DNA from: an uncultured Porphyromonadaceae bacterium
Lineage (GTDB): Bacteria > Bacteroidota > Bacteroidia > Bacteroidales > Muribaculaceae
Assembly (NCBI GenBank): GCA_947649495.1
Contig: CANSRU010000013.1
Span: 1-64,000, forward strand
Reading direction: 5' to 3'
DNA length: 64,000 nt
Shown: positions 1 through 64,000 of the stretch, one piece after another
How the letters are laid out: the number at the start of each line of letters is the position of its first letter
Numbering within the stretch: position 1 is the first letter of the stretch
The notes under the pieces: generated by a model
The model's input: only the letters and a program-made list of their open reading frames with translations
Told to the model about the DNA's origin: nothing
The model's database searches: none
Position numbers and translations under genes: made by a program

Positions 1-101
1 AAAGTTACGGCGACTTTTTCATTCCACCAAACTTTTTGCCAACTTTTTTTGTTTTATCCCTCAGGCCTCTGCCCGGGGGCGCCCTTTCTCAAAAGCGAGT
101 G

Positions 102-133
102 CAAAGGTACAAGCTCTTTTTGTAACCTCCAAA
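102..133 (-). promoter_or_regulatory. Leftward sigma-ABfr promoter for a gene outside the window
   Basis: On the minus strand TTTG (133-130) is followed after 20 bp by TACCTTTG (109-102), a full match to the Bacteroidetes consensus TTTG-N19-21-TAnnTTTG. Transcription would run left out of the window. Confidence 0.7.
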
Positions 134-269
134 CTTTTTGATGAGTTTTTTTGAGAAAAATTCAGCGGACACCAATTACAACCTAACTATTCCACTCCAA
201 AGCAGACAGATACACAAATATCCCCTCAAAGAAAAAAACAATCATAATAGCTTTGCTAAATTTAATACC

Positions 270-277
270 TATATTTG
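270..277 (+). promoter_or_regulatory. Probable minus-7 element for yraN
   Basis: TATATTTG matches TAnnTTTG and sits 26 bp before the yraN ATG. No TTTG is found at the right distance upstream, so this is a half-consensus promoter. Confidence 0.45.
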
Positions 278-303
278 CAAACAAAGCATACACCTTATTA
301 TAT

Positions 304-675
304 ATGGCACGACACAACGACATAGGGAAATGGGGCGAAAATTTAGCCCGCGAATTCTACATAACCCAAGGATATGCCATAATGGACAACAACACTCACA
401 TAGGACACAAGGAAATAGACATAATAGCCACCAAGGGAAATCAAATAATATTCTGTGAGGTAAAAACACGCTCGCACCCCATCACCGACCCCACAGAAGT
501 AATAACCGAGAAGAAGATTAAGCAAATAGTACGCGCCGCCGACTCATTCATTGAATCGAGAGATATAAAACAGGAAGCCCGATTTGACATAATATTCATC
601 GTCGGCACACCGGAAACAAAACACACTTTAGAACACCTCCCGGATGCATTTATTCCTCCCCTCAACAACAAATAA
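304..675 (+). CDS. yraN: YraN family (UPF0102) endonuclease-fold protein
   Basis: Small cytoplasmic protein of the UPF0102/YraN family, a predicted PD-(D/E)XK nuclease-fold protein whose cellular role is not settled. The 123-residue product has the family landmarks: GKWGENLA at residues 8-15, the acidic pair in KEID (E37, D39), and CEVKTR at 51-56, where E52 and K54 would complete the nuclease signature. The frame is open upstream to an ATG at 253, but the ATG at 304 starts directly before the conserved block, gives the usual family length of about 120 residues and lies just after the minus-7 element at 270-277, so I chose it. It ends about 100 bp before the perR-like gene, which has its own promoter. 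Confidence 0.85.
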   Translation: MARHNDIGKWGENLAREFYITQGYAIMDNNTHIGHKEIDIIATKGNQIIFCEVKTRSHPITDPTEVITEKKIKQIVRAADSFIESRDIKQEARFDIIFIVGTPETKHTLEHLPDAFIPPLNNK

Positions 676-708
676 AAACAAAAAAAGCACAAAACACACA
701 ATCAACTC

Positions 709-739
709 TTGCAAATAAGAGAAAAAACAAATATATTTG
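709..739 (+). promoter_or_regulatory. Promoter of the perR-like/rubrerythrin operon
   Basis: TTG (709-711), 20 bp, TATATTTG (732-739): near-perfect sigma-ABfr promoter. The predicted transcription start falls at about 745, just before the palindrome at 754-768. Confidence 0.75.
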
Positions 740-753
740 CAATGATTTTAAAA

Positions 754-768
754 TTGTAATTATTACAA
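754..768. promoter_or_regulatory. PerR-type 7-1-7 operator
   Basis: The sequence reads TTGTAAT, one T, ATTACAA, a perfect 7-1-7 inverted repeat. It closely resembles the Fur/PerR box (TTATAAT-n-ATTATAA). It lies between the predicted transcription start and the ATG of the perR-like gene, where a bound repressor would block transcription. This implies autoregulation together with the rubrerythrin gene downstream. Confidence 0.7.
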
Positions 769-772
769 AAAA

Positions 773-1186
773 ATGCAACACAACGCATCACTCATAACCA
801 ACACCCTACGAATGGCCGGAATCAGACCCTCCGTTCATCGCATAGCCGTGATGCGCTATTTAACCACAAACCGAATCCATCCTACAGCAGAAGATATATT
901 CAAGGCACTGATTGTGGAATACCCCACAATGTCGCGCACAACAATATACAACACCCTGCACTTGCTTTCAGAAAAAAATTGCGTGCGAACCATTGACATT
1001 GACAAAAATAACACCCGTTTCGATATTGACACAATCCCACACGCCCACTGCATGTGCACTGGTTGCGGAATTATATTTGATGCGCCGCTGACAAACACTC
1101 CTGCGCCACCCGATGGTTTCAAATGCTCAGACATGCAGGTACTTTTCAAAGGCCTGTGTGAAAAATGCAAAGACATCAACTCATAA
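773..1186 (+). CDS. perR: Fur-family peroxide/metal regulator, PerR-like
   Basis: DNA-binding repressor of the Fur superfamily, probably a peroxide or iron sensor. The 137-residue protein has an N-terminal winged helix (recognition region about residues 37-65, including SRTTIYNTL) and a C-terminal dimerisation/metal domain. That domain carries H90, H92 and C93, then the two structural-zinc pairs C95/C98 and C129/C132. The gene follows a consensus promoter with a perfect 7-1-7 box (754-768) and precedes a reverse rubrerythrin by 37 bp. A PerR-like repressor next to a peroxide-reducing enzyme is the classic arrangement, so I prefer PerR to Fur or Zur. The regulatory metal and specificity cannot be settled from sequence. 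Confidence 0.8.
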   Translation: MQHNASLITNTLRMAGIRPSVHRIAVMRYLTTNRIHPTAEDIFKALIVEYPTMSRTTIYNTLHLLSEKNCVRTIDIDKNNTRFDIDTIPHAHCMCTGCGIIFDAPLTNTPAPPDGFKCSDMQVLFKGLCEKCKDINS

Positions 1187-1223
1187 CTAACAACATATTT
1201 CAAACAACGTAAAAATTATCATT

Positions 1224-1775
1224 ATGAAAAAGAAATTCATCTGCACTGTATGCGGCTATGTACACGAAGGCAACGAAGCTCCTGAAAAATGCCCCATATG
1301 CGGCGCTCCCGCAAGCAAATTCAAAGAAATGTCGGATGCTGAAGAACTCGAATTCGTAACTGAGCACGAAATCGGAGTAGCCAAAGACACCGACGACGAG
1401 ATGATTGCCGACCTCACAGCCCATTTCAATGGCGAGTGCGGAGAAGTAGGCATGTATCTGGCAATGTCGCGTCAGGCCGACCGCGAAGGATACCCCGAAA
1501 TCGCCGAAGCATTCAAGCGCTACGCTTGGGAAGAAGCAGAGCACGCAGCAAAATTCGCTGAACTTCTTGGCGAATGCGTATGGGATACCAAAACAAACCT
1601 TGAAAAACGTATGGCTGCCGAAGCCGGTGCCAACGCCGACAAGATGAGAATAGCCCGTCGTGCTAAGGAACTCAACCTCGACGCCATCCACGACACCGTT
1701 CACGAAATGGCAAAGGACGAAGCCCGTCACGGACAAGGCTTCCAGGGTCTGTACAACCGTTTCTTCAAGAAATAA
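1224..1775 (+). CDS. Reverse rubrerythrin (rubredoxin domain first)
   Basis: Cytoplasmic non-haem di-iron peroxidase that reduces hydrogen peroxide in anaerobes. The order is that of a reverse rubrerythrin: an N-terminal rubredoxin-like Fe(Cys)4 site (C7, C10, C23, C26) precedes the four-helix ferritin-like domain. Di-iron ligand motifs appear around [15 protein letters not shown] and [10 protein letters not shown]. The usual family length is about 180-190 residues; this one has 183. It lies 37 bp after the PerR-like gene with no clear promoter between, and a strong terminator follows at 1801-1830, so the two genes form a peroxide-stress operon. Confidence 0.9.
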
Positions 1776-1800
1776 TCATCCAACCGGAAAACCACAAAAA

Positions 1801-1830
1801 CCTTCGCACTTATGGTGCGGAGGTTTTTTT
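1801..1830 (+). terminator. Rho-independent terminator after the rubrerythrin gene
   Basis: A 9-bp stem (1801-1809 with 1815-1823, one G-T wobble), a 5-nt loop and a run of seven T's. Confidence 0.9.
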
Positions 1831-1940
1831 ATACAAAATCAGGAGCACATAATATATCAACCCGACTTAGCCCTTAAAACGCAAAACACCTCAAAGCCAA
1901 TCCATATCAACATCCGCACCGTAGATATAGATTCGTTTAA

Positions 1941-1972
1941 TTTGTGCCGGCGCACTTTTTTATGTAATTTTG
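1941..1972 (+). promoter_or_regulatory. carA promoter
   Basis: TTTG (1941-1944), 20 bp, TAATTTTG (1965-1972), a full consensus. The leader to the carA ATG is about 60 nt. Confidence 0.8.
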
Positions 1973-2039
1973 CAAGGTTTTCCGATAGAAAGCCCGCAAA
2001 AATCAGACAAACTTTGCAACAAACATATATTTCTATCGC

Positions 2040-3110
2040 ATGCATCACATCAAACCAGCCGTGCTGATTCTTGAGGACGGCACACGTTTTGAAGGCAAAT
2101 CTTTCGGACACGAAGGTTCTACGTCCGGCGAAGTAGTGTTCAACACCGCCATGACAGGATATCCCGAAAGTCTCACCGACCCATCTTACGAAGGTCAGAT
2201 TCTCGTCACCACCTATCCCATATTAGGAAACTACGGTGTTCCCCCACAACGCAACAAGGATGATGTGAGCGAATACTACGAAAGTTCATCCATACATTGC
2301 AAAGCCATTGTAGCACAAGACTACTCTTGGGACCATTCCCACTGGCAGGCCGACCGCTCTTTAGACCAATGGCTACGCGATGAAAAAATCACCGGAATAT
2401 ACGGCATCGATACTCGCGCCCTCACCAAACATTTACGCGAAAAGGGCTCAATGCTGGGCAAAATTATAGTTGAAGGCTGCGACGATGTGCCATTTTACGA
2501 CCCCAACAATGAGAATCTTGTGGCAAAAGTGAGCTGTAAAGAAATAGCACACTTCGGCGATGGAGACAAAACAGTGGTACTCGTAGACTGCGGGGTGAAA
2601 CACAACATCATAAGGTGCCTGACCAGACGTGGCGTAAAGGTAACGCTCGTTCCATGGGACTATGACTTCAACACTCTCGACTATGACGGACTGTTCATCT
2701 CCAACGGCCCGGGCAATCCCGACATGGTGGATGTCACTGTTGCCAACCTGCGCAAGGCGCTAAAGGCAGACAAACCGATATGCGGAATCTGCATGGGCAA
2801 CCAATTGCTGTCGAAAGCCGCCGGGGCAAAAACCTACAAATTGAAATACGGACACCGCAGCCACAACCAACCGGTAAGGCGTGTCGGAACAAACGAATGC
2901 TACATCACCTCGCAAAATCATGGTTTCGCCGTTGATGCCTCAACATTAACACCGGAATGGGAACCCCTTTTTATAAACATGAACGATGGCACCAACGAAG
3001 GCATCCGGCACCGCGAGAAACCGTTCTTTTCAGCACAGTTTCACCCCGAGGCAAGCAGCGGACCAAAGGATACAGAATTCCTTTTCGATGAATTTATAAG
3101 CATGTTGTAA
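2040..3110 (+). CDS. carA: Carbamoyl-phosphate synthase small (glutaminase) subunit
   Basis: Hydrolyses glutamine and channels ammonia to CarB for carbamoyl phosphate, the entry to pyrimidine and arginine synthesis. The N-terminal CPSase_sm domain (about residues 5-145, LILEDGTRFEGKSFG and FNTAMTGYPE) is followed by a class I glutamine amidotransferase domain. The nucleophile C251 lies in CGICMGNQLL (248-257), with the ISNGPGNPD oxyanion strand before it and the His-Glu of QFHPEASSGP near the C-terminus. The length of 356 residues is normal. The first carB begins 25 bp downstream and shares the promoter at 1941-1972. The intact catalytic Cys shows a functional glutaminase that could serve either CarB paralogue. 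Confidence 0.95.
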   Translation: MHHIKPAVLILEDGTRFEGKSFGHEGSTSGEVVFNTAMTGYPESLTDPSYEGQILVTTYPILGNYGVPPQRNKDDVSEYYESSSIHCKAIVAQDYSWDHSHWQADRSLDQWLRDEKITGIYGIDTRALTKHLREKGSMLGKIIVEGCDDVPFYDPNNENLVAKVSCKEIAHFGDGDKTVVLVDCGVKHNIIRCLTRRGVKVTLVPWDYDFNTLDYDGLFISNGPGNPDMVDVTVANLRKALKADKPICGICMGNQLLSKAAGAKTYKLKYGHRSHNQPVRRVGTNECYITSQNHGFAVDASTLTPEWEPLFINMNDGTNEGIRHREKPFFSAQFHPEASSGPKDTEFLFDEFISML

Positions 3111-3135
3111 ACCACATCACTTCAAACGAAATCAC

Positions 3136-6100
3136 ATGAGCAATATTGACTCCACTATACACAAAGTACTCCTCCTCGGTTCCGGCGCGTTGAAAATAGG
3201 TGAGGCCGGCGAATTTGACTATTCCGGCTCGCAAGCCCTCAAAGCAATGAAAGAGGAGGGTATAACCACCGTACTCATCAACCCCAATATAGCCACCGTT
3301 CAAACGTCAGAGGGCGTCGCCGACAAGATTTACTTTCTTCCGGTAACGCCTTTTTTCGTCGAAAAGGTAATCGAACGCGAACAGCCCGACGGCATACTGC
3401 TTGCTTTTGGCGGTCAGACCGCGCTCAACTGTGGTGTGGAGCTATACGAAAGCGGCATTCTTGAAAAACACAATGTGAAAGTGCTCGGCACCCCGGTACG
3501 CGCCATAATGGACACCGAAGACCGCGAACTATTCGTGCGCAAACTTGATGAGATAGACATCCGGACCATCAAAAGCGAGGCTGTGAACAACATTGACGAT
3601 GCAAAAAAGGCGGCATCGCAGCTCGGCTATCCGGTGATTGTACGTGCCGCATACGCTCTTGGGGGGCTCGGCAGCGGATTCTGCGACAACGAATCGCAAT
3701 TGGTGGCACTCACAGAAAAAGCTCTATCATTCTCTCCACAGGTACTTGTAGAAAAATCACTCAAAGGTTGGAAAGAGGTGGAATATGAGGTTGTGCGCGA
3801 CCGGTTCGACAACTGCATCACCGTATGCAATATGGAAAATTTCGACCCGCTCGGCATACACACCGGCGAATCCATCGTTGTGGCGCCATCACAGACATTA
3901 TCCAACGAAGACTATCATTATCTGCGTAAACTTGCAATTAAAATTGTAAGGCATATCGGCATAGTAGGCGAATGCAACGTACAGTACGCGTTCGACCCTG
4001 AATCAATGGACTACCGTGTAATCGAGGTAAATGCGCGACTAAGCCGTTCATCGGCATTAGCATCAAAAGCCACCGGCTACCCCCTTGCATTCGTCGCTGC
4101 AAAATTAGGATTAGGCTACGGTCTGTTCGATCTCAAGAATACGGTTACAAAGGTAACTTCCGCATTCTTTGAACCGGCGCTTGACTACGTCGTATGCAAG
4201 ATACCCCGCTGGGACCTCGGAAAATTCCATGGTGTGCAACGCCAAATCGGCTCATCAATGAAATCCGTCGGGGAAATCATGGCCATCGGACGCACTTTCG
4301 AAGAAGCCATACAGAAAGGTCTCCGAATGATTGGTCAGGGCAAGCATGGGTTTGTGGCAAACCACCCACTCGATTCTGACGATATAGACCGGTCCCTATC
4401 CGAACCTACAGACAAACGCATATTCGTAATAGCCGAGGCTTTCCGTCGCGGATACACAGTGGAACGCATACACAACCTCACCAAGATTGACCGATGGTTC
4501 CTGTTCCGTCTGAAAAACATATTTGACACATCCGTGGAGCTAAGCCAATCGCAAGAAATCGAAACCCTGCCCGCCAATCTTCTCCGACAAGCCAAAGAGC
4601 AGGGATTTTCTGATTTTCAGATAGCACGGTGCATTCTCGGCGACGGCATGACCAATCCACGCAATGCACTCATGCAGGTACGTTCAATGCGTAAATCCAA
4701 AGGGATAGTGCCGGTTGTAAAGCAGATAGACACCCTTGCAGCCGAATATCCGGCAATGACCAACTACCTCTACCTTACATACAATGGCACCGAAAACGAT
4801 GTAGACTACCTCCGCGACCACCGTTCAATAATAGTCCTTGGCTCCGGAGCCTACCGCATAGGAAGTTCAGTGGAATTTGACTGGTGCTCGGTCAATGCCT
4901 TGCAGACAGTAAAGGATCAGGGATGGCGCTCTGTGATGATCAATTACAATCCGGAAACGGTGTCGACAGACTACGACATGTGCGATCGCCTTTATTTCGA
5001 CGAGCTCACATTCGAACGCGTGATGGATATAATAGAGCTTGAGCAACCTCATGGAGTGATACTGTCAGTCGGCGGACAGATTCCAAACAACCTCGCCACA
5101 TGGCTCGACGACGAGAAAGTCAATATACTCGGAACATCAGCAACAAGCATAGACAATGCAGAAGACCGCAACAAATTCTCGGCCATGCTTGACCGGCTCG
5201 GCATAGACCAACCGCGTTGGCGCGAGCTCACAAATTTCGATGACATAAACAAATTTATTGATGAAGTAGGCTTCCCCGTCCTCGTCCGTCCCAGCTATGT
5301 GCTGTCAGGAGCAGCAATGAACGTATGCTCCAACAGCGAGGAACTGCACCGTTTCCTGAAACTTGCAGCCAATGTTTCGAAAGAACATCCCGTAGTGGTG
5401 ACCGAATTCATCCAGAATGCAAAGGAAATTGAAATGGATGCAGTGGCGCAGAATGGAGACATAAAGGCATATGCCATCTCCGAGCACATCGAATTTGCCG
5501 GTGTGCATTCAGGCGATGCCACCATTCAATTCCCGCCTCAAAAGCTATATGTCGAAACAATGCGGCGCATCAAGAAGATAGGCTCACGCATAGCAAAAGC
5601 GCTTGACATATCCGGTCCGTTCAACATCCAGTTCCTTGCTAAAAACAATGACATCAAGGTAATCGAATGTAATCTGCGTGCTTCAAGGTCTTTCCCCTTC
5701 GTTAGCAAAGTTTTGAAAATAAACTTCATTGACCTGGCCACAAAGATAATGCTCGGCATCCCGATGGAAAAACCGGCTAAAAGCGCATTCGACCTGGACT
5801 ACGTAGGCATTAAAGCCTCACAGTTCAGTTTCTCGCGTCTGCAGGGCGCCGATCCGGTTCTTGGAGTCGACATGTCATCCACAGGAGAGGTTGGATGTCT
5901 CGGAGTGGATACCTCCGAAGCAATCCTGAAATCAATGCTTGCTGTAGGACTTCGGATACCGGAAAAAGGCATACTCCTATCCACCGGCTCAGCCAAACAA
6001 AAAGCCGACATGCTCGAGACCGCCCAACTTCTGGACAGCAAAGGATATAAACTTTATGCCACATCCGGTACATACAGATTCCTCACCGACAACGGAGTTA

Positions 6101-6366
6101 AAGCGACCGAAGTTTTCTGGCCAAGCCAACCCGACATGCAGCCACAGGCCCTGCAACTGCTGCATGACAAGGAGATAGATCTTGTGGTCAACATCCCCAA
6201 GGACCTTACCCCGACAGAACTTGGCAACGGGCACCGCATACGCCGCGCGGCCATTGACCTTAACATATCCCTGCTTACCAACGCCCGCCTGGCCACGGCA
6301 TTCATACGCTCATTCACTGGAATGACACCCGATGATATCGAGATATTGCCATGGGATGAATACTGA
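3136..6366 (+). CDS. carB: Carbamoyl-phosphate synthase large subunit, copy 1
   Basis: Synthesises carbamoyl phosphate from bicarbonate, ammonia and two ATP. The 1076 residues give the complete architecture: an N-terminal carboxyphosphate half, an oligomerisation linker, a C-terminal carbamate-phosphorylating half and an MGS-like allosteric domain (about residues 940-1076). Each half has its ATP-grasp motifs (PVIVRAAYALGGLGSG; PVLVRPSYVLSGAAMNV). The second half has GSGAYRIGSSVEFDW and NYNPETVSTDYDMCDRLYF, the form found in eukaryotic CAD/CPS rather than the E. coli GGGPNRIGQGIEFDY form. The gene follows carA by 25 bp. A second full-length paralogue lies 2.1 kb downstream, with clearly different allosteric domains. 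Confidence 0.95.
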   Translation: MSNIDSTIHKVLLLGSGALKIGEAGEFDYSGSQALKAMKEEGITTVLINPNIATVQTSEGVADKIYFLPVTPFFVEKVIEREQPDGILLAFGGQTALNCGVELYESGILEKHNVKVLGTPVRAIMDTEDRELFVRKLDEIDIRTIKSEAVNNIDDAKKAASQLGYPVIVRAAYALGGLGSGFCDNESQLVALTEKALSFSPQVLVEKSLKGWKEVEYEVVRDRFDNCITVCNMENFDPLGIHTGESIVVAPSQTLSNEDYHYLRKLAIKIVRHIGIVGECNVQYAFDPESMDYRVIEVNARLSRSSALASKATGYPLAFVAAKLGLGYGLFDLKNTVTKVTSAFFEPALDYVVCKIPRWDLGKFHGVQRQIGSSMKSVGEIMAIGRTFEEAIQKGLRMIGQGKHGFVANHPLDSDDIDRSLSEPTDKRIFVIAEAFRRGYTVERIHNLTKIDRWFLFRLKNIFDTSVELSQSQEIETLPANLLRQAKEQGFSDFQIARCILGDGMTNPRNALMQVRSMRKSKGIVPVVKQIDTLAAEYPAMTNYLYLTYNGTENDVDYLRDHRSIIVLGSGAYRIGSSVEFDWCSVNALQTVKDQGWRSVMINYNPETVSTDYDMCDRLYFDELTFERVMDIIELEQPHGVILSVGGQIPNNLATWLDDEKVNILGTSATSIDNAEDRNKFSAMLDRLGIDQPRWRELTNFDDINKFIDEVGFPVLVRPSYVLSGAAMNVCSNSEELHRFLKLAANVSKEHPVVVTEFIQNAKEIEMDAVAQNGDIKAYAISEHIEFAGVHSGDATIQFPPQKLYVETMRRIKKIGSRIAKALDISGPFNIQFLAKNNDIKVIECNLRASRSFPFVSKVLKINFIDLATKIMLGIPMEKPAKSAFDLDYVGIKASQFSFSRLQGADPVLGVDMSSTGEVGCLGVDTSEAILKSMLAVGLRIPEKGILLSTGSAKQKADMLETAQLLDSKGYKLYATSGTYRFLTDNGVKATEVFWPSQPDMQPQALQLLHDKEIDLVVNIPKDLTPTELGNGHRIRRAAIDLNISLLTNARLATAFIRSFTGMTPDDIEILPWDEY

Positions 6367-6384
6367 ACACAATAACACAACTCC

Positions 6385-7242
6385 ATGACTGTAAAGGAAT
6401 GCTGCGCTGAGGCCACCCGAAAACTACAGACCATCTATCCGGCTTCGGAATCACTATGGATGGTGCGGATAATCTTTGAGCACCTCAAAGGTTACAAACC
6501 GGTAGACCTTGTGATAAAAGCCGACGATGAGCTAAGCGATTTTATAACCGGAAAGGTAGACGCTGTTGTGGAGCGGCTGCTTCGCCACGAACCTATACAA
6601 TACATATTTGGCGAAACCACATTTTACGGCCTACGCCTCGAAGTCACACCCGACACGCTAATCCCACGCCCCGAGACTGAGGAACTTGTCGACATGATAG
6701 TTCGCAATGCCGACAACCGTACCGACCTCGGTGTACTCGACATTTGCACTGGCTCGGGATGCATCGCCATAGCCCTTGCACGCAATCTGAAATTTCCCAA
6801 GGTAGAAGCCATCGATATAAACTCGCCGGCACTTGATGTTGCCCGGCGCAACGCCTCAGCACTCAAGGTTGACATTGACATAAAGAAAGCCGATGCATTG
6901 CATCTGCCGGAAAATGCAAGCCCCGCTTACGACATTATCGTGAGCAATCCTCCCTATATTGCCCTCAGCGAACGTGCAACCATGGATAAGAACGTATTAG
7001 ACTACGAACCCTCAATAGCATTGTTCGTACCTGACAACGACCCACTTCTGTTCTACCGCAACATCTCCCGATTTGCCATTAAGGCACTCCGACCTAATGG
7101 ACGGCTATATTTTGAAATCAACCCTATATATGCCGAAAACCTGCGCGACATGCTTACCGCCGACGGATGGGACAGCGTAGAGATTATTCTCGACATGCAG
7201 CGCAACAAACGTTTCACCTCTGCCATTTCGCCACGATCATGA
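6385..7242 (+). CDS. prmC: Release factor glutamine methyltransferase PrmC
   Basis: S-adenosylmethionine-dependent N5-methylation of the Gln in the GGQ motif of peptide release factors RF1/RF2. The N-terminal helical substrate domain (about residues 1-80) leads to a Rossmann methyltransferase domain with DICTGSGCIAI (119-129) for SAM and NPPY (188-191), the catalytic signature. TLIPRPETEELV (91-102) is the usual conserved PrmC strand. The length is 285 residues. It starts 18 bp after the first carB and its TGA overlaps the ATG of recX (ATGA), so these genes are co-transcribed and translationally coupled. Confidence 0.92.
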   Translation: MTVKECCAEATRKLQTIYPASESLWMVRIIFEHLKGYKPVDLVIKADDELSDFITGKVDAVVERLLRHEPIQYIFGETTFYGLRLEVTPDTLIPRPETEELVDMIVRNADNRTDLGVLDICTGSGCIAIALARNLKFPKVEAIDINSPALDVARRNASALKVDIDIKKADALHLPENASPAYDIIVSNPPYIALSERATMDKNVLDYEPSIALFVPDNDPLLFYRNISRFAIKALRPNGRLYFEINPIYAENLRDMLTADGWDSVEIILDMQRNKRFTSAISPRS

Positions 7243-7727
7243 GGAAAACGGTCTCCCCTGCCGATGCCGTGGAACGGCTTGAACTTTTGTGTGTCCGCAG
7301 CGAACAATGCACATCCGACCTGCGCCGCAAATTGTTCACCTGGGGCATAACGCCATCACAATCCGACACCATATTGAATGGTCTCGAACAACGTGGGTTC
7401 GTAGACGACAGCCGATTTGCACGCGCATACGTACGCGACAAATACAGATTTTCACGATGGGGCCGACAGAAAATCGTGGCCGGACTAATCGCCAAACGCA
7501 TTCCACGCCATATAATCGACTCGGCTCTCTCCGAGATTCAGAACAAAGAATATGCCCTTACAGCGTTCCGCGCCATCGCAGCCAAGTTGCGTACGCTTGA
7601 CACCACGATGCCACGCCATGAACTGCGGGCTAAACTCCTGCGCCATGCTATCGCAAAAGGCTACGAATCGGCATTGATATTTAAAATACTTGACAGCAAC
7701 CGGCTATGGGCACCTTACAGCAATTAA
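7239..7727 (+). CDS. recX: RecX family regulatory protein
   Basis: RecX modulates RecA by binding inside the recombinase filament. The product has 162 residues of repeated three-helix RecX units, with CTSDLRRKLFTWG, RGFVDDSRFARAYVRDK and the GRQKIVAGLIAK block typical of the family. I chose the ATG at 7239 because it overlaps the prmC stop as ATGA and starts close to the conserved region; the frame is open further upstream inside prmC but gives non-family sequence. The 3' end overlaps comF by 22 bp. recA itself is not in the window. Confidence 0.85.
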   Translation: MRKTVSPADAVERLELLCVRSEQCTSDLRRKLFTWGITPSQSDTILNGLEQRGFVDDSRFARAYVRDKYRFSRWGRQKIVAGLIAKRIPRHIIDSALSEIQNKEYALTAFRAIAAKLRTLDTTMPRHELRAKLLRHAIAKGYESALIFKILDSNRLWAPYSN

Positions 7728-8419
7728 AACTCTGGTACAAAGACCTAATATCTGTAATATATCCCGCGCTTTGCGAAGTATGCGACAGCACACTCGTGCA
7801 TGGTGAGGAAGCTATATGCCTGGATTGTCTGATGAACCTTCCGCGCTGTAACATCCACAATGACCCATTCAACACCATGCACCAACGGCTCATGGGCCAT
7901 GCACCCATCGAGCGTGCCGCAGCATATTTCCATTACTATCGGGAGAGCAAATACACACGACTCATTCACGCCGCCAAGTATTCAGGCCGACCCCGAATTG
8001 CCGAATTGCTGGCCAACCGGTTTGCCTCCGAAATATCAGGAGATAGATTTTTTGATGGCATAGACCTTATAATACCTGTACCACTCCACAAAACAAAGAT
8101 AATGAAACGCGGTTACAACCAAAGCTTCCACATAGCACTTGGATTGAGCCGGGCCACAGGTATAGGCATAGGCGACAATCTTATAGCGACACGCTCCCAC
8201 ACCACACAGACAAAGCACAATTCATACACCCGGTGGCTGAATTCCCAAAACATATATGAAGTGCAGGCTCCTCACACACTGACCGGCAAACATATCCTCA
8301 TTGTTGACGATGTACTCACCACAGGCGCCACATTGCTGGCATGCTGCGAGGCCATACACAAGGCCGAACCATCAGCCAAAATAAGTGTACTCACATTAGC
8401 ACTTACACAACTGCAATAA
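7706..8419 (+). CDS. comF: ComF/GntX family phosphoribosyltransferase-like protein
   Basis: Type I phosphoribosyltransferase-fold protein related to ComF, which in naturally competent bacteria assists uptake of transforming DNA; its role in Bacteroidales is unknown. The 237-residue protein starts with a four-cysteine zinc ribbon (C23, C26, C38, C41). It ends with the PRPP-binding loop ILIVDDVLTTGATL (197-210) typical of the PRTase fold. IPVPLHKTKIMKRGYNQS is the conserved ComF block. It overlaps recX by 22 bp and is the last gene before the second carB, which has its own promoter. Confidence 0.88.
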   Translation: MGTLQQLKLWYKDLISVIYPALCEVCDSTLVHGEEAICLDCLMNLPRCNIHNDPFNTMHQRLMGHAPIERAAAYFHYYRESKYTRLIHAAKYSGRPRIAELLANRFASEISGDRFFDGIDLIIPVPLHKTKIMKRGYNQSFHIALGLSRATGIGIGDNLIATRSHTTQTKHNSYTRWLNSQNIYEVQAPHTLTGKHILIVDDVLTTGATLLACCEAIHKAEPSAKISVLTLALTQLQ

Positions 8420-8422
8420 CAA

Positions 8423-8453
8423 TTGAAAGTTACCTCAACTTTTTGTAACTTTG
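8423..8453 (+). promoter_or_regulatory. Promoter of the second carB
   Basis: TTG (8423-8425), 20 bp, TAACTTTG (8446-8453). The leader is about 20 nt to the ATG at 8479. It shows that the second carB can be expressed independently of the carA operon. Confidence 0.8.
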
Positions 8454-8478
8454 CACCAAATTATAATCCATCACACCA

Positions 8479-11400
8479 ATGATAAAAAAGGTTCTGCTGC
8501 TCGGCTCAGGAGCATTGAAAATCGGTCAGGCCGGAGAGTTTGACTATTCAGGCTCACAAGCCCTCAAAGCCATGCGCGAAGAGGGTATCTCAACCGTGTT
8601 AATCAACCCCAACATCGCCACGATCCAAACTTCGGAAGGCGTGGCCGACAAAGTTTACTTCCTACCTATCACGCCTCACTTTGTGGAGGAGGTGATAAAG
8701 AAGGAACGTCCCGACGGCATTCTGCTCGCTTTCGGCGGACAGACCGCGCTGAATTGCGGCACCGAACTTTATCTTAACGGCACACTCGAACGCTACGGTG
8801 TAAAAGTGTTAGGCACTTCTGTCGAAGCCATTATGATTACCGAGGACCGCGACCTCTTCGTTAAGAAACTTAACGAGATTGACGCCAAAACTCCTGTATC
8901 CCAGGCTGTGGAGAACCTCGACGATGCCGTTGCTGTGGCACACCGCATCGGCTACCCCGTGATGGTTCGCTCCGCCTACGCCCTCGGTGGCCTTGGCTCC
9001 GGAATATGCAACAACGATGAAGAATTCATAAAACACTGCGAAAGCGCACTCGCCTACTCCACACAGATTCTCGTGGAAGAGTCGCTCAAAGGCTGGAAAG
9101 AGATAGAATTTGAGGTGATACGCGACGCCAACGACCATTGCTTCACAGTGGTTCCGATGGAAAATTTCGACCCGCTCGGCATACACACCGGCGAATCAAT
9201 CGTTGTTGCCCCCATCGTATCCCTCACCCCCGAGCAGATCAAGATGCTTGAGGAGATAGCTATAAAGGTAGTGCGTCATATAGGCATAGTCGGAGAGTGC
9301 AACATCCAGTATGCATTCAACGCCGAAACCAACGACTACCGTATAATCGAAATAAACGCACGCCTGAGCCGCTCATCAGCCCTCGCATCCAAAGCATCCG
9401 GCTATCCCTTGGCTTTCGTTGCGGCAAAACTCGCATTGGGATACACTCTTGACCAGATTGGCGAGATGGGAACCCCCAATTCGGCCTATGTAGCACCGAG
9501 CGTCGACTACATGATAGTCAAGATACCCCGCTGGGACCTCACGAAATTTGTTGGTGTGGACCGCGAGATAGGCTCCTCGATGAAATCTGTAGGCGAGATA
9601 ATGTCTATCGGAAAATCTTTTGAGGAGATTATACAGAAAGGCCTCCGCATGATTGGCCAGGGAATGCACGGATTCGTAGGAAACACCGACATACGCTTCG
9701 ACAATCTGGAACACGCGCTCTCCAACCCCACCGACCTGCGCATATTTGCCATCGCCCAGGCTCTTGAAGAGGGCTATTCAATAGACCGCATAGTAGAGCT
9801 TACGAAGATTGACCGTTGGTTTATCCAGCGCCTTGACAATATAGTGAAATATGCCGGTCTGCTTAAAAAATTCAACAAGATAGAAGATCTCGACAAAGAG
9901 ACCTTACACGAAGCCAAACGCCTTGGCTTCTCCGACTTCCAGATTGCACGCCTTGTTGAAAATCCCGAAGGAAATATGGAACCGGAGATACTTCGCGTAC
10001 GCGCTCATCGCAAGAGTCTCGAGATTCTCCCCAAAGTACGTCGCATAAACACTGTTGCATCAGAATATCCCGAACTCACCAACTACCTTTATGTAACATA
10101 CGGAGCCGAGGAGAACGCTATCCCCTACGACTTCAACGCCGGAAACAACATTGTGGTACTCGGTTCCGGAGCATACCGCATCGGTAGCTCGGTGGAATTC
10201 GACTGGTGTTCGGTCAATGCTGCAAACACCTGCCGCAAGCTCGGTTACAAATCGATAATGATCAACTACAATCCGGAGACAGTATCAACCGACTACGATA
10301 TGTGCGACCGCCTCTATTTCGACGAGCTGTCGTTCGAACGCGTAATGGATATAATCGATCTGGAAGCGCCAAGAGGTGTGATTGTAAGTGTCGGTGGACA
10401 GATACCCAACAATCTGGCCATGAAACTTCACCGGCGCCATGTGCCCATACTCGGCACATCACCCATATCCATTGACAGAGCTGAAAACCGCCATAAATTC
10501 TCGGCAATGCTCGACAACCTCGGCATAGACCAGCCGCGGTGGAAGGAGCTCACCACAACCGATGAGATAGACGACTTTGTTTCAGAAGTAGGCTTCCCGG
10601 TGCTTATCCGTCCGAGCTACGTACTGTCAGGAGCCGCCATGAACGTATGCTACGATTACGACCAGATGCACCGCTTCCTCGGTCAGGCAGCGAAAGTGTC
10701 AAAAGAATATCCGGTGGTGGTATCCGAATTCCTCCAGAATGCCAAAGAGATTGAATTTGACGCAGTGGCACGCAATGGCAAAATTGTTGAATACGCCATA
10801 TCCGAGCATATCGAATTTGCCGGTGTACACTCAGGCGACGCAACACTTGTGTTCCCCGCACAAAAAATATACATGGCCACCGCCCGGCGCATAAAGCGCA
10901 TAAGCGCCCGCATTGCCAAGGAGCTTAACATCTCCGGTCCTTTCAACATCCAATATCTTGCCAAAGACAACGATGTGAAAGTTATTGAATGTAATCTCCG
11001 CGCATCACGCTCATTCCCATTCGTAAGTAAGGTACTGAAGAAGAACTTCATTGAGACAGCCACACGCATTATGCTCGGCGAGCAGATCGAGCCTATCGAC
11101 ACTTCTACATTCGACATAGACTACATCGGCATCAAAGCATCTCAATTCTCATTCGCCCGCCTGCACAAAGCCGACCCGGTACTTGGAGTCGACATGTCGT
11201 CAACAGGTGAGGTAGGATGCCTTGGCCGCGATTTCGACGAAGCTCTGCTCAACGCCATGATTTCCGTAGGACATCATGTGCCGCAGAAAGCTGTGCTCGT
11301 AAGTTCAGGCGATGTACGCGGCAAAGTGGACATGCTCGATGCCTGCCACATGCTTTCCGACCACGGTTACAAAATCTATGCCACCGAAGGAACAGCCCGT

Positions 11401-11682
11401 TTCCTCAATGGAAACGGTGTGGAAGCCACAGCCGTATGCTGGCCCGACGAAGATGGTCGCAGCGTGCTTGACATAATATCTGACCACAGTGTGGATCTTG
11501 TGATAAACATTCCTAAGAACCACACCAAACGTGAACTTACCAACGGTTACCGCATACGCCGGTGGGCCATTGACCACAACATTCCGCTGCTCACCAATGC
11601 CCGACTTGCAAGCGCTTTTGTCAAGGCGTTTATCAACAAGCCGGTCGATGATATAGCCATAACGCCCTGGCAGGAATATTAA
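8479..11682 (+). CDS. carB: Carbamoyl-phosphate synthase large subunit, copy 2
   Basis: Second complete CarB (1067 residues), with the same four-part architecture and all ATP-grasp motifs of the first copy (PVMVRSAYALGGLGSG; PVLIRPSYVLSGAAMNV). It is also of the CAD-like type (GSGAYRIGSSVEFDW). The two copies are strongly similar along the catalytic halves but differ in the C-terminal MGS-like domain: from about residue 930 the two read KGILLSTGSAKQK versus KAVLVSSGDVRGK, and the following effector-binding segments diverge. It has its own consensus promoter and ends at a strong bidirectional terminator. No second small subunit is adjacent, so it either shares CarA or uses free ammonia. Different allosteric control of a pyrimidine and an arginine pool is one possibility (inference). 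Confidence 0.95.
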   Translation: MIKKVLLLGSGALKIGQAGEFDYSGSQALKAMREEGISTVLINPNIATIQTSEGVADKVYFLPITPHFVEEVIKKERPDGILLAFGGQTALNCGTELYLNGTLERYGVKVLGTSVEAIMITEDRDLFVKKLNEIDAKTPVSQAVENLDDAVAVAHRIGYPVMVRSAYALGGLGSGICNNDEEFIKHCESALAYSTQILVEESLKGWKEIEFEVIRDANDHCFTVVPMENFDPLGIHTGESIVVAPIVSLTPEQIKMLEEIAIKVVRHIGIVGECNIQYAFNAETNDYRIIEINARLSRSSALASKASGYPLAFVAAKLALGYTLDQIGEMGTPNSAYVAPSVDYMIVKIPRWDLTKFVGVDREIGSSMKSVGEIMSIGKSFEEIIQKGLRMIGQGMHGFVGNTDIRFDNLEHALSNPTDLRIFAIAQALEEGYSIDRIVELTKIDRWFIQRLDNIVKYAGLLKKFNKIEDLDKETLHEAKRLGFSDFQIARLVENPEGNMEPEILRVRAHRKSLEILPKVRRINTVASEYPELTNYLYVTYGAEENAIPYDFNAGNNIVVLGSGAYRIGSSVEFDWCSVNAANTCRKLGYKSIMINYNPETVSTDYDMCDRLYFDELSFERVMDIIDLEAPRGVIVSVGGQIPNNLAMKLHRRHVPILGTSPISIDRAENRHKFSAMLDNLGIDQPRWKELTTTDEIDDFVSEVGFPVLIRPSYVLSGAAMNVCYDYDQMHRFLGQAAKVSKEYPVVVSEFLQNAKEIEFDAVARNGKIVEYAISEHIEFAGVHSGDATLVFPAQKIYMATARRIKRISARIAKELNISGPFNIQYLAKDNDVKVIECNLRASRSFPFVSKVLKKNFIETATRIMLGEQIEPIDTSTFDIDYIGIKASQFSFARLHKADPVLGVDMSSTGEVGCLGRDFDEALLNAMISVGHHVPQKAVLVSSGDVRGKVDMLDACHMLSDHGYKIYATEGTARFLNGNGVEATAVCWPDEDGRSVLDIISDHSVDLVINIPKNHTKRELTNGYRIRRWAIDHNIPLLTNARLASAFVKAFINKPVDDIAITPWQEY

Positions 11683-11714
11683 ACCGGTCGATATAACATT
11701 ACCATCTACATACG

Positions 11715-11746
11715 CATCGGGTAGTGGCTTCTGCCACTACCCGATG
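11715..11746. terminator. Bidirectional terminator between carB2 and the metallopeptidase
   Basis: Perfect 14-bp stem (11715-11728 with 11733-11746) with a TTCT loop, AT-rich on the right, between convergent genes. Confidence 0.85.
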
Positions 11747-11767
11747 ATATTTTATAGATTGGCTGTC

Positions 11768-12637
11768 CTACAGCTGCGAATACGCGGGCGAAAAGGTGTC
11801 GCCCGATGCCGGATTACCGGTATCAAGTCCGCGGCGCAGCCAACGGGCACGTTGCTCTGATGTACCATGATTGAATGCGTCGGGCACGGTATATCCCTGA
11901 GCCTGCTTCTGAAGATAATCATCGCCTATCTTGTTGGCGGCATTTATAGCTTCATCAATATCGCCGGGCTCAATGGAATTAAACATCTTATTATCATGGT
12001 GTGCCCACACTCCGGCATAAAAGTCGGCCTGCAGTTCAAGACGCACACTTATCTTGTTAGCCTCCGTCTGGCTCAGACGGCTCATCTGCTCGTGAGCCTT
12101 ATCAAGCGTGCCAAGAAGATACTGCACATGGTGCCCCACCTCATGCGCTATCACATAAGCATACGCGAAATCGCCGTCGGCACCGATGTCACGCCTCATG
12201 TTTGAGAAAAACGAAAGATCTATATAGACCGACTGGTCGGCCGAGCAGTAGAATGGTCCGGTAGAAGCCGTGGCACCTCCGCAACCGCTCTGTACCGAAC
12301 CGGTAAAAAGCACAAGCTTAGGAGGCTCGTACTCCAGTCCGTTCTGCCTGAATATCTCCGTCCACACATCCTCCGTGCCGGCAAGAATCTGTTTTGAGAA
12401 CACCGCAAGCTCCTCCTCTTCGGCAGTAGGCTCATACGGCGTTTCTACCGCACTTTGTCCCGAAAGCAAGGCTCCACCATTGCTCACCAGCACATCAAGA
12501 GGATTGCCTCCTGAAATCCATGCCACAAGCGCGGCTATAATCACGGCTCCGATACCGCCGCCAAGCACGCCCTTACCCATTTTGCGTCCGCGCCTGTCGT
12601 CGACATTGCCGCTCTGACGTCGTCCATTTAGATTCAT
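11768..12637 (-). CDS. ypfJ: Zinc metallopeptidase, YpfJ/KPN_02809 family
   Basis: Predicted neutral zinc metallopeptidase (PF04228, zinc_peptidase) anchored in the inner membrane; its substrate is unknown. The 289-residue protein has a basic N-terminus, one membrane segment (about residues 24-42) and an extracytoplasmic domain. That domain carries the zincin motif HEVGHH (165-170, catalytic E166) and the downstream ELQADFYAGVWAH element that supplies the third zinc ligand. The C-terminal HGTSEQRARWLRRGL block is typical of the family. It lies 71 bp downstream of murI on the same strand and is probably co-transcribed with it; the downstream end faces carB2 across a shared terminator. Confidence 0.9.
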   Translation of the reverse strand: MNLNGRRQSGNVDDRRGRKMGKGVLGGGIGAVIIAALVAWISGGNPLDVLVSNGGALLSGQSAVETPYEPTAEEEELAVFSKQILAGTEDVWTEIFRQNGLEYEPPKLVLFTGSVQSGCGGATASTGPFYCSADQSVYIDLSFFSNMRRDIGADGDFAYAYVIAHEVGHHVQYLLGTLDKAHEQMSRLSQTEANKISVRLELQADFYAGVWAHHDNKMFNSIEPGDIDEAINAANKIGDDYLQKQAQGYTVPDAFNHGTSEQRARWLRRGLDTGNPASGDTFSPAYSQL

Positions 12638-12708
12638 CGCTGTCTTTTTTATTAATAAGGGCGATACTGCACAAAAAGTTCACCTATGAATCCACCCGGC
12701 AATATCTA

Positions 12709-13548
12709 TTAAAAATCGACATGCGACACATCAACATGCTCATTGAGAAAAATCCTCGCGAGAGACGAGAAGGATTCGGGATTCTCTGTGGTCAGGAAAC
12801 GACACGAGGCACCCTTGGTACAACGTCCGTCCATCTCAGGATGGCGTGCCAGATAATCAGCAAGACTCCCGGCCACGATGTCGCCCTGACACACCACCTT
12901 TATATTTTCCGGCATCCGTTCACGTATCTTGTCATAAAGTATAGGGAAATGTGTGCACGCAAGCAACACCGTGTCAATATCCTTATTTTGCGCCAGAAGC
13001 TCCCCTACATACTTATCCACAAAATAATCGGCACCCGGCGCATCAGCCTCGTGGTTCTCAACCAGCGATACCCACATAGGGCAAGCCTGCGACACTGTCG
13101 TATATCCTGTGTACAGTTTGGCAACCTCCATGTCATAACTACGGCTTTTCACCGTGCCTTGCGTGCCGAGCACTCCGATAACTCCGCTTTCAGTCAGTCC
13201 GGAAAGCGCCTCAACAGTAGGGCGTATCACTCCGAGCACCCTGCGTGTGGCATCTATCCCGGGAAGATCTTTCTGCTGTATTGAGCGCAGCGCCTTGGCC
13301 GAAGCCGTGTTGCACGCCAATATAACAAGAGGGCACCCTTGGGCGAAAAGATACTTCACCGCCTCAAGTGTAAAGCGATATACCACATCAAACGATCTCG
13401 TACCGTATGGCGCCCGGGCATTGTCACCAAGATATATATAATCGTACTGCGGCAGACGCTCACGTATGTTTTTGAGAATCGTCAAACCGCCATATCCGGA
13501 GTCAAACACCCCGATAGGGCCGCTGTAGGGCAAAGCAGTATTTATCAT
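12709..13548 (-). CDS. murI: Glutamate racemase
   Basis: Converts L- to D-glutamate for peptidoglycan. The two catalytic cysteines are present in ACNTAS (C79) and LLACTHFP (C198), with FDSGYGGLT (15-23) providing the D16/S17 pocket. I place the start at the ATG at 13548 (279 residues). The frame continues six codons upstream only to a TTG, and that segment contains the minus-7 element TACCTTTG (13561-13554), so it cannot all be transcribed. The ATG then sits five bases after the minus-7 box, at the predicted transcription start, which implies a leaderless mRNA. A 32-bp perfect palindrome (13557-13588) overlaps the promoter. Confidence 0.92.
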   Translation of the reverse strand: MINTALPYSGPIGVFDSGYGGLTILKNIRERLPQYDYIYLGDNARAPYGTRSFDVVYRFTLEAVKYLFAQGCPLVILACNTASAKALRSIQQKDLPGIDATRRVLGVIRPTVEALSGLTESGVIGVLGTQGTVKSRSYDMEVAKLYTGYTTVSQACPMWVSLVENHEADAPGADYFVDKYVGELLAQNKDIDTVLLACTHFPILYDKIRERMPENIKVVCQGDIVAGSLADYLARHPEMDGRCTKGASCRFLTTENPESFSSLARIFLNEHVDVSHVDF

Positions 13549-13553
13549 AAACG

Positions 13554-13561
13554 CAAAGGTA
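13554..13561 (-). promoter_or_regulatory. Minus-7 element of murI, start codon at transcription start
   Basis: TACCTTTG on the minus strand, with only five bases to the murI ATG. There is no clear TTTG at minus 33. The element partly overlaps the right arm of a 32-bp palindrome. Confidence 0.6.
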
Positions 13562-13588
13562 CGCAATTATCATGATAATTGCGTACCT
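13557..13588. repeat. 32-bp perfect palindrome at the murI promoter
   Basis: The two 16-base arms (13557-13572 and 13573-13588) are exact reverse complements with no spacer. The element lies 25 bp after the stop of the minus-strand lipoprotein gene, so it could be that gene's terminator hairpin, though no proper T-run follows. Its centre is near minus 24 of murI, between the core elements, so it could equally be an operator. Both roles may be combined. Confidence 0.8.
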
Positions 13589-13613
13589 CTTATATCCGTA
13601 TTGCCGGATGCTA

Positions 13614-14654
13614 TTATTCCGATATATCCTCAAGAGCCAGCGTGCCGCTGTAGGTTCCTGTCACTGAGTGGCCATAACCATCCTTGAGATTGAATTCGAT
13701 TTTGTAGTTATTGTTACCATTGTTTGTAACCTTTACCGTGCCGGTCTGCATGGCAGCTTCCACACCACCGAGGGTATGGAAATACCATGTGCCGAAGAAA
13801 CCGCCGAGCGATTCCTCGTAAACACCGCTCAAAGCCGTAGACACATCGTAATCATCTGCGTCCATAGCGTTTATGAGAGTATAAGTGCCCGATGGTATGC
13901 CTGTATTGCTACCGGGTGTCACATTAAGACCGAGCCACACTGTGGGAGCATTGCCATAGTTCTCATCAAGATCATAATCGGCACCTGCAAGCACCACCAT
14001 ATAGTGGTCGGAAGTAGTGGTAAAGGTCTCACCGAAATACAGAGCCACACCTTGTGTAAGTTCGTTGACAGTGACATTGTTCTCAAGATTACTCATCTGT
14101 CCACCACCGGTACGGTTTATGATATTGAGCTTGCCTACATAGCTGAACTTAAAGTCTGAGCCGTCGTCAAGAATCAGATCGGCGTCAATCACTTTATATC
14201 CATTGGCTGTCGACACCTTGACCGTACCGCCGGTAACTTCCTTCTGAGTTGAACCGGTAGCGGTATATTGTGTAAGATAGCTGTCGCCATCGGCAGCGTT
14301 GAAGGTAAATTCCGCATAATTGTCGGCCGCGGTATATTCGCCGTCGGCCAAAGTGGCAAAATCAGGATTTTCAGCAAGGGTAGTGTTGAAATCCAGACAT
14401 AATATATAACCCGGGCCTACATAATCCTCCTCGAAGTCGTCCCATTCCATACCATCGGTTATAAAGTTAACCCACAGATTTCCTGTATTGGCTCCGAATA
14501 TATCACCCTTGTAGTAACCTTCATTGGAAATTCCCTCGGTGGGAGTTACATCCGAGCCACCGCCATCGCCATTTCCGTCATCGTCAGAACAGGAGGCCAA
14601 CGAGAATGCCAGTACGGCACACATTGCCACCTTAAATAAGTTTTTAATTGTCAT
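13614..14654 (-). CDS. Secreted lipoprotein with two homologous beta domains, function unknown
   Basis: Not a family I can name with confidence. It has a type II signal peptide with lipobox LASC and an acidic, Gly-rich stretch after the cysteine (SDDDGNGDGGG). This is the Bacteroidetes export signal that sends lipoproteins to the outer leaflet of the outer membrane. The mature part (346 residues in all) seems to hold two related beta-rich halves. GTVKVSTANGYKVIDADLIL in the first half and GTVKVTNNGNNNYKIEFNL in the second are each preceded by a G-x-Y-T segment. A full promoter (14694-14724) lies upstream and a 32-bp palindrome follows the stop, so it is monocistronic. Surface binding or structural roles are possible; no catalytic motif is visible. 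Confidence 0.7.
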   Translation of the reverse strand: MTIKNLFKVAMCAVLAFSLASCSDDDGNGDGGGSDVTPTEGISNEGYYKGDIFGANTGNLWVNFITDGMEWDDFEEDYVGPGYILCLDFNTTLAENPDFATLADGEYTAADNYAEFTFNAADGDSYLTQYTATGSTQKEVTGGTVKVSTANGYKVIDADLILDDGSDFKFSYVGKLNIINRTGGGQMSNLENNVTVNELTQGVALYFGETFTTTSDHYMVVLAGADYDLDENYGNAPTVWLGLNVTPGSNTGIPSGTYTLINAMDADDYDVSTALSGVYEESLGGFFGTWYFHTLGGVEAAMQTGTVKVTNNGNNNYKIEFNLKDGYGHSVTGTYSGTLALEDISE

Positions 14655-14693
14655 TTTTCTTTAATCTAATTTATTTTACATTTCAAAACGCCA

Positions 14694-14724
14694 CAAATTT
14701 ACGTAATCCGACAATATTATGCAA
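14694..14724 (-). promoter_or_regulatory. Promoter of the two-domain lipoprotein gene
   Basis: On the minus strand TTG (14724-14722), 20 bp, TAAATTTG (14701-14694). The leader is about 35 nt. Confidence 0.75.
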
Positions 14725-14729
14725 CAAAA

Positions 14730-14760
14730 GCCGCCGGTTATCTTAACGATAACCGGCGGC
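14730..14760 (-). terminator. Terminator of the bamA-skp operon
   Basis: Perfect 13-bp GC-rich stem (14730-14742 with 14748-14760), 5-nt loop, TTTTG tail on the minus strand. It sits 31 bp after the stop of the last skp gene. Confidence 0.88.
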
Positions 14761-14791
14761 CAACATTAATTGGTATATCTTATGCTCCTAT

Positions 14792-15286
14792 TTATTTCAC
14801 ACCGAGCTTGGTCTTAACCAAAGGAGTGACATCAACCACATCCTTGCCGGTATAAACGGGAATCATATTTTCAAATATCATGGTGAAAGCACCTTCGGCA
14901 CCAACGCTCTGAATGGCAGTCATCACTTTCTGACGGATGGGAGCCATAAGCTGCTCCTGCTGACGCTGGAGATCCTGGGTTGCGGTCTGACGGAACTGCT
15001 GAATCTTCTGGTCAAGTTCCTGAATTTCCTGAACGCGACGATCCTTTATGGTCTGGGGAGTATTCTCGTCCATCTTCTGAAATTCACCATATTTCTTCTC
15101 CATTTCAGTCTGGAGATTCTTGAATTCCTCTTCATACTTCTTGGTGGAAGTGTCAAGCTGCGACTTCACTTCAGTCATTTCAGGAAGTCCCTCGATAAGA
15201 GATTCAGTATTGATTACGCCAAATTTCTGAGCAAAACCCATTGCAGGTAACGCAATCATGATTGCGAGCAATAATTTTTTAATCAT
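14792..15286 (-). CDS. skp: OmpH/Skp family periplasmic chaperone, second copy
   Basis: Periplasmic holdase that escorts unfolded outer-membrane proteins to BamA. It has a signal peptide cleaved after MGFA, a short beta segment (KFGVINTESLIEGLP), then a long charged coiled coil (about residues 35-120) forming the tentacles, and a C-terminal strand. At 164 residues the length is normal. It is the distal gene of the bamA-skp-skp series, 68 bp from the first skp, with a minus-7 element in between and a strong terminator after it. Tandem skp genes behind bamA are usual in Bacteroidetes. Confidence 0.85.
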   Translation of the reverse strand: MIKKLLLAIMIALPAMGFAQKFGVINTESLIEGLPEMTEVKSQLDTSTKKYEEEFKNLQTEMEKKYGEFQKMDENTPQTIKDRRVQEIQELDQKIQQFRQTATQDLQRQQEQLMAPIRQKVMTAIQSVGAEGAFTMIFENMIPVYTGKDVVDVTPLVKTKLGVK

Positions 15287-15340
15287 TGTTGTATTAAGTG
15301 TAGTGTTAAATTTCTATTGTTAAATTAGCAATTATATCTG

Positions 15341-15348
15341 CAAATATA
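15341..15348 (-). promoter_or_regulatory. Possible internal promoter for the second skp
   Basis: TATATTTG on the minus strand, about 55 bp before the ATG. There is no good minus-33 partner. Confidence 0.45.
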
Positions 15349-15354
15349 TATCTT

Positions 15355-15876
15355 TTATTTGGAATATCCTAACTTGGCAAGCACCTCATTGCTTATATCG
15401 ATACGCGGTGAGGCAAATATGATGTCGGCCGACGATGCGCGGTCGAATATACACATATATCCACGCTCCTCGCTCACCTTCTTGACGGCATTGTACACCT
15501 CCTCCTGAATCGGTTTCATCAAAGTCTGGCGCTTCTTGTAAAGCTCACCTTCAGGACCGAAATACTTGTTGCGCAATTCCACGGCCTCTTTCTCCTTGGC
15601 CACTATATCGGCCTCAGATTTCTTTTTCTGTTCATCGGTCAGGAACGGCATCTGCGATTTATAGTTATTGTACATTGTCTCGGCCTCGCGTGTTATATTC
15701 TCCACCTCTTTCTGCCAACGCTGCGACATCTGTTCGAGAGTATTGTTGGCCACCTCATACGATGGCATGTTGCCGAGCACATATTCCATATCCACAAGGG
15801 CGAATTTCTGAGCCATACCGCTGAAAGCGAAAGCTGTCATGGCTACTATTACGGCAAAAATCTTTCTGATATCCAT
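15355..15876 (-). CDS. skp: OmpH/Skp family periplasmic chaperone, first copy
   Basis: Paralogue of the neighbouring OmpH/Skp protein, 173 residues. The signal peptide ends at GMAQ. The region after it (KFALVDMEYVLGNMP) matches the equivalent part of the next gene, followed by a coiled-coil body rich in Glu/Lys and a C-terminal ASPRIDISNEVLAKLGY segment. It lies 75 bp downstream of bamA and is presumably read from the same transcript. The coiled-coil segments of the two copies differ considerably, so they may form hetero-oligomers or serve different clients (inference). Confidence 0.85.
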   Translation of the reverse strand: MDIRKIFAVIVAMTAFAFSGMAQKFALVDMEYVLGNMPSYEVANNTLEQMSQRWQKEVENITREAETMYNNYKSQMPFLTDEQKKKSEADIVAKEKEAVELRNKYFGPEGELYKKRQTLMKPIQEEVYNAVKKVSEERGYMCIFDRASSADIIFASPRIDISNEVLAKLGYSK

Positions 15877-15951
15877 GGTCTGTAAATTTACATATTTCTT
15901 GTTATGACAATCGGCGGCAGCTAAAGTTTAGTCGCATATCATTAAAGAATG

Positions 15952-18579
15952 TTAGAACTCCTGACCGAGAATGAAGTGGAAGTGGCTTCCACCACGCTGA
16001 CCGAACACCTTGTCGAAACCATAGGCCCAGTCAATACCCATCATACCCACCATCGGGAGGAATATACGCAGACCGACACCGGCCGAACGTTTCAGGTCAA
16101 ACGGACTGAAGTCCTTTACATCTGTCCACGCGTTACCACCTTCGAGGAAAGCAAGACCATAGATGGTGGTTGAAGTCTGCAACATGAACGGGAAGTGCAG
16201 TTCCATGCCAAGTCGGGTATATGCATATCCCTCGCGGCCCCACGGAGTGAGAGCACCGTTATCGTAACCGCGCAATCCGATGGTCTCGGTAGCGTATGTA
16301 TAGGAACCTGTCATACCGTCGCCACCCACATAGAATGTCTCGAACGGCGATTTGAGATACTTGTTGTAGCTGCCGAGCAGACCGAAATCAGCACGTGTCA
16401 TCAACACCAGTGTCCATTGGCCGTTGGGGTCGGTAAGCGGAGTGTATGTGCGGCTCTTGAATTTAAGCTTCCAATACTCTATCCACTTGTAGAGTTCCTT
16501 CTTTGACTCGGTGGTGTTCTCATCGTAGAGTTTCTTCCAATCTTTCTTGCCGAACAAAGCTGCCGGAGGAGTAAGCTGGAGACTCAGCGAGAATTGCGAA
16601 CCGCGGCGGGTGTAGAGCGGGTTGTCGAGCGAGTTTCGGGCAAGTGTAAGTCCGAGCACAAGCGAATTCGACGTACCGTTGTTCATATAATACAGATATT
16701 CCCAGTTCTTGAGGTAATACCAGTTGTAGGAAAGTTCTGTCTGGAATGTGAAATAGTCATCCGGCCAGCTGAGACGCTTGCCGAATCCCACAGTCACGCC
16801 AAGCATCTGCAACACCTTATTGGGGTCGTAGGCATTGTTTATGCTGTTCTGATAGTAATCCGAGCCATAACCGTAGTTGTAACCATAACCGTAGTTATTG
16901 TAAAGCCACGGATTTGACCAGTTGCTGTTGTAATACGATGAGTTCACACCGGTCTGACGGCTGTAGTAGGCCGATACCGACAGCGAGTTAGGACGCTTGC
17001 CGCCGAACCATGGATCGAGGAACGAGATGCTGTAGGCCTGATAATAGCGGGCGTTGGTCTGGGCTGAGATGGTGAATGTCTGTCCCTCGCCCTGAGGTAT
17101 GAGACCTTTGTAGGAACTTGGATGGAACAGATTCTTGATGGAGAAATTGGTGAATTTGAGTGCGAGTTTACCTATCACACCGGTCTGACCCCATCCGAGC
17201 GAGAATTCTATCTGGTCGTTGGCTTTAGACTCAAGATTGAACACAATGTCTACTGTACCGTTTTCTTCGTTCGGTTCAGGACGTATATCCATATTCTCGG
17301 GATTGAAATGGCCGGTCTGCGCAATCTCTCGTGCCGAACGCATCAGGTCGTCCTTGCTGAACAGCTCACCCGGTTTCACACGGAGTTCACGGCGTATCAC
17401 CTTTTCATAAAGACGGTCGTTACCGTTTATCACCACATTGTTGATTCTGGCCTGCGGTCCCTCCACCATACGCATCTCCAGGTCTATGGAGTCGCCATGC
17501 ACGTTGCGTTCAATAGGCACAAGGTTGTAGAACAGGTATCCTCGGTTCATATACATATTGGCCACGGCATCATCATCTTCGGTGGTGCGCTTGTTAAGAA
17601 GTTTCTGGTTGTAGACATCGCCACGCTTTATCCCGAGCACATCGTTAAGCAGCTCAGTGGGATAGATGGTGTTGCCCACCCACGATATATCGTTGATATA
17701 ATACTTCTTTCCCTCCTCGAGAGAGATGTACACGTCTACAGTCTTGTCATCGTACGGCACCACGCTGTCGGCCAATATCTTGGCATCGCGGTAACCCTTT
17801 TCGTTATATTTATTGATTATACGGTTAAGGTCATCACGATAGTCGCTTTCCACAAATTTCTTCTGCTTGAAAAGATTGAGAAGTTTGTTTTTCTCATTCG
17901 TTTTCTTCATAACACGCTGCAGGGCGTTGTCGCTCAGCACCTCATTACCATCGATATATATCTTGTGAACTTTCACTTTCGAGTTCTTATTGATATTGAT
18001 ATCGACTATCATTTCATTCTTCGCCGAAAGATCCTCGTGAAGGGTAATCTTCACATCGGCATTACCGAAACCCTTGTCGGCAAAATATTTCTTAATTACA
18101 GCCTCGGCCCGGTTCACTATATTCTGCGTGATATGGTTGCCCACATGAAGCTGAAGGCGTTCCTGAAGATCGTCGCGCTCACCCTTTTTAACACCATAAT
18201 AGTTAACTGCCGATATTCTGGGCTGCTGACGCAGGTTGAGCGTTATATAGGCCTTGTCGCCAACAATCTTGTCCACCACAATCTGCACTTGGCTGAACAA
18301 TGTCTGACGCCACAGGCGCTTGGCTGCCGCCGTGAGTTCCGGACCGGGGATATCAATGCGCTCGCCGACTTTAAGCCCTGAATAGCCTATCACAATAAAA
18401 TCATCGTAATTATCCGCTCCCTTCACCGAGATTCCGGCAATCTCGTAGGTGCGGGGAATGCCGGTGAATATGATATTGGGCTTGAATACGGTATCTGTGG
18501 CGGTGGCCGACTGTGCCTTTACAGAGGCTGTTGAAGCCAAAAGCAGCAAGGACATTATCAGCAGTAGCTTGTTACGCAT
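15952..18579 (-). CDS. bamA: BamA outer-membrane protein assembly factor
   Basis: Omp85-family insertase that folds beta-barrel proteins into the outer membrane. The 875-residue protein has a signal peptide (cleavage near VKAQ), several POTRA domains across about residues 40-440 and a 16-strand barrel ending in a C-terminal aromatic residue (FHFILGQEF). The conserved lid-loop motif appears as IGLRGYDNG. A Tyr/Gly/Asn-rich surface-loop insertion at about residues 565-590 (repeated YGYGYNYG) is unlike enterobacterial BamA. The order porG-like, uppS, bamA, skp, skp is conserved across Bacteroidetes. It starts 48 bp after uppS. Confidence 0.95.
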   Translation of the reverse strand: MRNKLLLIMSLLLLASTASVKAQSATATDTVFKPNIIFTGIPRTYEIAGISVKGADNYDDFIVIGYSGLKVGERIDIPGPELTAAAKRLWRQTLFSQVQIVVDKIVGDKAYITLNLRQQPRISAVNYYGVKKGERDDLQERLQLHVGNHITQNIVNRAEAVIKKYFADKGFGNADVKITLHEDLSAKNEMIVDININKNSKVKVHKIYIDGNEVLSDNALQRVMKKTNEKNKLLNLFKQKKFVESDYRDDLNRIINKYNEKGYRDAKILADSVVPYDDKTVDVYISLEEGKKYYINDISWVGNTIYPTELLNDVLGIKRGDVYNQKLLNKRTTEDDDAVANMYMNRGYLFYNLVPIERNVHGDSIDLEMRMVEGPQARINNVVINGNDRLYEKVIRRELRVKPGELFSKDDLMRSAREIAQTGHFNPENMDIRPEPNEENGTVDIVFNLESKANDQIEFSLGWGQTGVIGKLALKFTNFSIKNLFHPSSYKGLIPQGEGQTFTISAQTNARYYQAYSISFLDPWFGGKRPNSLSVSAYYSRQTGVNSSYYNSNWSNPWLYNNYGYGYNYGYGSDYYQNSINNAYDPNKVLQMLGVTVGFGKRLSWPDDYFTFQTELSYNWYYLKNWEYLYYMNNGTSNSLVLGLTLARNSLDNPLYTRRGSQFSLSLQLTPPAALFGKKDWKKLYDENTTESKKELYKWIEYWKLKFKSRTYTPLTDPNGQWTLVLMTRADFGLLGSYNKYLKSPFETFYVGGDGMTGSYTYATETIGLRGYDNGALTPWGREGYAYTRLGMELHFPFMLQTSTTIYGLAFLEGGNAWTDVKDFSPFDLKRSAGVGLRIFLPMVGMMGIDWAYGFDKVFGQRGGSHFHFILGQEF

Positions 18580-18627
18580 AATATGATGTTTGTATATATA
18601 GTTTTTATATTATAGGTCAGTTTATTA

Positions 18628-19374
18628 TCAGTTGGCAACCTGTTCCGAGGTCTTGCCGAAACGACGTTCGCGAGATTGATAGTCAATTATAGCGGCATAG
18701 AATGTTTCCTCATCGAAATCAGGCCAATATTTATCGGTAAAATATAATTCCGAATAAGCTATCTGCCAAAGCAGGAAATTGCTTACCCGCTCATCGCCAC
18801 CGGTACGTATAAGCAAATCGGGATCCGGCATTCCGGCTGTGGTAAGATACGACGACAGCATATCCTCACTTATGTCGGACACTTCGATGCGTCCCGACAC
18901 GGCATCCGATGCCATCTTTCGGGCGGCTTCTGCCAACTCCCACCTCGAAGAATAGCTCAGGGCCAGATTAACCCGCACCCCACTGCATGCCGAGGTCGAC
19001 TCTATGCTCCGGAGCAGACTCGCCTGACTTTCGGGTGAAAGGCGTGCAAAATCACCAATCACGCCGAGACGCACATTATTTGCTATCATACCGGGAGTCT
19101 CTCTCTCAAGAGCCACCACAATCAGATTCAGCAACGCATCCACCTCCTCCTTTGGCCGATTCCAGTTTTCGGTGGAGAAAGCATAGAGCGTAAGATAGCC
19201 AATACCTGCCTTTGAGGCTGCCTCAATCACCCGGCGCACAGCCTCCACACCGGCCACATGCCCGCGTGTTCTTTCCAGTCCGCGCGCCTTAGCCCACCGG
19301 CCGTTGCCGTCCATTATCACGGCTACATGCTCCGGCACCTTGCTGCTGTCTATCAATTCAAGCTGAGACTTCAT
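18628..19374 (-). CDS. uppS: Undecaprenyl diphosphate synthase (cis-prenyltransferase)
   Basis: Condenses isopentenyl diphosphate onto farnesyl diphosphate to make C55-PP, the lipid carrier for peptidoglycan, O-antigen and capsule. Motifs are complete: MDGNGRWAKARG with catalytic D22, FSTENWNRP, and DLLIRTGGDERVSNFLLWQ followed by AYSELYF. At 248 residues it is the standard length. It sits between the porG-like gene (53 bp upstream) and bamA (48 bp downstream) in a minus-strand operon joining envelope lipid and outer-membrane assembly. Confidence 0.95.
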   Translation of the reverse strand: MKSQLELIDSSKVPEHVAVIMDGNGRWAKARGLERTRGHVAGVEAVRRVIEAASKAGIGYLTLYAFSTENWNRPKEEVDALLNLIVVALERETPGMIANNVRLGVIGDFARLSPESQASLLRSIESTSACSGVRVNLALSYSSRWELAEAARKMASDAVSGRIEVSDISEDMLSSYLTTAGMPDPDLLIRTGGDERVSNFLLWQIAYSELYFTDKYWPDFDEETFYAAIIDYQSRERRFGKTSEQVAN

Positions 19375-19427
19375 TGCTTATTATGAGATTCTGATTGGCT
19401 ATCTATATTGGTTTATCTGTATCTGAT

Positions 19428-20135
19428 TCAATCTATACGGTGACATGTCACACATCGGGGGCCGAATTCGAAACTTATACCCACCGTAAGAGTTGAATAC
19501 CAGTCTGTATTTTTAAGAAATGAGCTTTTTATCTGATACAGGTCGGTCAACTCCTTGCTGTCTACCTTATCGCCAAACACCTTGGTCATTGTAAACTCGG
19601 CATTGAGATTAACCCGTCGGCTCAACTTATAGCGGACTCCGACACCCATCGGAATGTTCAGACCCGCATACGAGCCGTCGCGTGTGCTGGATAATGTCAC
19701 TCCCACACCTACTGCGAGAAATGGCGACCATCTCCGCAAACGCTTGTAGGTCTCACCTATACCGAAGGCAAAGAAGTTGCACTCGCCCCGAAATCCGAGG
19801 TCGTACACCGTTGATTTGAAGTCGTATTGCGCTCCTCCGGGCAACACATTTTCAAAATCGGCGGTATTCCCGCTCAACGAAGCTGCTGTGAGCTGCGCAC
19901 GCACGCTCCAGCGACTATCAAACAGATACCGCATGGATATATTCCCGGCAAAACCGGGATGCTTGAACATGTTACTGGTATTGGCATCGCCAAGATAACC
20001 GCTCATGCCCACACCGGCACCGAGGTCAAACTTATAGTTCTCCACATCGCCCGACTGAGCAAATATAGCACCGATGCCCGCCACAAAAGTGACGAGCACG
20101 CACAATAATTTCTTTCTATGGACAGCTAATGCCAA
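19428..20135 (-). CDS. DUF6089/PorG-like outer-membrane protein
   Basis: Predicted outer-membrane beta-barrel, 235 residues, with a signal peptide ending near IFAQ and an 8-10 strand barrel pattern (FDLGAGVGMSGYLGD, WSPFLAVGVGVTL, TDWYSTLTVGISFEFG). In Porphyromonas gingivalis the syntenic gene before uppS-bamA-skp-skp is porG, a component of the type IX secretion machinery. No other T9SS gene occurs here, so a general barrel role is equally possible. No in-frame ATG exists between the previous stop and the conserved region; the start is probably TTG at 20135, which gives a plausible signal peptide. It follows the DUF6242 gene by 25 bp. Confidence 0.75.
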   Translation of the reverse strand: MALAVHRKKLLCVLVTFVAGIGAIFAQSGDVENYKFDLGAGVGMSGYLGDANTSNMFKHPGFAGNISMRYLFDSRWSVRAQLTAASLSGNTADFENVLPGGAQYDFKSTVYDLGFRGECNFFAFGIGETYKRLRRWSPFLAVGVGVTLSSTRDGSYAGLNIPMGVGVRYKLSRRVNLNAEFTMTKVFGDKVDSKELTDLYQIKSSFLKNTDWYSTLTVGISFEFGPRCVTCHRID

Positions 20136-20160
20136 TATATATCGCTTTACTATATTCAGA

Positions 20161-21687
20161 TTATTGAAGTGGTTTGAATGTCAACCGGTTTATCACGCCT
20201 CGCCATATTGCATTATTAAGAGAGCCGTCTGATTTAACACCGCCGAACATATAGATATATGGACATTCCCAGTCCTCAATGGGTGCCGTAGCGCGACTCG
20301 CACCCGAAACCACCTTGAACCACGACGGGAGCTGCGGCATGCCAAAATCACACCATCCTCTTGCAGCAACCGCCTGACTTCCGATACTCATCTCCGTGCT
20401 CATAACCACAGGCTGCGCATAGCATACGGCAGTTATATTCTCGGGCAACTGCATCAGGACACCGGCTTTAACCCAGTGTACACCGCGGTCCACGGATGTG
20501 TACACCTGCCGCGAGCAGGCACCATCCTCATTTTTGCCACCTATCGCAAGAAGAGTAGTATGCTCGGTAACCACCCAATTGGATGCCGTCTTAAACGTAA
20601 AATAAGGAACAACGGCTACGCCTTCCATCGGAGGAATGCCATTTATCGTTGATTTAGCCCATTCGCTACCATCGTAAGCCCAGGCATCGCCACAAAGAGA
20701 GCCATCCGCTTTCACTCCGCCGAGCACGACCATCATAGGCGAATCAGACCATTTACTTGTATACACCAGAGCGTCGCTTGTGCCTTCAACAGGGCAATCG
20801 GCATCAACAGCCACATCTGTAGTGGCCGGATATGTCACATGAGCGAAGTCGCCGGCAGCATTCTGCCTGTTGCCCACTACTACATCGCCGTAGCCACCAT
20901 ATATATAATGCATTTTCACGCCAGTATCGCTCCATGTGCTTCCGGCATCGCCCGATTTATACAGGGCATCGCCCGCACCAACCACATAAAGCGCGCTTTC
21001 GGTAGCGGTAAGTGTCTCAAGTTTCACTCCTGAAGGCAAAGTCACTGCCGACACCTGCCATGCATTGGCAGCTATATTCTGAGTGGTGGCGCGGTTTGCC
21101 GAAGTTCCATCAGAGGTAAAGCACAGCACTTCGCCATTAAGTTCCACTGTTTTCTGAGCCGTTGGGGCTGACAGATTCGAGGGAAGAGCGGCAAGAGCAC
21201 TCTCACCCCAACTCAGCGAATCGGGCTTCATCTTGTGGACATTAACCTTAATTGTATATTGCCGTTCCACCTCTTCGTTGTGCGACACGAGACGCAATTT
21301 GACAAATCCGCGTGAAAAGTCTATTGAATCTGTGGAATTGGTCAGATAGTTGACAATCGTATCCGCACCGGTCGACCCCGGCATGGTTATCTCCGCTTTC
21401 TTCACGGCCGAAAGTCCCATTTCCACCTGCAGGCGGTTCACTTTGGTTCCAAGAGGCAAAGAGTCGGCATTGAACACCTCAGCCCGGTCAAGATCGATTG
21501 AGAAGAACACCGAATCAAGATTCACGAGCACACTGTCGTTAGCTCGCAGGTTGAATGAGTTTATGGCCACAGCATATTCCTCGCTGGTATCATAGTCCAT
21601 CTTTTCATCATCGTCTTCATTACACGAGACAAAAGCGAACGACATAAATGCGGCAACGAGCAGATATAGGGAAGTCTTTCTATTCAT
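20161..21687 (-). CDS. DUF6242-type lipoprotein with beta-propeller-like C-terminus
   Basis: Exported lipoprotein of 508 residues with lipobox FVSC followed by an acidic NEDDDEK export signal. The N-terminal part (about 35-150) looks like an Ig/cadherin-like fold. From about residue 160 there are recurring segments resembling Kelch/propeller blades (MVVLGGVKADGSLCGDAWAY, LLAIGGKNEDGACSRQVYTS, IYMFGGVKSDGSLNNAIWRG), each with a GG-x-x-x-x-G pattern. Such genes are common beside DUF6089-uppS-bamA in Bacteroidales; the function is unknown. It is the first gene of this minus-strand operon, with a minus-7 element at 21709-21716. Confidence 0.78.
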   Translation of the reverse strand: MNRKTSLYLLVAAFMSFAFVSCNEDDDEKMDYDTSEEYAVAINSFNLRANDSVLVNLDSVFFSIDLDRAEVFNADSLPLGTKVNRLQVEMGLSAVKKAEITMPGSTGADTIVNYLTNSTDSIDFSRGFVKLRLVSHNEEVERQYTIKVNVHKMKPDSLSWGESALAALPSNLSAPTAQKTVELNGEVLCFTSDGTSANRATTQNIAANAWQVSAVTLPSGVKLETLTATESALYVVGAGDALYKSGDAGSTWSDTGVKMHYIYGGYGDVVVGNRQNAAGDFAHVTYPATTDVAVDADCPVEGTSDALVYTSKWSDSPMMVVLGGVKADGSLCGDAWAYDGSEWAKSTINGIPPMEGVAVVPYFTFKTASNWVVTEHTTLLAIGGKNEDGACSRQVYTSVDRGVHWVKAGVLMQLPENITAVCYAQPVVMSTEMSIGSQAVAARGWCDFGMPQLPSWFKVVSGASRATAPIEDWECPYIYMFGGVKSDGSLNNAIWRGVINRLTFKPLQ

Positions 21688-21708
21688 AAAGCATTATTTT
21701 TCAACTTG

Positions 21709-21716
21709 CAAAGTTA
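21709..21716 (-). promoter_or_regulatory. Minus-7 element before the DUF6242-uppS-bamA operon
   Basis: TAACTTTG on the minus strand, 22 bp from the ATG. No clear minus-33 box. Confidence 0.5.
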
Positions 21717-21837
21717 ACAACATTTTCATTATAAGCTGTCCTTATAAAGTTAAATTTAGTAACAGGTCAATCCTTGCATGCCCACAAATGTAGCATACTG
21801 TTGACTATCAAGCAACCTCAACCAGGCTTACACACCT

Positions 21838-22902
21838 CTATTTCAAGACAGACCGCGGATTTTTAACATTGATTACCACATTCCCGTCAACAGTGGCTGC
21901 CGACACCTCTCCGGCCGGAATATCCACTTTGCCATACCCTTTTTCACCGAGCGTTACCGATTGCGCCACTTCCACACGGGCCTCATCCCATAAGCCACTG
22001 CTTATAAATGCCCCAAGCACCGATGCGCCACCCTCTACGAGCACCGAAGTAATCCCGCTCCTCCACAGAGTGTCCACCACATCCCGCACCGAGGCATCGG
22101 GAGCACACTGCACCACTCGCACATCCGCAGGCAAGTCCTCACGGTTGACCGACGACACATACAGCACATTTCCTCCCGAAAACACCTGCGCATCGGCCCC
22201 GACACGTCCGCGCCTGTCCACCACCACTTTCAAAGGATTTGCACCGGCCAGACACCTGACATCCAGACGTGGATTATCGGAAAGCACAGTACCCGCCCCC
22301 ACTAATATAGCCTGATGCTCCGCCCTGAGCTTATGCACCGGCAGCGTGGAGAGCGGCGTTGAGAATCCTACCGGCGCCGGACTGCCGCCTGTTCCCGACA
22401 TTCCCATATAGCCATCTGAACTTTGCGCCCATTTGAGTGTGATATATGGCCGCTGAAGTGTATGCGCGGTAATAAACGCCTTGTTAAGCGCCCTGCATTC
22501 ATCCTCAAGCACTCCGGCCACCACCTCCACACCGGCTTCGCGTAGCATCGCTATGCCACGTCCGCTCACACGCTCGTTGGGGTCCATACATCCCACCACC
22601 ACACGCGGTATCCCCGTTCCTATTATCAATTTTGCACATGGAGGCGTTTTGCCATAGTGCGAACATGGTTCAAGTGTGACATACATGGTGCTTTCCGTGA
22701 GCAATGCCCTATCGGCATCACACACCGAGCGCACGGCATTGACCTCGGCGTGCGGGCCGCCGCAACGGCGATGAAACCCCTCGCCTATCACCCTGTCGCC
22801 ATTGACTATCACGGCTCCCACCATAGGATTCGGGGCTGTAAACCCTCGTCCACGTGCAGCGAGCTGCAACGCACGGCGCATATAAATCTCTTTTACTTCC
22901 AA
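21838..22902 (-). CDS. ribD: Bifunctional riboflavin deaminase/reductase RibD
   Basis: Catalyses two steps of riboflavin synthesis: deamination of the diaminopyrimidine and reduction of its ribosyl side chain. The N-terminal deaminase has HAE (H51, E53) and C80/C89 in PCSHYGKTPPC for zinc. The C-terminal reductase (about residue 150 on) has KWAQSSDGYMG, LVGAGTVLSDNPRLDVR and VEGGASVLGAF. It has 354 residues. The start overlaps the 3' end of ispG by 10 bp, so it is translationally coupled to it. No FMN riboswitch is visible, consistent with an internal operon position; the other rib genes are elsewhere. Confidence 0.94.
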   Translation of the reverse strand: MEVKEIYMRRALQLAARGRGFTAPNPMVGAVIVNGDRVIGEGFHRRCGGPHAEVNAVRSVCDADRALLTESTMYVTLEPCSHYGKTPPCAKLIIGTGIPRVVVGCMDPNERVSGRGIAMLREAGVEVVAGVLEDECRALNKAFITAHTLQRPYITLKWAQSSDGYMGMSGTGGSPAPVGFSTPLSTLPVHKLRAEHQAILVGAGTVLSDNPRLDVRCLAGANPLKVVVDRRGRVGADAQVFSGGNVLYVSSVNREDLPADVRVVQCAPDASVRDVVDTLWRSGITSVLVEGGASVLGAFISSGLWDEARVEVAQSVTLGEKGYGKVDIPAGEVSAATVDGNVVINVKNPRSVLK

Positions 22903-24593
22903 TCGCCTTCACGTTTTATCAGTTCCACCAACCGCTCCACGGCCTCTTCTGCCGGAATGTTTTTCTCCACACACTCCTTCCCTTTGTATAGACTTATCTT
23001 GCCTACACCGGCGCCTACATATCCGTAATCGGCATCGGCCATCTCACCGGGGCCGTTGACAATACATCCCATCACACCTATTTTCAATCCTTTCAGATGG
23101 GAGGTAGCCTCCTTCACCCGGGCCAATGTGGTCTGAAGGTCGAACAACGTGCGTCCACAACCCGGGCATGCCACATATTCGGTTCTGGTGATACGTAAAC
23201 GGGCCGACTGCAAGATACCGAACGCAAGCCGTGCCGACTGCCCGGGAGTCAAGGCGTCGCTCTCTATCATAAGTCCGTCGGCAAATCCACTCATCAACAG
23301 CGAACCGCAATCGACTGAGGCACGGATTACTGCCTCATCAGCCGAAACTCCGTCATACCTTACCGAAACGACTACCGGATTACCTACTCCGGCCGACATC
23401 AATTTATGGAATGCAGCTTTCAGTTCACCTGAACGGTTGGCATGGCGCGAGGATAGCAATATTATCTCATCGGGAGCTATTTCAGGCACATTGCATAAAA
23501 GTTCAGAAGCATCCACAGCCCTGAATTTCAGATGGGAATCATTCAGGAACACATCCGGCTTACAATCGGATGGATATGCGGCACCGCAATCTTCAGCCAC
23601 CACTACGGGAACATTTCTGCCGCCGATATTTCCCACTGCGACAGTCACACGGCGGTCGGGCATCACCGGGTCGTAGCCTTCGGCATATCCACCCTCTATA
23701 TGCCGCGCATCAGCGCAGGTGGCCACATAGTCCACCAAAGCACGTGCCACAGGCAGCTCACATTCCGGGTCCTCGCTGAGCGACACCCTTATAGTATCAC
23801 CTACACCCTCGGCAAGCAATGTCCCTATACCCACAGCCGATTTCACTCTACCATCCTCACCGTCGCCGGCCTCCGTCACTCCGAGATGCAGCGGATAGTG
23901 CATATCTTCAGCATCCATGGCCTTGACAAGACGCCTCACCGTCTCCACCATCACCACCACATTCGAGGCCTTGATTGAGATAACCACATTACCGAAATCC
24001 ACCTTCCGGCACACGCGCAGAAACTCCATGGCGCTCTCCACCATTCCGGCGGGGGTATCGCCATACCGGCTCATTATGCGGTCGGACAGCGACCCATGGT
24101 TGACACCTATGCGTATAGCCGTGCCATGGCGCTTGCATTCAAGCACAAAAGGCTCCACCGCCGATTCCACACGTTCAAGTTCGGCGCGATATTCCTCGTC
24201 CGTATAATCTATCTTTCTGAAAGTACGCCCCGGATCTACAAAATTGCCGGGATTTATACGCACTTTCTCCACATTTGGCACAGCAGCATACGCAGCCCGG
24301 GGATTGAAATGAATGTCAGCCACCAAAGGCACATCGCATCCGGCGGCACGCATCCGGCGGCGTATCTCTCCGATATTTTCCGCCTCGCGCACGCCCTGGG
24401 CTGTGAAGCGTATATACTCCGCACCCGCCGAGGCCATACGCAGCGCCTGCGACACCGAACCGTCAGTATCCATGGTCGAGGTATTTGCCATCGACTGTAT
24501 TCTTACGGCGTTATCTCCACCAAGATGCACGCCGCCCACATTCACATCATCTGAACGGCGACGCTTGTAATCAAATACACCCATATCTTTCAT
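22893..24593 (-). CDS. ispG: 4-hydroxy-3-methylbut-2-enyl-diphosphate synthase, long form
   Basis: Penultimate step of the MEP isoprenoid pathway, converting MEcPP to HMBPP with a [4Fe-4S] cluster. The protein is 566 residues, not the about 370 of E. coli: it is the three-domain form with an inserted domain between the TIM barrel and the iron-sulfur domain, as in Bacteroidetes, Chlamydiae and plants. Cluster ligands are C476 and C479 in ACPGCGRTLF, C510 in GVMGCIVNGPGE, and E517. The start may be M1 or M4. It lies 22 bp after purE and overlaps ribD. With uppS it indicates MEP-derived undecaprenyl phosphate. Confidence 0.94.
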   Translation of the reverse strand: MKDMGVFDYKRRRSDDVNVGGVHLGGDNAVRIQSMANTSTMDTDGSVSQALRMASAGAEYIRFTAQGVREAENIGEIRRRMRAAGCDVPLVADIHFNPRAAYAAVPNVEKVRINPGNFVDPGRTFRKIDYTDEEYRAELERVESAVEPFVLECKRHGTAIRIGVNHGSLSDRIMSRYGDTPAGMVESAMEFLRVCRKVDFGNVVISIKASNVVVMVETVRRLVKAMDAEDMHYPLHLGVTEAGDGEDGRVKSAVGIGTLLAEGVGDTIRVSLSEDPECELPVARALVDYVATCADARHIEGGYAEGYDPVMPDRRVTVAVGNIGGRNVPVVVAEDCGAAYPSDCKPDVFLNDSHLKFRAVDASELLCNVPEIAPDEIILLSSRHANRSGELKAAFHKLMSAGVGNPVVVSVRYDGVSADEAVIRASVDCGSLLMSGFADGLMIESDALTPGQSARLAFGILQSARLRITRTEYVACPGCGRTLFDLQTTLARVKEATSHLKGLKIGVMGCIVNGPGEMADADYGYVGAGVGKISLYKGKECVEKNIPAEEAVERLVELIKREGDWK

Positions 24594-24615
24594 GCTGCAT
24601 GCCCGCGCATGCCTA

Positions 24616-25122
24616 TCAATTTGTCTTAAAATTGTACTTTACGTTTTTCAGTTCGGCATTAACCTTAACTATCTTCTCGACCAGCCCGGAACGGTAGTCG
24701 GAAAAGCGCTTGTTCACACCGGCATCCGACAGGGCGAGAATCTGTGTGGCGAGAATTCCCGCATTCATTCCGCCGTCAATACCCACTGTCGCCACAGCTA
24801 TGCCGGGAGGCATCTGAACGATAGACAGCAACGCATCGCGGCCATCGAGCGACGAACTTATAGGCACGCCCACCACCGGCACCGGAGTCATGGCAGCTAT
24901 CACACCGGGGAGAGCGGCAGCCATACCGGCGCCCGCTATTATCACCTTTATGCCCCTGCCTTCTGCATTGCGTGCAAAGGCCTCAACCTCAGCAGGAGTA
25001 CGATGTGCCGATAAGGCATTCATTTCAAACGGAATCTCCATCGAATCAAGAAACTTCGCGGCTTTTTCCATAATAGGCAGATCTGATATGCTGCCCATGA
25101 TAATGCTCACTTTTGGTTCCAT
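24616..25122 (-). CDS. purE: N5-carboxyaminoimidazole ribonucleotide mutase
   Basis: Purine biosynthesis: rearranges N5-CAIR to CAIR. Class I PurE of 168 residues with the signatures IIMGSISDLPIM (7-18), SAHRTP around residue 38 and GAGMAAALPGVIA in the active site. Residues GIDGGMNAGILA follow as usual. It sits in a minus-strand operon rpoN, PAP2-like, purE, ispG, ribD; the gap to the upstream gene is 34 bp. Confidence 0.93.
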   Translation of the reverse strand: MEPKVSIIMGSISDLPIMEKAAKFLDSMEIPFEMNALSAHRTPAEVEAFARNAEGRGIKVIIAGAGMAAALPGVIAAMTPVPVVGVPISSSLDGRDALLSIVQMPPGIAVATVGIDGGMNAGILATQILALSDAGVNKRFSDYRSGLVEKIVKVNAELKNVKYNFKTN

Positions 25123-25156
25123 ATCTCTTTATATTTGTATTGATTTTTTCTATTTT

Positions 25157-25765
25157 TCACAACAACGACAGTAGATAGACACATATAAATCCATTCAGGC
25201 CACCTGCCATCACCTGCCACTCGGTATGTCGCTGCAAGCCGATTCTCGATGTGGCCACCATTCCGGTCAACAAAACCACAACCACCAACGGCCACAGCAT
25301 ATCCACCGCCGCATATCCGCCGGCCGTGATTCTGAAAACCATGGCGAGCAGGCCACCCATTCCGGCGGCATGGGCGCTGATTTTCCACCAGCGGTTCACC
25401 ACCAGCGATATTATGGTAGCGGCAACCGCTCCCGCCATAAATCCCACCATCCACACCGGGGCGTGCGCCTTGTAAAGATACACTGTGCAGGCTCCGTAGC
25501 TCAGCACCGCAATCACAAACGGCACCGTGCGTTCGGTGCGCTCATTTAACGCCGGATCCTTTATAAGACCGAGTTTCCACAATCCGCAGATGGCAAAAAG
25601 CGGGACTACACACGTTATCATAAACGTCACTGCCACCACACCGACACGCACCTGCCATGGGATATGATTGAGCGTCGACACCGACAGGGCGAGCCCCACG
25701 CCATAGGTAGGCACCAGCAGCGGGCTGAACACAAACGATATTATCCTGGCTATTTTATTTATCAT
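25157..25765 (-). CDS. PAP2-superfamily-like integral membrane protein
   Basis: About six hydrophobic helices in 202 residues. The polar positions fit a divergent PAP2 lipid phosphatase: K-x-P-x-L-N-E-R-T-E-R (first motif), W-W-K-I-S-A-H-A-A-G (in place of PSGH) and S-R-I-G-L-Q-R-H-T-E-W-Q-V (third motif with the catalytic-type His). The last Asp of the third motif is not obvious. Such proteins act on undecaprenyl diphosphate, phosphatidylglycerol phosphate or lipid A phosphates; which applies here is unknown. It lies 23 bp after rpoN. Confidence 0.65.
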   Translation of the reverse strand: MINKIARIISFVFSPLLVPTYGVGLALSVSTLNHIPWQVRVGVVAVTFMITCVVPLFAICGLWKLGLIKDPALNERTERTVPFVIAVLSYGACTVYLYKAHAPVWMVGFMAGAVAATIISLVVNRWWKISAHAAGMGGLLAMVFRITAGGYAAVDMLWPLVVVVLLTGMVATSRIGLQRHTEWQVMAGGLNGFICVYLLSLL

Positions 25766-25788
25766 CCGATTAAATTTTTATGTTTTGG

Positions 25789-27213
25789 TCACACCTCTTT
25801 ACGCATACGGCCCGAGGGTATTCCATATTTTTCTCTATACTTGGCCACTGTACGCCGGGCCACATCGTAACCTTCGGCCTGAAGTCTGGCAGCGAGTTCC
25901 TCGTCACTGAACGGATGCTGCTTGTCCTCACCGGCTATTATTCCGCGCAACACACCTACTATGTGGTGCGCCGACACATCGTCGTTGTCCTTTCGCCTTT
26001 CGTTGAAAAAGAACTTCAGCGGATACATCCCCTGCTGTGTCATGACATACTTGCCGGCTGTTGCGCGCGACACCACCGACACATCGTCGCCGGTAATCTC
26101 CGACACATCTTTCAGTATCATCGGACGCAGTTTCATCGGATCGCCGCTCACAAAAAAATCATGCTGAATACCGACAATTGCACTCATTATCCTGAAGAGC
26201 GTGTTCTGGCGCATCTCAAGCACCCGGATAAACGTGGTGGCCTCCTCGCGTTTCTGACGTATGAACGCATTGGCATTGGCCCGGCGACCGGCTTTATCCG
26301 TACCTTCATCTGCCCTGAAGGTCCGTTCTATCTCAAGATTCGGTATATGGTTAAGCAGCGTAAGCGTCACATCATCACCATCCGTCTCCACCAGAAAATC
26401 AGGCGTTATGTGACGTGTACGCGCATCATCACCGCCACCGAGCAGCGCGCCCGGCTTCGGGTCAAGACTTTTTATCACCTCAAATGCCGCCTGAAGCTGC
26501 TCCTCATCCACATTCAAATGCCGGCGAAGCTCCTTGAAATGACGCATGGAGAAAAGATCGAAATAATCCTTCACTATTTCCGACGCAAGATTCGTGGCAA
26601 GGGTCCTGTCGCGCCGCTGAAGCTGAAGCAGAAGGCTGTCGCGTAGATCCACAGCCCCCACTCCCGCCGGTTCGAGACCGCGCACGGCGTTCCACACCCT
26701 GCGCACATCGTCGCGGCTCACATCAAGCCCCTCCTGAATCGCCGCATCGTCGGCAAGCGACTGCAGCGAACGCGTCATATAACCGTTATTGTCAATATTC
26801 CCCACCACTATACGCGCAAGAGCCATATCCCGGTCGTCAAGCCCGGTGGTTTCTGCAAGCTGACGCATGAGCGACTCCATAAGCCCCTCGCCTGCAGCCA
26901 CAGCCACCGGCTCAAACGCATCAGCACCGTAATAGCCATTATTTGACTCAAGCCGATACGACGGTATGTCATCGTCAGTACGGTAATCGGCCAGCTGCAT
27001 CTGCTCTGCGCTCTCATTGAACTCCTCGTCAGGCTGATGCAATCCATCATCACCCTCACTCTCCACAAGAGCAGGATTATCGTCAAGGGCACGGCGCACC
27101 TCATCCTCCACCTCAGGGCCATTCATCTCAAGCATGCGCACGAACTGCAGCTGCATCGGAGCAAGTGTCTGCTGCTGCCGCTGGTTGAGTGATAGCCTGA
27201 GTGAATCGTCCAT
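25789..27213 (-). CDS. rpoN: RNA polymerase sigma-54 factor
   Basis: Alternative sigma factor for minus-24/minus-12 promoters. The 474-residue protein has the N-terminal Gln/Leu-rich activator-interacting region (LSLNQRQQQTLAPMQLQF), an acidic linker (about 45-75), the core-binding domain (SLMRQLAETTG onwards), the HTH region (DVSEITGDDVSVVSRATAGKY in two parts) and the C-terminal RpoN box ARRTVAKYREKYGIPSGRMR. A minus-7 element (27239-27246) lies 26 bp upstream. No sigma-54 enhancer-binding protein is present in the window. Confidence 0.95.
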   Translation of the reverse strand: MDDSLRLSLNQRQQQTLAPMQLQFVRMLEMNGPEVEDEVRRALDDNPALVESEGDDGLHQPDEEFNESAEQMQLADYRTDDDIPSYRLESNNGYYGADAFEPVAVAAGEGLMESLMRQLAETTGLDDRDMALARIVVGNIDNNGYMTRSLQSLADDAAIQEGLDVSRDDVRRVWNAVRGLEPAGVGAVDLRDSLLLQLQRRDRTLATNLASEIVKDYFDLFSMRHFKELRRHLNVDEEQLQAAFEVIKSLDPKPGALLGGGDDARTRHITPDFLVETDGDDVTLTLLNHIPNLEIERTFRADEGTDKAGRRANANAFIRQKREEATTFIRVLEMRQNTLFRIMSAIVGIQHDFFVSGDPMKLRPMILKDVSEITGDDVSVVSRATAGKYVMTQQGMYPLKFFFNERRKDNDDVSAHHIVGVLRGIIAGEDKQHPFSDEELAARLQAEGYDVARRTVAKYREKYGIPSGRMRKEV

Positions 27214-27238
27214 ATTATAATATAGGTGTGGTTATATG

Positions 27239-27246
27239 CAAAGTTA
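27239..27246 (-). promoter_or_regulatory. Minus-7 element of the rpoN operon
   Basis: TAACTTTG on the minus strand; no clear minus-33 box. Confidence 0.5.
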
Positions 27247-27288
27247 CTAAATTTTCTCTTTCGGCCTATCTTTTTCACACCATTTAAG

Positions 27289-28263
27289 CTACTGCATACA
27301 CAGTAGTGTCACGATGTAGGTCACGTAACACAATGTCATCACAGCACCCTCCAACCGTGTGATGGTGCGCCGCTCTATGAAACCGGCAAACGCCAAAAAC
27401 AGCAACGAAGCCACGGCGAGCACGCCAAGGTCCAGATTCCCGACATTGCCCAGCGGAAGAGGCGAAACTGTCGCCGATACTCCAAGCACCATGAATATAT
27501 TGAATATATTGCTGCCTATCACATTGCCGAGCGCTATACCTGTCTTACCCTTGATGGCCGCGGTGACTGACGTGGCAAGCTCGGGCAATGAAGTTCCTGT
27601 AGCCACAATCGTCAGTCCTATGACAGCCTCGCTCACTCCCAATGCCGATGCGATGTCCGACGCACCCGCAACAAAACGGTCGCCGCCGAAAAGCAGTCCG
27701 GCAAGGCCACCCGCCACATAGACCACAGCCCCCCACACAGGCATATCAGGCACCGACGCCGCATTCTGCGCCGCCGGATCGTCGCCCGAAGCCGTCTTGG
27801 CTTGCGAAAACGTATAACGCATGAATATCGCGAAGAACAGCAACAACAATATACCGTCAACGCGGGTAATCACCGCGCTCGAAGCATTGTCGAGCAGCAC
27901 CGAATTACCCATAACGAGCAACACGGCCGACGACAGCAGGACCAACGGAATCTCGTTTACCATCACACTTCGCCCGATTTTCACAGGCACCACCATGGCG
28001 GTGACACCTATTATCATAAGTATATTGAATATGTTGCTGCCTACAACATTGCCCACGGCAAGCTCACTACTGCCACCCACTGCCGACATAACACTAATCA
28101 CGAGTTCGGGCGCGGAGGTGCCGAAAGCCACCACGGTCAGCCCCACCACAAGATCAGAAATTCCAAGACGCCTGGCTATGGCCGAAGCACCATCGGTAAG
28201 GATATTCGCGCCGACGAGTATCAGCACAAGCCCCACCACCAGATAAACAATGCTCAATATCAT
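27289..28263 (-). CDS. yrbG: CaCA-family sodium/calcium antiporter
   Basis: Inner-membrane cation/Ca2+ exchanger of 324 residues with two inverted five-helix repeats. The ion-binding alpha motifs are GTSAPEL (48-54) and GTSLPEL (223-229), each followed by GNVVGSNIFNI or GNVIGSNIFNI. A hydrophilic loop at about 153-172 separates the repeats. It belongs to the YrbG-type bacterial branch; whether it exchanges Na+ or H+ is not readable from the sequence. It has its own minus-7 element (28287-28294) and is divergent from the nonulosonate synthetase-like gene. Confidence 0.9.
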   Translation of the reverse strand: MILSIVYLVVGLVLILVGANILTDGASAIARRLGISDLVVGLTVVAFGTSAPELVISVMSAVGGSSELAVGNVVGSNIFNILMIIGVTAMVVPVKIGRSVMVNEIPLVLLSSAVLLVMGNSVLLDNASSAVITRVDGILLLLFFAIFMRYTFSQAKTASGDDPAAQNAASVPDMPVWGAVVYVAGGLAGLLFGGDRFVAGASDIASALGVSEAVIGLTIVATGTSLPELATSVTAAIKGKTGIALGNVIGSNIFNIFMVLGVSATVSPLPLGNVGNLDLGVLAVASLLFLAFAGFIERRTITRLEGAVMTLCYVTYIVTLLCMQ

Positions 28264-28286
28264 AAGTCTATTCCTAAGTACAGCTG

Positions 28287-28294
28287 CAAAAATA
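28287..28294 (-). promoter_or_regulatory. Minus-7 element of the antiporter gene
   Basis: TATTTTTG on the minus strand, 23 bp from the ATG; minus-33 not recognised. Confidence 0.45.
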
Positions 28295-28330
28295 CGATTA
28301 TTTCACCAATTGCACATAAGACATCCCCGA

Positions 28331-28362
28331 TTTGCACGCCCCGCGTATTTTAATTACTTTTG
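28331..28362 (+). promoter_or_regulatory. Promoter of the CMP-nonulosonate synthetase-like gene
   Basis: TTTG (28331-28334), 20 bp, TACTTTTG (28355-28362), a full consensus. It lies inside a 5' open-frame extension and so decides that translation starts at 28428. Confidence 0.8.
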
Positions 28363-28427
28363 CATCATCACGTCCGGCACTCCCAACAGCCGGCTTTACA
28401 TTTTTCATACAATCACACCACGACATT

Positions 28428-29135
28428 ATGGATTGCGACACTCTTTATATAATAACTGCCCGCGGTGGCAGCAAGGGAATCCCACGCAAGAACATCAAAC
28501 CTCTTTGCGGAAAACCGCTGATAGTCTACTCTATCGAAATGGCCCGGCGCTTCGCTCCCGACAGCCACATCATAGTAAGCACCGAAGATGAGGAGATTGC
28601 CGAAATATCCCGCGCCACCGGGCTACCGGTCGACTACATGCGACCGCAAAGCCTGGCCGGCGACACCATCGGCTCGAGAGAAGTGATAATCGACGCCATG
28701 GACTGGGCCGATGCCAAGGGAATAAAATACAACAAGGTGTGCCTGCTGCAACCCACCTCGCCGCTGCGCTCCGAGGACGATGTGCAGAAATGCCTCGACA
28801 TGTACACACCAGATGTCGACATGGTGACCACTGTGGTTGAAGCTGCCGCCAATCCTTATTACGACTGCTTCGAAACAGAACCATCATCAGGATTCATGCG
28901 CATATCAAAGGGCGAAGGCATGTACACACGCCGCCAGGACGCCCCGTTGGTTGTCCAGACCTCAGGTTCAGTCTACGTGTTCAATCCTGAAGCGCTCCGC
29001 AATAAGAAACTTGGTGAGATGACACGCCGCAAGCCGTGCCTGGTCGACAGTTCACGCAGCGTGGACCTCGACACCCCCCTCGACTGGGCTGTGGCCGAAA
29101 CCGTGATGCGGCTGAGCCAACACTCCGACAAATAA
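28428..29135 (+). CDS. neuA: Acylneuraminate cytidylyltransferase-family protein (CMP-sugar synthetase)
   Basis: Activates a nonulosonic acid (sialic, legionaminic or similar) with CTP to the CMP-sugar. The 235-residue protein has the nucleotide-binding signature [12 protein letters not shown] (11-22) followed by [13 protein letters not shown], and LLQPTSPLR and DLDTPLDW further on, as in NeuA/PseF-type enzymes rather than KdsB. The open frame extends 96 bases upstream but a full promoter lies there, so I chose the ATG at 28428. No neuB or neuC is nearby. A GNGPSL-type possible glycosyltransferase is encoded 2 kb downstream. The gene name states family membership only; the sugar substrate is unknown. 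Confidence 0.8.
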
Positions 29136-29172
29136 AAACGTTATTATCCATAATAACATCATCCATCAACAC

Positions 29173-30363
29173 ATGGCCGATTCCAATTTCATAGACTACG
29201 TAAAGATACATTGCCGCTCCGGTAAAGGTGGAGCCGGCTCCCGACACTACTACCGCGCTAAATATGTACCGAAAGGTGGCCCCGACGGTGGCGACGGCGG
29301 TCGTGGCGGACACATAATACTCCGTGGCGACAAGCAGATGTGGACACTTCTGCCACTGAAATACAACCGCCATGTATTTGCCGGAAACGGTTCATCAGGA
29401 TCAGGTGGCCGCAGTTCAGGCAAAGATGGCGACGACCAGATAATAAAAGTGCCCTGCGGCACCGTTGTGTTCGATGCCGAGACCGGTGAATTCCTTTGCG
29501 AGGTGAACCACGATGGCGAGGAGGTGAAATTGCTCCGCGGAGGTCGTGGAGGTCTTGGCAACTGGCACTTCAAAAGCGCCACCAACCGCACTCCACGCTA
29601 TGCACAGCCCGGCGAACCGGCCATCGAGAAAACAGTGATACTTGAATTGAAATTGCTGGCCGATGTAGGTCTTGTCGGATTCCCCAATGCCGGTAAATCC
29701 ACCCTTCTCTCATCGCTGTCGGCTGCAAGACCCAAAATTGCCGACTATCCTTTCACCACCATGGAACCGCAACTCGGCATCGTATCCTACCGCGGAAACC
29801 GCTCCTTTGTAATGGCCGATATCCCCGGCATAATCGAGGGAGCGAGCGAGGGCAAAGGTCTCGGCCTGCGATTCCTGCGCCACATAGAGCGCAACGCCGT
29901 ATTGCTGTTCATGGTGCCTGCCGATGCCGAGGATATAGCAAAGGAATATTCCATACTGCTTGGTGAACTTGAAAAATTCAATCCGCAACTCATGGACAAG
30001 CAGCGCGTGCTCGCAATTTCAAAAAGCGACATGCTCGATGAAGAACTGATAGCTGAGATTGAACCCACATTGCCGGCCGACCTGCCCCATGTGTTCATAT
30101 CGTCAGTAACCGGTATGGGCATTGACTCATTGAAAGATATTCTTTGGGGAGCCATCACCGACGAACGCAACCAGATTGCAACCCCATCCATAACCCACCG
30201 TCCGCTAGACGGGCATCATCGTGTGCGCGAGGAGGATGAATTCATATTCGACACACCTCCGGCCGTTGACGAAGATGAAGATTTTGGCGAAGATTTCGAC
30301 CACGATGATTGGGACGAAAGCTGGGATATGGAATTCCCCGAGGATGAAAATTTCGACAATTAG
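29173..30363 (+). CDS. obgE: Obg-family ribosome-associated GTPase
   Basis: Essential GTPase for 50S ribosome maturation and stress signalling. It has the Gly-rich Obg fold (residues 1-160), then the G domain with GFPNAGKST (G1, 169-177) and [10 protein letters not shown] (G3). G4 reads SKSD instead of NKxD. A long acidic C-terminal tail (from about 345) replaces the usual C-terminal domain. The length is 396 residues. It follows the neuA-like gene by 37 bp and overlaps yfiH by 20 bp, the normal Bacteroidetes arrangement. Confidence 0.94.
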
Positions 30364-31105
30364 GCTGCCTATGCCCGACGGTGTCGAGGCGTTTTCCACC
30401 CTACGGTGCACCGATCTCCCCGAGCAACCCTACGAGGGTTTCAATGCCTGCCACTATACCGGTGACTCCCCTGATCACGTCAGCGCCTGCCGCATAAATC
30501 TGTGCAAGAAGCTCGGTATACCCGGCCACAACCTCATCATACCGAGACAGACCCATTCAGCCAACATCACAATCGTTGACCGCACTCCATTCCCTGCACA
30601 ATCACTTGACGACACCGACGCCTTGGTCACGGCGCTGCCGGATGTGGCGCTGTGCATCAATACCGCCGATTGCGTTCCTATAGTTCTTGCCGACACGCAG
30701 GCGGGGATCATTGCTGCCGTGCATTCAGGCTGGAGAGGCACCGTGGCCCGCATCGCCGCACGCACGGTGGAAACGATGTGCAGTCTCGGTGCAGACCCAT
30801 CAAGAATACACGCCGCCATGGGGCCATCCATTTGTCCCGCCTGTTTTGAAGTCGGACCGGAAGTAGCCGAGATTTTCAACCGTTCATTCCCCGGCACCCC
30901 TACAGTTATATCATCAGGGGTATCAAAACCTCATGTAGACCTGCCGGCGGCAATAAGCGCAACACTCACAGAATGCGGATTACCACCGGGCAACATATCC
31001 ACACCTGCAGCTTGCTCATTCCACACCCCTCATCAATTCTTTTCAGCCCGCAGGCTCGGGATAGCTTCAGGCCGCACCCTTACAGTGATAATCAATCGTC
31101 GATAG
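30344..31105 (+). CDS. yfiH: YfiH-type multicopper-oxidase-fold purine nucleoside phosphorylase
   Basis: Member of the DUF152/Cu-oxidase_4 (YfiH, LACC1) family; members have purine nucleoside phosphorylase and adenosine deaminase activity, and YfiH is linked to peptidoglycan precursor proofreading. With the start at 30344 the 253-residue protein shows the zinc/catalytic residues H71 (RQTHSAN), C110 (TADCVPIVL) and H127 (AVHSGWRGT). The ATG at 30344 overlaps obgE by 20 bp; an alternative ATG is at 30371. An extension upstream in obgE is not family sequence. Its 3' end overlaps the convergent gene by 14 bp. Confidence 0.88.
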
Positions 31106-31955
31106 CCTCCAGCCCTTTGCGCCTGAAAGCATCTATAAAACTACCGGGAGTGGCATTGAATATATCGACCCCGGCATGCCGCGCATACCGTTCTATCGCG
31201 AAATACGACTTGAACGCCACATGGAAGCTATACATTATCTCATGCAGGCGGATATTCTTATAGACCGTCTCATTACGCTTGTTCTCAGCTTCATTATCCT
31301 TATAGAAATGTGGCTGCACGCTCACCACCTCATTTCGCTCGTTGACCTCAAGAGTCCTGGTCCATGTATGGTCGGCTCCAACAATGAATATACGTTTGAA
31401 CCCGATTTTAAGAGCCACCATAAGCGAGGCTATAAGCACATTGCGTGGACGAGGCATTCCGCGCCCGCTTGCAAAGAGCACATTCTCCAGCCATGCAAAC
31501 CCCTCTACCCCCACAGGATTGATACGTTCCACCCTCACATTGCCGCACCCCGACATATCTACGGGGATACTGGCCTTTGCCGGGACATAGATACACATAG
31601 GCCAGTCAACACGTGTTGATAGGTCCGACCATAGCCGGCGCACATTCTCATTCGTATCATATTCCGTATAGAACACCGGATCTATCATCACATAATATTC
31701 CGGTTTGAGAGCATAGAACTGCGGCGCCTTGCAGGCATAGTTCACGGCCATAAGCTTACAGGCCGCCAACTCCTTGCCATGTCGCGTCATTGTCTCATTG
31801 AGCGAAGGTCCGTTACCGAGTATTATCAATGTCTCACCGGGATCGGCATCAGCCTTCACCGTACACCGGCGCGACAGCAATGCCACCTTCACAACACTTT
31901 TCATTGACGAGCACAATGTCTGCACAGCATTAGCCACTTTATCCGAAACTTTCAT
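31092..31955 (-). CDS. GNGPSL-motif protein, DUF115/GT42-like possible glycosyltransferase
   Basis: Cytoplasmic protein of 287 residues. It has GNGPSL (47-52) after a hydrophobic strand, a D-P pair around residue 92 (YVMIDPVFY), a helix NVLIASLMVALKIGFKRIFI and GADHTW (193-198). This order (GNGPSL, then a small-residue helix, then a strand ending G-x-D) is shared by CstII-type GT42 sialyltransferases and DUF115 proteins (Maf/MptE-like). I cannot separate these by eye. A CMP-sugar synthetase-like gene lies 2 kb away, which makes a nonulosonate transferase worth testing. The ATG at 31955 follows a minus-7 element (31989-31996); the frame continues upstream past that element, so I rejected earlier starts. 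Confidence 0.55.
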   Translation of the reverse strand: MKVSDKVANAVQTLCSSMKSVVKVALLSRRCTVKADADPGETLIILGNGPSLNETMTRHGKELAACKLMAVNYACKAPQFYALKPEYYVMIDPVFYTEYDTNENVRRLWSDLSTRVDWPMCIYVPAKASIPVDMSGCGNVRVERINPVGVEGFAWLENVLFASGRGMPRPRNVLIASLMVALKIGFKRIFIVGADHTWTRTLEVNERNEVVSVQPHFYKDNEAENKRNETVYKNIRLHEIMYSFHVAFKSYFAIERYARHAGVDIFNATPGSFIDAFRRKGLEAIDD

Positions 31956-31988
31956 ACACATTAATAATATTAGACAGCATATCCTATG

Positions 31989-31996
31989 CAAATGTA
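31989..31996 (-). promoter_or_regulatory. Minus-7 element of the GNGPSL gene
   Basis: TACATTTG on the minus strand, with 33 bp to the ATG at 31955. No clear minus-33. Confidence 0.5.
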
Positions 31997-32023
31997 CTGA
32001 AATTTGGCCGAAGCCCATACCGA

Positions 32024-32055
32024 TTTGCATAAAACTGACACAATATCTAACTTTG
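32024..32055 (+). promoter_or_regulatory. Promoter of the glycine-lipid acyltransferase pair, leaderless
   Basis: TTTG (32024-32027), 20 bp, TAACTTTG (32048-32055), a full consensus. The ATG at 32061 starts five bases after the box, at the predicted transcription start, so the mRNA should have almost no leader. Confidence 0.8.
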
Positions 32056-32060
32056 CACAC

Positions 32061-32888
32061 ATGACAGACGACGCACCTATACAGATTGACATCGACAGTG
32101 TATTGCAGAACCGGTTGCCGAAGCACTACCGCTACATGCCGTCGTTCGTCATACGGTGGCTCGAACGTATCATCTGCCAGCGCGACATGAACGAGCTTCT
32201 ACGCAGTTGTCATGGTAAACGCGATGCAGCATTCTGCAAGGCAGCCCTCGAATACCTTGATATAGATTATACGGTAAACGGAATTGAGAACCTGCCGTCC
32301 GACCGCCGTGTGATAATAGTAAGCAATCATCCGCTCGGAGGGCTCGACGGAATGACTCTCATCGACATGCTGACACAGCACTATGGCCCCGGACTGAAAG
32401 TACTCGTCAACGACCTCCTAATGGCTGTCGAACCCCTTTCGGGTGTGTTCCTGCCTATCAACAAGCACGGGCAGCAGAGCCGCGGTGCATCGCAATGTGT
32501 GGAGGAAGCCCTCGAAAGCGACAATCCGCTCGTCATATTTCCGGCCGGACTTGTATCCCGAAAAGGAGCCAAAGGTCACATTTCCGACCTGAAATGGCAC
32601 AAAATGTTTGTTAATAAAGCCATAAAGCATCACCGCGACATCATTCCGCTGCATTTCAGTGGCCGCAACTCAAGTTTTTTTTATAATTTTGCAAAACTAA
32701 GGACACGGCTCGGTCTTAAATTCAACATCGAGATGATTCGCCTGCCGCACGAGATATTCGGATGCCGAGGCGCACATTTCAACATATCAATCGGAAAGCC
32801 TGTCCAATGGCAGTCACTCAAAGGAGGAAGCCAAGCCAACGACGAGGCCGAGGCAATACGCCGCATAGTCTACCGGTTGGCACACTAA
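32061..32888 (+). CDS. glsA: PlsC-like O-acyltransferase, GlsA type
   Basis: Lysophospholipid-type acyltransferase of 275 residues with SNHPLGGLDG (88-97; H90 and D96 as the catalytic pair) and the later FPAGLVSRKG block. In Bacteroides, an O-acyltransferase of this kind (GlsA) and an adjacent GNAT-like N-acyltransferase (GlsB) together make glycine lipids (N-acyloxyacyl glycine), related to OlsA/OlsB of ornithine lipids. The next gene, 21 bp downstream, is such a GNAT-like protein, supporting this call. The frame is open upstream to 32004, but the promoter at 32024-32055 fixes the start at 32061. A generic PlsC is the alternative. Confidence 0.72.
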   Translation: MTDDAPIQIDIDSVLQNRLPKHYRYMPSFVIRWLERIICQRDMNELLRSCHGKRDAAFCKAALEYLDIDYTVNGIENLPSDRRVIIVSNHPLGGLDGMTLIDMLTQHYGPGLKVLVNDLLMAVEPLSGVFLPINKHGQQSRGASQCVEEALESDNPLVIFPAGLVSRKGAKGHISDLKWHKMFVNKAIKHHRDIIPLHFSGRNSSFFYNFAKLRTRLGLKFNIEMIRLPHEIFGCRGAHFNISIGKPVQWQSLKGGSQANDEAEAIRRIVYRLAH

Positions 32889-32909
32889 ACATGTTTTTTC
32901 ATCCCGATT

Positions 32910-33845
32910 ATGAACGAAGAAATCATAGAACCCGTCGACACGAATCTGATTCTTGACGAACTTACCCCCGACAAATTCCTCAGGAATACTAACAAAGGCA
33001 ACAACCGGATATACCTGCTCGACGCCCACAACGCTCCCAACACCATGCGCGAGATAGGGCGATTGCGCGAATCCGCATTCCGGGCTGCCGGGGGTGGAAC
33101 AGGAACAGCATGCGACATCGACATGTTCGACACCATGAACCCTCCCTGCAAGCAGCTCATCGTCTGGGATCCGGAAGAACAGATAATACTTGGAGGCTAC
33201 CGGTATATACTCGGAAACGACATAGTTATCGAACCCAACGGCTCCCCACGCATTGCCACGGGACACATGTTCAACTTCTCACCTGAATTCATAAAAGATT
33301 ACCTTCCCCACACCATCGAACTCGGACGTTCGTTTGTGCGCAATGAATACCAGTCGTCAAAATCCGGAGCCAAAGCCATATTCGCGCTCGACAACCTATG
33401 GGACGGTCTCGGTGCCCTTACCGTGATACATCCGCATATAAAATATCTGTTCGGTAAGGTCACAATGTATCCCAACTACTCACGCGACTGCCGCAACATG
33501 ATATTGTTCTTCCTCGAGAAATACTTCTCCGACCACGAGCACCTTGTAACTCCTATAAAGCCGCTCGACACAAAAATGGACACGGAGAATCTCTCAAAAT
33601 TATTCTGTGGCGGAAATTTTGCAGAAGACTACAAGATTCTGAACAAAGCAGTACGAAGCTACGGATTCAACATCCCCCCGCTCGTCAATGCCTATATGAG
33701 CCTGTCGCCCACCATGAAGGTGTTCGGCACAGCCATAAACGATGAATTCGGCGATGTGGAGGAAACCGGAATATTCTTTGCAATATCCGAAATATTCGAA
33801 GAAAAGAAACAACGACACATCGGCACATTCCATCCCGCCGAATAA
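32910..33845 (+). CDS. glsB: GNAT/OlsB-like N-acyltransferase, GlsB type
   Basis: A 311-residue protein of the hemolysin/OlsB acyl-transferase group. It has a GNAT-like core: REIGRLRESAFRAAGGGTG, then ILGGYRYILGNDIV, then HTIELGRSFVRNEYQ. In Bacteroides GlsB transfers a 3-hydroxyacyl chain to glycine before GlsA adds the second acyl chain. It is 21 bp after the PlsC-like gene, and the pair ends at an 18-bp hairpin (33881-33920). The inferred product is a glycine lipid of the membrane; the amino acid specificity is not readable from the sequence. Confidence 0.72.
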   Translation: MNEEIIEPVDTNLILDELTPDKFLRNTNKGNNRIYLLDAHNAPNTMREIGRLRESAFRAAGGGTGTACDIDMFDTMNPPCKQLIVWDPEEQIILGGYRYILGNDIVIEPNGSPRIATGHMFNFSPEFIKDYLPHTIELGRSFVRNEYQSSKSGAKAIFALDNLWDGLGALTVIHPHIKYLFGKVTMYPNYSRDCRNMILFFLEKYFSDHEHLVTPIKPLDTKMDTENLSKLFCGGNFAEDYKILNKAVRSYGFNIPPLVNAYMSLSPTMKVFGTAINDEFGDVEETGIFFAISEIFEEKKQRHIGTFHPAE

Positions 33846-33880
33846 AACACACATCTCCGACAAGTACAACACTTCACAAT

Positions 33881-33920
33881 AGACCGATGGGCCGATTCTC
33901 ACGAATCGGCCCATCGGTCT
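33881..33920 (+). terminator. Large hairpin after glsB
   Basis: Perfect 18-bp stem (33881-33898 with 33903-33920) and a TCAC loop. The T-run is poor, but the position 35 bp after the stop codon fits termination. Confidence 0.75.
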
Positions 33921-34338
33921 GCTTAGGCTCAATCCTTACGGATTCCAATCATCGGCCAAGCATAAATCTTACTCTAACATTATTACGAACCCTGAACTAT
34001 TATACCTTGTATGTGTAAATCTTTTTTACCTTATCGGGTTAGCAATCCTTAACTGAAATAATTTTACAACGCAAAATTAACAGCTACATTAACCTCCGTC
34101 AATAGCATATTGATAAAATATAAGATAACACATAAGTATATTTAATATTAACTAAATATTAATCAAAGATTTATTATTATAATATTACAATCATAAATAT
34201 AAACTGAATTATAGAAATAATCACCCCCTAATTCTTAAAAATGCAGCGTTGTGCCAAAGTCTACATTCCAAAAAACAAGACTTACATTCACACAGCCCTG
34301 AAAAAAGTGCTATATTTGCAACACAATAATTAATAGAG
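33921..34338. other. AT-rich intergenic region with a motif shared with 40.82 kb
   Basis: No coding frame is convincing. The sequence is markedly AT-rich (about 34080-34240 is mostly A/T). At 34037-34076 it contains GGTT, GCAATCCTT, CTGA, ATAATTTTAC and GCAAAA in order, a series also found at 40824-40860 in the 5' part of the structured RNA candidate. The right end carries the minus-7 element for the DUF4199 gene. Confidence 0.6.
34311..34318 (+). promoter_or_regulatory. Minus-7 element of the DUF4199-GT2-rpiB operon
   Basis: TATATTTG, 20 bp before the ATG at 34339. The minus-33 box is weak. Confidence 0.55.
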
Positions 34339-34914
34339 ATGGAATTACCGCAATCTCCCTACAAGAGAGGAGCCGACCAAGGATTCTACTTCGGAATATA
34401 CCTCAGCGTCATGTTCATCGCCTCAGTGGCGGGCACCGGAATGCCTTTGCTCGGACTTGCAGGCATGCTTATGGCCCTGGGAGTACCATTCATCATATTC
34501 CGTTTTTTGCGGCGCACTTATATCGAAGAGCAATACACGTCCAATCTATCCGCACTATGGATGCAAGGCATAGTTATTTTTGCATGCGGAGCATTGATAC
34601 ACAGTGTGATTGCAATAATCTATCTAAAATGGATTGACCCGACTTTCATCATAAACCAGATAGACCGGGTGATTGAGCTCTACGACAATCTCGACACCCC
34701 GTCGGCCACAACAGTCGCCGACACATTGCGCCGCATAGTCAGCGCCGGAGCCGTACCATCGGCTACAGCAATTGTGGTCGAGATGGTGTGGCTTGCCATA
34801 TTCTCAGGCTCGATATTATCATTGCTTATGAGCATTCTGGTACGGGCCATGGGACGACGACGCCATAAAACGTCAAACGACACCACAATAAACGCACATC
34901 ATACCCATAAATAA
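34339..34914 (+). CDS. DUF4199 membrane protein
   Basis: Inner-membrane protein of 191 residues with four predicted helices (about 17-38, 40-58, 74-98 and 143-168). A conserved hydrophilic stretch (DPTFIINQIDRVIELYDNL) lies between helices 3 and 4, as in Bacteroidetes DUF4199 proteins. The function is unknown. It is immediately followed (14 bp) by a polyprenyl-phosphate-sugar-synthase-type glycosyltransferase; this pairing is common in Bacteroidetes and suggests a role with lipid-linked sugars (inference). Confidence 0.8.
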   Translation: MELPQSPYKRGADQGFYFGIYLSVMFIASVAGTGMPLLGLAGMLMALGVPFIIFRFLRRTYIEEQYTSNLSALWMQGIVIFACGALIHSVIAIIYLKWIDPTFIINQIDRVIELYDNLDTPSATTVADTLRRIVSAGAVPSATAIVVEMVWLAIFSGSILSLLMSILVRAMGRRRHKTSNDTTINAHHTHK

Positions 34915-34928
34915 TAACCTACCGCTAC

Positions 34929-35912
34929 ATGGACATTTCGATAGTAGTTCCCCTATACAACGAAGCCGAGTCTCTTCCCGAACTCGAGCAATGGATTCGT
35001 CGGGTGATGACAGAAAACAACTTCTCTTACGAGATATTGTTCATCAACGATGGAAGCACAGACAATTCATGGGAAGTAATCAGACAGCTCAGCGAGGCAA
35101 ATCCGGCCGTAAAAGGTGTTTGCTTCCGCCGCAACTACGGCAAATCACCCGCTCTCAACACCGGTTTCCGCCGTGCCAAAGGTGATGTGGTGATAACAAT
35201 GGACGCCGACCTGCAGGACAGCCCCGATGAAATCCCCGAACTCTACCGCATGATAACGCACGACGGCTACGACCTCGTGAGCGGATGGAAGCAAAAACGT
35301 TACGACCCGCTGTCGAAGACCATTCCCACCAAACTATTCAACGCCACCGCACGCAAAGTGAGCGGAATACACAACCTTCACGACTTCAACTGCGGACTTA
35401 AAGCCTACCGGCAGAAGGTCGTAAAGCATATCGAAGTGTACGGCGACATGCACCGCTATATACCCTACCTCGCAAAAAACGCCGGATTCACCAAGATAGG
35501 AGAGAAAGTGGTTCACCATCAGGCACGCAAATATGGCAAGACCAAATTCGGCCTCGACCGTTTCGTCAACGGCTATCTTGACCTCGCCACACTATGGTTC
35601 ACCAACAAATTCGGGGTCAAACCCATGCACTTCTTCGGATTGCTCGGAAGCCTGATGTTCATTATCGGGTTCATAGCTACGGCCGTGGTAGGTGGCATGA
35701 AACTCTATCACATGTACACCGGAGGAGTCTATGCACGTGTCACCGAATCGCCCTACTTCTATCTTTCGCTCGTAACAATGGTGATAGGCACACAGCTGTT
35801 CCTCACCGGATTTCTCGGCGAACTCATTGTGCGCAACTCATCTACACGCAACGACTATGAAATTGAGGAAGAACTGCGCACCGACAGTCAAACCAACACA
35901 CCGCAACACTGA
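34929..35912 (+). CDS. GT2 glycosyltransferase, polyprenyl-phosphate sugar synthase type
   Basis: DPM1/GtrB-like enzyme that would transfer a sugar from a nucleotide donor to a polyprenyl phosphate at the cytoplasmic face. The GT-A domain has VVPLYNEAESLPEL at the start, FINDGSTDNSW and the metal-binding MDADLQD (91-97). Two C-terminal membrane helices follow (about 228-255 and 272-300). The length is 327 residues. It is in an operon with DUF4199 (14 bp before) and a lipoprotein (3 bp after). The sugar is not identifiable. Confidence 0.88.
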   Translation: MDISIVVPLYNEAESLPELEQWIRRVMTENNFSYEILFINDGSTDNSWEVIRQLSEANPAVKGVCFRRNYGKSPALNTGFRRAKGDVVITMDADLQDSPDEIPELYRMITHDGYDLVSGWKQKRYDPLSKTIPTKLFNATARKVSGIHNLHDFNCGLKAYRQKVVKHIEVYGDMHRYIPYLAKNAGFTKIGEKVVHHQARKYGKTKFGLDRFVNGYLDLATLWFTNKFGVKPMHFFGLLGSLMFIIGFIATAVVGGMKLYHMYTGGVYARVTESPYFYLSLVTMVIGTQLFLTGFLGELIVRNSSTRNDYEIEEELRTDSQTNTPQH

Positions 35913-35915
35913 CAG

Positions 35916-36428
35916 ATGGGCAAGATACTTAGCATAGCCACCATACTTATCATAATGTCGACAGCTTTGCTGCAAAGCTGTAACGCCACCGGATGCACCG
36001 ACAATCAGAACAGCCTGCCATTGGCCGGATTCTATTCCGCCGACACAGAAGCATCCATCACCATCGACTCACTCGAGATTGGCGGCGTAGGGGCCCCCGA
36101 CGATTCTCTCCTGTACAAATCAGGAACCGCACTCACCGAAATATATCTGCCGTTGCGGGCCACAGCGTCACAGACAGCCTATTACTTCCGATACACACAG
36201 GAAGCCATAGACTACGATGATCTCAACGACACTATTACATTCGACTACTCGTCGCAGCCCTATTTCGCGTCTGAAGAATGTGGAGCCATGTACCACTACC
36301 GCATAACATCGCTCCACTACACCCGACATATCATCGACTCCATCGGCATATCCCCCGACGACTCGCTTATCACAAACGAGAATTTGCAGCGCATCAAGAT
36401 ATTCTTCCGCACCGAAACGCCTGAATAA
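35916..36428 (+). CDS. DUF6452 lipoprotein
   Basis: A 170-residue exported protein with signal peptide and lipobox-like LLQSC, then TGCTDNQNSLPLAGFYS, characteristic of DUF6452. The remainder is beta-rich with a pair of conserved cysteines (SEECGAMYHYRI). It lies 3 bp after the GT2 gene and 36 bp before a DUF6048 protein. DUF6452 and DUF6048 genes are regularly adjacent in Bacteroidales, implying a joint envelope role that is still unknown. Confidence 0.75.
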   Translation: MGKILSIATILIIMSTALLQSCNATGCTDNQNSLPLAGFYSADTEASITIDSLEIGGVGAPDDSLLYKSGTALTEIYLPLRATASQTAYYFRYTQEAIDYDDLNDTITFDYSSQPYFASEECGAMYHYRITSLHYTRHIIDSIGISPDDSLITNENLQRIKIFFRTETPE

Positions 36429-36464
36429 CATCACGCCTCATATATCAAATCATCACGCCTCGTT

Positions 36465-37337
36465 ATGACCGAAATACGCAACATAGCCGCAATACTGATA
36501 CTGACAACAATGATTGCGCTCTCCGCCTCGGCACAGCGGCGCATCACTCCCGTACAGCCCCGCACAGGCACCGCCGGAGCGCCCGCACCCGAAACGGAGA
36601 AGGAGAAACCGGCTCTTGAGGAACGTCGCGATGCTGCCGGCAACATTGTGCTCATCGACACCGTGACCGGACTCGAATGGGTCGACACCACTGCCGTGGT
36701 AAAACAGACCAAAATGATATATCCGCTGGCACATTCTGTAAGCGTAGGCGTCAATATATGGGATCCGGTGATGCGCATGTTCGGACAGAAATATGGCGGA
36801 TTCGATGTATGGGCCGAATTTAACATGCACAACCGCTACATTCCGGTGGTGGAATTCGGTATGAGCAGTTGCAACGACACTCCCGAAGAGATGAATTTCA
36901 CATTCAAGAGTCCGCTTGCGCCCTATGCACGCATAGGCATGAACTACAACATTTTCTACAACAGCAACCCCAACTACCAGTTCACCGTCGGTGTACGCTA
37001 CGGATTCACCCGCTATACCTATCAGGTTACAGGCGTGACGGTCAACGACCCCTATTGGGGCGAGACAACATCATTCGACCTCCCCAAGACCAGCACCACT
37101 GCCGGATTTTTCGAACTCACCGCCGGAGTGAAAGTAATGATATTCAAACCGATATCCCTCGGATGGAATGTAAAATACCACTCAATACTCCACGAGGGAG
37201 CGGCTCCCTACGGAAAACCGATGTACATTCCGGGTTACGGAAAGCGAGGCAACAACTTCTCGGCTTCATTCTCAATAATCTACACACTCCCCCTGAACAA
37301 GAAACGTGCCGAAGAGGTTAATAAGACAAACGATTAG
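36465..37337 (+). CDS. DUF6048 outer-membrane beta-barrel protein
   Basis: A 290-residue protein with a signal peptide (cleavage near ASAQ), a proline/glutamate-rich linker (about 30-55) and a barrel of alternating strands (HSVSVGVNIWDPVMRMFG, YQFTVGVRYGFTRYTY, GFFELTAGVKVMIF, FSASFSIIYTLPL). It belongs with DUF6048 by pattern and by its DUF6452 neighbour. It is presumably an outer-membrane barrel; ligand and role are unknown. Confidence 0.75.
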   Translation: MTEIRNIAAILILTTMIALSASAQRRITPVQPRTGTAGAPAPETEKEKPALEERRDAAGNIVLIDTVTGLEWVDTTAVVKQTKMIYPLAHSVSVGVNIWDPVMRMFGQKYGGFDVWAEFNMHNRYIPVVEFGMSSCNDTPEEMNFTFKSPLAPYARIGMNYNIFYNSNPNYQFTVGVRYGFTRYTYQVTGVTVNDPYWGETTSFDLPKTSTTAGFFELTAGVKVMIFKPISLGWNVKYHSILHEGAAPYGKPMYIPGYGKRGNNFSASFSIIYTLPLNKKRAEEVNKTND

Positions 37338-37352
37338 CATTACAACGGCAAC

Positions 37353-38090
37353 ATGAAACGCATCATTATAATAGGAGCATCGTCGGGACTGGGGGCACGC
37401 ATAGCCACCGATTTTGCCCGACGCGGATTCCGTGTAGGCATCGCTGCACGCCGCGCCCCACGGCTCGAGGAAATACGTAATCTATATCCCGACAATATCG
37501 TAACGGAGACCATCGACGTGACAGCGACCGATGCCACCGCTCGGTTCCGCACATTAATAGAGAACACCGGGGGCATGGACATTCTATTATATGCCTCAGG
37601 CATAGGTTTTCAGGACACCGAACTTAACGAAGGAAAACTAATCAACACGCTTGAGACCAACGTAATCGGCTTCGCCCGCATAATTGCCGAGGCCTACAAG
37701 TACTTCCGCGCCACGGCCAATGTGACTAAAGGGCAGATTGCAGCCATAACATCCGTAGCAGCGACAAAAGGACTTGGAGTGGCTGCGGCCTATAGCTCGT
37801 CGAAACGCTTCCAGCAGATGTTCCTGAACTCGCTCGAGCAGCTTGCCTACCGCCAGCGGGTCAATGTAAGCTTCACCGACATACGCCCCGGCTTTATACG
37901 CACTGATTTGCTTGATGCCTCGAAGAGCTACCCCATGCTCATGTCGGTGGACCACGCAGCCCCTCTTATTGAGAATGCCATACTACGGCGCCGGCGCGTA
38001 GCCGTAATCGACTCCCGATGGGCGTTGGTCACAGCCCTGTGGCGCATGATTCCGCAACGTCTGTGGCGACACATCAACCTTGACTTATAA
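37353..38090 (+). CDS. Short-chain dehydrogenase/reductase
   Basis: Classical SDR of 245 residues, NAD(P)-dependent. The cofactor motif is GASSGLGARIA (8-18); the catalytic triad reads S134, Y147 and K151 (YSSSK). ARRAPR after the second strand favours NADPH. The C-terminus is helical and basic, typical of SDRs acting on lipids or sugars at membranes. The operon position with a GT2 and rpiB does not identify the substrate. Confidence 0.85.
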   Translation: MKRIIIIGASSGLGARIATDFARRGFRVGIAARRAPRLEEIRNLYPDNIVTETIDVTATDATARFRTLIENTGGMDILLYASGIGFQDTELNEGKLINTLETNVIGFARIIAEAYKYFRATANVTKGQIAAITSVAATKGLGVAAAYSSSKRFQQMFLNSLEQLAYRQRVNVSFTDIRPGFIRTDLLDASKSYPMLMSVDHAAPLIENAILRRRRVAVIDSRWALVTALWRMIPQRLWRHINLDL

Positions 38091-38107
38091 ACCAATCCTA
38101 TATAGCA

Positions 38108-38560
38108 ATGACCATATTAACCCCCGACAAAAAAGTGGCGCTGTGCAGCGACCACGCCGGATACGAACTCAAACAGACCATCGCGCAATACCTTCAGTCG
38201 GAAGGAATAGCCGTTGACGACTTCGGAACCAACAGCAGCGAAAGTTGCGATTATCCCGATTTCGCCCATCCCTGCGCCGAAGCCGTGGAGAGCGGACGCG
38301 ACTATCCGGGAATAGCCATGTGCGGCACAGGCAACGGCATCGCAATGACCCTAAACAAACATCAGGGCATACGCGCCGCACTATGCTGGGACACAGACCT
38401 GGCACGACTCGCCCGCGAGCACAACGACGCCAACGTACTTGTACTTCCGGCACGATTCATACCGGCCGAAAAGGCACTTGAAATTGTAAAGGTATTCCTG
38501 TCGACACCCTTTGAAGGTGGACGCCACCAGCGTCGCGTAGAGAAAATCGCCCTGAAATAA
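38108..38560 (+). CDS. rpiB: Ribose-5-phosphate isomerase B
   Basis: Interconverts ribose 5-phosphate and ribulose 5-phosphate in the pentose phosphate pathway. The 150-residue protein has CSDHAGYELK with D15/H16, the catalytic C72 in AMCGTGNGIAM and RAALCWD. ARFIPAEKALEIVKVFL and the basic C-terminus HQRRVEKI complete the family. Last gene of the operon; it meets the LytTR regulator tail to tail with a 6-bp gap, with no separate terminator visible. Confidence 0.93.
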   Translation: MTILTPDKKVALCSDHAGYELKQTIAQYLQSEGIAVDDFGTNSSESCDYPDFAHPCAEAVESGRDYPGIAMCGTGNGIAMTLNKHQGIRAALCWDTDLARLAREHNDANVLVLPARFIPAEKALEIVKVFLSTPFEGGRHQRRVEKIALK

Positions 38561-38566
38561 AGCTAA

Positions 38567-39313
38567 TCAGACTTCACCCTCCGGCATATCGCCGCGTGGA
38601 GCGCCGAGGATCCGCGCCGACACATAGTCGGCGAAGGATTGCTTGTATGTCTCGCTGACCGGAATATACGTGTTGCCGAACACTATCCGGTTACGCTCTA
38701 TCGTGTTGATTTTCGACAGGTTCACAATAAACGAACGGTGAACCCTCATAAATCGCGATGCCGGCAACGCCGCCTCTACCAGACGTATGCTCATAAGCGT
38801 CATCACACTGCGGCCATCGACCAGACAGAATTTCAGATAGTCCTTCATCCCCTCCACATAAAGGATATCGTCGAGGGCTATCTGCACCAGTTTATACTCT
38901 GATTTCACTATCACACAGTCGTCGCCGCCATGAATCTGACCGCGGCTACGGCCATAGACCACTCTCATTGCCTTTCTCGCCGAACGCAGAAACTCCTCGT
39001 AATCCACAGGCTTGAGCAGATAATCCACAGCATTTACCCTGAACCCGTCTACGGCATACTTCTCGTAGGCAGTTGTGAATATCACCGCACATTCCGGTGG
39101 CACCACCCGCGCAAATTCCAGACCATTGAGCTGAGGCATGTGAATGTCCAGAAACAGCAGGTCAATTTCGCCCGACAGAACGGTGCGCACAGCATCCTGC
39201 GCCGATGAGAACGAACCCGCAAGTTCTAAAAACGGTGTACGTTCAATGTAACTTTCAATAAGTTGCGCGGCCAAAGGCTCGTCGTCAATCACACAGCAAC
39301 GGAGTATAGGCAT
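38567..39313 (-). CDS. LytTR-family response regulator
   Basis: Two-component regulator of 248 residues. The receiver domain has D10/D11, the phospho-acceptor D56 (LLFLDIHMP) and the conserved Lys in LKPVDYEEF. The LytTR DNA-binding domain (about 135-235) includes ILYVEGMKDYLKF, the LPASRFMRVHRSFIVNL segment and the VFGNTYIPVSETYK strand. It lies 6 bp after its cognate kinase. Such pairs in Bacteroidetes often control envelope or transport genes; no target is identifiable here. Confidence 0.92.
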   Translation of the reverse strand: MPILRCCVIDDEPLAAQLIESYIERTPFLELAGSFSSAQDAVRTVLSGEIDLLFLDIHMPQLNGLEFARVVPPECAVIFTTAYEKYAVDGFRVNAVDYLLKPVDYEEFLRSARKAMRVVYGRSRGQIHGGDDCVIVKSEYKLVQIALDDILYVEGMKDYLKFCLVDGRSVMTLMSIRLVEAALPASRFMRVHRSFIVNLSKINTIERNRIVFGNTYIPVSETYKQSFADYVSARILGAPRGDMPEGEV

Positions 39314-39319
39314 ATCTTT

Positions 39320-40558
39320 TCAATTATTTTTTTCAGTAAACTCATTATCATTTTTAGTCTCGGCACCGGCGCTCGGAGGCGCAGATATATCAAATTCAAG
39401 CGTCACCACGTAGCGCTCAGCTCCTTTTTCCACAGTTATGGCATGGCGTCCGGGATACAACAGATCAAACCGGCGGCGCATATTCTTCAGGCCTATCCCA
39501 CTGCGTTCTGCCTCCTGCCCGGTCAACGGCGGATTGTAATAATTTCCCACCCGGCACCGCAGCACGCCATCCTTCACGGTTATATCTATATCTATTCCAT
39601 GACCCGCCACTCCGGTGAGTCCATGCTTGAATGCATTCTCTATCACATTTATGAGCAGAAGCGGAGCCACCGGACACAAGCTCCACTCTCCCGCATCCAC
39701 ATCCATCCTCACAGGCACCGACGCGGGCAGACGCAGACGCATCAGATTCACATAATCCTTGACAAACGTTATCTCATCGGCCAGTGTGACCGAAGGCGCG
39801 TTATTGTACAGCACGTAACGAAGCATACCGCTCAGCCGGTGTATTGATTCCCGAGCCTTCAACGGACTGATATCCACCAGAGCATATACCGCGTTGAGCG
39901 TATTGAACAAAAAATGTGGATTAAGCTGAGCCTTGAGCTGACGCAGCTCCATCACATTACGCTGCGCATCTATCTCCCTCCGGGCAATCTCCATATTGTT
40001 CCATCGCCCCATGAGCCGCAAAGCCACACCAAGCATTATTGTCAATATCACTATAGCCATGTCGCTCGCAATCATTGCCGGCGGTGGCGACATGACATCC
40101 TTGCGCGGACCATGCCTGTGCGGCACTCCTATGTGAAGCGCCGGACCACGCCCCCGTTCTCGATTAAAAGATGGCGGTCCGTCTACATGCTCATGTTCAG
40201 GCACACCACGGCTTCCGGGGCCGAACGAATGCCAACCCGCCACAAGCAATGCCGTGGCCACTGCAACAAGCGCCACACTATAACCGAAGAACCTCAATAT
40301 ACCGTGGCGATGCCCAAGAGCCTTGTCGACAATAAAGAAATAGCTTATGTAGAACACCCCGACATATACCGCCGACTTCACATAGACCTCCATCGGGACC
40401 TCCCCGTTGGCGGGGTCAAGCAACCGCACAAGCACCTCGGGAAGCACAAACAGGATAAGCAGACATATCAGATGCACAAAAAAACGCATCACACCATGGC
40501 TCACACACAGGCTCAACACCCGTCCAAACCATAGCCTTAATTCATTCAGTCCACGCAT
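39320..40558 (-). CDS. LytS-type sensor histidine kinase with His-rich periplasmic loop
   Basis: His_kinase (PF06580) family sensor, 412 residues. Four predicted membrane helices (about 24-44, 62-80, 89-109, 165-183) precede a short coiled coil and the phospho-acceptor H215 in QLNPHFLFN, then a HATPase_c domain (NVIENAFKHG, GIGLKNMRRRF). The loop between helices 3 and 4 (about 110-164), predicted periplasmic, carries His residues at 110, 122, 124, 142, 147 and 149 with acidic residues, which could bind a metal (inference). A C-terminal tail after about residue 390 is low-complexity. A strong promoter lies at 40594-40624. Confidence 0.88.
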   Translation of the reverse strand: MRGLNELRLWFGRVLSLCVSHGVMRFFVHLICLLILFVLPEVLVRLLDPANGEVPMEVYVKSAVYVGVFYISYFFIVDKALGHRHGILRFFGYSVALVAVATALLVAGWHSFGPGSRGVPEHEHVDGPPSFNRERGRGPALHIGVPHRHGPRKDVMSPPPAMIASDMAIVILTIMLGVALRLMGRWNNMEIARREIDAQRNVMELRQLKAQLNPHFLFNTLNAVYALVDISPLKARESIHRLSGMLRYVLYNNAPSVTLADEITFVKDYVNLMRLRLPASVPVRMDVDAGEWSLCPVAPLLLINVIENAFKHGLTGVAGHGIDIDITVKDGVLRCRVGNYYNPPLTGQEAERSGIGLKNMRRRFDLLYPGRHAITVEKGAERYVVTLEFDISAPPSAGAETKNDNEFTEKNN

Positions 40559-40593
40559 CTGTAAAGCATTAATCGTTATGCAATTTTATTTAT

Positions 40594-40624
40594 CAAATAT
40601 ACGAACCCACATTTGTTTTTCCAA
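40594..40624 (-). promoter_or_regulatory. Promoter of the LytS-LytTR operon
   Basis: On the minus strand TTG (40624-40622), 20 bp, TATATTTG (40601-40594), a full-strength match, 35 bp before the kinase ATG. Confidence 0.78.
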
Positions 40625-40776
40625 GAAAAATGGACATACAGCCACAAATCCAAGCCATGTGAGCCTTATTTAAACCATAAAAACAAGACGCACCGTGCGC
40701 TTTGTTAAAAATACATAAACCGATGGCGACATCTATGGAATCACCGCATAAAAGCACTGCCTCGCCTAACTTTTTA

Positions 40777-40809
40777 TTTGGAATAAACAAAAATAAAACA
40801 TTATCTTTG
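40777..40809 (+). promoter_or_regulatory. Promoter of the structured RNA candidate
   Basis: TTTG (40777-40780), 21 bp, TATCTTTG (40802-40809). Transcription should begin at about 40815; no ORF starts for 300 bp. Confidence 0.8.
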
Positions 40810-40814
40810 CACAA

Positions 40815-41072
40815 GATTACACCGGTTGCAATCCTTGGGCTGATATAATTTTACGCAAAAACTTCCCCTTTTAGACTAAGGCTAAGGCAACATCAAGAAG
40901 CAACTGTCGCGACGACACGCACCTATTGAAATGGTGTAACGATGTAAGTATGATATATAATCTCTACACTTAGAAATTGCTGTAAGACAACTTTCTATTT
41001 ATAGAAATTAAAAACATGCCTTTTGGCTTTAGTCCGATGCCCTCTGATAGAAGAGAGCCGCGGGCTTTTTTT
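40815..41072 (+). ncRNA. Candidate structured non-coding RNA (about 258 nt)
   Basis: A transcript from the consensus promoter at 40777-40809 would run to a GC-rich hairpin plus T-run ending at 41072, with no sensible ORF. A long-range helix closes an inner domain: GACTAAGGC (40874-40882) pairs with GCTTTAGTC (41026-41034), and AAGGCA (40884-40889) with TGCCTT (41017-41022), 15 pairs with one wobble and a small internal loop. Inside, TAGAAA/TTTCTA and TTCTA/TAGAA hairpins are possible. The 5' part (40824-40860) contains a motif series repeated at 34037-34076. I see no signature of RNase P RNA, tmRNA, SRP RNA or a known riboswitch. It could be a trans-acting RNA or a leader controlling the BASS-type transporter gene at 41120. 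Confidence 0.55.
41039..41072 (+). terminator. Terminator of the RNA candidate
   Basis: GCCC (41039-41042) pairs with GGGC (41062-41065), with an inner CTCT/AGAG pairing, followed directly by a run of seven T's. The asymmetric inner loop makes it a less regular hairpin. Confidence 0.6.
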
Positions 41073-41084
41073 ATATATTTTTTG

Positions 41085-41092
41085 TAATTTTG
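41085..41092 (+). promoter_or_regulatory. Minus-7 element of the BASS transporter gene
   Basis: TAATTTTG, 27 bp before the ATG at 41120 and directly behind the RNA terminator. No minus-33 box at the right distance. Confidence 0.5.
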
Positions 41093-41119
41093 CAGCACCA
41101 ATACCAAAATTCAAGCTCA

Positions 41120-42040
41120 ATGAAAGCCTCATATCTGCGCCAGCGGCTCAAACCGTGGATACTGCCCATGGCCATGGCGTGCGGCCTTGTGGCACACAAC
41201 CACATAGGCCATCTGTCATTCCTGACACCGTGGCTCATATTCCTGATGCTGTTCATAACATTCTGCCGCATCAACCCCCGCGAATTCCACATCACCCCAC
41301 TGTCGGGATGGCTCATAGTCACACAGATCGCCGGTGCCATATTGGCTTACGGCATCATCAGGCCGTTCAGCGAGGATGTGGCTCAAGGCGTATTCATCTG
41401 CATCTTCTGCCCCACAGCCACCGCAGCCCCGGTCATCACCGGCATGCTGGGAGGCAGCGTGCCGCGTCTTGTAACCTACTCATTGATAAGCAACGTCACC
41501 GTGGCACTGCTTGCCCCTGTGCTTTTCGCATGGATGGGTAGCGCCGACATCGACCTCGCCGCCACCACCCTGTCGATAGCCGTCCATGTAGGACCGCTCA
41601 TCATCACGCCATTACTGCTCGCCCTCATCATGCGCAGGCTCACCCCCACCCTGCATCGCCAGATAGGCCAGCGACAGGATATCACATTCTATGTATGGGC
41701 ACTTTCCCTCTTCATAGTCGTAGGTAAATCCGTAAGCTTCATAATGGACGAACCCGCATCGAAGATACCCGAGATTATCGTGATAGCCATCGGTGCAGGA
41801 GCCGCATGCATTCTCCAGTTTATAATCGGGCGACGCGTCGGAGCGCGATACGGCGACCGCGTGGCAGGCGCCCAGGGCCTCGGGCAGAAAAACACTGTGC
41901 TCGCGATATGGATGGCACTCACATACCTCAACCCCATCTCATCGGTAGGCCCCGCAGCCTATGTCGCATGGCAAAACACTATCAACTCCATGCAGATTTA
42001 TCTCAAGCAGCGCAAAGAATCCGCCACACGAAAACAATAA
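41120..42040 (+). CDS. BASS-family (bile acid:sodium symporter-like) transporter
   Basis: Integral membrane protein of 306 residues with nine to ten helices. It contains CPTATAAPVITGMLGG and GLGQKNTVLAIWMALTYLNP, which resemble the crossing-helix sodium sites of the BASS/SBF fold. Members transport bile acids, keto acids, pantoate and other organic anions; for a gut organism a bile-related role is tempting but unproven. I set the start at the ATG 41120, since the extension to 41090 begins with a TTG inside the minus-7 box. A Crp/Fnr regulator follows after 50 bp. Confidence 0.78.
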   Translation: MKASYLRQRLKPWILPMAMACGLVAHNHIGHLSFLTPWLIFLMLFITFCRINPREFHITPLSGWLIVTQIAGAILAYGIIRPFSEDVAQGVFICIFCPTATAAPVITGMLGGSVPRLVTYSLISNVTVALLAPVLFAWMGSADIDLAATTLSIAVHVGPLIITPLLLALIMRRLTPTLHRQIGQRQDITFYVWALSLFIVVGKSVSFIMDEPASKIPEIIVIAIGAGAACILQFIIGRRVGARYGDRVAGAQGLGQKNTVLAIWMALTYLNPISSVGPAAYVAWQNTINSMQIYLKQRKESATRKQ

Positions 42041-42090
42041 CACCGCACGCGCGTTAACATTATACACATTAATTAAATTAAACCCGGACC

Positions 42091-42780
42091 ATGGACAGCA
42101 TGTATGAAATATTGATGGAACTGCCGCTATTCAAGGGCGTGAGCTACGCCCGCATGTCGGAGGTAGTAGGCAACACCCGATTCCATTTTCTCAAATACCT
42201 GCCGGGTGAACAGATAGTGGAAGCCGGAGAGCAATGCACCCACATCAAATTCATAATATCGGGTAGCGCGAGGGTATCGATAGTCAACTCCGACGGCCGA
42301 TTCAAGGTATCGCAGACCCTGTCCAAGCCCGATGTCATAGCCCCCGACTTCCTGTTCGGGCGCGCCACAAAATACCCCTGCTCGGCCGTAGCCATAGAGC
42401 CCACCGGCATATTGCAGATCTCCAAGCAGGAATATGTCAAGATACTTCACACCGACTCCGTGTTCCTCTTCAACTTCCTCAACACACTCTCCATGAATGC
42501 ACAGAAAGCCATAGACGGAGTTCTCGCGCTGACCACCGGCTCCCTCGAGGAGCGGATAGCCTTCTGGATAGTGGCGTTGACCCAGCGTGGAGGCACCGAC
42601 ATAACACTTTCATGCCGACAGCGCGACCTTTATGCCCTGTTCGGGGTTCAGCGCTCCTCATTCATAGCCACCCTCGACCACATGAAGTCACGCAATCTGA
42701 TAGACTACGACCAGCAGGAGATTCGCATCCCGTCACGTTCGGCACTTCTCGCTCTCCTGACCTCCACGGCCGAGGATTGA
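42091..42780 (+). CDS. Crp/Fnr-family transcription regulator
   Basis: A 229-residue regulator. The N-terminal cyclic-nucleotide-binding-type beta roll (about 10-125: YLPGEQIVEAGEQCTHIKFIISG in two pieces, IAPDFLFG) is followed by a long dimer helix and a winged HTH (about 165-225, LSCRQRDLYALFGVQRSSF with the recognition helix in SSFIATLDHM). No N-terminal cysteine cluster is present, so it is not an FNR-type iron-sulfur sensor, and the Arg-Ser pair that binds cAMP in CRP is not evident; ligand unknown. It is 50 bp behind the transporter gene, probably the same transcript, with a strong terminator after it. Confidence 0.85.
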   Translation: MDSMYEILMELPLFKGVSYARMSEVVGNTRFHFLKYLPGEQIVEAGEQCTHIKFIISGSARVSIVNSDGRFKVSQTLSKPDVIAPDFLFGRATKYPCSAVAIEPTGILQISKQEYVKILHTDSVFLFNFLNTLSMNAQKAIDGVLALTTGSLEERIAFWIVALTQRGGTDITLSCRQRDLYALFGVQRSSFIATLDHMKSRNLIDYDQQEIRIPSRSALLALLTSTAED

Positions 42781-42810
42781 CCATAACCCAAACAACATAT
42801 AATATATGTA

Positions 42811-42850
42811 CAAAAAACAGGCGGGCCTCATCGGTCCACCTGTTTTTTTG
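42811..42850 (+). terminator. Terminator after the Crp/Fnr gene
   Basis: A stem from 42816-42827 with 42833-42844 (one mismatch, one wobble), loop TCATC, and a run of T's to 42849. Confidence 0.85.
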
Positions 42851-43121
42851 CCGTACATCTTCAATCTCACGGCCTAACCTAACATAAATCACATTACCAT
42901 TTATATGTATATGTGCACTTTTCCTGTGAAATTTTCCGCAAAAATAATCCCATTGACCACCATAGTCAACATTATATAGACATTAAAAACACTATTATTT
43001 AGAAATCAATAGAACTAACATACTACCTATCAGCACACTAAATATTAGCACATACAACCAGCTCCATCCCCCATATATAGATTTTACGCCCTCCGCAATA
43101 GCCCAATGTGCCATTGTGCAA
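42851..43121. other. AT-rich intergenic region before the DUF6377-type gene
   Basis: Besides the minus-strand small ORF listed separately I see no gene, RNA or repeat that I can support. The sequence is AT-rich from 42880 to 43060. Confidence 0.5.
42995..43114 (-). CDS. Possible 39-residue single-helix membrane protein
   Basis: From the ATG at 43114 the frame encodes MAHWAIAEGVKSIYGG, then a hydrophobic helix (WLYVLIFSVLIGSMLVLLI) and a final Ser-Lys. The composition is that of a real small membrane protein: a clean helix, aromatic residues at the membrane edge and a short polar N-terminus. No TAnnTTTG promoter lies upstream on this strand and homologues cannot be tested here, so it may be chance. 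The longer frame to 43180 overlaps the opposing promoter. Confidence 0.3.
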   Translation of the reverse strand: MAHWAIAEGVKSIYGGWSWLYVLIFSVLIGSMLVLLISK

Positions 43122-43152
43122 TTTGATTTAAACACGCAAAACATTATCTTTG
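43122..43152 (+). promoter_or_regulatory. Promoter of the DUF6377-type regulator
   Basis: TTTG (43122-43125), 19 bp, TATCTTTG (43145-43152), a full consensus, with about 24 nt of leader to the ATG at 43182. Confidence 0.78.
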
Positions 43153-43181
43153 CAGCATTAACATGTTTGTAAACTTGCAAG

Positions 43182-43816
43182 ATGAATCTAAGCCTTACCT
43201 TAATTCACAACACTCCTCTCATCATCTCCATCACACTTCTCGTGGCGGCACTCATTGCACTCGCCCTATGTGCGCGAAGGCTGCACGCCGTGCGTCTTAG
43301 CAACCGGTCGCTGCAAAGCGAGCACGAACTCCTCAAACGCCGCTTTCAGCACCTGCGTTCATTGAAAAAAACCACACGGTCACATTTCTCAACCTCCATG
43401 CCGCCCACACCGAAAAGATGGACGACGTGCTCCGCACCGCACGCCGCAAGCTACTCGCCGGACAGACCGACGATCTCCACCACATGCTCAAATCGGAAAA
43501 GCCGCTCGACGAGCAGACACATCTGTTCAACGAGATGTTCGACCAGGTGATATTCGACATCTACCCCGACTTCATCGACGAGGTCAACACCCTGCTCCTC
43601 CCCGACCGGAAATTCACCATATCCACACCCGGACAACTATCTACCGAACTGCGCATACTTGCCGGCCTGCGTCTCGGCGTGGACGACACCGCCACTGTGG
43701 CGCGAATCCTGCGCCTATCCCACAACACCATCTACACCTACCGCAACAAACTGCGCTCACGCGCCATTGACCGCGAGTCGTTCGACAACGACATGCGCTC
43801 GCTCGACCTCCGGTAA
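43182..43816 (+). CDS. Membrane-anchored DUF6377-type HTH regulator, frameshifted at a poly-A tract
   Basis: Two overlapping frames together encode one protein. The first (43182 onwards) has a membrane helix (about 12-31) and a coiled coil ending in LRSLKK. The second, one frame back, continues as NHTVTFLNLHAAHTEKMDDV and runs to 43816 with the DUF6377 C-terminus (HMLKSEKPLDEQTHLFNEMF; TELRILAGLRLGVDD; a LuxR-like HTH in RLSHNTIYTYRNKLR). They join at seven A's (43365-43371): one extra base there restores the frame, and a minus-one slip would do the same. It may be a sequencing error, a phase-variable tract or a real break. Compared with usual DUF6377 proteins the sensory TPR region is absent. 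Read without a shift, the product is a 122-residue truncated protein. Confidence 0.65.
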
Positions 43817-43849
43817 CACTCCCACACATTTCACATACGACAAAACGCA

Positions 43850-43887
43850 CATCGCCCGCCATGCTTACGAGAACATGGCGGGCGATG
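43850..43887. terminator. Bidirectional terminator before the aldolase gene
   Basis: Perfect 14-bp stem (43850-43863 with 43874-43887), 10-nt loop, TTTTG tail on the minus strand; it serves the minus-strand aldolase and the plus-strand regulator. Confidence 0.85.
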
Positions 43888-43919
43888 CTTTAAATTTCTA
43901 TATGGAGATGTGCGGTATC

Positions 43920-44918
43920 TTATTCGGCCTTGCCATTGCTACCGAGCACATTCACAATCTTGTGCTTGTAAAGTTTCTCCATTTCGTCGCGGGCCGGACC
44001 GAGATATTTGCGGGGGTCGAACTCACCGGGCTTGGTGGCGAACACTTCGCGCACAGCGGCAGTCATGGCCAGACGGCTGTCAGAGTCGATGTTGATTTTG
44101 CAAACAGCGCTCTTTGCAGCCTTGCGGAGTTCCTCTTCGGGGATACCGATTGCGTCAGGAAGTTTGCCACCGTATTTGTTGATGGTGTCCACATATTCCT
44201 GGGGAACTGACGAAGAACCATGGAGCACGATGGGGAATCCGGGGAGTTTCTCCATAACGGCGTCGAGCACTTCAAATGCCAAGGGCGGGGGAACGAGCTT
44301 GCCTTCAGCATTGCGGGTGCACTGTTCGGGAGTGAACTTGTAAGCGCCGTGCGATGTACCGATAGAGATAGCGAGGCTGTCGCAACCGGTGCGGGTAGCG
44401 AAGTCGATTACCTCTTCAGGATCGGTATAAGTGTGGTGATCCGACGAAACCTCATCCTCAACACCTGCGAGCACACCGAGCTCACCTTCTACAGTCACGT
44501 CAAACTGATGTGCGTAGTCAACCACCTTCTTGGTGAGAGCCACGTTTTCCTCGTAGGGAAGATGCGAACCGTCAATCATCACTGACGAGAAACCATTGTC
44601 TATACAAGATTTGCAAAGCTCGAAGCTGTCGCCATGGTCAAGATGCAGACAGATCTGGGGATTTTCCCAACCGAGTTCCTTGGCATAAGCCACAGCACCC
44701 TGTGCCATGTAGCGGAGAAGGGTAGCGTTGGCATAATTGCGGGCACCCTTCGACACCTGAAGGATTACGGGCGATTTTTCTTCAGCTGCTGCCTTGATTA
44801 TAGCCTGAAGCTGCTCCATGTTATTGAAGTTAAAGGCAGGAACGGCATATCCGCCCTTGATGGCCTTGGCAAACATCTCGCGGGTGTTAACCAAACCTAA
44901 GTCTTTGTAACTTACCAT
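43920..44918 (-). CDS. fba: Class II fructose-bisphosphate aldolase
   Basis: Zinc-dependent aldolase of glycolysis and gluconeogenesis. The 332-residue protein has NTREMFAKAIKGGYAVPAFN, LHLDHGDSF with the catalytic D94 and zinc ligand H95, MIDGSHLPYEENV, a second His in TSHGAYKF and the third in VLHGSSSVPQ. KINIDSDSRLAMTAAVRE binds the substrate phosphate. It is class IIB-like by length and motifs. Monocistronic between a minus-7 element (44978-44985) and a terminator. Codon use is strongly biased, as for highly expressed genes. Confidence 0.95.
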   Translation of the reverse strand: MVSYKDLGLVNTREMFAKAIKGGYAVPAFNFNNMEQLQAIIKAAAEEKSPVILQVSKGARNYANATLLRYMAQGAVAYAKELGWENPQICLHLDHGDSFELCKSCIDNGFSSVMIDGSHLPYEENVALTKKVVDYAHQFDVTVEGELGVLAGVEDEVSSDHHTYTDPEEVIDFATRTGCDSLAISIGTSHGAYKFTPEQCTRNAEGKLVPPPLAFEVLDAVMEKLPGFPIVLHGSSSVPQEYVDTINKYGGKLPDAIGIPEEELRKAAKSAVCKINIDSDSRLAMTAAVREVFATKPGEFDPRKYLGPARDEMEKLYKHKIVNVLGSNGKAE

Positions 44919-44977
44919 TTTGATTTTTATTTAGGGTTTAAAATTATTGAAATGACTGAATCGTTTCTTTTCTCATG

Positions 44978-44985
44978 CAAAAATA
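44978..44985 (-). promoter_or_regulatory. Minus-7 element of the aldolase gene
   Basis: TATTTTTG on the minus strand; leader about 60 nt; minus-33 not evident. Confidence 0.5.
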
Positions 44986-45021
44986 CAAAATTTATTGATG
45001 CACCGAAACTTTGCCGGCCTA

Positions 45022-45804
45022 TTATTTTTTCAGATGCACGTAAGCGTTTACACATCCCACAAATATGGCACCTCCGGCTATGTTGCCGAGAGTGGCCGGC
45101 ACCAGATTGGAGGTCACAAACTCGCTGACTGTCACCGAGGCACCCTCCATCATCCCCACCGGAATAAAGAACATGTTGGCCACCGAGTGCTCATAGCCCA
45201 GCACCACAAAAGCCATCACAGGCAGAAAGCAACCGGCCATCTTCTCTATGAGGGTGTGACCGGCGAGTGCGAGCCAAAGAGCCAGACACACGCACCAGTT
45301 GGCACCGATACCCTTCACAAACACCGTGAGCCACGGCATCGACACCTTGGCCTCGGCCATCGAGGCGATAGCACTGTGATACGGACCGGAAGCGGTGAGC
45401 CCCGCCGCATAGACCATGACATAACCGAACAGCAACGCCCCGACAAAATTACCGAAATAGACCAAAGTCCAGTTTTTCAGCACCGGCCACACGCCATAAT
45501 GACGCTGCATATAAGCCGGGATGAGCATGGCATTGTTGCCTGTAAACAGCTCCGCGCCAAGCACCACCACCAGAATCAGGCCTATAGGGAACATACATCC
45601 GCTCAACAGACGCTGCATCGACGGATTCCCCGCCGTTATCTCAGGAAAGCCGAAGCCCACCACAAGCGAAAGCACACCGCCGAAAGCTATGAAACATCCG
45701 GCCTGCACGGCCTGTATCAGCAACTTGCCCGCGGGCATCGACACCTTGTTCCGGGCCACATCCACCGTGGCCGCCGTAATCTCCTGTGGGGTACGCAATT
45801 TCAT
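45022..45804 (-). CDS. Formate/nitrite transporter (FNT) family channel
   Basis: Pentameric inner-membrane channel for small monovalent anions (FocA/NirC family). The 260-residue protein has six helices with the family motifs ELFTGNNAMLIPA, GANWCVCLALWLA and GYEHSVANMFFIPVG (central His). The N-terminal amphipathic helix (TPQEITAATVDVARNKVSM) is also typical. Formate export in a fermenting anaerobe is likely, but nitrite or hydrosulfide cannot be excluded. It stands alone between the aldolase and the sigma-factor operon. Confidence 0.9.
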   Translation of the reverse strand: MKLRTPQEITAATVDVARNKVSMPAGKLLIQAVQAGCFIAFGGVLSLVVGFGFPEITAGNPSMQRLLSGCMFPIGLILVVVLGAELFTGNNAMLIPAYMQRHYGVWPVLKNWTLVYFGNFVGALLFGYVMVYAAGLTASGPYHSAIASMAEAKVSMPWLTVFVKGIGANWCVCLALWLALAGHTLIEKMAGCFLPVMAFVVLGYEHSVANMFFIPVGMMEGASVTVSEFVTSNLVPATLGNIAGGAIFVGCVNAYVHLKK

Positions 45805-45863
45805 TTCAGGCTATTTTTTCCGCGAAGTTACAAAAAATCCCGCATCCCCCACATAGCCCATGG

Positions 45864-46751
45864 TCAATAATAGAGAATAATACCGCTCGACAGCGGACGG
45901 AACTGCAACTGTCCGGCTCCGCGCAACACACTGTTGGGCGAATAGCGCACATAGACATTGACCGCGCCCCACACTCTCACAAGAGCCATCAGATCCACCG
46001 TAAACCGCCGGTGTCCGATGTTATGCGATGTTTGCTCGGCCTTCAGCCCCTCCTCAGTATACCACTTTGTCTTGAGGCTTGCGCTCGAATTATAATTGAA
46101 CACGGCGCCTACACCTAACATACATCTGCTTCCGAACATCTTGAACGGAAGGCTCTGCTGCCATAGCACCGGAATGCCCATACCAAACACCTGAAGCCTC
46201 GAGCCCTTTCCATCTGCCCCCTCGGGATATGGACCGTAGGTCACCCTACCGTTTTCGGCCACGAAACGCGATGAAGATGTAGATATACGGTAATTGCGCC
46301 AGTCCACGCCGAAACCCACCGATATTGTGCTCGTCTTCCACGGCAACCGATATTTCAGGGCGAGTATGTTGAGCCACGACACCTCTATCGATTTACCCAT
46401 CTCCACGCCCAACCCCGCTGGCTGGCCGCAGGCATTGACCCATCCTATACCGGGACCGCCAACACATAAATCCCACTTTTCACCGAAACTGCTTGACATT
46501 ATCGGTGCCGCGGTCGATGCCTGCCAACGGCGCGACACCGTGGTGACCGGCGTGCTGAACTCCGCGGCAAACACCACGGTCGAATCGCCCGACAGCGAAT
46601 CGGGTGTTACCTCCACACGGAATCCCTGTGGATTTTCGGTGAGCACCACCCGGCTCGCCGATCTGACCGACATCAGCGTGTCGGTCTTTTCCTGAGCTGT
46701 GGCCACGGACGCAGCCATGGCAAGAAACATTGCGATATAAAGATTTTTCAT
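45864..46751 (-). CDS. Predicted outer-membrane beta-barrel protein, distal gene of the sigma-factor operon
   Basis: About 295 residues from the ATG at 46751, chosen because it begins the signal peptide (MKNLYIAMFLAMAASVATAQ) and avoids overlap with the previous gene. The mature part has an N-terminal segment of about 90 residues and a barrel-like region of alternating strands (ISVGFGVDWRNYRISTSSS, MLGVGAVFNYNSS, FTVDLMALVRVWGAVNVYVRYSP). The last strand ends in IILYY. The order of elements and the VNVYVRYSPN / AGLYVRWSPV similarity make it a paralogue of the next gene upstream. It is probably a target and product of the ECF operon. Confidence 0.65.
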   Translation of the reverse strand: MKNLYIAMFLAMAASVATAQEKTDTLMSVRSASRVVLTENPQGFRVEVTPDSLSGDSTVVFAAEFSTPVTTVSRRWQASTAAPIMSSSFGEKWDLCVGGPGIGWVNACGQPAGLGVEMGKSIEVSWLNILALKYRLPWKTSTISVGFGVDWRNYRISTSSSRFVAENGRVTYGPYPEGADGKGSRLQVFGMGIPVLWQQSLPFKMFGSRCMLGVGAVFNYNSSASLKTKWYTEEGLKAEQTSHNIGHRRFTVDLMALVRVWGAVNVYVRYSPNSVLRGAGQLQFRPLSSGIILYY

Positions 46752-46764
46752 AACCATTACATTT

Positions 46765-47613
46765 TCAGAAAGCAAGTGACACACCGGTTGAAACAAAACT
46801 ATACTCCGGACCGAACCGGCCGCTGAACGACCTCACCGGCGACCATCGCACATACAGCCCCGCATTGCCCACCGAGCCCACTGTGAACAAGATGTCGGGA
46901 GTCAATATGCGTTGATGCAGCCCCTTGATTGACGATGAATACTTCACATCGCCCGAACGGTACTCCATTGAGGCTGTGGTGTAAAAATTGAAATTGGCCA
47001 CCACCCCGATCGAGAAACCGAACGAACGGTGCAGCCGCTGGGTGTACATAACAGGCAGATGTATGGCCCACGACCCTATGTGAGCCGACACATCCGAGGT
47101 TCCGTCGGGGGCGGCACCTGCAATAAGTTGGTCGCCCGACTTTTCCAGAATTAGATTTCCGTCCATAGCCATGCGCCGGTAACCGAAACCCACACCGACA
47201 CTCACACCTGCTCCTCCGCGTCGCACACTGTAACCGATCAGCGAGTTCACACCCACCTCCCACGAAAGAGCCAGACGACCCTGATCGCGCACCGGAAACA
47301 CCATACCGCCATATATCCCTTTGAACGCAGTCACTTCACGCATCTTACGCCCCTTACCCACAGGCGGACGGCTGAAAAACGGCATATCCACCGACAAACC
47401 GTCGTCAGCCACCGTATCGGGTGCCACCGCATAGTGGAACTTGAACCTTTTGTTGGCACCGGCACCCGATATATCGACCACTGTCGAATCACCCCGCTGC
47501 ATCACCACGACACTGTGGGGATTAGCCACCGACACCACCGTGTCGGCCGGTTCGGTGGCCCACGCGGCGGCCACCCCGGCAATTAAAGCCAAAAACAGAC
47601 ATCTGATTCTCAT
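46765..47613 (-). CDS. Predicted outer-membrane beta-barrel protein in the sigma-factor operon
   Basis: A 282-residue exported protein (signal peptide cleaved near AWAT). It has the same layout as its neighbour: a DTVVSVANPHSVVVMQRGDST segment (two blocks), then strands such as GAGVSVGVGFGYRRMAMDGN, SFGFSIGVVANFNFY and GNAGLYVRWSPV, and C-terminal VSTGVSLAF ending in the aromatic residue expected for outer-membrane barrels. It lies between the DUF6108-like gene (43 bp) and its paralogue (13 bp). No ligand-binding or TonB box is visible. Confidence 0.65.
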   Translation of the reverse strand: MRIRCLFLALIAGVAAAWATEPADTVVSVANPHSVVVMQRGDSTVVDISGAGANKRFKFHYAVAPDTVADDGLSVDMPFFSRPPVGKGRKMREVTAFKGIYGGMVFPVRDQGRLALSWEVGVNSLIGYSVRRGGAGVSVGVGFGYRRMAMDGNLILEKSGDQLIAGAAPDGTSDVSAHIGSWAIHLPVMYTQRLHRSFGFSIGVVANFNFYTTASMEYRSGDVKYSSSIKGLHQRILTPDILFTVGSVGNAGLYVRWSPVRSFSGRFGPEYSFVSTGVSLAF

Positions 47614-47656
47614 AACTCAAAAAAACTATTTACTTTTCAACAATTGATTTTTTCCA

Positions 47657-48115
47657 TCATTTCCTTTTCACAAGCTTCCTCACATCCTCCATCGAGGCCT
47701 CCCCCTCGAGATAAAGCAGAAGAATCCTGTCATCACCCTTCACATGGCCGTTGAGATACATTATATACCTGTTGACCTTATCTTTCGGAGGCAACGCATA
47801 GAAGCCGTAGTGCATCCGGCCCGAGGCATAGCGCACCTCCTTGCTCACAGCAGCCGCACCATCCTTGGCCACCATCCGCTCTATCTCCTCGGCCAGTTCC
47901 GGACGGTCCTTTATCGTAAGCGAATGATACAGCGACAGGCGCATATTCTTCAGCTTGCCACGGGAGATCAATGTCTCCGTAGCCTCCGGCATATCCCTGA
48001 ACCGGGGTGTGAACACACCCGCGATATTCAATCCCGTCTGTGCCGAGAGCGCCTGCCCGCCGACCACCGACATCACGGCCACCACAATTGCCATTATCAT
48101 TCGATTCATATCCAT
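47657..48115 (-). CDS. DUF6108-like secreted protein
   Basis: A 152-residue exported protein with a signal peptide ending at LSAQ. The mature region TGLNIAGVFTPRFRDMPEATE, SLYHSLTIKDRPELAEEIERM and GRMHYGFYALPPKDKVNRYI resembles the DUF6108 proteins that stand beside ECF sigma/anti-sigma genes in Bacteroidales. The function is unknown. It follows the anti-sigma-like gene by 9 bp and precedes two barrel genes. Confidence 0.65.
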   Translation of the reverse strand: MDMNRMIMAIVVAVMSVVGGQALSAQTGLNIAGVFTPRFRDMPEATETLISRGKLKNMRLSLYHSLTIKDRPELAEEIERMVAKDGAAAVSKEVRYASGRMHYGFYALPPKDKVNRYIMYLNGHVKGDDRILLLYLEGEASMEDVRKLVKRK

Positions 48116-48124
48116 ATTCTTTTT

Positions 48125-48595
48125 TCAGTCCAACATCTGCGATATCTCTCCCAATTCATCAATCACCCGGCTGTCAGTCTCGTCCATAGCCGCCCCAAGC
48201 ATATTGAGTTCTGCCTCGGCAATATCCATTACCTGCGAGGCATCCCTTATCTCCTTGCCACCCACATAAGCCAGCATCACAGGTTGCGGCTTTTCAATAA
48301 TAAGGGCTGCGGCAAGCCAGACTATTACCGCCAGCGATGCGGCCACGCTCACCGCCGGCCACCAACGGCGCCTGTGGCTGCGGCTGCGGCCGGCCGTAAT
48401 CCTCGCGCCGGTCACCATGAATCCCATCACAGCCCGGGCCTCGTCAAGGTCCGCTCCGGTCAGCGACGAATCGGCAAGCAGCTCTCTGAGCCGGCGCTCC
48501 TGTTCCAGCGTGGTATCGCCGTTGAAATACATCTCCACAAGTTGCTGTGCGGCAACCTTACGGTTATCTATATCTGAATCATTACGCATCATCAT
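48125..48595 (-). CDS. Anti-sigma-factor-like single-pass membrane protein
   Basis: About 156 residues: a cytoplasmic N-terminal part (residues 1-70) with LVEMYFNGDTTLEQERRLRELLADS, reminiscent of the sigma-binding region of Bacteroidetes anti-sigma factors; a membrane helix (WWPAVSVAASLAVIVWLAAAL); and a periplasmic Glu/Asp-rich end. The chosen ATG at 48595 overlaps the sigma-factor stop as ATGA, indicating translational coupling. A start at 48616 would overlap sigma by 25 bp. Membership is inferred from position and topology rather than from strong sequence motifs. Confidence 0.7.
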   Translation of the reverse strand: MMMRNDSDIDNRKVAAQQLVEMYFNGDTTLEQERRLRELLADSSLTGADLDEARAVMGFMVTGARITAGRSRSHRRRWWPAVSVAASLAVIVWLAAALIIEKPQPVMLAYVGGKEIRDASQVMDIAEAELNMLGAAMDETDSRVIDELGEISQMLD

Positions 48596-49077
48596 CTCAA
48601 ACTTTTTCTGTAACATTCCCTCACCGCACGTCGGGCGCGGCTCAGCACCACTCTCACATTCGCCTCCGTAAGTCCGGTCTGCCGGGCTATCGACTCCATG
48701 TCGTAACCATAGCGGTCGCGCATGTACAGAATCTTCCGGTCGCGCTCCGAAAGAGCGGTCTCTATCAGGCGCTCCACCTGACCAAACAGATCGTCGGCCG
48801 AATCCGCATCTTCCGCCTCCTCGGCCAGCTGCTCCACGCCCACCACATCGCGACGACGCCTGAGAGCGTCAATTGCGGCATGGCGCACTGCCGTCACGGT
48901 GACTCCTTCGGCATGGCTCACACTTTGCAACGAATCCCTATGGCCCCACAGACGGCAGAACGCATCCTGCAAGGCATCCATGGCATCAGGCTCCGATCCG
49001 GCCAATATGGTTTGCGCCGTGGCCATAAGCCTCGGGCGTAACCGCATGAAAACCGTGGTGAGCAAATCCGAATTCAT
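48592..49077 (-). CDS. ECF-type RNA polymerase sigma factor
   Basis: A 161-residue sigma-70 family protein: region 2 (DALQDAFCRLWGHRDSL) and region 4 (LSERDRKILYMRDRYGYD, then ESIARQTGLTEANVRVVLSR), with a short acidic linker between. It is a small ECF factor, coupled to a membrane anti-sigma gene and three envelope-protein genes. A consensus housekeeping promoter (49102-49133) drives the operon; whether the sigma factor also recognises this region cannot be seen. Confidence 0.88.
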   Translation of the reverse strand: MNSDLLTTVFMRLRPRLMATAQTILAGSEPDAMDALQDAFCRLWGHRDSLQSVSHAEGVTVTAVRHAAIDALRRRRDVVGVEQLAEEAEDADSADDLFGQVERLIETALSERDRKILYMRDRYGYDMESIARQTGLTEANVRVVLSRARRAVRECYRKSLR

Positions 49078-49101
49078 TTCCTGCCTTGAATGTGATTTCT
49101 A

Positions 49102-49133
49102 CAAAGATATACGCACGCACACCCGATTTGCAA
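49102..49133 (-). promoter_or_regulatory. Promoter of the ECF sigma operon
   Basis: On the minus strand TTG (49133-49131), 21 bp, TATCTTTG (49109-49102). Confidence 0.72.
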
Positions 49134-49153
49134 CATCGTGCCACGATTTTTTT

Positions 49154-49206
49154 GCAAAAAAGGCGCGGCACTACACGGACTGTTAACTCCGCATGGCGCC
49201 GCGCGC
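49154..49206 (-). terminator. Terminator of the rpsU-xerC-hpf group
   Basis: On the minus strand a 9-bp GC stem (one wobble) with an internal loop and an inner GCGGA/TCCGT helix, then a run of T's. It lies 45 bp after the hpf stop. Confidence 0.75.
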
Positions 49207-49250
49207 AAGGTTTGTTTTATAGATAAACCTTTATTTCACAGGATAATCTT

Positions 49251-49544
49251 TCACTTTTTATCCTTATCCTTCTCAAGCTGACGGTCGAGAGCCTCAATGG
49301 CCAGATCGACAGCCTCCTCGAAAGTATCGGCCACCTTGGTAGCCACCTGTTCGCCACAATGAGGCACAATCACCTTGGCTGTCACCTCCTTGTTCATGGC
49401 GGTTTCGGGCTTTATAACCCTGAGATTGAAATCTACGTATGTCATATTCACATTGCGGCGTGCCAGACGTTCCACCTTCTTGTTGATGAAATTGGTCAGT
49501 TTCTCGCTTACATCGAAATGGATGCCTTGAATTCTTACTTCCAT
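49251..49544 (-). CDS. hpf: Short-form ribosome hibernation promoting factor
   Basis: Binds the 30S decoding centre and stores ribosomes in stationary phase (HPF/RaiA family). The 97-residue protein has MEVRIQGIHFDVSEKLTNFI and HPF-type strands (DFNLRVIKPET, KEVTAKVIVPHCGE), a helix TFEEAVDLAIEALDRQL and a Lys-rich tail. The C-terminal dimerisation domain of long HPF is absent. It starts 2 bp after xerC, and this order is conserved in Bacteroidetes. Confidence 0.92.
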   Translation of the reverse strand: MEVRIQGIHFDVSEKLTNFINKKVERLARRNVNMTYVDFNLRVIKPETAMNKEVTAKVIVPHCGEQVATKVADTFEEAVDLAIEALDRQLEKDKDKK

Positions 49545-49546
49545 AA

Positions 49547-50449
49547 TTATCCTCCTTTTTTTTGTGCACGTGGATGTGCGTGTTGGTAATTTTGTTTTAG
49601 ATCACGATAGGATATATGCGTGTATATCTGCGTAGTGGATAGCGAACTGTGCCCTAAAAGCTGCTGCACCGAAGTCAGATTGGCCCCGGCGTTGAGCATA
49701 TCGGTGGCAAACGAATGGCGAAGCACATGCGGGCTCTTGCGGCGGGAATGCACATTCCCCTCCATTGCCCGGTGCACTATATTATATATCGCCTTGCGGT
49801 ACATCGCACGTCCGTCCCGGCGGACAAAGAATGTATCTCCGGCCACTGTGGAATCTGTCTGGTTGTCGCGCAACTCGCGGTAAAGGGTAATCATACGATT
49901 GAGTTCCGCCCCGAAAGGCACTATTCTATCCTTATTACGCTTTCCGCGCACCTTTAGTTCACCCCGCCATGTATCCACATGAGCGTCCTTGAGCTCCAGC
50001 AGTTCCGAGCAACGCACCCCTGTGGTGTAAAACATATCCAGTATCAGACGGTCGCGCACCGACACAAAATCCGTATCATCGAAATCAGCATTGAGCATGG
50101 CCTCCGTCTCCGATGGCTTGACATACACGGGGAGTTCCACCGGCTGCTTGGGCAGCACTATATCCTCGGCCGGATTCACCTTCATGCCATGGCGCTTCAT
50201 CATGAACTTATAGAACGAGCGCAGCGACTGCACCTTGCGCCGTAGCGTGACCGCCGACAGCCCCTGCGAGGCGAGTTCGGCCACCCACAGACGCAGGTCG
50301 GAGGTCGATGCCGTCTCGGGACGCAACTCATAGCGGCCTCCCTGTGTGGCAAAGTCACGCCATTGACCGAGGTCCACCCTGTAAGCCCCGACCGTATTGG
50401 CCGAAAGCGACAGTTCATTGCGTAGATATTTAAGAAAAGCCTCGATCAT
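49547..50449 (-). CDS. xerC: Tyrosine recombinase of the XerC/XerD group
   Basis: Site-specific recombinase that probably resolves chromosome dimers at dif. The N-terminal core-binding domain (about 1-95) is followed by the catalytic domain with R146 (TTGVRCSEL), K170 (RGKRNKDR), H241 and R244 (HVLRHSF), H267 (LLGHSSL) and the nucleophile Y276. All are present. I start at the ATG 50449 (300 residues), since the extension to 50491 adds a non-family stretch. It precedes hpf by 2 bp and follows rpsU, the conserved housekeeping place, so I do not regard it as a mobile-element integrase. Confidence 0.88.
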   Translation of the reverse strand: MIEAFLKYLRNELSLSANTVGAYRVDLGQWRDFATQGGRYELRPETASTSDLRLWVAELASQGLSAVTLRRKVQSLRSFYKFMMKRHGMKVNPAEDIVLPKQPVELPVYVKPSETEAMLNADFDDTDFVSVRDRLILDMFYTTGVRCSELLELKDAHVDTWRGELKVRGKRNKDRIVPFGAELNRMITLYRELRDNQTDSTVAGDTFFVRRDGRAMYRKAIYNIVHRAMEGNVHSRRKSPHVLRHSFATDMLNAGANLTSVQQLLGHSSLSTTQIYTHISYRDLKQNYQHAHPRAQKKGG

Positions 50450-50607
50450 GGTTATGGCGCCGCCCTGCGGCATGAAAACTTTCAACCGCAATTTAAGCCA
50501 TTAAATCCAAATTTCCAAAAAAATCTTCCACCCCGGGCATTATTAAACTCACCCCCGCCCTCAATAGTCCTACTTTACAGACATGTTCCTCACAAAAAAC
50601 ACAACGA

Positions 50608-50640
50608 AAGAGAACCCGACATAAACTGCCGGGGTCTCTC
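50608..50640 (-). terminator. Terminator after rpsU
   Basis: AGAGA and CCC arms (50610-50617) pair with GGG and TCTCT (50632-50639), with a further short extension; T-rich on the minus strand. Confidence 0.6.
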
Positions 50641-50678
50641 TATGCGCTTCAAATAAAATGTTTGGCGAAAAGCGCCTC

Positions 50679-50870
50679 TTATTCCTCTACCGAGCGGAGC
50701 TTCTGCACGTAAACGGCCTTCATCATCTTCTTGCGGTTTGTAACCGAAGGTTTCTGGAAAGCCTGACGGCTGCGGAGTTCCTTTACAATGCCGGTTTTTT
50801 CAAATTTACGCTTGAATTTCTTCAGTGCGCGTTCGATGTTTTCGCCCTCTTTTACTTGTACGATAATCAT
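50679..50870 (-). CDS. rpsU: 30S ribosomal protein S21
   Basis: A 63-residue basic ribosomal protein beginning MIIVQVKEGENIERALKKFK with the family's RKFEKTGIVKELRSRQAF and KPSVTNRKKMMKAV segments. In Bacteroidetes S21 masks the 16S anti-Shine-Dalgarno sequence, which fits the lack of Shine-Dalgarno sites in this window. The promoter is at 50923-50953; xerC and hpf follow on the same strand after a hairpin. Confidence 0.95.
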   Translation of the reverse strand: MIIVQVKEGENIERALKKFKRKFEKTGIVKELRSRQAFQKPSVTNRKKMMKAVYVQKLRSVEE

Positions 50871-50922
50871 TTTAATTGCGTTATGTTTTGATTTTTAATA
50901 TTCTTATTTGCGTTTTGCGGGG

Positions 50923-50953
50923 CAAAATTAAACATAGTTTTTCACTTCTCAAA
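50923..50953 (-). promoter_or_regulatory. rpsU promoter
   Basis: On the minus strand TTTG (50953-50950), 19 bp, TAATTTTG (50930-50923). Leader about 45 nt. Confidence 0.78.
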
Positions 50954-51079
50954 ACTTTTTGCAACTCATTTTCAATCATCAGCATGCCAACCATCCATTT
51001 TTGCACTACAAAACCACCTCACCGCATCATCCCGACAGCACTTTTTCGGCCACAGCGCTGAAACATCGTTTTTTATTTG

Positions 51080-51087
51080 TAAATTTG
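51080..51087 (+). promoter_or_regulatory. Minus-7 element of the unrecognised gene at 51.16 kb
   Basis: TAAATTTG, with CTG instead of TTG at the minus-33 position (51058-51060). Confidence 0.5.
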
Positions 51088-51163
51088 CCACACAACTCTC
51101 ATGCTTCTTTTTTCATAACGTATCTGTAAAGTGAGTAGGATACACAACACACTATCCATCAAC

Positions 51164-51718
51164 ATGTCTTGCAAACCAGACCATCCATCACGATGTCAAG
51201 GCTCCGGTTGCTGCACACCGCGGGAAAGCTACTCCTACAGCGTGAACCACGCACCGCTCACCACCCTCCGCTATCAGGTGTTCGGCGCTACCGGCGGACG
51301 AATCTTCCCCCACCAGTGGCGCGTGGGAGCCAAAGTGCTCGAAGAAGCCTTAAACAGACTGAAAAATGCCGGATTTGACAATACCGGCCGATTTCACAAA
51401 AACAATCTCCCATACAATTTCAGCAACTTCGATGAACTGCACACCACCATTGAATCCATAATCAAAGAGATTCCACGCATTGGCGAACTTGCTGTCTACG
51501 ACATATCGGTGCGCATAGGCCACCATCAGACACCAGTCATTCTCCCCGACGAAGTCTATCTCCATGCCGGCAGCAGAACCGGAGCCGAAAGGGCCCTTGG
51601 CAGAAAAATAAGATCCGGACACATACCTGTAAGCTCCTTCTCCGGCATCCCGGCGCTTTCGGGAATGTCAGCCCTCGAAATCGAGGACTACCTATGCATC
51701 TATAAAGACACATTTTAA
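51164..51718 (+). CDS. Unrecognised protein with Cys-rich N-terminus
   Basis: I do not recognise this family. From the ATG at 51164 it has 184 residues; a GTG at 51131 is an alternative start. The first 20 residues contain four cysteines (SCKPDHPSRCQGSGCC), enough for a metal site. The middle is helical (VGAKVLEEALNRLKNAG; HTTIESIIKEIPRIGELAVYD). A conserved-looking stretch VYDISVRIGHHQTPVILPDE then VYLHAGSRTGAERALG follows, and the C-terminus ends in ALEIEDYLCIY. No signal peptide or membrane helix. It has its own minus-7 element and stands 198 bp before the fucose operon, where related genomes carry a FucR regulator; it shows no DNA-binding domain. Compositionally it looks like a genuine gene. 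Confidence 0.6.
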   Translation: MSCKPDHPSRCQGSGCCTPRESYSYSVNHAPLTTLRYQVFGATGGRIFPHQWRVGAKVLEEALNRLKNAGFDNTGRFHKNNLPYNFSNFDELHTTIESIIKEIPRIGELAVYDISVRIGHHQTPVILPDEVYLHAGSRTGAERALGRKIRSGHIPVSSFSGIPALSGMSALEIEDYLCIYKDTF

Positions 51719-51875
51719 TTCCACACAACACAGGCCTCCTGCTGGTTCCGTCAGAAAATCTTTCACTCTATACAAAGAGAACATATCAATGGCAAAGGCA
51801 TCCTGAATCAGGGTGCTTTTTCCGTTATACACTCCTTTTATATCAATTAACTTTTACAAGTGGGAATTTTATTTG

Positions 51876-51883
51876 TAAATTTG
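51876..51883 (+). promoter_or_regulatory. Minus-7 element of the fucose operon
   Basis: TAAATTTG, 33 bp before the fucI ATG. No minus-33 TTTG at the right distance, which often marks regulated promoters. The 5' part of the gap (51719-51870) shows no gene. Confidence 0.55.
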
Positions 51884-51916
51884 GTGCAGATAAAACAACC
51901 AAACCAACTTAATAAC

Positions 51917-53695
51917 ATGAAAAAGTATCCTAAAATAGGAATACGCCCCACCATCGACGGTCGTCAGGGTGGCGTGCGCGAAAGTCTTGAAGAGAAAACC
52001 ATGAATCTGGCCAAAGCCGTGGCCGAACTCATAAGCACAAATCTGCGGTATCCCGACGGCACTCCCGTGGAGTGCGTGATAGCCGACAGCACCATAGGCC
52101 GTGTGGCCGAAACTGCCGCCTGTGCAGAAAAATTCGAGCGTGAAGGCGTAGGAGCCACAATCACCGTAACCTCCTGCTGGTGCTACGGTTCCGAGACAAT
52201 GGACATGAACCCCTACTGGCCAAAAGCCGTCTGGGGATTCAACGGTACCGAGCGTCCGGGAGCCGTATATCTTGCTGCGGTTCTCGCTGCCCACGCCCAG
52301 AAAGGCCTTCCGGCATTCGGTATCTACGGACACGATGTGCAGGATCTTGACGACAACACAATTCCCGCCGATGTGGCAGAAAAGCTGCTGCGTTTCGCCC
52401 GCGGAGCTGTGGCCGTGGCCTGCATGCGGGGCAAGAGCTACCTTTCAATCGGCTCTATGTGCATGGGTATAGCCGGCTCGATTGTCGACCCCAACTTCTT
52501 CCAGGAATATCTCGGCATGCGCAACGAAAGCGTGGACGAAACTGAGATTCTGCGTCGCATGGACGAAGGCATATACGACCACGAGGAGTATGCCAAAGCC
52601 ATGGCCTGGACAGAAAAATACTGCAAGTGCAACGAAGGCGACGATTTCAAGAACCGTCCCGAGAAGCGCAAGACCCGCGAGCAGAAGGACGCCGACTGGG
52701 AGTTCATCGTTAAGATGACCCTCATTGTGCGCGACCTCATGCAGGGAAATCCACGCCTCAAGGAGCTCGGATTTAAAGAAGAAGCACTCGGCCACAACGC
52801 CATAGCGGGTGGATTCCAGGGACAGCGCCAGTGGACCGACTGGAAACCGAACGGCGACTACACCGAAGCGCTGATGAACACCTCGTTTGACTGGAACGGC
52901 ATACGCGAGGCTTTCGTGCTTGCAACTGAAAACGATGCCTGCAACGGCGTGGCCATGCTATTCGGCCATCTGCTCACAGGCTGCGGACAGATGTTCTCGG
53001 ACGTGCGCACCTACTGGAGCCCCGAAGCCGTAAAGCGTGTGACCGGCAAGGAACTTACCGGTCGTGCGGCAGGTGGCATAATCCACCTCATCAACTCCGG
53101 AGCCACCACCCTCGACGCCACCGGTGCCAGCCTCAACGCCAATGGCGAACCCTGCATGAAGCCATCGTGGGAGATGACAGACGCCGACATGGAGGCTTGC
53201 CTGAAAGCCACCACCTGGTATCCTGCCGACCGCGACTATTTCCGTGGTGGCGGATTCTCGTCCAACTTCCTCACCAAGGGCGGCATGCCTGTAACCATGA
53301 TGCGTCTCAACTTGGTGAAAGGTCTCGGTCCGGTGCTCCAGATAGCCGAAGGATGGACAGTGGACATCGACCCTGAAATCAACGCCGTGCTCGACAAGCG
53401 CACCGATCCCACCTGGCCCACCACCTGGTTCGTGCCCCGTCTGTGTCCCGACCGCGATGCTTTCAAGGATGTATACTCGGTGATGAACAACTGGGGAGCC
53501 AACCACGGTGCCATAAGCTACGGCCATATAGGCAAAGACCTCATCACAATGGCCTCGATGCTCCGCATACCGGTGTGCATGCACAATATCGACGACACGG
53601 AGATATTCCGTCCTTCGGCATGGAACGCCTTCGGTATGGACAAGGAGGGCGCCGACTACCGTGCATGCAACAACTATGGTCCTATTTATAAATAA
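51917..53695 (+). CDS. fucI: L-fucose isomerase
   Basis: Isomerises L-fucose to L-fuculose (also D-arabinose), Mn2+-dependent. The 592 residues match the E. coli enzyme's 591. Recognisable blocks are [58 protein letters not shown] (metal-binding Glu), [13 protein letters not shown] and the C-terminal [14 protein letters not shown]. The frame is open from 51860, but the ATG at 51917 starts the family sequence after the minus-7 element. First gene of fucI-fucA-fucK-fucP, for host-mucin or plant fucose. Confidence 0.95.
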
Positions 53696-53706
53696 AGCGG
53701 TGAACC

Positions 53707-54348
53707 ATGGCTAAAATATCACAGATAGAAGAATTCGTGAGACAGGCTCGCCGTGTGGGCGAGGCCGGTCTCACAATATGCAGCAGCGGTAACCTCTCCT
53801 GGCGTCTGCCCGACGGCGAGGTGCTGCTTTCAGGCACCGGTTCGTGGGTGCCCGAACTCACCGCCGACAGAGTATCGGTGTGCCGTCTCGACAACGGAGA
53901 GATACTTAACGGCGTAAAGCCATCGATGGAGAGCGTGTTTCACATGGGTGTGATGCGCGAGCGTCCCGATGTGAACGTGGTGCTGCATTTCCAGTCGCCC
54001 TACGCCACAGCAGTGGCGTGCATGGAACGTCGCCCCGACAACTTCAACTTCACAGCCGAAATGGCTCTGCACGTAGGCGAGGAGATACCTATGATACCAT
54101 ACTTCCGCCCCGGCTCACCTCAACTGGCCGAGCATGTGGTGGAAGCCATGCGCACCCACAATTCGGTGATGCTGCTCAAACATGGGCAGGTGGTGTGCGG
54201 TAAAGACTTCGACCAGGCATTCGAGCGCGCCATGTTCTTTGAGATGGGTTGCCGCATAGCGGTGCTTAACGGCTCTAACGTCAATCCGCTTACCCGCGCC
54301 GAGATAGACGACCTCGAATCGTACTTTTTAGGCAAGGAAGGCAAATGA
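53707..54348 (+). CDS. fucA: L-fuculose-1-phosphate aldolase (class II aldolase/adducin), zinc-ligand variant
   Basis: Splits L-fuculose 1-phosphate into dihydroxyacetone phosphate and L-lactaldehyde. The 213-residue protein has GNLSWRLPDG, LLSGTGSWVPEL, the catalytic-type Glu E75 in KPSMESVFHM and the C-terminal LLKHGQVVCG His. Unusually, where E. coli FucA has the zinc pair HxH (in HTHSIHATA), this protein has H94-F-Q96 (VVLHFQSPYATA). One zinc-ligand His is thus a Gln. It lies 11 bp after fucI and overlaps fucK by 4 bp. A changed metal site or substrate cannot be excluded. Confidence 0.85.
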   Translation: MAKISQIEEFVRQARRVGEAGLTICSSGNLSWRLPDGEVLLSGTGSWVPELTADRVSVCRLDNGEILNGVKPSMESVFHMGVMRERPDVNVVLHFQSPYATAVACMERRPDNFNFTAEMALHVGEEIPMIPYFRPGSPQLAEHVVEAMRTHNSVMLLKHGQVVCGKDFDQAFERAMFFEMGCRIAVLNGSNVNPLTRAEIDDLESYFLGKEGK

Positions 54349-55742
54349 AAAAAGCATACATAGCCGTGGATTTCGGTGGAGGCAGCGGGCGGGTTATCAC
54401 CGGCGTTGTCTCCGCCGGAACACTCACGCTCAACGAGGTGCACCGGTTCACCAACCGTCAGGTGAAGTTGGGAGGACACATCTACTGGAATTTCCTGTCG
54501 CTTTTCGACGAAATGGTTACCGGGCTGCGTAAGGCCGTAGACGCCGGCTACCGGATAGAGAGCATAGGCATAGACACCTGGGGGGTGGACTTCGGACTTA
54601 TCGATGCCGAGGGTAATCTGCTGTCGAATCCGGTGTGCTACCGCGATCACGACACCTGCGGAAGCGCCGCCGAGTTCTTCGGCCGCTACGACACCCCGGA
54701 GCATCACTACTCTGAGGCGGGAATACAGATAATGGACATCAACACGCTGTTCCGCCTCGTGAAGATGAAGGATACAGCACCGGCCATAATGGCTGCCGCC
54801 GACAAACTTCTGTTCACCCCCGACCTTTTCAGCTACTTCCTTACAGGCAACGCCTGCAACGAATACACCATAGCGACCACCTCAGGACTGATTGACGCAC
54901 GCACCCGCTCGTGGAACCACTCCCTGATAGAGCGCTGCGGGCTGCCGGAGCATCTGTTCTGCCCCATAGTGATGCCGGGAGCCACGCGCGGACACCTCAC
55001 CGAGGAGATCAAGCGGGAGATAGGTATAGACTACGATGTGGATGTGGTGGCCGTAGGGTCGCACGACACTGCGAGCGCCGTCTACACCGTCAACAGCACA
55101 TACGCCACAGACGGCACCGCTTACCTGAGTTCAGGCACATGGTCGCTTTTAGGCGTGATGCTCGACGAGCCTATACTGACCGATGAGGCCCGCGAATGCG
55201 GATTTACCAATGAGGGAGGTGTAGGCGGACGCATAACATTCCTCCAGAACATAACCGGCCTCTGGATACTCCAGCAGCTCATGGGGCAATGGAAAGATGA
55301 GGGGCTGACCACCGACTACGACATTCTGCTGGCGGATGCGGAGAAATCAGCCATCGACTCGGTGATAGATGTGGATCACCCAACATTCCACAGCCCGCAC
55401 AGCATGAGCGGAGCCATAGCCGATTATTGCCGCGAGAATGGCATGGCCGTTCCCCGGACGCAAGGGGAATTTGTGAAATGCGTGGTGCAGTCCCTTGCCA
55501 CCCGATATGCCAAAGGTATCGATGCCCTCAACAGACTGCTCCCCTCGCCGGTAAAACGACTTCAGATAATAGGTGGCGGAAGCCGCAACAAACTGCTAAA
55601 CCGCCTTACCTCCGAAAAGACCGGCATTCCGTTGGATGCCGGACCGGTTGAGGCCACTGCCATAGGCAACATTCTGATTCAGGCCATGGCCGGGGGAGAG
55701 ATTAAAAACACCTCGGAGATTAAATCCATAAAAAACGATTAA
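54345..55742 (+). CDS. fucK: FGGY-family L-fuculokinase (rhamnulokinase-like)
   Basis: Phosphorylates L-fuculose at C1. The 465-residue FGGY kinase has AVDFGGGSGRVI at the N-terminus (phosphate-binding loop), IDTWGVDFGLID, the central VGSHDTASAV and the C-terminal IIGGGSRNKLLNRLT ATP site. The sequence is closer to the rhamnulokinase subgroup, as in Bacteroides FucK. Its ATG overlaps the fucA stop as ATGA, so translation is coupled; fucP follows after 35 bp. Confidence 0.9.
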   Translation: MKKAYIAVDFGGGSGRVITGVVSAGTLTLNEVHRFTNRQVKLGGHIYWNFLSLFDEMVTGLRKAVDAGYRIESIGIDTWGVDFGLIDAEGNLLSNPVCYRDHDTCGSAAEFFGRYDTPEHHYSEAGIQIMDINTLFRLVKMKDTAPAIMAAADKLLFTPDLFSYFLTGNACNEYTIATTSGLIDARTRSWNHSLIERCGLPEHLFCPIVMPGATRGHLTEEIKREIGIDYDVDVVAVGSHDTASAVYTVNSTYATDGTAYLSSGTWSLLGVMLDEPILTDEARECGFTNEGGVGGRITFLQNITGLWILQQLMGQWKDEGLTTDYDILLADAEKSAIDSVIDVDHPTFHSPHSMSGAIADYCRENGMAVPRTQGEFVKCVVQSLATRYAKGIDALNRLLPSPVKRLQIIGGGSRNKLLNRLTSEKTGIPLDAGPVEATAIGNILIQAMAGGEIKNTSEIKSIKND

Positions 55743-55777
55743 ACAGACATCACAGGAACCATACCTTAAAAAACACC

Positions 55778-57097
55778 ATGACTACCACTCCCACAGTAAA
55801 GAAGAAACCGAAACTGATAGAGAAAAAATACATAATTCCATTTATACTCGTCACATCGCTTTTCGCGCTGTGGGGATTTGCCAACGACATAACCAATCCC
55901 ATGGTGGCCGCATTCCAGACCGTAATGGAACTCTCGGCCGCCAAGGCATCGATGGTGCAGTTTGCATTCTACGGTGGTTATGCCACGATGGCAATTCCCG
56001 CCGCCCTGTTCATACGCCGCTACAGCTACAAGAGCGGAATACTGTTAGGGCTGGGACTATATGCGGTAGGTGCGTTCCTGTTCATACCTGCGGCTGAATA
56101 TCAACAGTTCTCATTCTTCTGCATATCGCTTTACGTACTCACATTCGGACTGGCCTTTCTGGAAACCACGGCCAATCCCTATATACTCTCGCTCGGCTCC
56201 AAGGAGACATCGACCCGACGGTTGAACTTCGCCCAGGCATTCAATCCGGTTGGTTCGCTGTCGGGCATGGCCGTGGCATCGTTCATAGTGCTTCCCCATT
56301 TATTGTCAGATGTCCGCAATCAGGCTGGAGAAATAATCTTCCCGAGTCTCGATGCAGCCGAAAAGGCCGAAATCAGGCTTCACGACCTTGCCGTGATACG
56401 CGACCCATACGTGGCCATAGGTCTGATTGTGGTAGCCATGTTCGTGCTCATAGCTCTTGTGAAGATGCCCCGCACCGACACACGCGGAGAGAAAGTAAGT
56501 TCGCGCGAGACCCTCGCACGCCTGTGGCGCAACCGCGAATACCGCTGGGGCGTGGTGACACAAGTGTTCTATGTAGCAGCGCAGATAATGGTGTGGACAT
56601 TCATAATCCAATATGCCGACAACCTCGGTATAAACAAGGCCACCGCACAGATATACAACATAGTGGCCATGTCGCTGTCGCTATCGTTCAGATTCATAGG
56701 CACACTGGTGATGCGGTTTATCAAACCGGCCCGCATGCTTGCCATATTCGGTGTAGGTGCCACGCTGTGCACTCTCGGCACAATCCTGATAGAGGGGATG
56801 GCCGGACTATACTGCCTGGTGGCGATAAGCGCTTTCATGTCAATAATGTTCCCGAGCATCTACGGCATAGCTCTTGAGCGCGTGGACGAGCGCGACACAT
56901 CGCTCGGCGCTGCATTTCTCGTGATGGCCATAGTGGGAGGCGCGCTTATGCCCCCTCTCCAAGGCAGCATAATAGACCTCGGCACTGTGATGAATATGCC
57001 CGCCGTCAATGTATCGTTCGTGCTCCCCCTCATCTGCTTCATCGTAGTGATGCTCTACGGCCGCTGGACCTCCAGCCTCGACAAAAACAGAGTATAA
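55778..57097 (+). CDS. fucP: L-fucose:H+ symporter, MFS
   Basis: Inner-membrane major facilitator of 439 residues and 12 helices. It contains the FucP family signatures FALWGFANDITNPMV (with the proton-relay Asp) and FLETTANPYIL (with the substrate-binding Glu), as well as LNFAQAFNPVGSLSG. Last gene of the fucose operon. A regulator is not adjacent, in contrast to fucR-fucIAKXP of B. thetaiotaomicron. An 11-bp hairpin shared with the convergent gene follows. Confidence 0.93.
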   Translation: MTTTPTVKKKPKLIEKKYIIPFILVTSLFALWGFANDITNPMVAAFQTVMELSAAKASMVQFAFYGGYATMAIPAALFIRRYSYKSGILLGLGLYAVGAFLFIPAAEYQQFSFFCISLYVLTFGLAFLETTANPYILSLGSKETSTRRLNFAQAFNPVGSLSGMAVASFIVLPHLLSDVRNQAGEIIFPSLDAAEKAEIRLHDLAVIRDPYVAIGLIVVAMFVLIALVKMPRTDTRGEKVSSRETLARLWRNREYRWGVVTQVFYVAAQIMVWTFIIQYADNLGINKATAQIYNIVAMSLSLSFRFIGTLVMRFIKPARMLAIFGVGATLCTLGTILIEGMAGLYCLVAISAFMSIMFPSIYGIALERVDERDTSLGAAFLVMAIVGGALMPPLQGSIIDLGTVMNMPAVNVSFVLPLICFIVVMLYGRWTSSLDKNRV

Positions 57098-57118
57098 ACA
57101 GTAAGTTATAGAAACTGC

Positions 57119-57152
57119 AATAGGCGCACCCTATCAAAAGAGTGCGCCTATT
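57119..57152. terminator. Bidirectional terminator between fucP and the gamma-CA-like gene
   Basis: Perfect 11-bp stem (57119-57129 with 57142-57152) with a 12-nt loop and weak T-tracts on either side. Confidence 0.7.
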
Positions 57153-57176
57153 ACTGTCAATTAATATCGGATAAGT

Positions 57177-57692
57177 TTATTCCTGGTACCAGCGGGAGTA
57201 CATGAGGTAGTTGCGGGCTATCTTGCGGTTGAGCTCGCTGCTGGTGGCGGGGTCGACCATCTTGATGAATTTGGCCGGAGCGCCACCCCAGAGTTCGTTG
57301 GGTCCGATTTTGGTGCGCGACAGCACTACCGAGCCTGCCGCCACCAAAGCGCCTTCGCCCACTTCGGCATCGTCCATCACAACGGCTCCCATGCCTATCA
57401 ATGCAAGGTCGTGAATTTTGCAGCCGTGCAGGGTGACATTGTGACCGACTGACACGTCGTTGCCAATCTCTATGGTGGATTTCTCGTAAAGTGTGTGGAG
57501 CACGGTGCCATCCTGAATGTTTACGCGATGGCCGATACGAATGGAATTGACATCGCCGCGCAACACAGTGTTGAACCAGATGCTGCACTCGTCGCCCATC
57601 ACCACATCACCAATAACAGTGGCATTGTCGGCCAGAAAGCAGTCGCGGCCAATCACCGGAGTGAATCCGCGCAGAGGTTTGATAAGAGCCAT
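57177..57692 (-). CDS. Gamma-carbonic-anhydrase-like hexapeptide-repeat protein
   Basis: Left-handed beta-helix protein of 171 residues (YrdA/PaaY/CaiE group) with repeated [LIV]-G-x-x hexads from 12 to 130. Metal-type histidines are H66, H84 and H89 (DGTVLHTLYE; VSVGHNVTLHG), followed by MGAVVMDDAEVG and WGGAPAKFIK. Gamma-class carbonic anhydrases share these ligands, but most bacterial relatives have unknown activity. It follows the aminopeptidase gene by 14 bp and is probably co-transcribed. Confidence 0.88.
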   Translation of the reverse strand: MALIKPLRGFTPVIGRDCFLADNATVIGDVVMGDECSIWFNTVLRGDVNSIRIGHRVNIQDGTVLHTLYEKSTIEIGNDVSVGHNVTLHGCKIHDLALIGMGAVVMDDAEVGEGALVAAGSVVLSRTKIGPNELWGGAPAKFIKMVDPATSSELNRKIARNYLMYSRWYQE

Positions 57693-57706
57693 AATAGTGT
57701 AAGGTG

Positions 57707-59494
57707 TTATCTTGTCAATGGTTTTGTTTTTTCAATGAGCCATTCCTGAGCCTTGGCATCGAGGTTGGGAAGGAGACGTTCGCACACCATACGATGGTAG
57801 GCGTTCACCCAGTCAATCTCGCCATCGGTCATTATCGCGGTATCAAACAAGCGGAGATCGAATGGGAAAAGAGTGAGTGTCTCGAATTTATAGAACCGTC
57901 CGAACGCAGTGGTGAACGCGGGAACGGTGAGCACCAGATTCTCGCAACGTATGCCATACTCTCCCTCGCGGTAGAGACCGGGCTCGTTGGATGTAATCAT
58001 ACCCGGTGTCATAGGCGCAAGTGTGTCGTTGAGGCGTATGCTCTGCGGCCCCTCGTGGACATTAAGGAAGTGTCCGACACCGTGTCCGGTGCCATGGAGG
58101 TAGCTCAAGCCCTCTTTCCACAGGTTGATGCGGGCGAGCGCGTCGAGCTGGGCACCACGTGTGCCTTCGGGGAATATAGCCTCGGCAAGGGATATATGTC
58201 CCTTCATAACCAAAGTGAAGTCGTGACGCTGTGCGTTGGTGGGGTTGCCGAGCGTGATGGTACGTGTGATGTCGGTGGTACCGTCGAGATAGTTGGCTCC
58301 GGAATCGACAAGAAGCAGATTGTCGGGGGTGAGAACCGCATCAGACTCTTCGTTGGCCGAATAATGGACTATGGCTCCGTGGGGACCGAAACCGGCAATG
58401 GTGCCAAAACTGAGGTCGAAGAAAAGCGGCTGGCTGCTGCGGTGACGCAACAGAATGTCAGCGACACCCATTTCGGTGAGCCGTTCACCATGAGCCATCT
58501 TATCCTCAATCTCCATAAAGGAGTAAACGAGAGCCACACCGTCGCGCACCATGGCATTGCGCACACCATCGAGCTGAACGTCGTTCTTAACAGCTTTGAG
58601 CATGGCTACAGGCGATTTGCCCACCACAGCCCGCGAACCCAATGCCGGCAGCAATGCGCCTGCACTCTGGGTGGAGCTGACGAGCACCCGCTGCGATTCG
58701 GGCAGCGTGGCGAGGAAGCCGAGCACTTCATCGTAACCGCGAACATTGACACCGTTGGATGCAAGATAGGCACCGGTATCGGCGTTGAGTTTATCGGCAT
58801 CGATGAACAGAGTTGAACTTCCGGGTGATATGTAGAGGAATGATGTTACCACCGGGTTGCATTCCACATCGCGTGCTCGGATGTTGAGCGTCCATGCAAT
58901 CTCAGCCAGATCGGAAATGAAAGTGGCGTCGGCTCCGGCTGCATTCACATTCGCAAGCACAGCTGCAATCTTGTCGGCCATGGTCTGTCCGGCATACTTC
59001 TGCTCATGAACAAACACTTCGGCCTTAGGCAAAGCCGGACGGTCAAGCCATATAAGGTCGACAGGATTGAAATCGACACGCAGTTTCATACCGTGGGCTG
59101 TGAGCTCCTGCTCCATCTCGCGGGTCTTGTCGATTGAAAAGAGCATACCGTCGATGCCCACCGTAGAGCCGGGCTTGAGCGCGGTGCCGAGATAACCGAG
59201 AATAGATGGCACTTCGGGCTTGCCCTCCTCCATGACACCAATACCGGTACCGGAGAGTTGGTTAGCAGCCTGGAGCCAGTAGCGTGAGTCGGCCCAGACG
59301 AAGGCCTCAGACATAGTTATAACCAAATCGCCGGCCGAACCGGTGAATCCTGAAAGCCACCGGCGCACCTGCCAATGGTCGGCCAGGTATTCGCCCTGAT
59401 GGGGGTCGGTCTGCGGAATGATCACCGCATCGATGCCGGCCGACCGCATATAGTCGCGCATCGTGTTGATGCGGGCTGAGATTTCTTCTTTCAT
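57707..59494 (-). CDS. Xaa-Pro aminopeptidase (M24B)
   Basis: Cytoplasmic metallopeptidase removing N-terminal residues before proline. The 595-residue protein has two creatinase-like N-terminal domains and the M24 pita-bread domain. Metal ligands appear in LLLVDSGANYLDGTTDITRT (two Asp), HGTGHGVGHFLNVHE (His), SNEPGLYREGEYGIRCENL (Glu) and the final Glu in FETLTLFP. This long three-domain form resembles eukaryotic aminopeptidase P1. Start at ATG 59494; a minus-7 element lies at 59552-59559. Confidence 0.92.
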   Translation of the reverse strand: MKEEISARINTMRDYMRSAGIDAVIIPQTDPHQGEYLADHWQVRRWLSGFTGSAGDLVITMSEAFVWADSRYWLQAANQLSGTGIGVMEEGKPEVPSILGYLGTALKPGSTVGIDGMLFSIDKTREMEQELTAHGMKLRVDFNPVDLIWLDRPALPKAEVFVHEQKYAGQTMADKIAAVLANVNAAGADATFISDLAEIAWTLNIRARDVECNPVVTSFLYISPGSSTLFIDADKLNADTGAYLASNGVNVRGYDEVLGFLATLPESQRVLVSSTQSAGALLPALGSRAVVGKSPVAMLKAVKNDVQLDGVRNAMVRDGVALVYSFMEIEDKMAHGERLTEMGVADILLRHRSSQPLFFDLSFGTIAGFGPHGAIVHYSANEESDAVLTPDNLLLVDSGANYLDGTTDITRTITLGNPTNAQRHDFTLVMKGHISLAEAIFPEGTRGAQLDALARINLWKEGLSYLHGTGHGVGHFLNVHEGPQSIRLNDTLAPMTPGMITSNEPGLYREGEYGIRCENLVLTVPAFTTAFGRFYKFETLTLFPFDLRLFDTAIMTDGEIDWVNAYHRMVCERLLPNLDAKAQEWLIEKTKPLTR

Positions 59495-59551
59495 AACAGT
59501 AACGTTTTACTAAATTAAACGACGGACGAACAGTGAAAGATGCGTCCTCCG

Positions 59552-59559
59552 CAAAAATA
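59552..59559 (-). promoter_or_regulatory. Minus-7 element of the aminopeptidase gene
   Basis: TATTTTTG on the minus strand; minus-33 not seen. Confidence 0.45.
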
Positions 59560-59596
59560 GTATTTTTTTGGCATAAGCCGAAATTACGTTTTAATC

Positions 59597-60118
59597 TCAG
59601 CCAAGTGGCTTCTTTGCAGCCGGGGAACAGCGCCGTCGGAAATATCGGGCTGAGGCTTTTGCGTCGTCGCACACTCCGGGCACAAACCATCGGCGAAAAT
59701 CATCTGAAAATTCGGCGAGGGAATCGTGGAAGCGCCCTCGGCCGGCGCATTCGTGACCGAAACGCTCTATATAACCACGGACTCCCTGCTTGAGCAAACC
59801 GAGGTCGCAGGCGGCATCCTCGCGGTAAAAATCCTGTTCGTTGCGCATCAGCTCCTTGGTCATTTCGAGCTCGGCCTTGACTTTAGCAGACACATCAACA
59901 CCCGCTGCGGAGCTTCCGCGGGTGGAACGCGCGTCGATATCGGCCATCACGATACGCATAACGGCATTGACAGCCGGACTGGAGGTAGGTGTAAACCGGC
60001 GTTCTATGCCGTATGTGGCTATGGCAATGAGGAGCATGGCCTGTTCGGCGGGGTCGGCAAGTTCTCTCACGGCTTCGAGCCATGAGCTTTTGAATGTAAA
60101 CGAAGGGTGTGATTCCAT
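59597..60118 (-). CDS. DUF6291/DnaD-like protein, possibly replication-associated
   Basis: From the ATG at 60118 the protein has 173 residues. The N-terminus SFTFKSSWLEAVRELADPAE followed by AIATYGIERRFTPTSSPAVN resembles the DUF6291 fold of phage- or plasmid-related replication proteins. The C-terminus (GLLKQGVRGYIERFG, FSDDFRRWFV) resembles the helical C-terminal region of DnaD-like Bacteroidales proteins. No other mobile gene is nearby. The upstream extension to 60202 runs through the minus-7 box and was rejected. It has a repeat-flanked promoter at 60149-60205. Assignment is by resemblance only. Confidence 0.55.
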   Translation of the reverse strand: MESHPSFTFKSSWLEAVRELADPAEQAMLLIAIATYGIERRFTPTSSPAVNAVMRIVMADIDARSTRGSSAAGVDVSAKVKAELEMTKELMRNEQDFYREDAACDLGLLKQGVRGYIERFGHECAGRGRFHDSLAEFSDDFRRWFVPGVCDDAKASARYFRRRCSPAAKKPLG

Positions 60119-60148
60119 AGATAAATTCCTGATTAAGTTTTGACAAAG

Positions 60149-60156
60149 CAAAGATA
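60149..60156 (-). promoter_or_regulatory. Minus-7 element of the DnaD-like gene, abutting a repeat unit
   Basis: TATCTTTG on the minus strand, 30 bp from the ATG. Directly upstream lies GGCGTGCA (60164-60157), the third copy of the 8-mer that forms the neighbouring terminator. Confidence 0.55.
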
Positions 60157-60170
60157 TGCACGCCGAAATG

Positions 60171-60205
60171 CAAAAGGCGTGCAAATTTACACAAATCTGC
60201 ACGCC
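60171..60205 (-). terminator. Terminator after the lipoprotein at 60.2-61.0 kb
   Basis: On the minus strand GGCGTGCA (60205-60198) pairs with TGCACGCC (60183-60176); including a G-U and four A-T pairs the stem reaches 13 bp with a 4-nt loop, followed by TTTTG. Confidence 0.75.
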
Positions 60206-60228
60206 AATTTAAGAAAACAGATGGTAGG

Positions 60229-60987
60229 TCAGTCGTGATATTTAATGGTACGCTTCACGGTGAAGGTCTTTGTGCAGACAGGAGGTTCATTAAACACAGG
60301 AGAGCCATCGGAATTGAATTCGTATACATATTCATCGCGGACAGTCCTTTCAACCGTGCAGCTTGTCCAATTACCATAACTATCAATTTCAGTATAGGTA
60401 ATCTTGTCGTCAGTGACATAATTCCGATCCTCGAAATCAACAAGACGGCTCACTACCCTATCGGGAAGCATAGTTGTATCGTTGGGGTAACTGTAGTCAG
60501 TATTATCCTCGGACCCTTTTTCTTTTATCAGACGCCCCCTGTTGTCAAAAAACCACTTGCGGTCATAGGCATTTTCCGCTTCACCGGCATCCCAGACTGA
60601 ATTAGATGCGACACGGACACCCGGACGAAAAATATATCTGATAGTATCGGTATAATCCCCCATATTAACGCGACCAATAAATGTACTGTCGTCAAGATAT
60701 GTCCGTGTGGTATAACTACCATCATGATACATCATTTCATCAAGCTGCCGCCCATCGCGGTCGAAACGCATGATTTTATTCATGTATATACCGGCACGGT
60801 TCTCGTCGCCTGAAGCATCGCCATATCCCTCAGTATAGCTTACAGCTTCCACAGGGCCATAAAGATTGGCGCAAGCCACATCCGTTATCTTAAACTCATC
60901 TACCGCCTCCACGGCATCACCACTTGGACGGCTCTTACATGCACAGCATAACACCACTGCAAACAATAAAAACAAAATGTGTCTCAT
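60229..60987 (-). CDS. Lipoprotein of unknown function with YD-like repeats
   Basis: A 252-residue lipoprotein with a type II signal peptide ending in LCCAC (lipobox cysteine followed by KSRPSGD). The mature part alternates beta hairpins with tyrosine and aspartate pairs (MRFDRDGRQLDEMMYHDGSY, WFFDNRGRLIKEKGSEDNTDY, EIDSYGNWTSCTV), a weak RHS/YD-like pattern. I cannot name the family. It lies 42 bp after the WG-type lipoprotein gene on the same strand, with no promoter between, so both are co-expressed. AT content is higher than in the surrounding housekeeping genes. Confidence 0.6.
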   Translation of the reverse strand: MRHILFLLFAVVLCCACKSRPSGDAVEAVDEFKITDVACANLYGPVEAVSYTEGYGDASGDENRAGIYMNKIMRFDRDGRQLDEMMYHDGSYTTRTYLDDSTFIGRVNMGDYTDTIRYIFRPGVRVASNSVWDAGEAENAYDRKWFFDNRGRLIKEKGSEDNTDYSYPNDTTMLPDRVVSRLVDFEDRNYVTDDKITYTEIDSYGNWTSCTVERTVRDEYVYEFNSDGSPVFNEPPVCTKTFTVKRTIKYHD

Positions 60988-61029
60988 ATCTTATATATTT
61001 TATGTTTCAAGATTAACCATACTACAAAT

Positions 61030-63555
61030 CTAAATGGGTTCGTAGCCAACGAATCCGGCAAGCATCTGCTCATCATACCAAATTAAATCATTCGGCACTT
61101 TATCGGTCATACCATATTTTCCAGGATTATACTTCATATCCACGAATACATCTACGTCGAGCCATGCTGACATCCCGCCGAATTCGGATTCAAGCTGTTG
61201 CTCAAACGGTAACTTGGCGCCATACTGTTCAGAAGGGTGGAACGGGCCTCTCCTCCCGATGAAATTACCATCGAAATCGTATTCGCAATATTCAGCATAG
61301 TATGGAGCCCAATAATTGGGGCGTCCCTTGGGGAGAGCGAATCGAGCTGTCTCTCCGGACAGATGCACCCCTAAAGCAATATCCTGGAATCTGTAGGTAT
61401 GCAACACATTTCCTTGCATATCGTAAAGAATCCAATAGCCTTTGTCAGAAAAATTGTGGGTTGACTTATAGAACACCAAGAAATGGTCTTTAGATCCATA
61501 GCGTGGTGTGTCACCGTAACCACGGTCGCACCATGGCACGACAACCTTACCGGTAGTATCAATAATAGCGATTTTACGGTCGTAATCCCATACAGCGGCA
61601 ACGCCATTGACGAACATAGGTGACATATATCGCACACGCTTGCCATCGATATAATCGATGGTGAACAGAGACTTGAGGTCGCGGTCGCGTACCACAAACC
61701 CCTCGCCGGGAGATGTGGTAGGGATAACTCCATCGTTAAAAAATCCGGCCTCAACCAGACCATCCATCGCCAAAGTAAGATTTCCCTCATCGTCAATACG
61801 ATATAGGCAGCATTTGGTTGGCGGAGTACTGCTGGATGTACGTTCGGAGCAGAATCCGTTGATGGCCATGCGCAACAACCCTCCATGCGGAGCTTTTATA
61901 ATGTTACCATTACGCAGAAGCAGTTGACGCGAGCCATCGTTACTTTTCGGTTCAAAAGGAATGCCATCAACCATGACACGATGGAATGAAGTGTCGAGCG
62001 CGTCCATTTCCTCCGCGGAAAGTTTTGGTTCGGCAAAGCGTGGGATGTTATTCTCCCGTTCAAACCTTACATTAGACGGTATATTAGGGACACCCCATGG
62101 CCGACTGCCGGCATCCTTAAGTTCAATTCCGTCGGCAGCCGCGCGCTGCAACATATACGAATTGCCACCTTCCCGCAAGCATAATGCCGAGTCGGAACCT
62201 GCATAGAAACGCACTCCGTATTCAATATTTTTCATGGGATAGCCGCACGACGATTCAAAATCAGAAATCTCCTCAAATGGCTTGAACGGAAGAGAAGAGC
62301 GAACCTTGTGCATCAGATAATCGAGAGTGCAATCAATGGTGTCGCCGCGGGAAATAACCACATCAGCGACTGCAAAATATGGAGGCTGTGAAACCGAGTC
62401 GGGTACAACCGTTCGCTTGGTAGGATTGCACACCACCATATAATTATAGGAATAATTGGGATGGACAGTCTTTGTAAGAGAGTCGGCAACGAGCGCTTTC
62501 TCAAAAGGAGCAAAATCAAATGGGCAATTCAATTGCCGGAATATAGTCTTATAATCCATACTGGAATTAAAATGAATCTCCTTTCCCTTGAAACGTATAG
62601 ATTCCGAAGCCATAGCCCGCTCTTCCATATCGTTGCTGAGAGCCGCGATACGATTATATAATACACGAGAATCAATATATTTAGCTTTCCAATCTTCGTA
62701 AGTCAATGTTTCGGAATTGAGTTTCTCCCCCTTCAAATCATAAAAAGCCACATCGACAGTGCGGACGGAAGATGACATCTTAGCATGAAGGGTACATGCC
62801 ATTATAGTGTCGCCAATAAAGGCTATATCCTCAGCATCGGGGATACAGAACAGTTCCTTGCCTGAAAGGTCGACCACATAATTATCATTTTTACCCGAAG
62901 GAATAACAGCCACTCCATGTCGAGCATTGACAGGAATACGTTTGGTTGTCTTATAACGCGGCATCATCACAATCTTTCCGTTGCTACCAACCAATCCGAC
63001 CCGACCGCCTTTAAGTTTGAACCATGACACCCCCTCGCTGAAATGAGACGCCGCTCTGACTACAGGCTGCCCTATCACAGTGTCGAGGCGGAATTTAGGC
63101 GCACCCGATTTATCACGATACACAATATGGCCACCTAATCTAACTGTCGGAATAAGCCCATCGGACATATATCCACAATCTGACAGACTCATTATCACAG
63201 GGGTCATTTTCCCCGATGAATTTACAGAATATAAATTCTGAATACTCACTGAAGCTGCCGAATGGTAGAAGTTGACAAAACACATTCCATTAACAACCGG
63301 CGCAGGAACGTCGTTTTCCAAAACGTAGTCCTCTTCAGAATAGTAGAGTCCAGACATACCGCATTGCCCATCAGACAAGGCGTTATCCACAGAAATCTTA
63401 CCTCCGGGCGACATAAGGCCAACGACAACAGCTGTATCACCCTGCTGAGCAATAACCCCAATGAATTGAACATCAAGGTTACCGTTACCGCCACACGCGT
63501 ACAACACGGCGCTCAATGTGACACACATAAAAAATCTCAGTATCTTGTTCATCAC
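61030..63555 (-). CDS. Large lipoprotein with WG-like repeats
   Basis: An 841-residue exported lipoprotein (lipobox LYAC, then GGNGNLD). Segments resembling WG beta-repeats are visible, for example SEGVSWFKLKGGRVGLVGSN followed by GKIVMMPRYK, VNGVAAVWDYDRKIAIIDTT followed by GKVVVPWCD, and NDNYVVDLSGKELFCIPDAE. The N- and C-terminal halves may be two related repeat arrays around a helical/charged centre (about 300-380). WG-repeat proteins are widespread in Bacteroidetes, often without known function; some are surface-exposed. It lies downstream of a small membrane-protein gene across a 12-bp-stem hairpin. Confidence 0.65.
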   Translation of the reverse strand: MMNKILRFFMCVTLSAVLYACGGNGNLDVQFIGVIAQQGDTAVVVGLMSPGGKISVDNALSDGQCGMSGLYYSEEDYVLENDVPAPVVNGMCFVNFYHSAASVSIQNLYSVNSSGKMTPVIMSLSDCGYMSDGLIPTVRLGGHIVYRDKSGAPKFRLDTVIGQPVVRAASHFSEGVSWFKLKGGRVGLVGSNGKIVMMPRYKTTKRIPVNARHGVAVIPSGKNDNYVVDLSGKELFCIPDAEDIAFIGDTIMACTLHAKMSSSVRTVDVAFYDLKGEKLNSETLTYEDWKAKYIDSRVLYNRIAALSNDMEERAMASESIRFKGKEIHFNSSMDYKTIFRQLNCPFDFAPFEKALVADSLTKTVHPNYSYNYMVVCNPTKRTVVPDSVSQPPYFAVADVVISRGDTIDCTLDYLMHKVRSSLPFKPFEEISDFESSCGYPMKNIEYGVRFYAGSDSALCLREGGNSYMLQRAAADGIELKDAGSRPWGVPNIPSNVRFERENNIPRFAEPKLSAEEMDALDTSFHRVMVDGIPFEPKSNDGSRQLLLRNGNIIKAPHGGLLRMAINGFCSERTSSSTPPTKCCLYRIDDEGNLTLAMDGLVEAGFFNDGVIPTTSPGEGFVVRDRDLKSLFTIDYIDGKRVRYMSPMFVNGVAAVWDYDRKIAIIDTTGKVVVPWCDRGYGDTPRYGSKDHFLVFYKSTHNFSDKGYWILYDMQGNVLHTYRFQDIALGVHLSGETARFALPKGRPNYWAPYYAEYCEYDFDGNFIGRRGPFHPSEQYGAKLPFEQQLESEFGGMSAWLDVDVFVDMKYNPGKYGMTDKVPNDLIWYDEQMLAGFVGYEPI

Positions 63556-63572
63556 AGACTAAATTAACGGTG

Positions 63573-63608
63573 AAGCGGCGGCGATATCAATCGAGCTCGC
63601 CGCCGCTT
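63573..63608. terminator. Hairpin between the edge membrane-protein gene and the WG lipoprotein gene
   Basis: Perfect 12-bp GC-rich stem (63573-63584 with 63597-63608), 12-nt loop. It lies 28 bp after the minus-strand stop at 63637; a T-run stands on the plus side. Confidence 0.75.
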
Positions 63609-63636
63609 ACTTTTTATATGATATCAGGAGTAAAAA

Positions 63637-64000
63637 TCACGAGAAAACGTAGTTGCGCAAGTAGTTGAAGAATGACACCACGAAAAGGAAGAATGTGAGG
63701 AACACCATCACTACGAATGCAAAAGCGAGTGAAATCCAGGTCTCGCTGTTGTCGGTTTCGGTCTCGGTACGGCCATCGCTGTATTGGATAACGGTCTTGT
63801 AGGTCTTGGCCGCGGCAACGGCACCGAACAGACCGCCGAGCATGCCGGATAGGAAGCTCTTCTCGGTTTTTCCCTCGACCATTTTCCGGTACAGCACGTA
63901 GTCGGGTTTCATGGTGGACATGACATAGAGCACCGTGTTTATGCCGGTGAACACGCACACTTGCAGAATGTTCTCTCCGATATATCCCATGAGGAGCGTG
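63637..64000 (-). CDS. Small membrane protein, possibly cut by the window edge
   Basis: From the ATG at 63990 it has 117 residues, but the frame is still open at the window edge (Thr-Leu-Leu before Met), so the true start may lie outside. Predicted helices cover about residues 6-26 and 84-110. The middle part has GMLGGLFGAVAAAKTYKTVI and an acidic TETETDNSE stretch. I do not recognise the family. The C-terminal hydrophobic segment (AFVVMVFLTFFLFVVSFF) suggests an inner-membrane anchor. A hairpin follows the stop codon. Confidence 0.5.
   Translation of the reverse strand, partial: TLLMGYIGENILQVCVFTGINTVLYVMSTMKPDYVLYRKMVEGKTEKSFLSGMLGGLFGAVAAAKTYKTVIQYSDGRTETETDNSETWISLAFAFVVMVFLTFFLFVVSFFNYLRNYVFS

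Follow-up and report, generated by a model that had tools for sequence, protein, structure and literature searches.

A stand-alone RNA family of the Muribaculaceae with a conserved internal core and candidate targets among alpha-glucan genes

Introduction

GibS of Bacteroides thetaiotaomicron is, according to two reports (PMC7366714, PMC11697453), a 145-nt RNA that carries its seed in the 5' portion, has the promoter motif PM2, and binds two mRNAs by pairing at their start regions; one of the two encodes a GH13 glucan-branching enzyme. FopS, in the second of these (PMC11697453), is a stand-alone family of the Bacteroidetes whose members, 65–70 nt long and present in many copies, comprise a single-stranded 5' end and a terminator, are transcribed mostly from sigma-ABfr promoters, and have their targets at translation starts in PULs. 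6S RNA (Bacteroidales-1, RF01693) is likewise a stand-alone structured RNA of the Bacteroidales.

The RNA described here is predicted, together with its promoter, at 40777–41072 of the window—the whole 64,000-nucleotide stretch of DNA that was analysed—and in its putative working it is nearest to GibS and FopS, although its build differs. Like GibS it is a stand-alone intergenic RNA, and an alpha-glucan target would be common to both; compared by description only, it differs from GibS in its length of ~260 nt, its internal core and its long-range pairing. GibS and FopS are, in those same descriptions, shorter RNAs with a single-stranded 5' seed, unlike this one. A search of the mostly open-access literature gave, among the titles listed, no paper on this RNA or on any Muribaculaceae RNA. 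The family offers a ready covariance model, one of its carriers, Duncaniella muris DSM 103720, is in culture, and its two named candidate targets lie in storage-polysaccharide use.

The transcription unit

The principal features, by position in the window, are these:
40777–40809, + strand: promoter of Bacteroidetes type, by sequence; TTTG at 40777–40780, 21 nt, then TATCTTTG at 40802–40809
40814–41072, + strand: the RNA; 5' end placed ~5 nt past the TTTG of the promoter, 3' end at the T-run of the terminator
40945–40966, + strand: conserved core, UAAGUAUGAUAUAUAAUCUCUA in the window, which has a 2-nt AU insertion relative to the family sequence UAAGUAUGAUAUAAUCUCUA
41018–41035, + strand: 3' box GCCUUUUGGCUUUAGUCC; GCC-UUUU-GGC, then the 3' strand of helix P3, its GUCC serving also as base of the terminator
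41031–41072, + strand: intrinsic terminator; hairpin at 41031–41066, then T7 at 41066–41072
41085–41092, + strand: -7-like element TAATTTTG, by sequence; 3' of the terminator and outside the RNA, taken as the -7 element of the transporter gene's own promoter

The elements at 40777–40809 belong to the Bacteroidetes TTTG/TAnnTTTG promoter type. The preliminary description had placed a promoter here, and the homologs of the RNA agree: TAnnTTTG lies 86–260 nt 5' of the core in 98 of 99 (those of the 103 distinct members that have at least 200 nt of upstream sequence), versus 8.8% of mononucleotide shuffles. Promoter and terminator together imply an RNA of ~260 nt. The hairpin and seven T's said to end it are indeed present, and a T-run of at least five follows the start of the core by 75–210 nt in 61 of the 63 contigs that hold the exact 20-mer, the exceptions (L072 and L095) both being contigs that end there. 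The upper stem of the terminator is paired in 0.98 of cells versus a shuffled maximum of 0.82, with 59 double-change cells in the 72-member alignment. L050 and L057 have an atypical 3' part.

The ~260 bp were also said to lack a coding frame, and this holds: no frame is conserved in the interval, the homologs are set apart by indels of lengths not divisible by three, and the single long forward ORF that enters it, 41023–41541, overlaps the transporter gene in a different frame. A dual-function RNA encoding a small peptide is, in our judgment, very improbable. AUGCCUUUUGGCUUUAGUCC can be read as a start codon with a short frame, and AUG-AUA-UAA occurs within the family core, but many members are without that AUG and one-base indels shift the frame. 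The AUG-AUA-UAA minigene itself is broken by the AU insertion of the window and again in the UAAGUAAG members.

Folded on its own, the window RNA does not stand out (z -1.72, with 10 of 200 shuffles folding just as well), and it is on account of its homologs, not this fold, that we judge it to be real. That it represents a real, stand-alone and undescribed family we hold with high confidence.

Known RNA families do not account for it. Rfam 15 at gathering score returned nothing across the whole window; up to E 10 the sole matches in the interval were Spot 42, EF0408_EF0409 and MEG8_1, all far under their gathering scores and rejected. RNase P RNA, tmRNA and SRP RNA had been dismissed earlier by inspection, rightly so, for the covariance models of these RNAs are unmatched at the locus and find their genuine copies elsewhere in the same genome: RNase P RNA (RF00010) at C3:44992-45376, tmRNA (RF00023) at C11:3780-4181 and SRP RNA (RF00169) at C9:74846-74945. 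6S RNA (RF01693) also differs from the new RNA in finding no match at the locus; its copy is at C8:177-365. A further Rfam search, covering ten homolog loci with an E limit of 0.5, left the RNA stretches unmatched, the matches elsewhere in those loci being one tRNA and one FopS. FopS (RF04319) is thus absent both from the interval matches up to E 10 and from the ten homolog RNAs. The one copy found, at L064:894-961 on the minus strand, is ~5 kb from a member of the new family and shows that FopS reaches the Muribaculaceae; it has a CGUCGUGAUGACG hairpin that resembles one in the new RNA. A role as sponge for FopS was considered and dropped, the two forming a long partial duplex only, with no clear seed.

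Family and host range

Muribaculaceae are prominent commensals of the mouse gut. A DNA search of 101 relatives, the window's genome included, matched 26 genomes, and roughly a dozen of these matches are extended homologs. What the homologs have in common is the 20-mer UAAGUAUGAUAUAAUCUCUA and the 3' box. The exact 20-mer is present in 63 genome contigs, among them that of the isolate Duncaniella muris DSM 103720 (L075, with the core at 1495–1514 on the minus strand); their titles are Muribaculaceae, Duncaniella, Porphyromonadaceae, Bacteroides or Bacteroidales, with one Alloprevotella. Four of the 63 are titled Clostridiales, Clostridia, Paenibacillus and Staphylococcus (L050, L056, L078, L098) and are probably mislabelled or chimeric bins; on L056 the RNA sits at the extreme start of the contig. 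It is from such titles and from Duncaniella muris that we take the host family to be the Muribaculaceae.

A covariance model, R1, was built on the 3' half of the RNA from members gathered almost wholly through the exact core, and because its training set was chosen in this way, divergent members may escape it. It scores the 3' 133 nt of the window copy, which is itself in the training alignment, at 107.1 bits. Of 197 Muribaculaceae genomes with a completeness of 90% or more, R1 matches 76, spread over 13 of 26 genera, and the RNA is single-copy in 75 of those 76. In the other 121 it was not detected, and a second search of 20 of these negatives, with relaxed filters and a limit of E 1, again gave nothing, which argues against missed matches as the source of the patchiness. 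Beyond the family, with stricter filters that lose weak matches, six of 392 Bacteroidales genomes match, all six of them Muribaculaceae, and among 395 genomes from across the phylum the window's own is the sole match. The family is therefore narrow and patchy. Of the 14 near-complete genomes in the genus to which the window belongs, 5 have the RNA.

From 128 model matches, L072 was set aside as a fragment, and removal of duplicates reduced the remaining 127 to the 103 members on which the counts below are based; the copy in G045 (L132) and further loci from genomes already listed lie outside those searches. A mobile origin was looked for and is ruled against: the exact 22-mer core occurs in none of the IMG/VR contigs, and plasmid and phage searches with the window RNA gave no match.

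Genomic neighbours

The preliminary description had left a choice between a new small RNA and a cis leader for a BASS-type transporter whose gene begins at 41120. The former stands; the latter falls, for the neighbours vary and the orientation flips. The transporter's identity is itself weak, since its Pfam SBF match (E 1.3e-4, 22.1 bits) is under the cut-off of 24.3.

The case for a leader is that the RNA lies directly upstream of the transporter gene, on the same strand, in the window's genome (G000) and in G017. It adjoins this gene in one other genome only, G031 of the same genus, where it is directed away from it, on the other strand; in G027 it is 1.1 kb off. Transporter homologs occur in 31 of 34 genomes of the genus, and in 14 of the 14 near-complete genomes—distant in some, at 35–39% identity—nine of which are without an RNA match. 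A CRP gene comes after the closer homologs, and this transporter-CRP pair is also present where the genus has no RNA. A -7 element for the transporter had been noted 3' of the terminator, and TAATTTTG is there, at 41085–41092; an element resembling it precedes the same gene on L184, from G015, where the RNA is absent. Across the family, the downstream gene is on the opposite strand at 37 of 93 loci, the genes adjoining the RNA are mostly unrelated among loci, with some sharing within lineages, and no codirectional downstream gene of the kind that a leader would serve is conserved. The orientation in G031, the 37 opposed loci and the genomes with transporter and no RNA together refute a cis leader as the general function, and we give next to no credence to a leader or riboswitch for the gene at 41120. 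Having its own promoter and terminator, no ORF, and independence of its neighbours, the RNA looks instead like a trans-encoded small RNA.

The flipped RNA in G031 prompted a search for an invertible element, and no common flanking inverted repeats were found in four loci. G015 offers a natural empty site: at L184:2400-2579, the kinase and transporter genes diverge across a short gap that holds no RNA.

Secondary structure

The following elements were recognized in addition to the terminator:
40817–40939, + strand: P1, closing helix of the 5' domain; UUACACCG (40817–40824) with UGGUGUAA (40932–40939)
40825–40891, + strand: P1b; GUUGC (40825–40829) with GCAAC (40887–40891)
40833–40881, + strand: P2, local hairpin; CCUUGG (40833–40838) with CUAAGG (40876–40881), its loop carrying UUUUACGCA (40849–40857)
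40905–40917, + strand: small hairpin, UGUCG-CGA-CGACA
40874–41034, + strand: P3, long-range helix; 40874–40889 with 41017–41034, mutually exclusive with P2
40971–40997, + strand: P4, hairpin 3' of the core, variable in the family by eye

Covariation was assessed in a plain MAFFT alignment from which near-duplicates had been removed (84 members reduced to 72). P1, P1b and the terminator pair better than in any of 200 shuffles. P1 closes the 5' domain directly 5' of the core, as ACACC:GGUGU in many members and as different stems in other lineages; ACACC:GGUGU is paired in 0.72 of cells versus a shuffled maximum of 0.67, with 39 double-change cells, and for P1b the figures are 0.68 versus 0.62. 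The small hairpin reaches 0.62 versus 0.58, with 18 double-change cells, and one slid register pairs more cells still (0.76); its loop, by eye, is GUGA or GCGA in many members. P2 has matched variants, such as GCCUCG:CGAGGC in L049, and its pairing of 0.80 equals the shuffled maximum (80%). The GAAUCAC sequence and the terminator loop UG..GAA are further conserved parts of the RNA.

P3 joins GGACUAAG of the 5' domain to CUUUAGUCC. The helix had been drawn between 40874–40889 and 41017–41034, and it is essentially as drawn: with its first ten pairs forced, 11 bp form between 40874–40884 and 41024–41034 and 5 bp between 40885–40889 and 41017–41021, 16 pairs in all with a 2-nt bulge. Compensatory changes of the kind proposed as a check on it are present, yet modest. 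P3 is paired in 81% of cells in the 72 members (plain MAFFT), no better than the shuffled maximum, because most members have one common sequence. It shows 8 double-change cells versus 2 to 17 in slid registers, the pairing of which is 9–65%. Matched variants, with register allowed for, include GAUCUAAGC/GCUUAGGUC, GGACC/GGUCC, GGACUUAG/UUAAGUCC and GACUCU/AGAGUC. Sorted by type of 3' box (the pattern was unrecognized in 6 of 103 members), the best P3 partner is that of the member's own type in 15 of 19 C, 47 of 64 A, 2 of 4 K and 0 of 10 D members; two of the 64 A members are without the 5' part. L051 and L056 have no 5' part and carry placeholder energies in this analysis. From these sequence comparisons, P3 appears moderately supported in types A, C and K; it is absent in type D (10 of 103 members), and several type A members, too, are without a good P3. 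Swapping arms between species, as a test of P1 and P3, is blunted because related species have stems in common.

CUAAGG, the strand that partners the upstream CCUUGG or CCUUAG in P2, is also a strand of P3. In the window, the unconstrained fold is predicted at -58.5 kcal/mol, with this strand paired otherwise than in P3, versus -56.3 kcal/mol with P3 forced; forcing P3 costs 41 of 80 members no more than 3 kcal/mol relative to their minimum, and the minimum fold of 16 members contains P3 already. Since P2 and P3 share a strand and have similar modeled energies, a bistable RNA is plausible. Whether the exchange is the whole point of the molecule is another matter. It might control the RNA's own termination, as an attenuator without a fixed downstream gene, or the maturation of its 3' end; that P2 and P3 use one strand, that P3 competes with the terminator for its GUCC base, and that the forced energies lie so close in half the members all suit such a role. 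We think it unlikely, nevertheless, as there is no common downstream gene (37 of 93 being opposed), and type D and several type A members have no good P3 to exchange.

The conserved core

The 20-mer UAAGUAUGAUAUAAUCUCUA is exact in 64 of the 103 members, a count that overstates the constancy of the core, since many members were gathered by the exact 20-mer; R1 was trained on it and does not require it. A further 20 members have a single substitution: seven read UAAGUAAG, six end in CUCUG, three end in CUCAA, two read GAUAUGAUC, one reads CAAGUAUG and one UCACUA. The AU insertion at 40950–40959 (GAUAUAUAAUC) is peculiar to the window among the 103. AAGUAUGAUAUA, at 40946–40957, is unpaired in both predicted folds of the window RNA, and the nucleotides that precede it are partly paired; averaged across 80 members, the core is unpaired with a probability of 0.50, slightly above the 0.43 of the whole RNA.

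Candidate targets

Searching 20 genomes for the core, on either strand and with up to three mismatches, gave 22 sites outside the RNA itself, versus 12 for a reversed control pattern. Three of the 22 lie antisense at alpha-glucan genes, in three genera, the proteins being confirmed by Pfam:
G163: antisense core complement directly 5' of the malQ start
G036: antisense core complement in the pulA leader
G043: antisense core complement at the end of glgA, 5' of glgP
The rest are mixed and on either strand, and include, by eye, a hydrolase, a CotH-like protein, a SusC-like receptor, htpG and DNA primase. Because the alpha-glucan grouping of 3 of 22 sites is post hoc, checks were then made of genes already named.

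The first was the pulA leader of G043, which diverges from glgA and was chosen since pulA had arisen in G036. It holds TAGAGAATTTATATCTACTTACA, predicted to pair at -21.4 kcal/mol with a bulge or internal loop, an energy that the family core reaches at 0 of 945 start regions in the control genome (the window's own, about half covered). The pulA sites of the two genera are at differing distances, -115 and -48. On L257, where pulA diverges from a glgA-glgP pair, core complements are found both in the pulA leader and at the glgA/glgP junction.

The second was the window's own genome. malQ, pulA, glgA and glgP were sought in 68% of it; malQ alone has a close ortholog there (60% identical, on L326), pulA, glgA and glgP being outside that 68%. 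This malQ carries CATACTTACATC at -14 to -3, and G163 malQ has CATACTTA at about the same position. The window site defines a putative seed:
40941–40952, + strand: proposed seed GAUGUAAGUAUG, perfect 12-nt complement of the start region of the genome's own malQ

Among 1330 start regions in the 68% of the genome, none has a perfect match to the core region longer than CATACTTACATC, and one other equals it at 12 nt, at a lectin-domain protein gene on L265. The proposed seed has an unpaired probability of 0.57 versus 0.46 for the rest of the RNA; 40946–40952 is unpaired in both folds, and 40943–40945 (minimum fold) or 40941–40945 (P3 fold) is paired. At -13.0 kcal/mol, the malQ site is weaker than the 14 best of 950 start regions. 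With shuffled seeds, a perfect match of at least 11 turns up somewhere among the 1330 start regions in 64 of 150 cases, and so the malQ case rests on the gene having been named beforehand.

No target gene recurs at up to three mismatches among the 20 genomes, so that long complementarity is not retained between sister species. In the window's genome, the family core at up to three mismatches finds, besides itself, C3:86204 and C4:63556, both within coding sequences and neither an alpha-glucan gene. When 950 start regions from about half of the genome were ranked by energy, none made a convincing target, the top standing at -21.9 versus -20.4 kcal/mol for the best of six shuffled seeds.

Two genera nevertheless have complementarity to the core, in whole or part, at the malQ start codon, and two others have it in the pulA leader; this suggests a trans-acting RNA that bears on alpha-glucan genes. 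The reading that we favour, tentatively and at somewhat less than an even chance, is drawn from these sequence matches. In it the free-standing RNA of ~260 nt would act in trans: its core, with AAGUAUGAUAUA predicted unpaired, would pair with start regions in a few mRNAs. Foremost among the candidates are malQ (4-alpha-glucanotransferase), bound at the start codon, and pulA (pullulanase), bound in the leader. Translation would thereby be blocked, an effect reported for GibS in Bacteroides, and the core would be held or exposed by the 5' domain together with the P2/P3 switch.

Replacement of the core

Nine of the 103 members have other sequence in place of the core, and seven of the nine belong to one genus, g13 (L143, L146, L157, L166, L173, L174 and L177). 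These seven have in common a new, conserved 5' start, AAUAGAGAC, and a 3' sequence that is nearly unchanged. Their replacement cores are lineage-specific, and several, by eye, are hairpins.

The core might, alternatively, be a protein binding site in a stand-alone RNA that serves in an RNA-protein particle or as a decoy for a protein, and mRNA pairing would then play no part. A 20-mer that changes little while the surrounding helices vary freely would suit a sequence-reading protein as well as it suits a seed; GAAUCAC and the terminator loop UG..GAA are conserved likewise, and no long complementary target recurs in the 20 genomes. We are inclined to doubt it all the same, for it would make the malQ and pulA sites coincidence, and a core that is replaced while the scaffold is kept, as in g13, would be odd for a fixed protein site.

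If, as in the pairing mechanism that we favour, the core is a seed, the replaced core of g13 is a natural experiment in small-RNA target change. A broader construction can be put on this: a riboregulator restricted to a single family of gut bacteria, with two competing folds in its scaffold and an exchangeable recognition core of ~20 nt, controlling the alpha-glucan pathway (malQ, pulA and perhaps glgP), and in g13 swapped at the core on a scaffold that is nearly the same, as a natural modular platform for retargeting. Taken whole, this is speculative, and we would sooner bet against it than for it. In one g13 carrier (G123), two copies of the RNA lie on one strand, 2.4 kb apart (L143:6817-9363), the second with a replaced core, and between them is a 601-aa ORF (7054–8859) that by eye is transposase-like.
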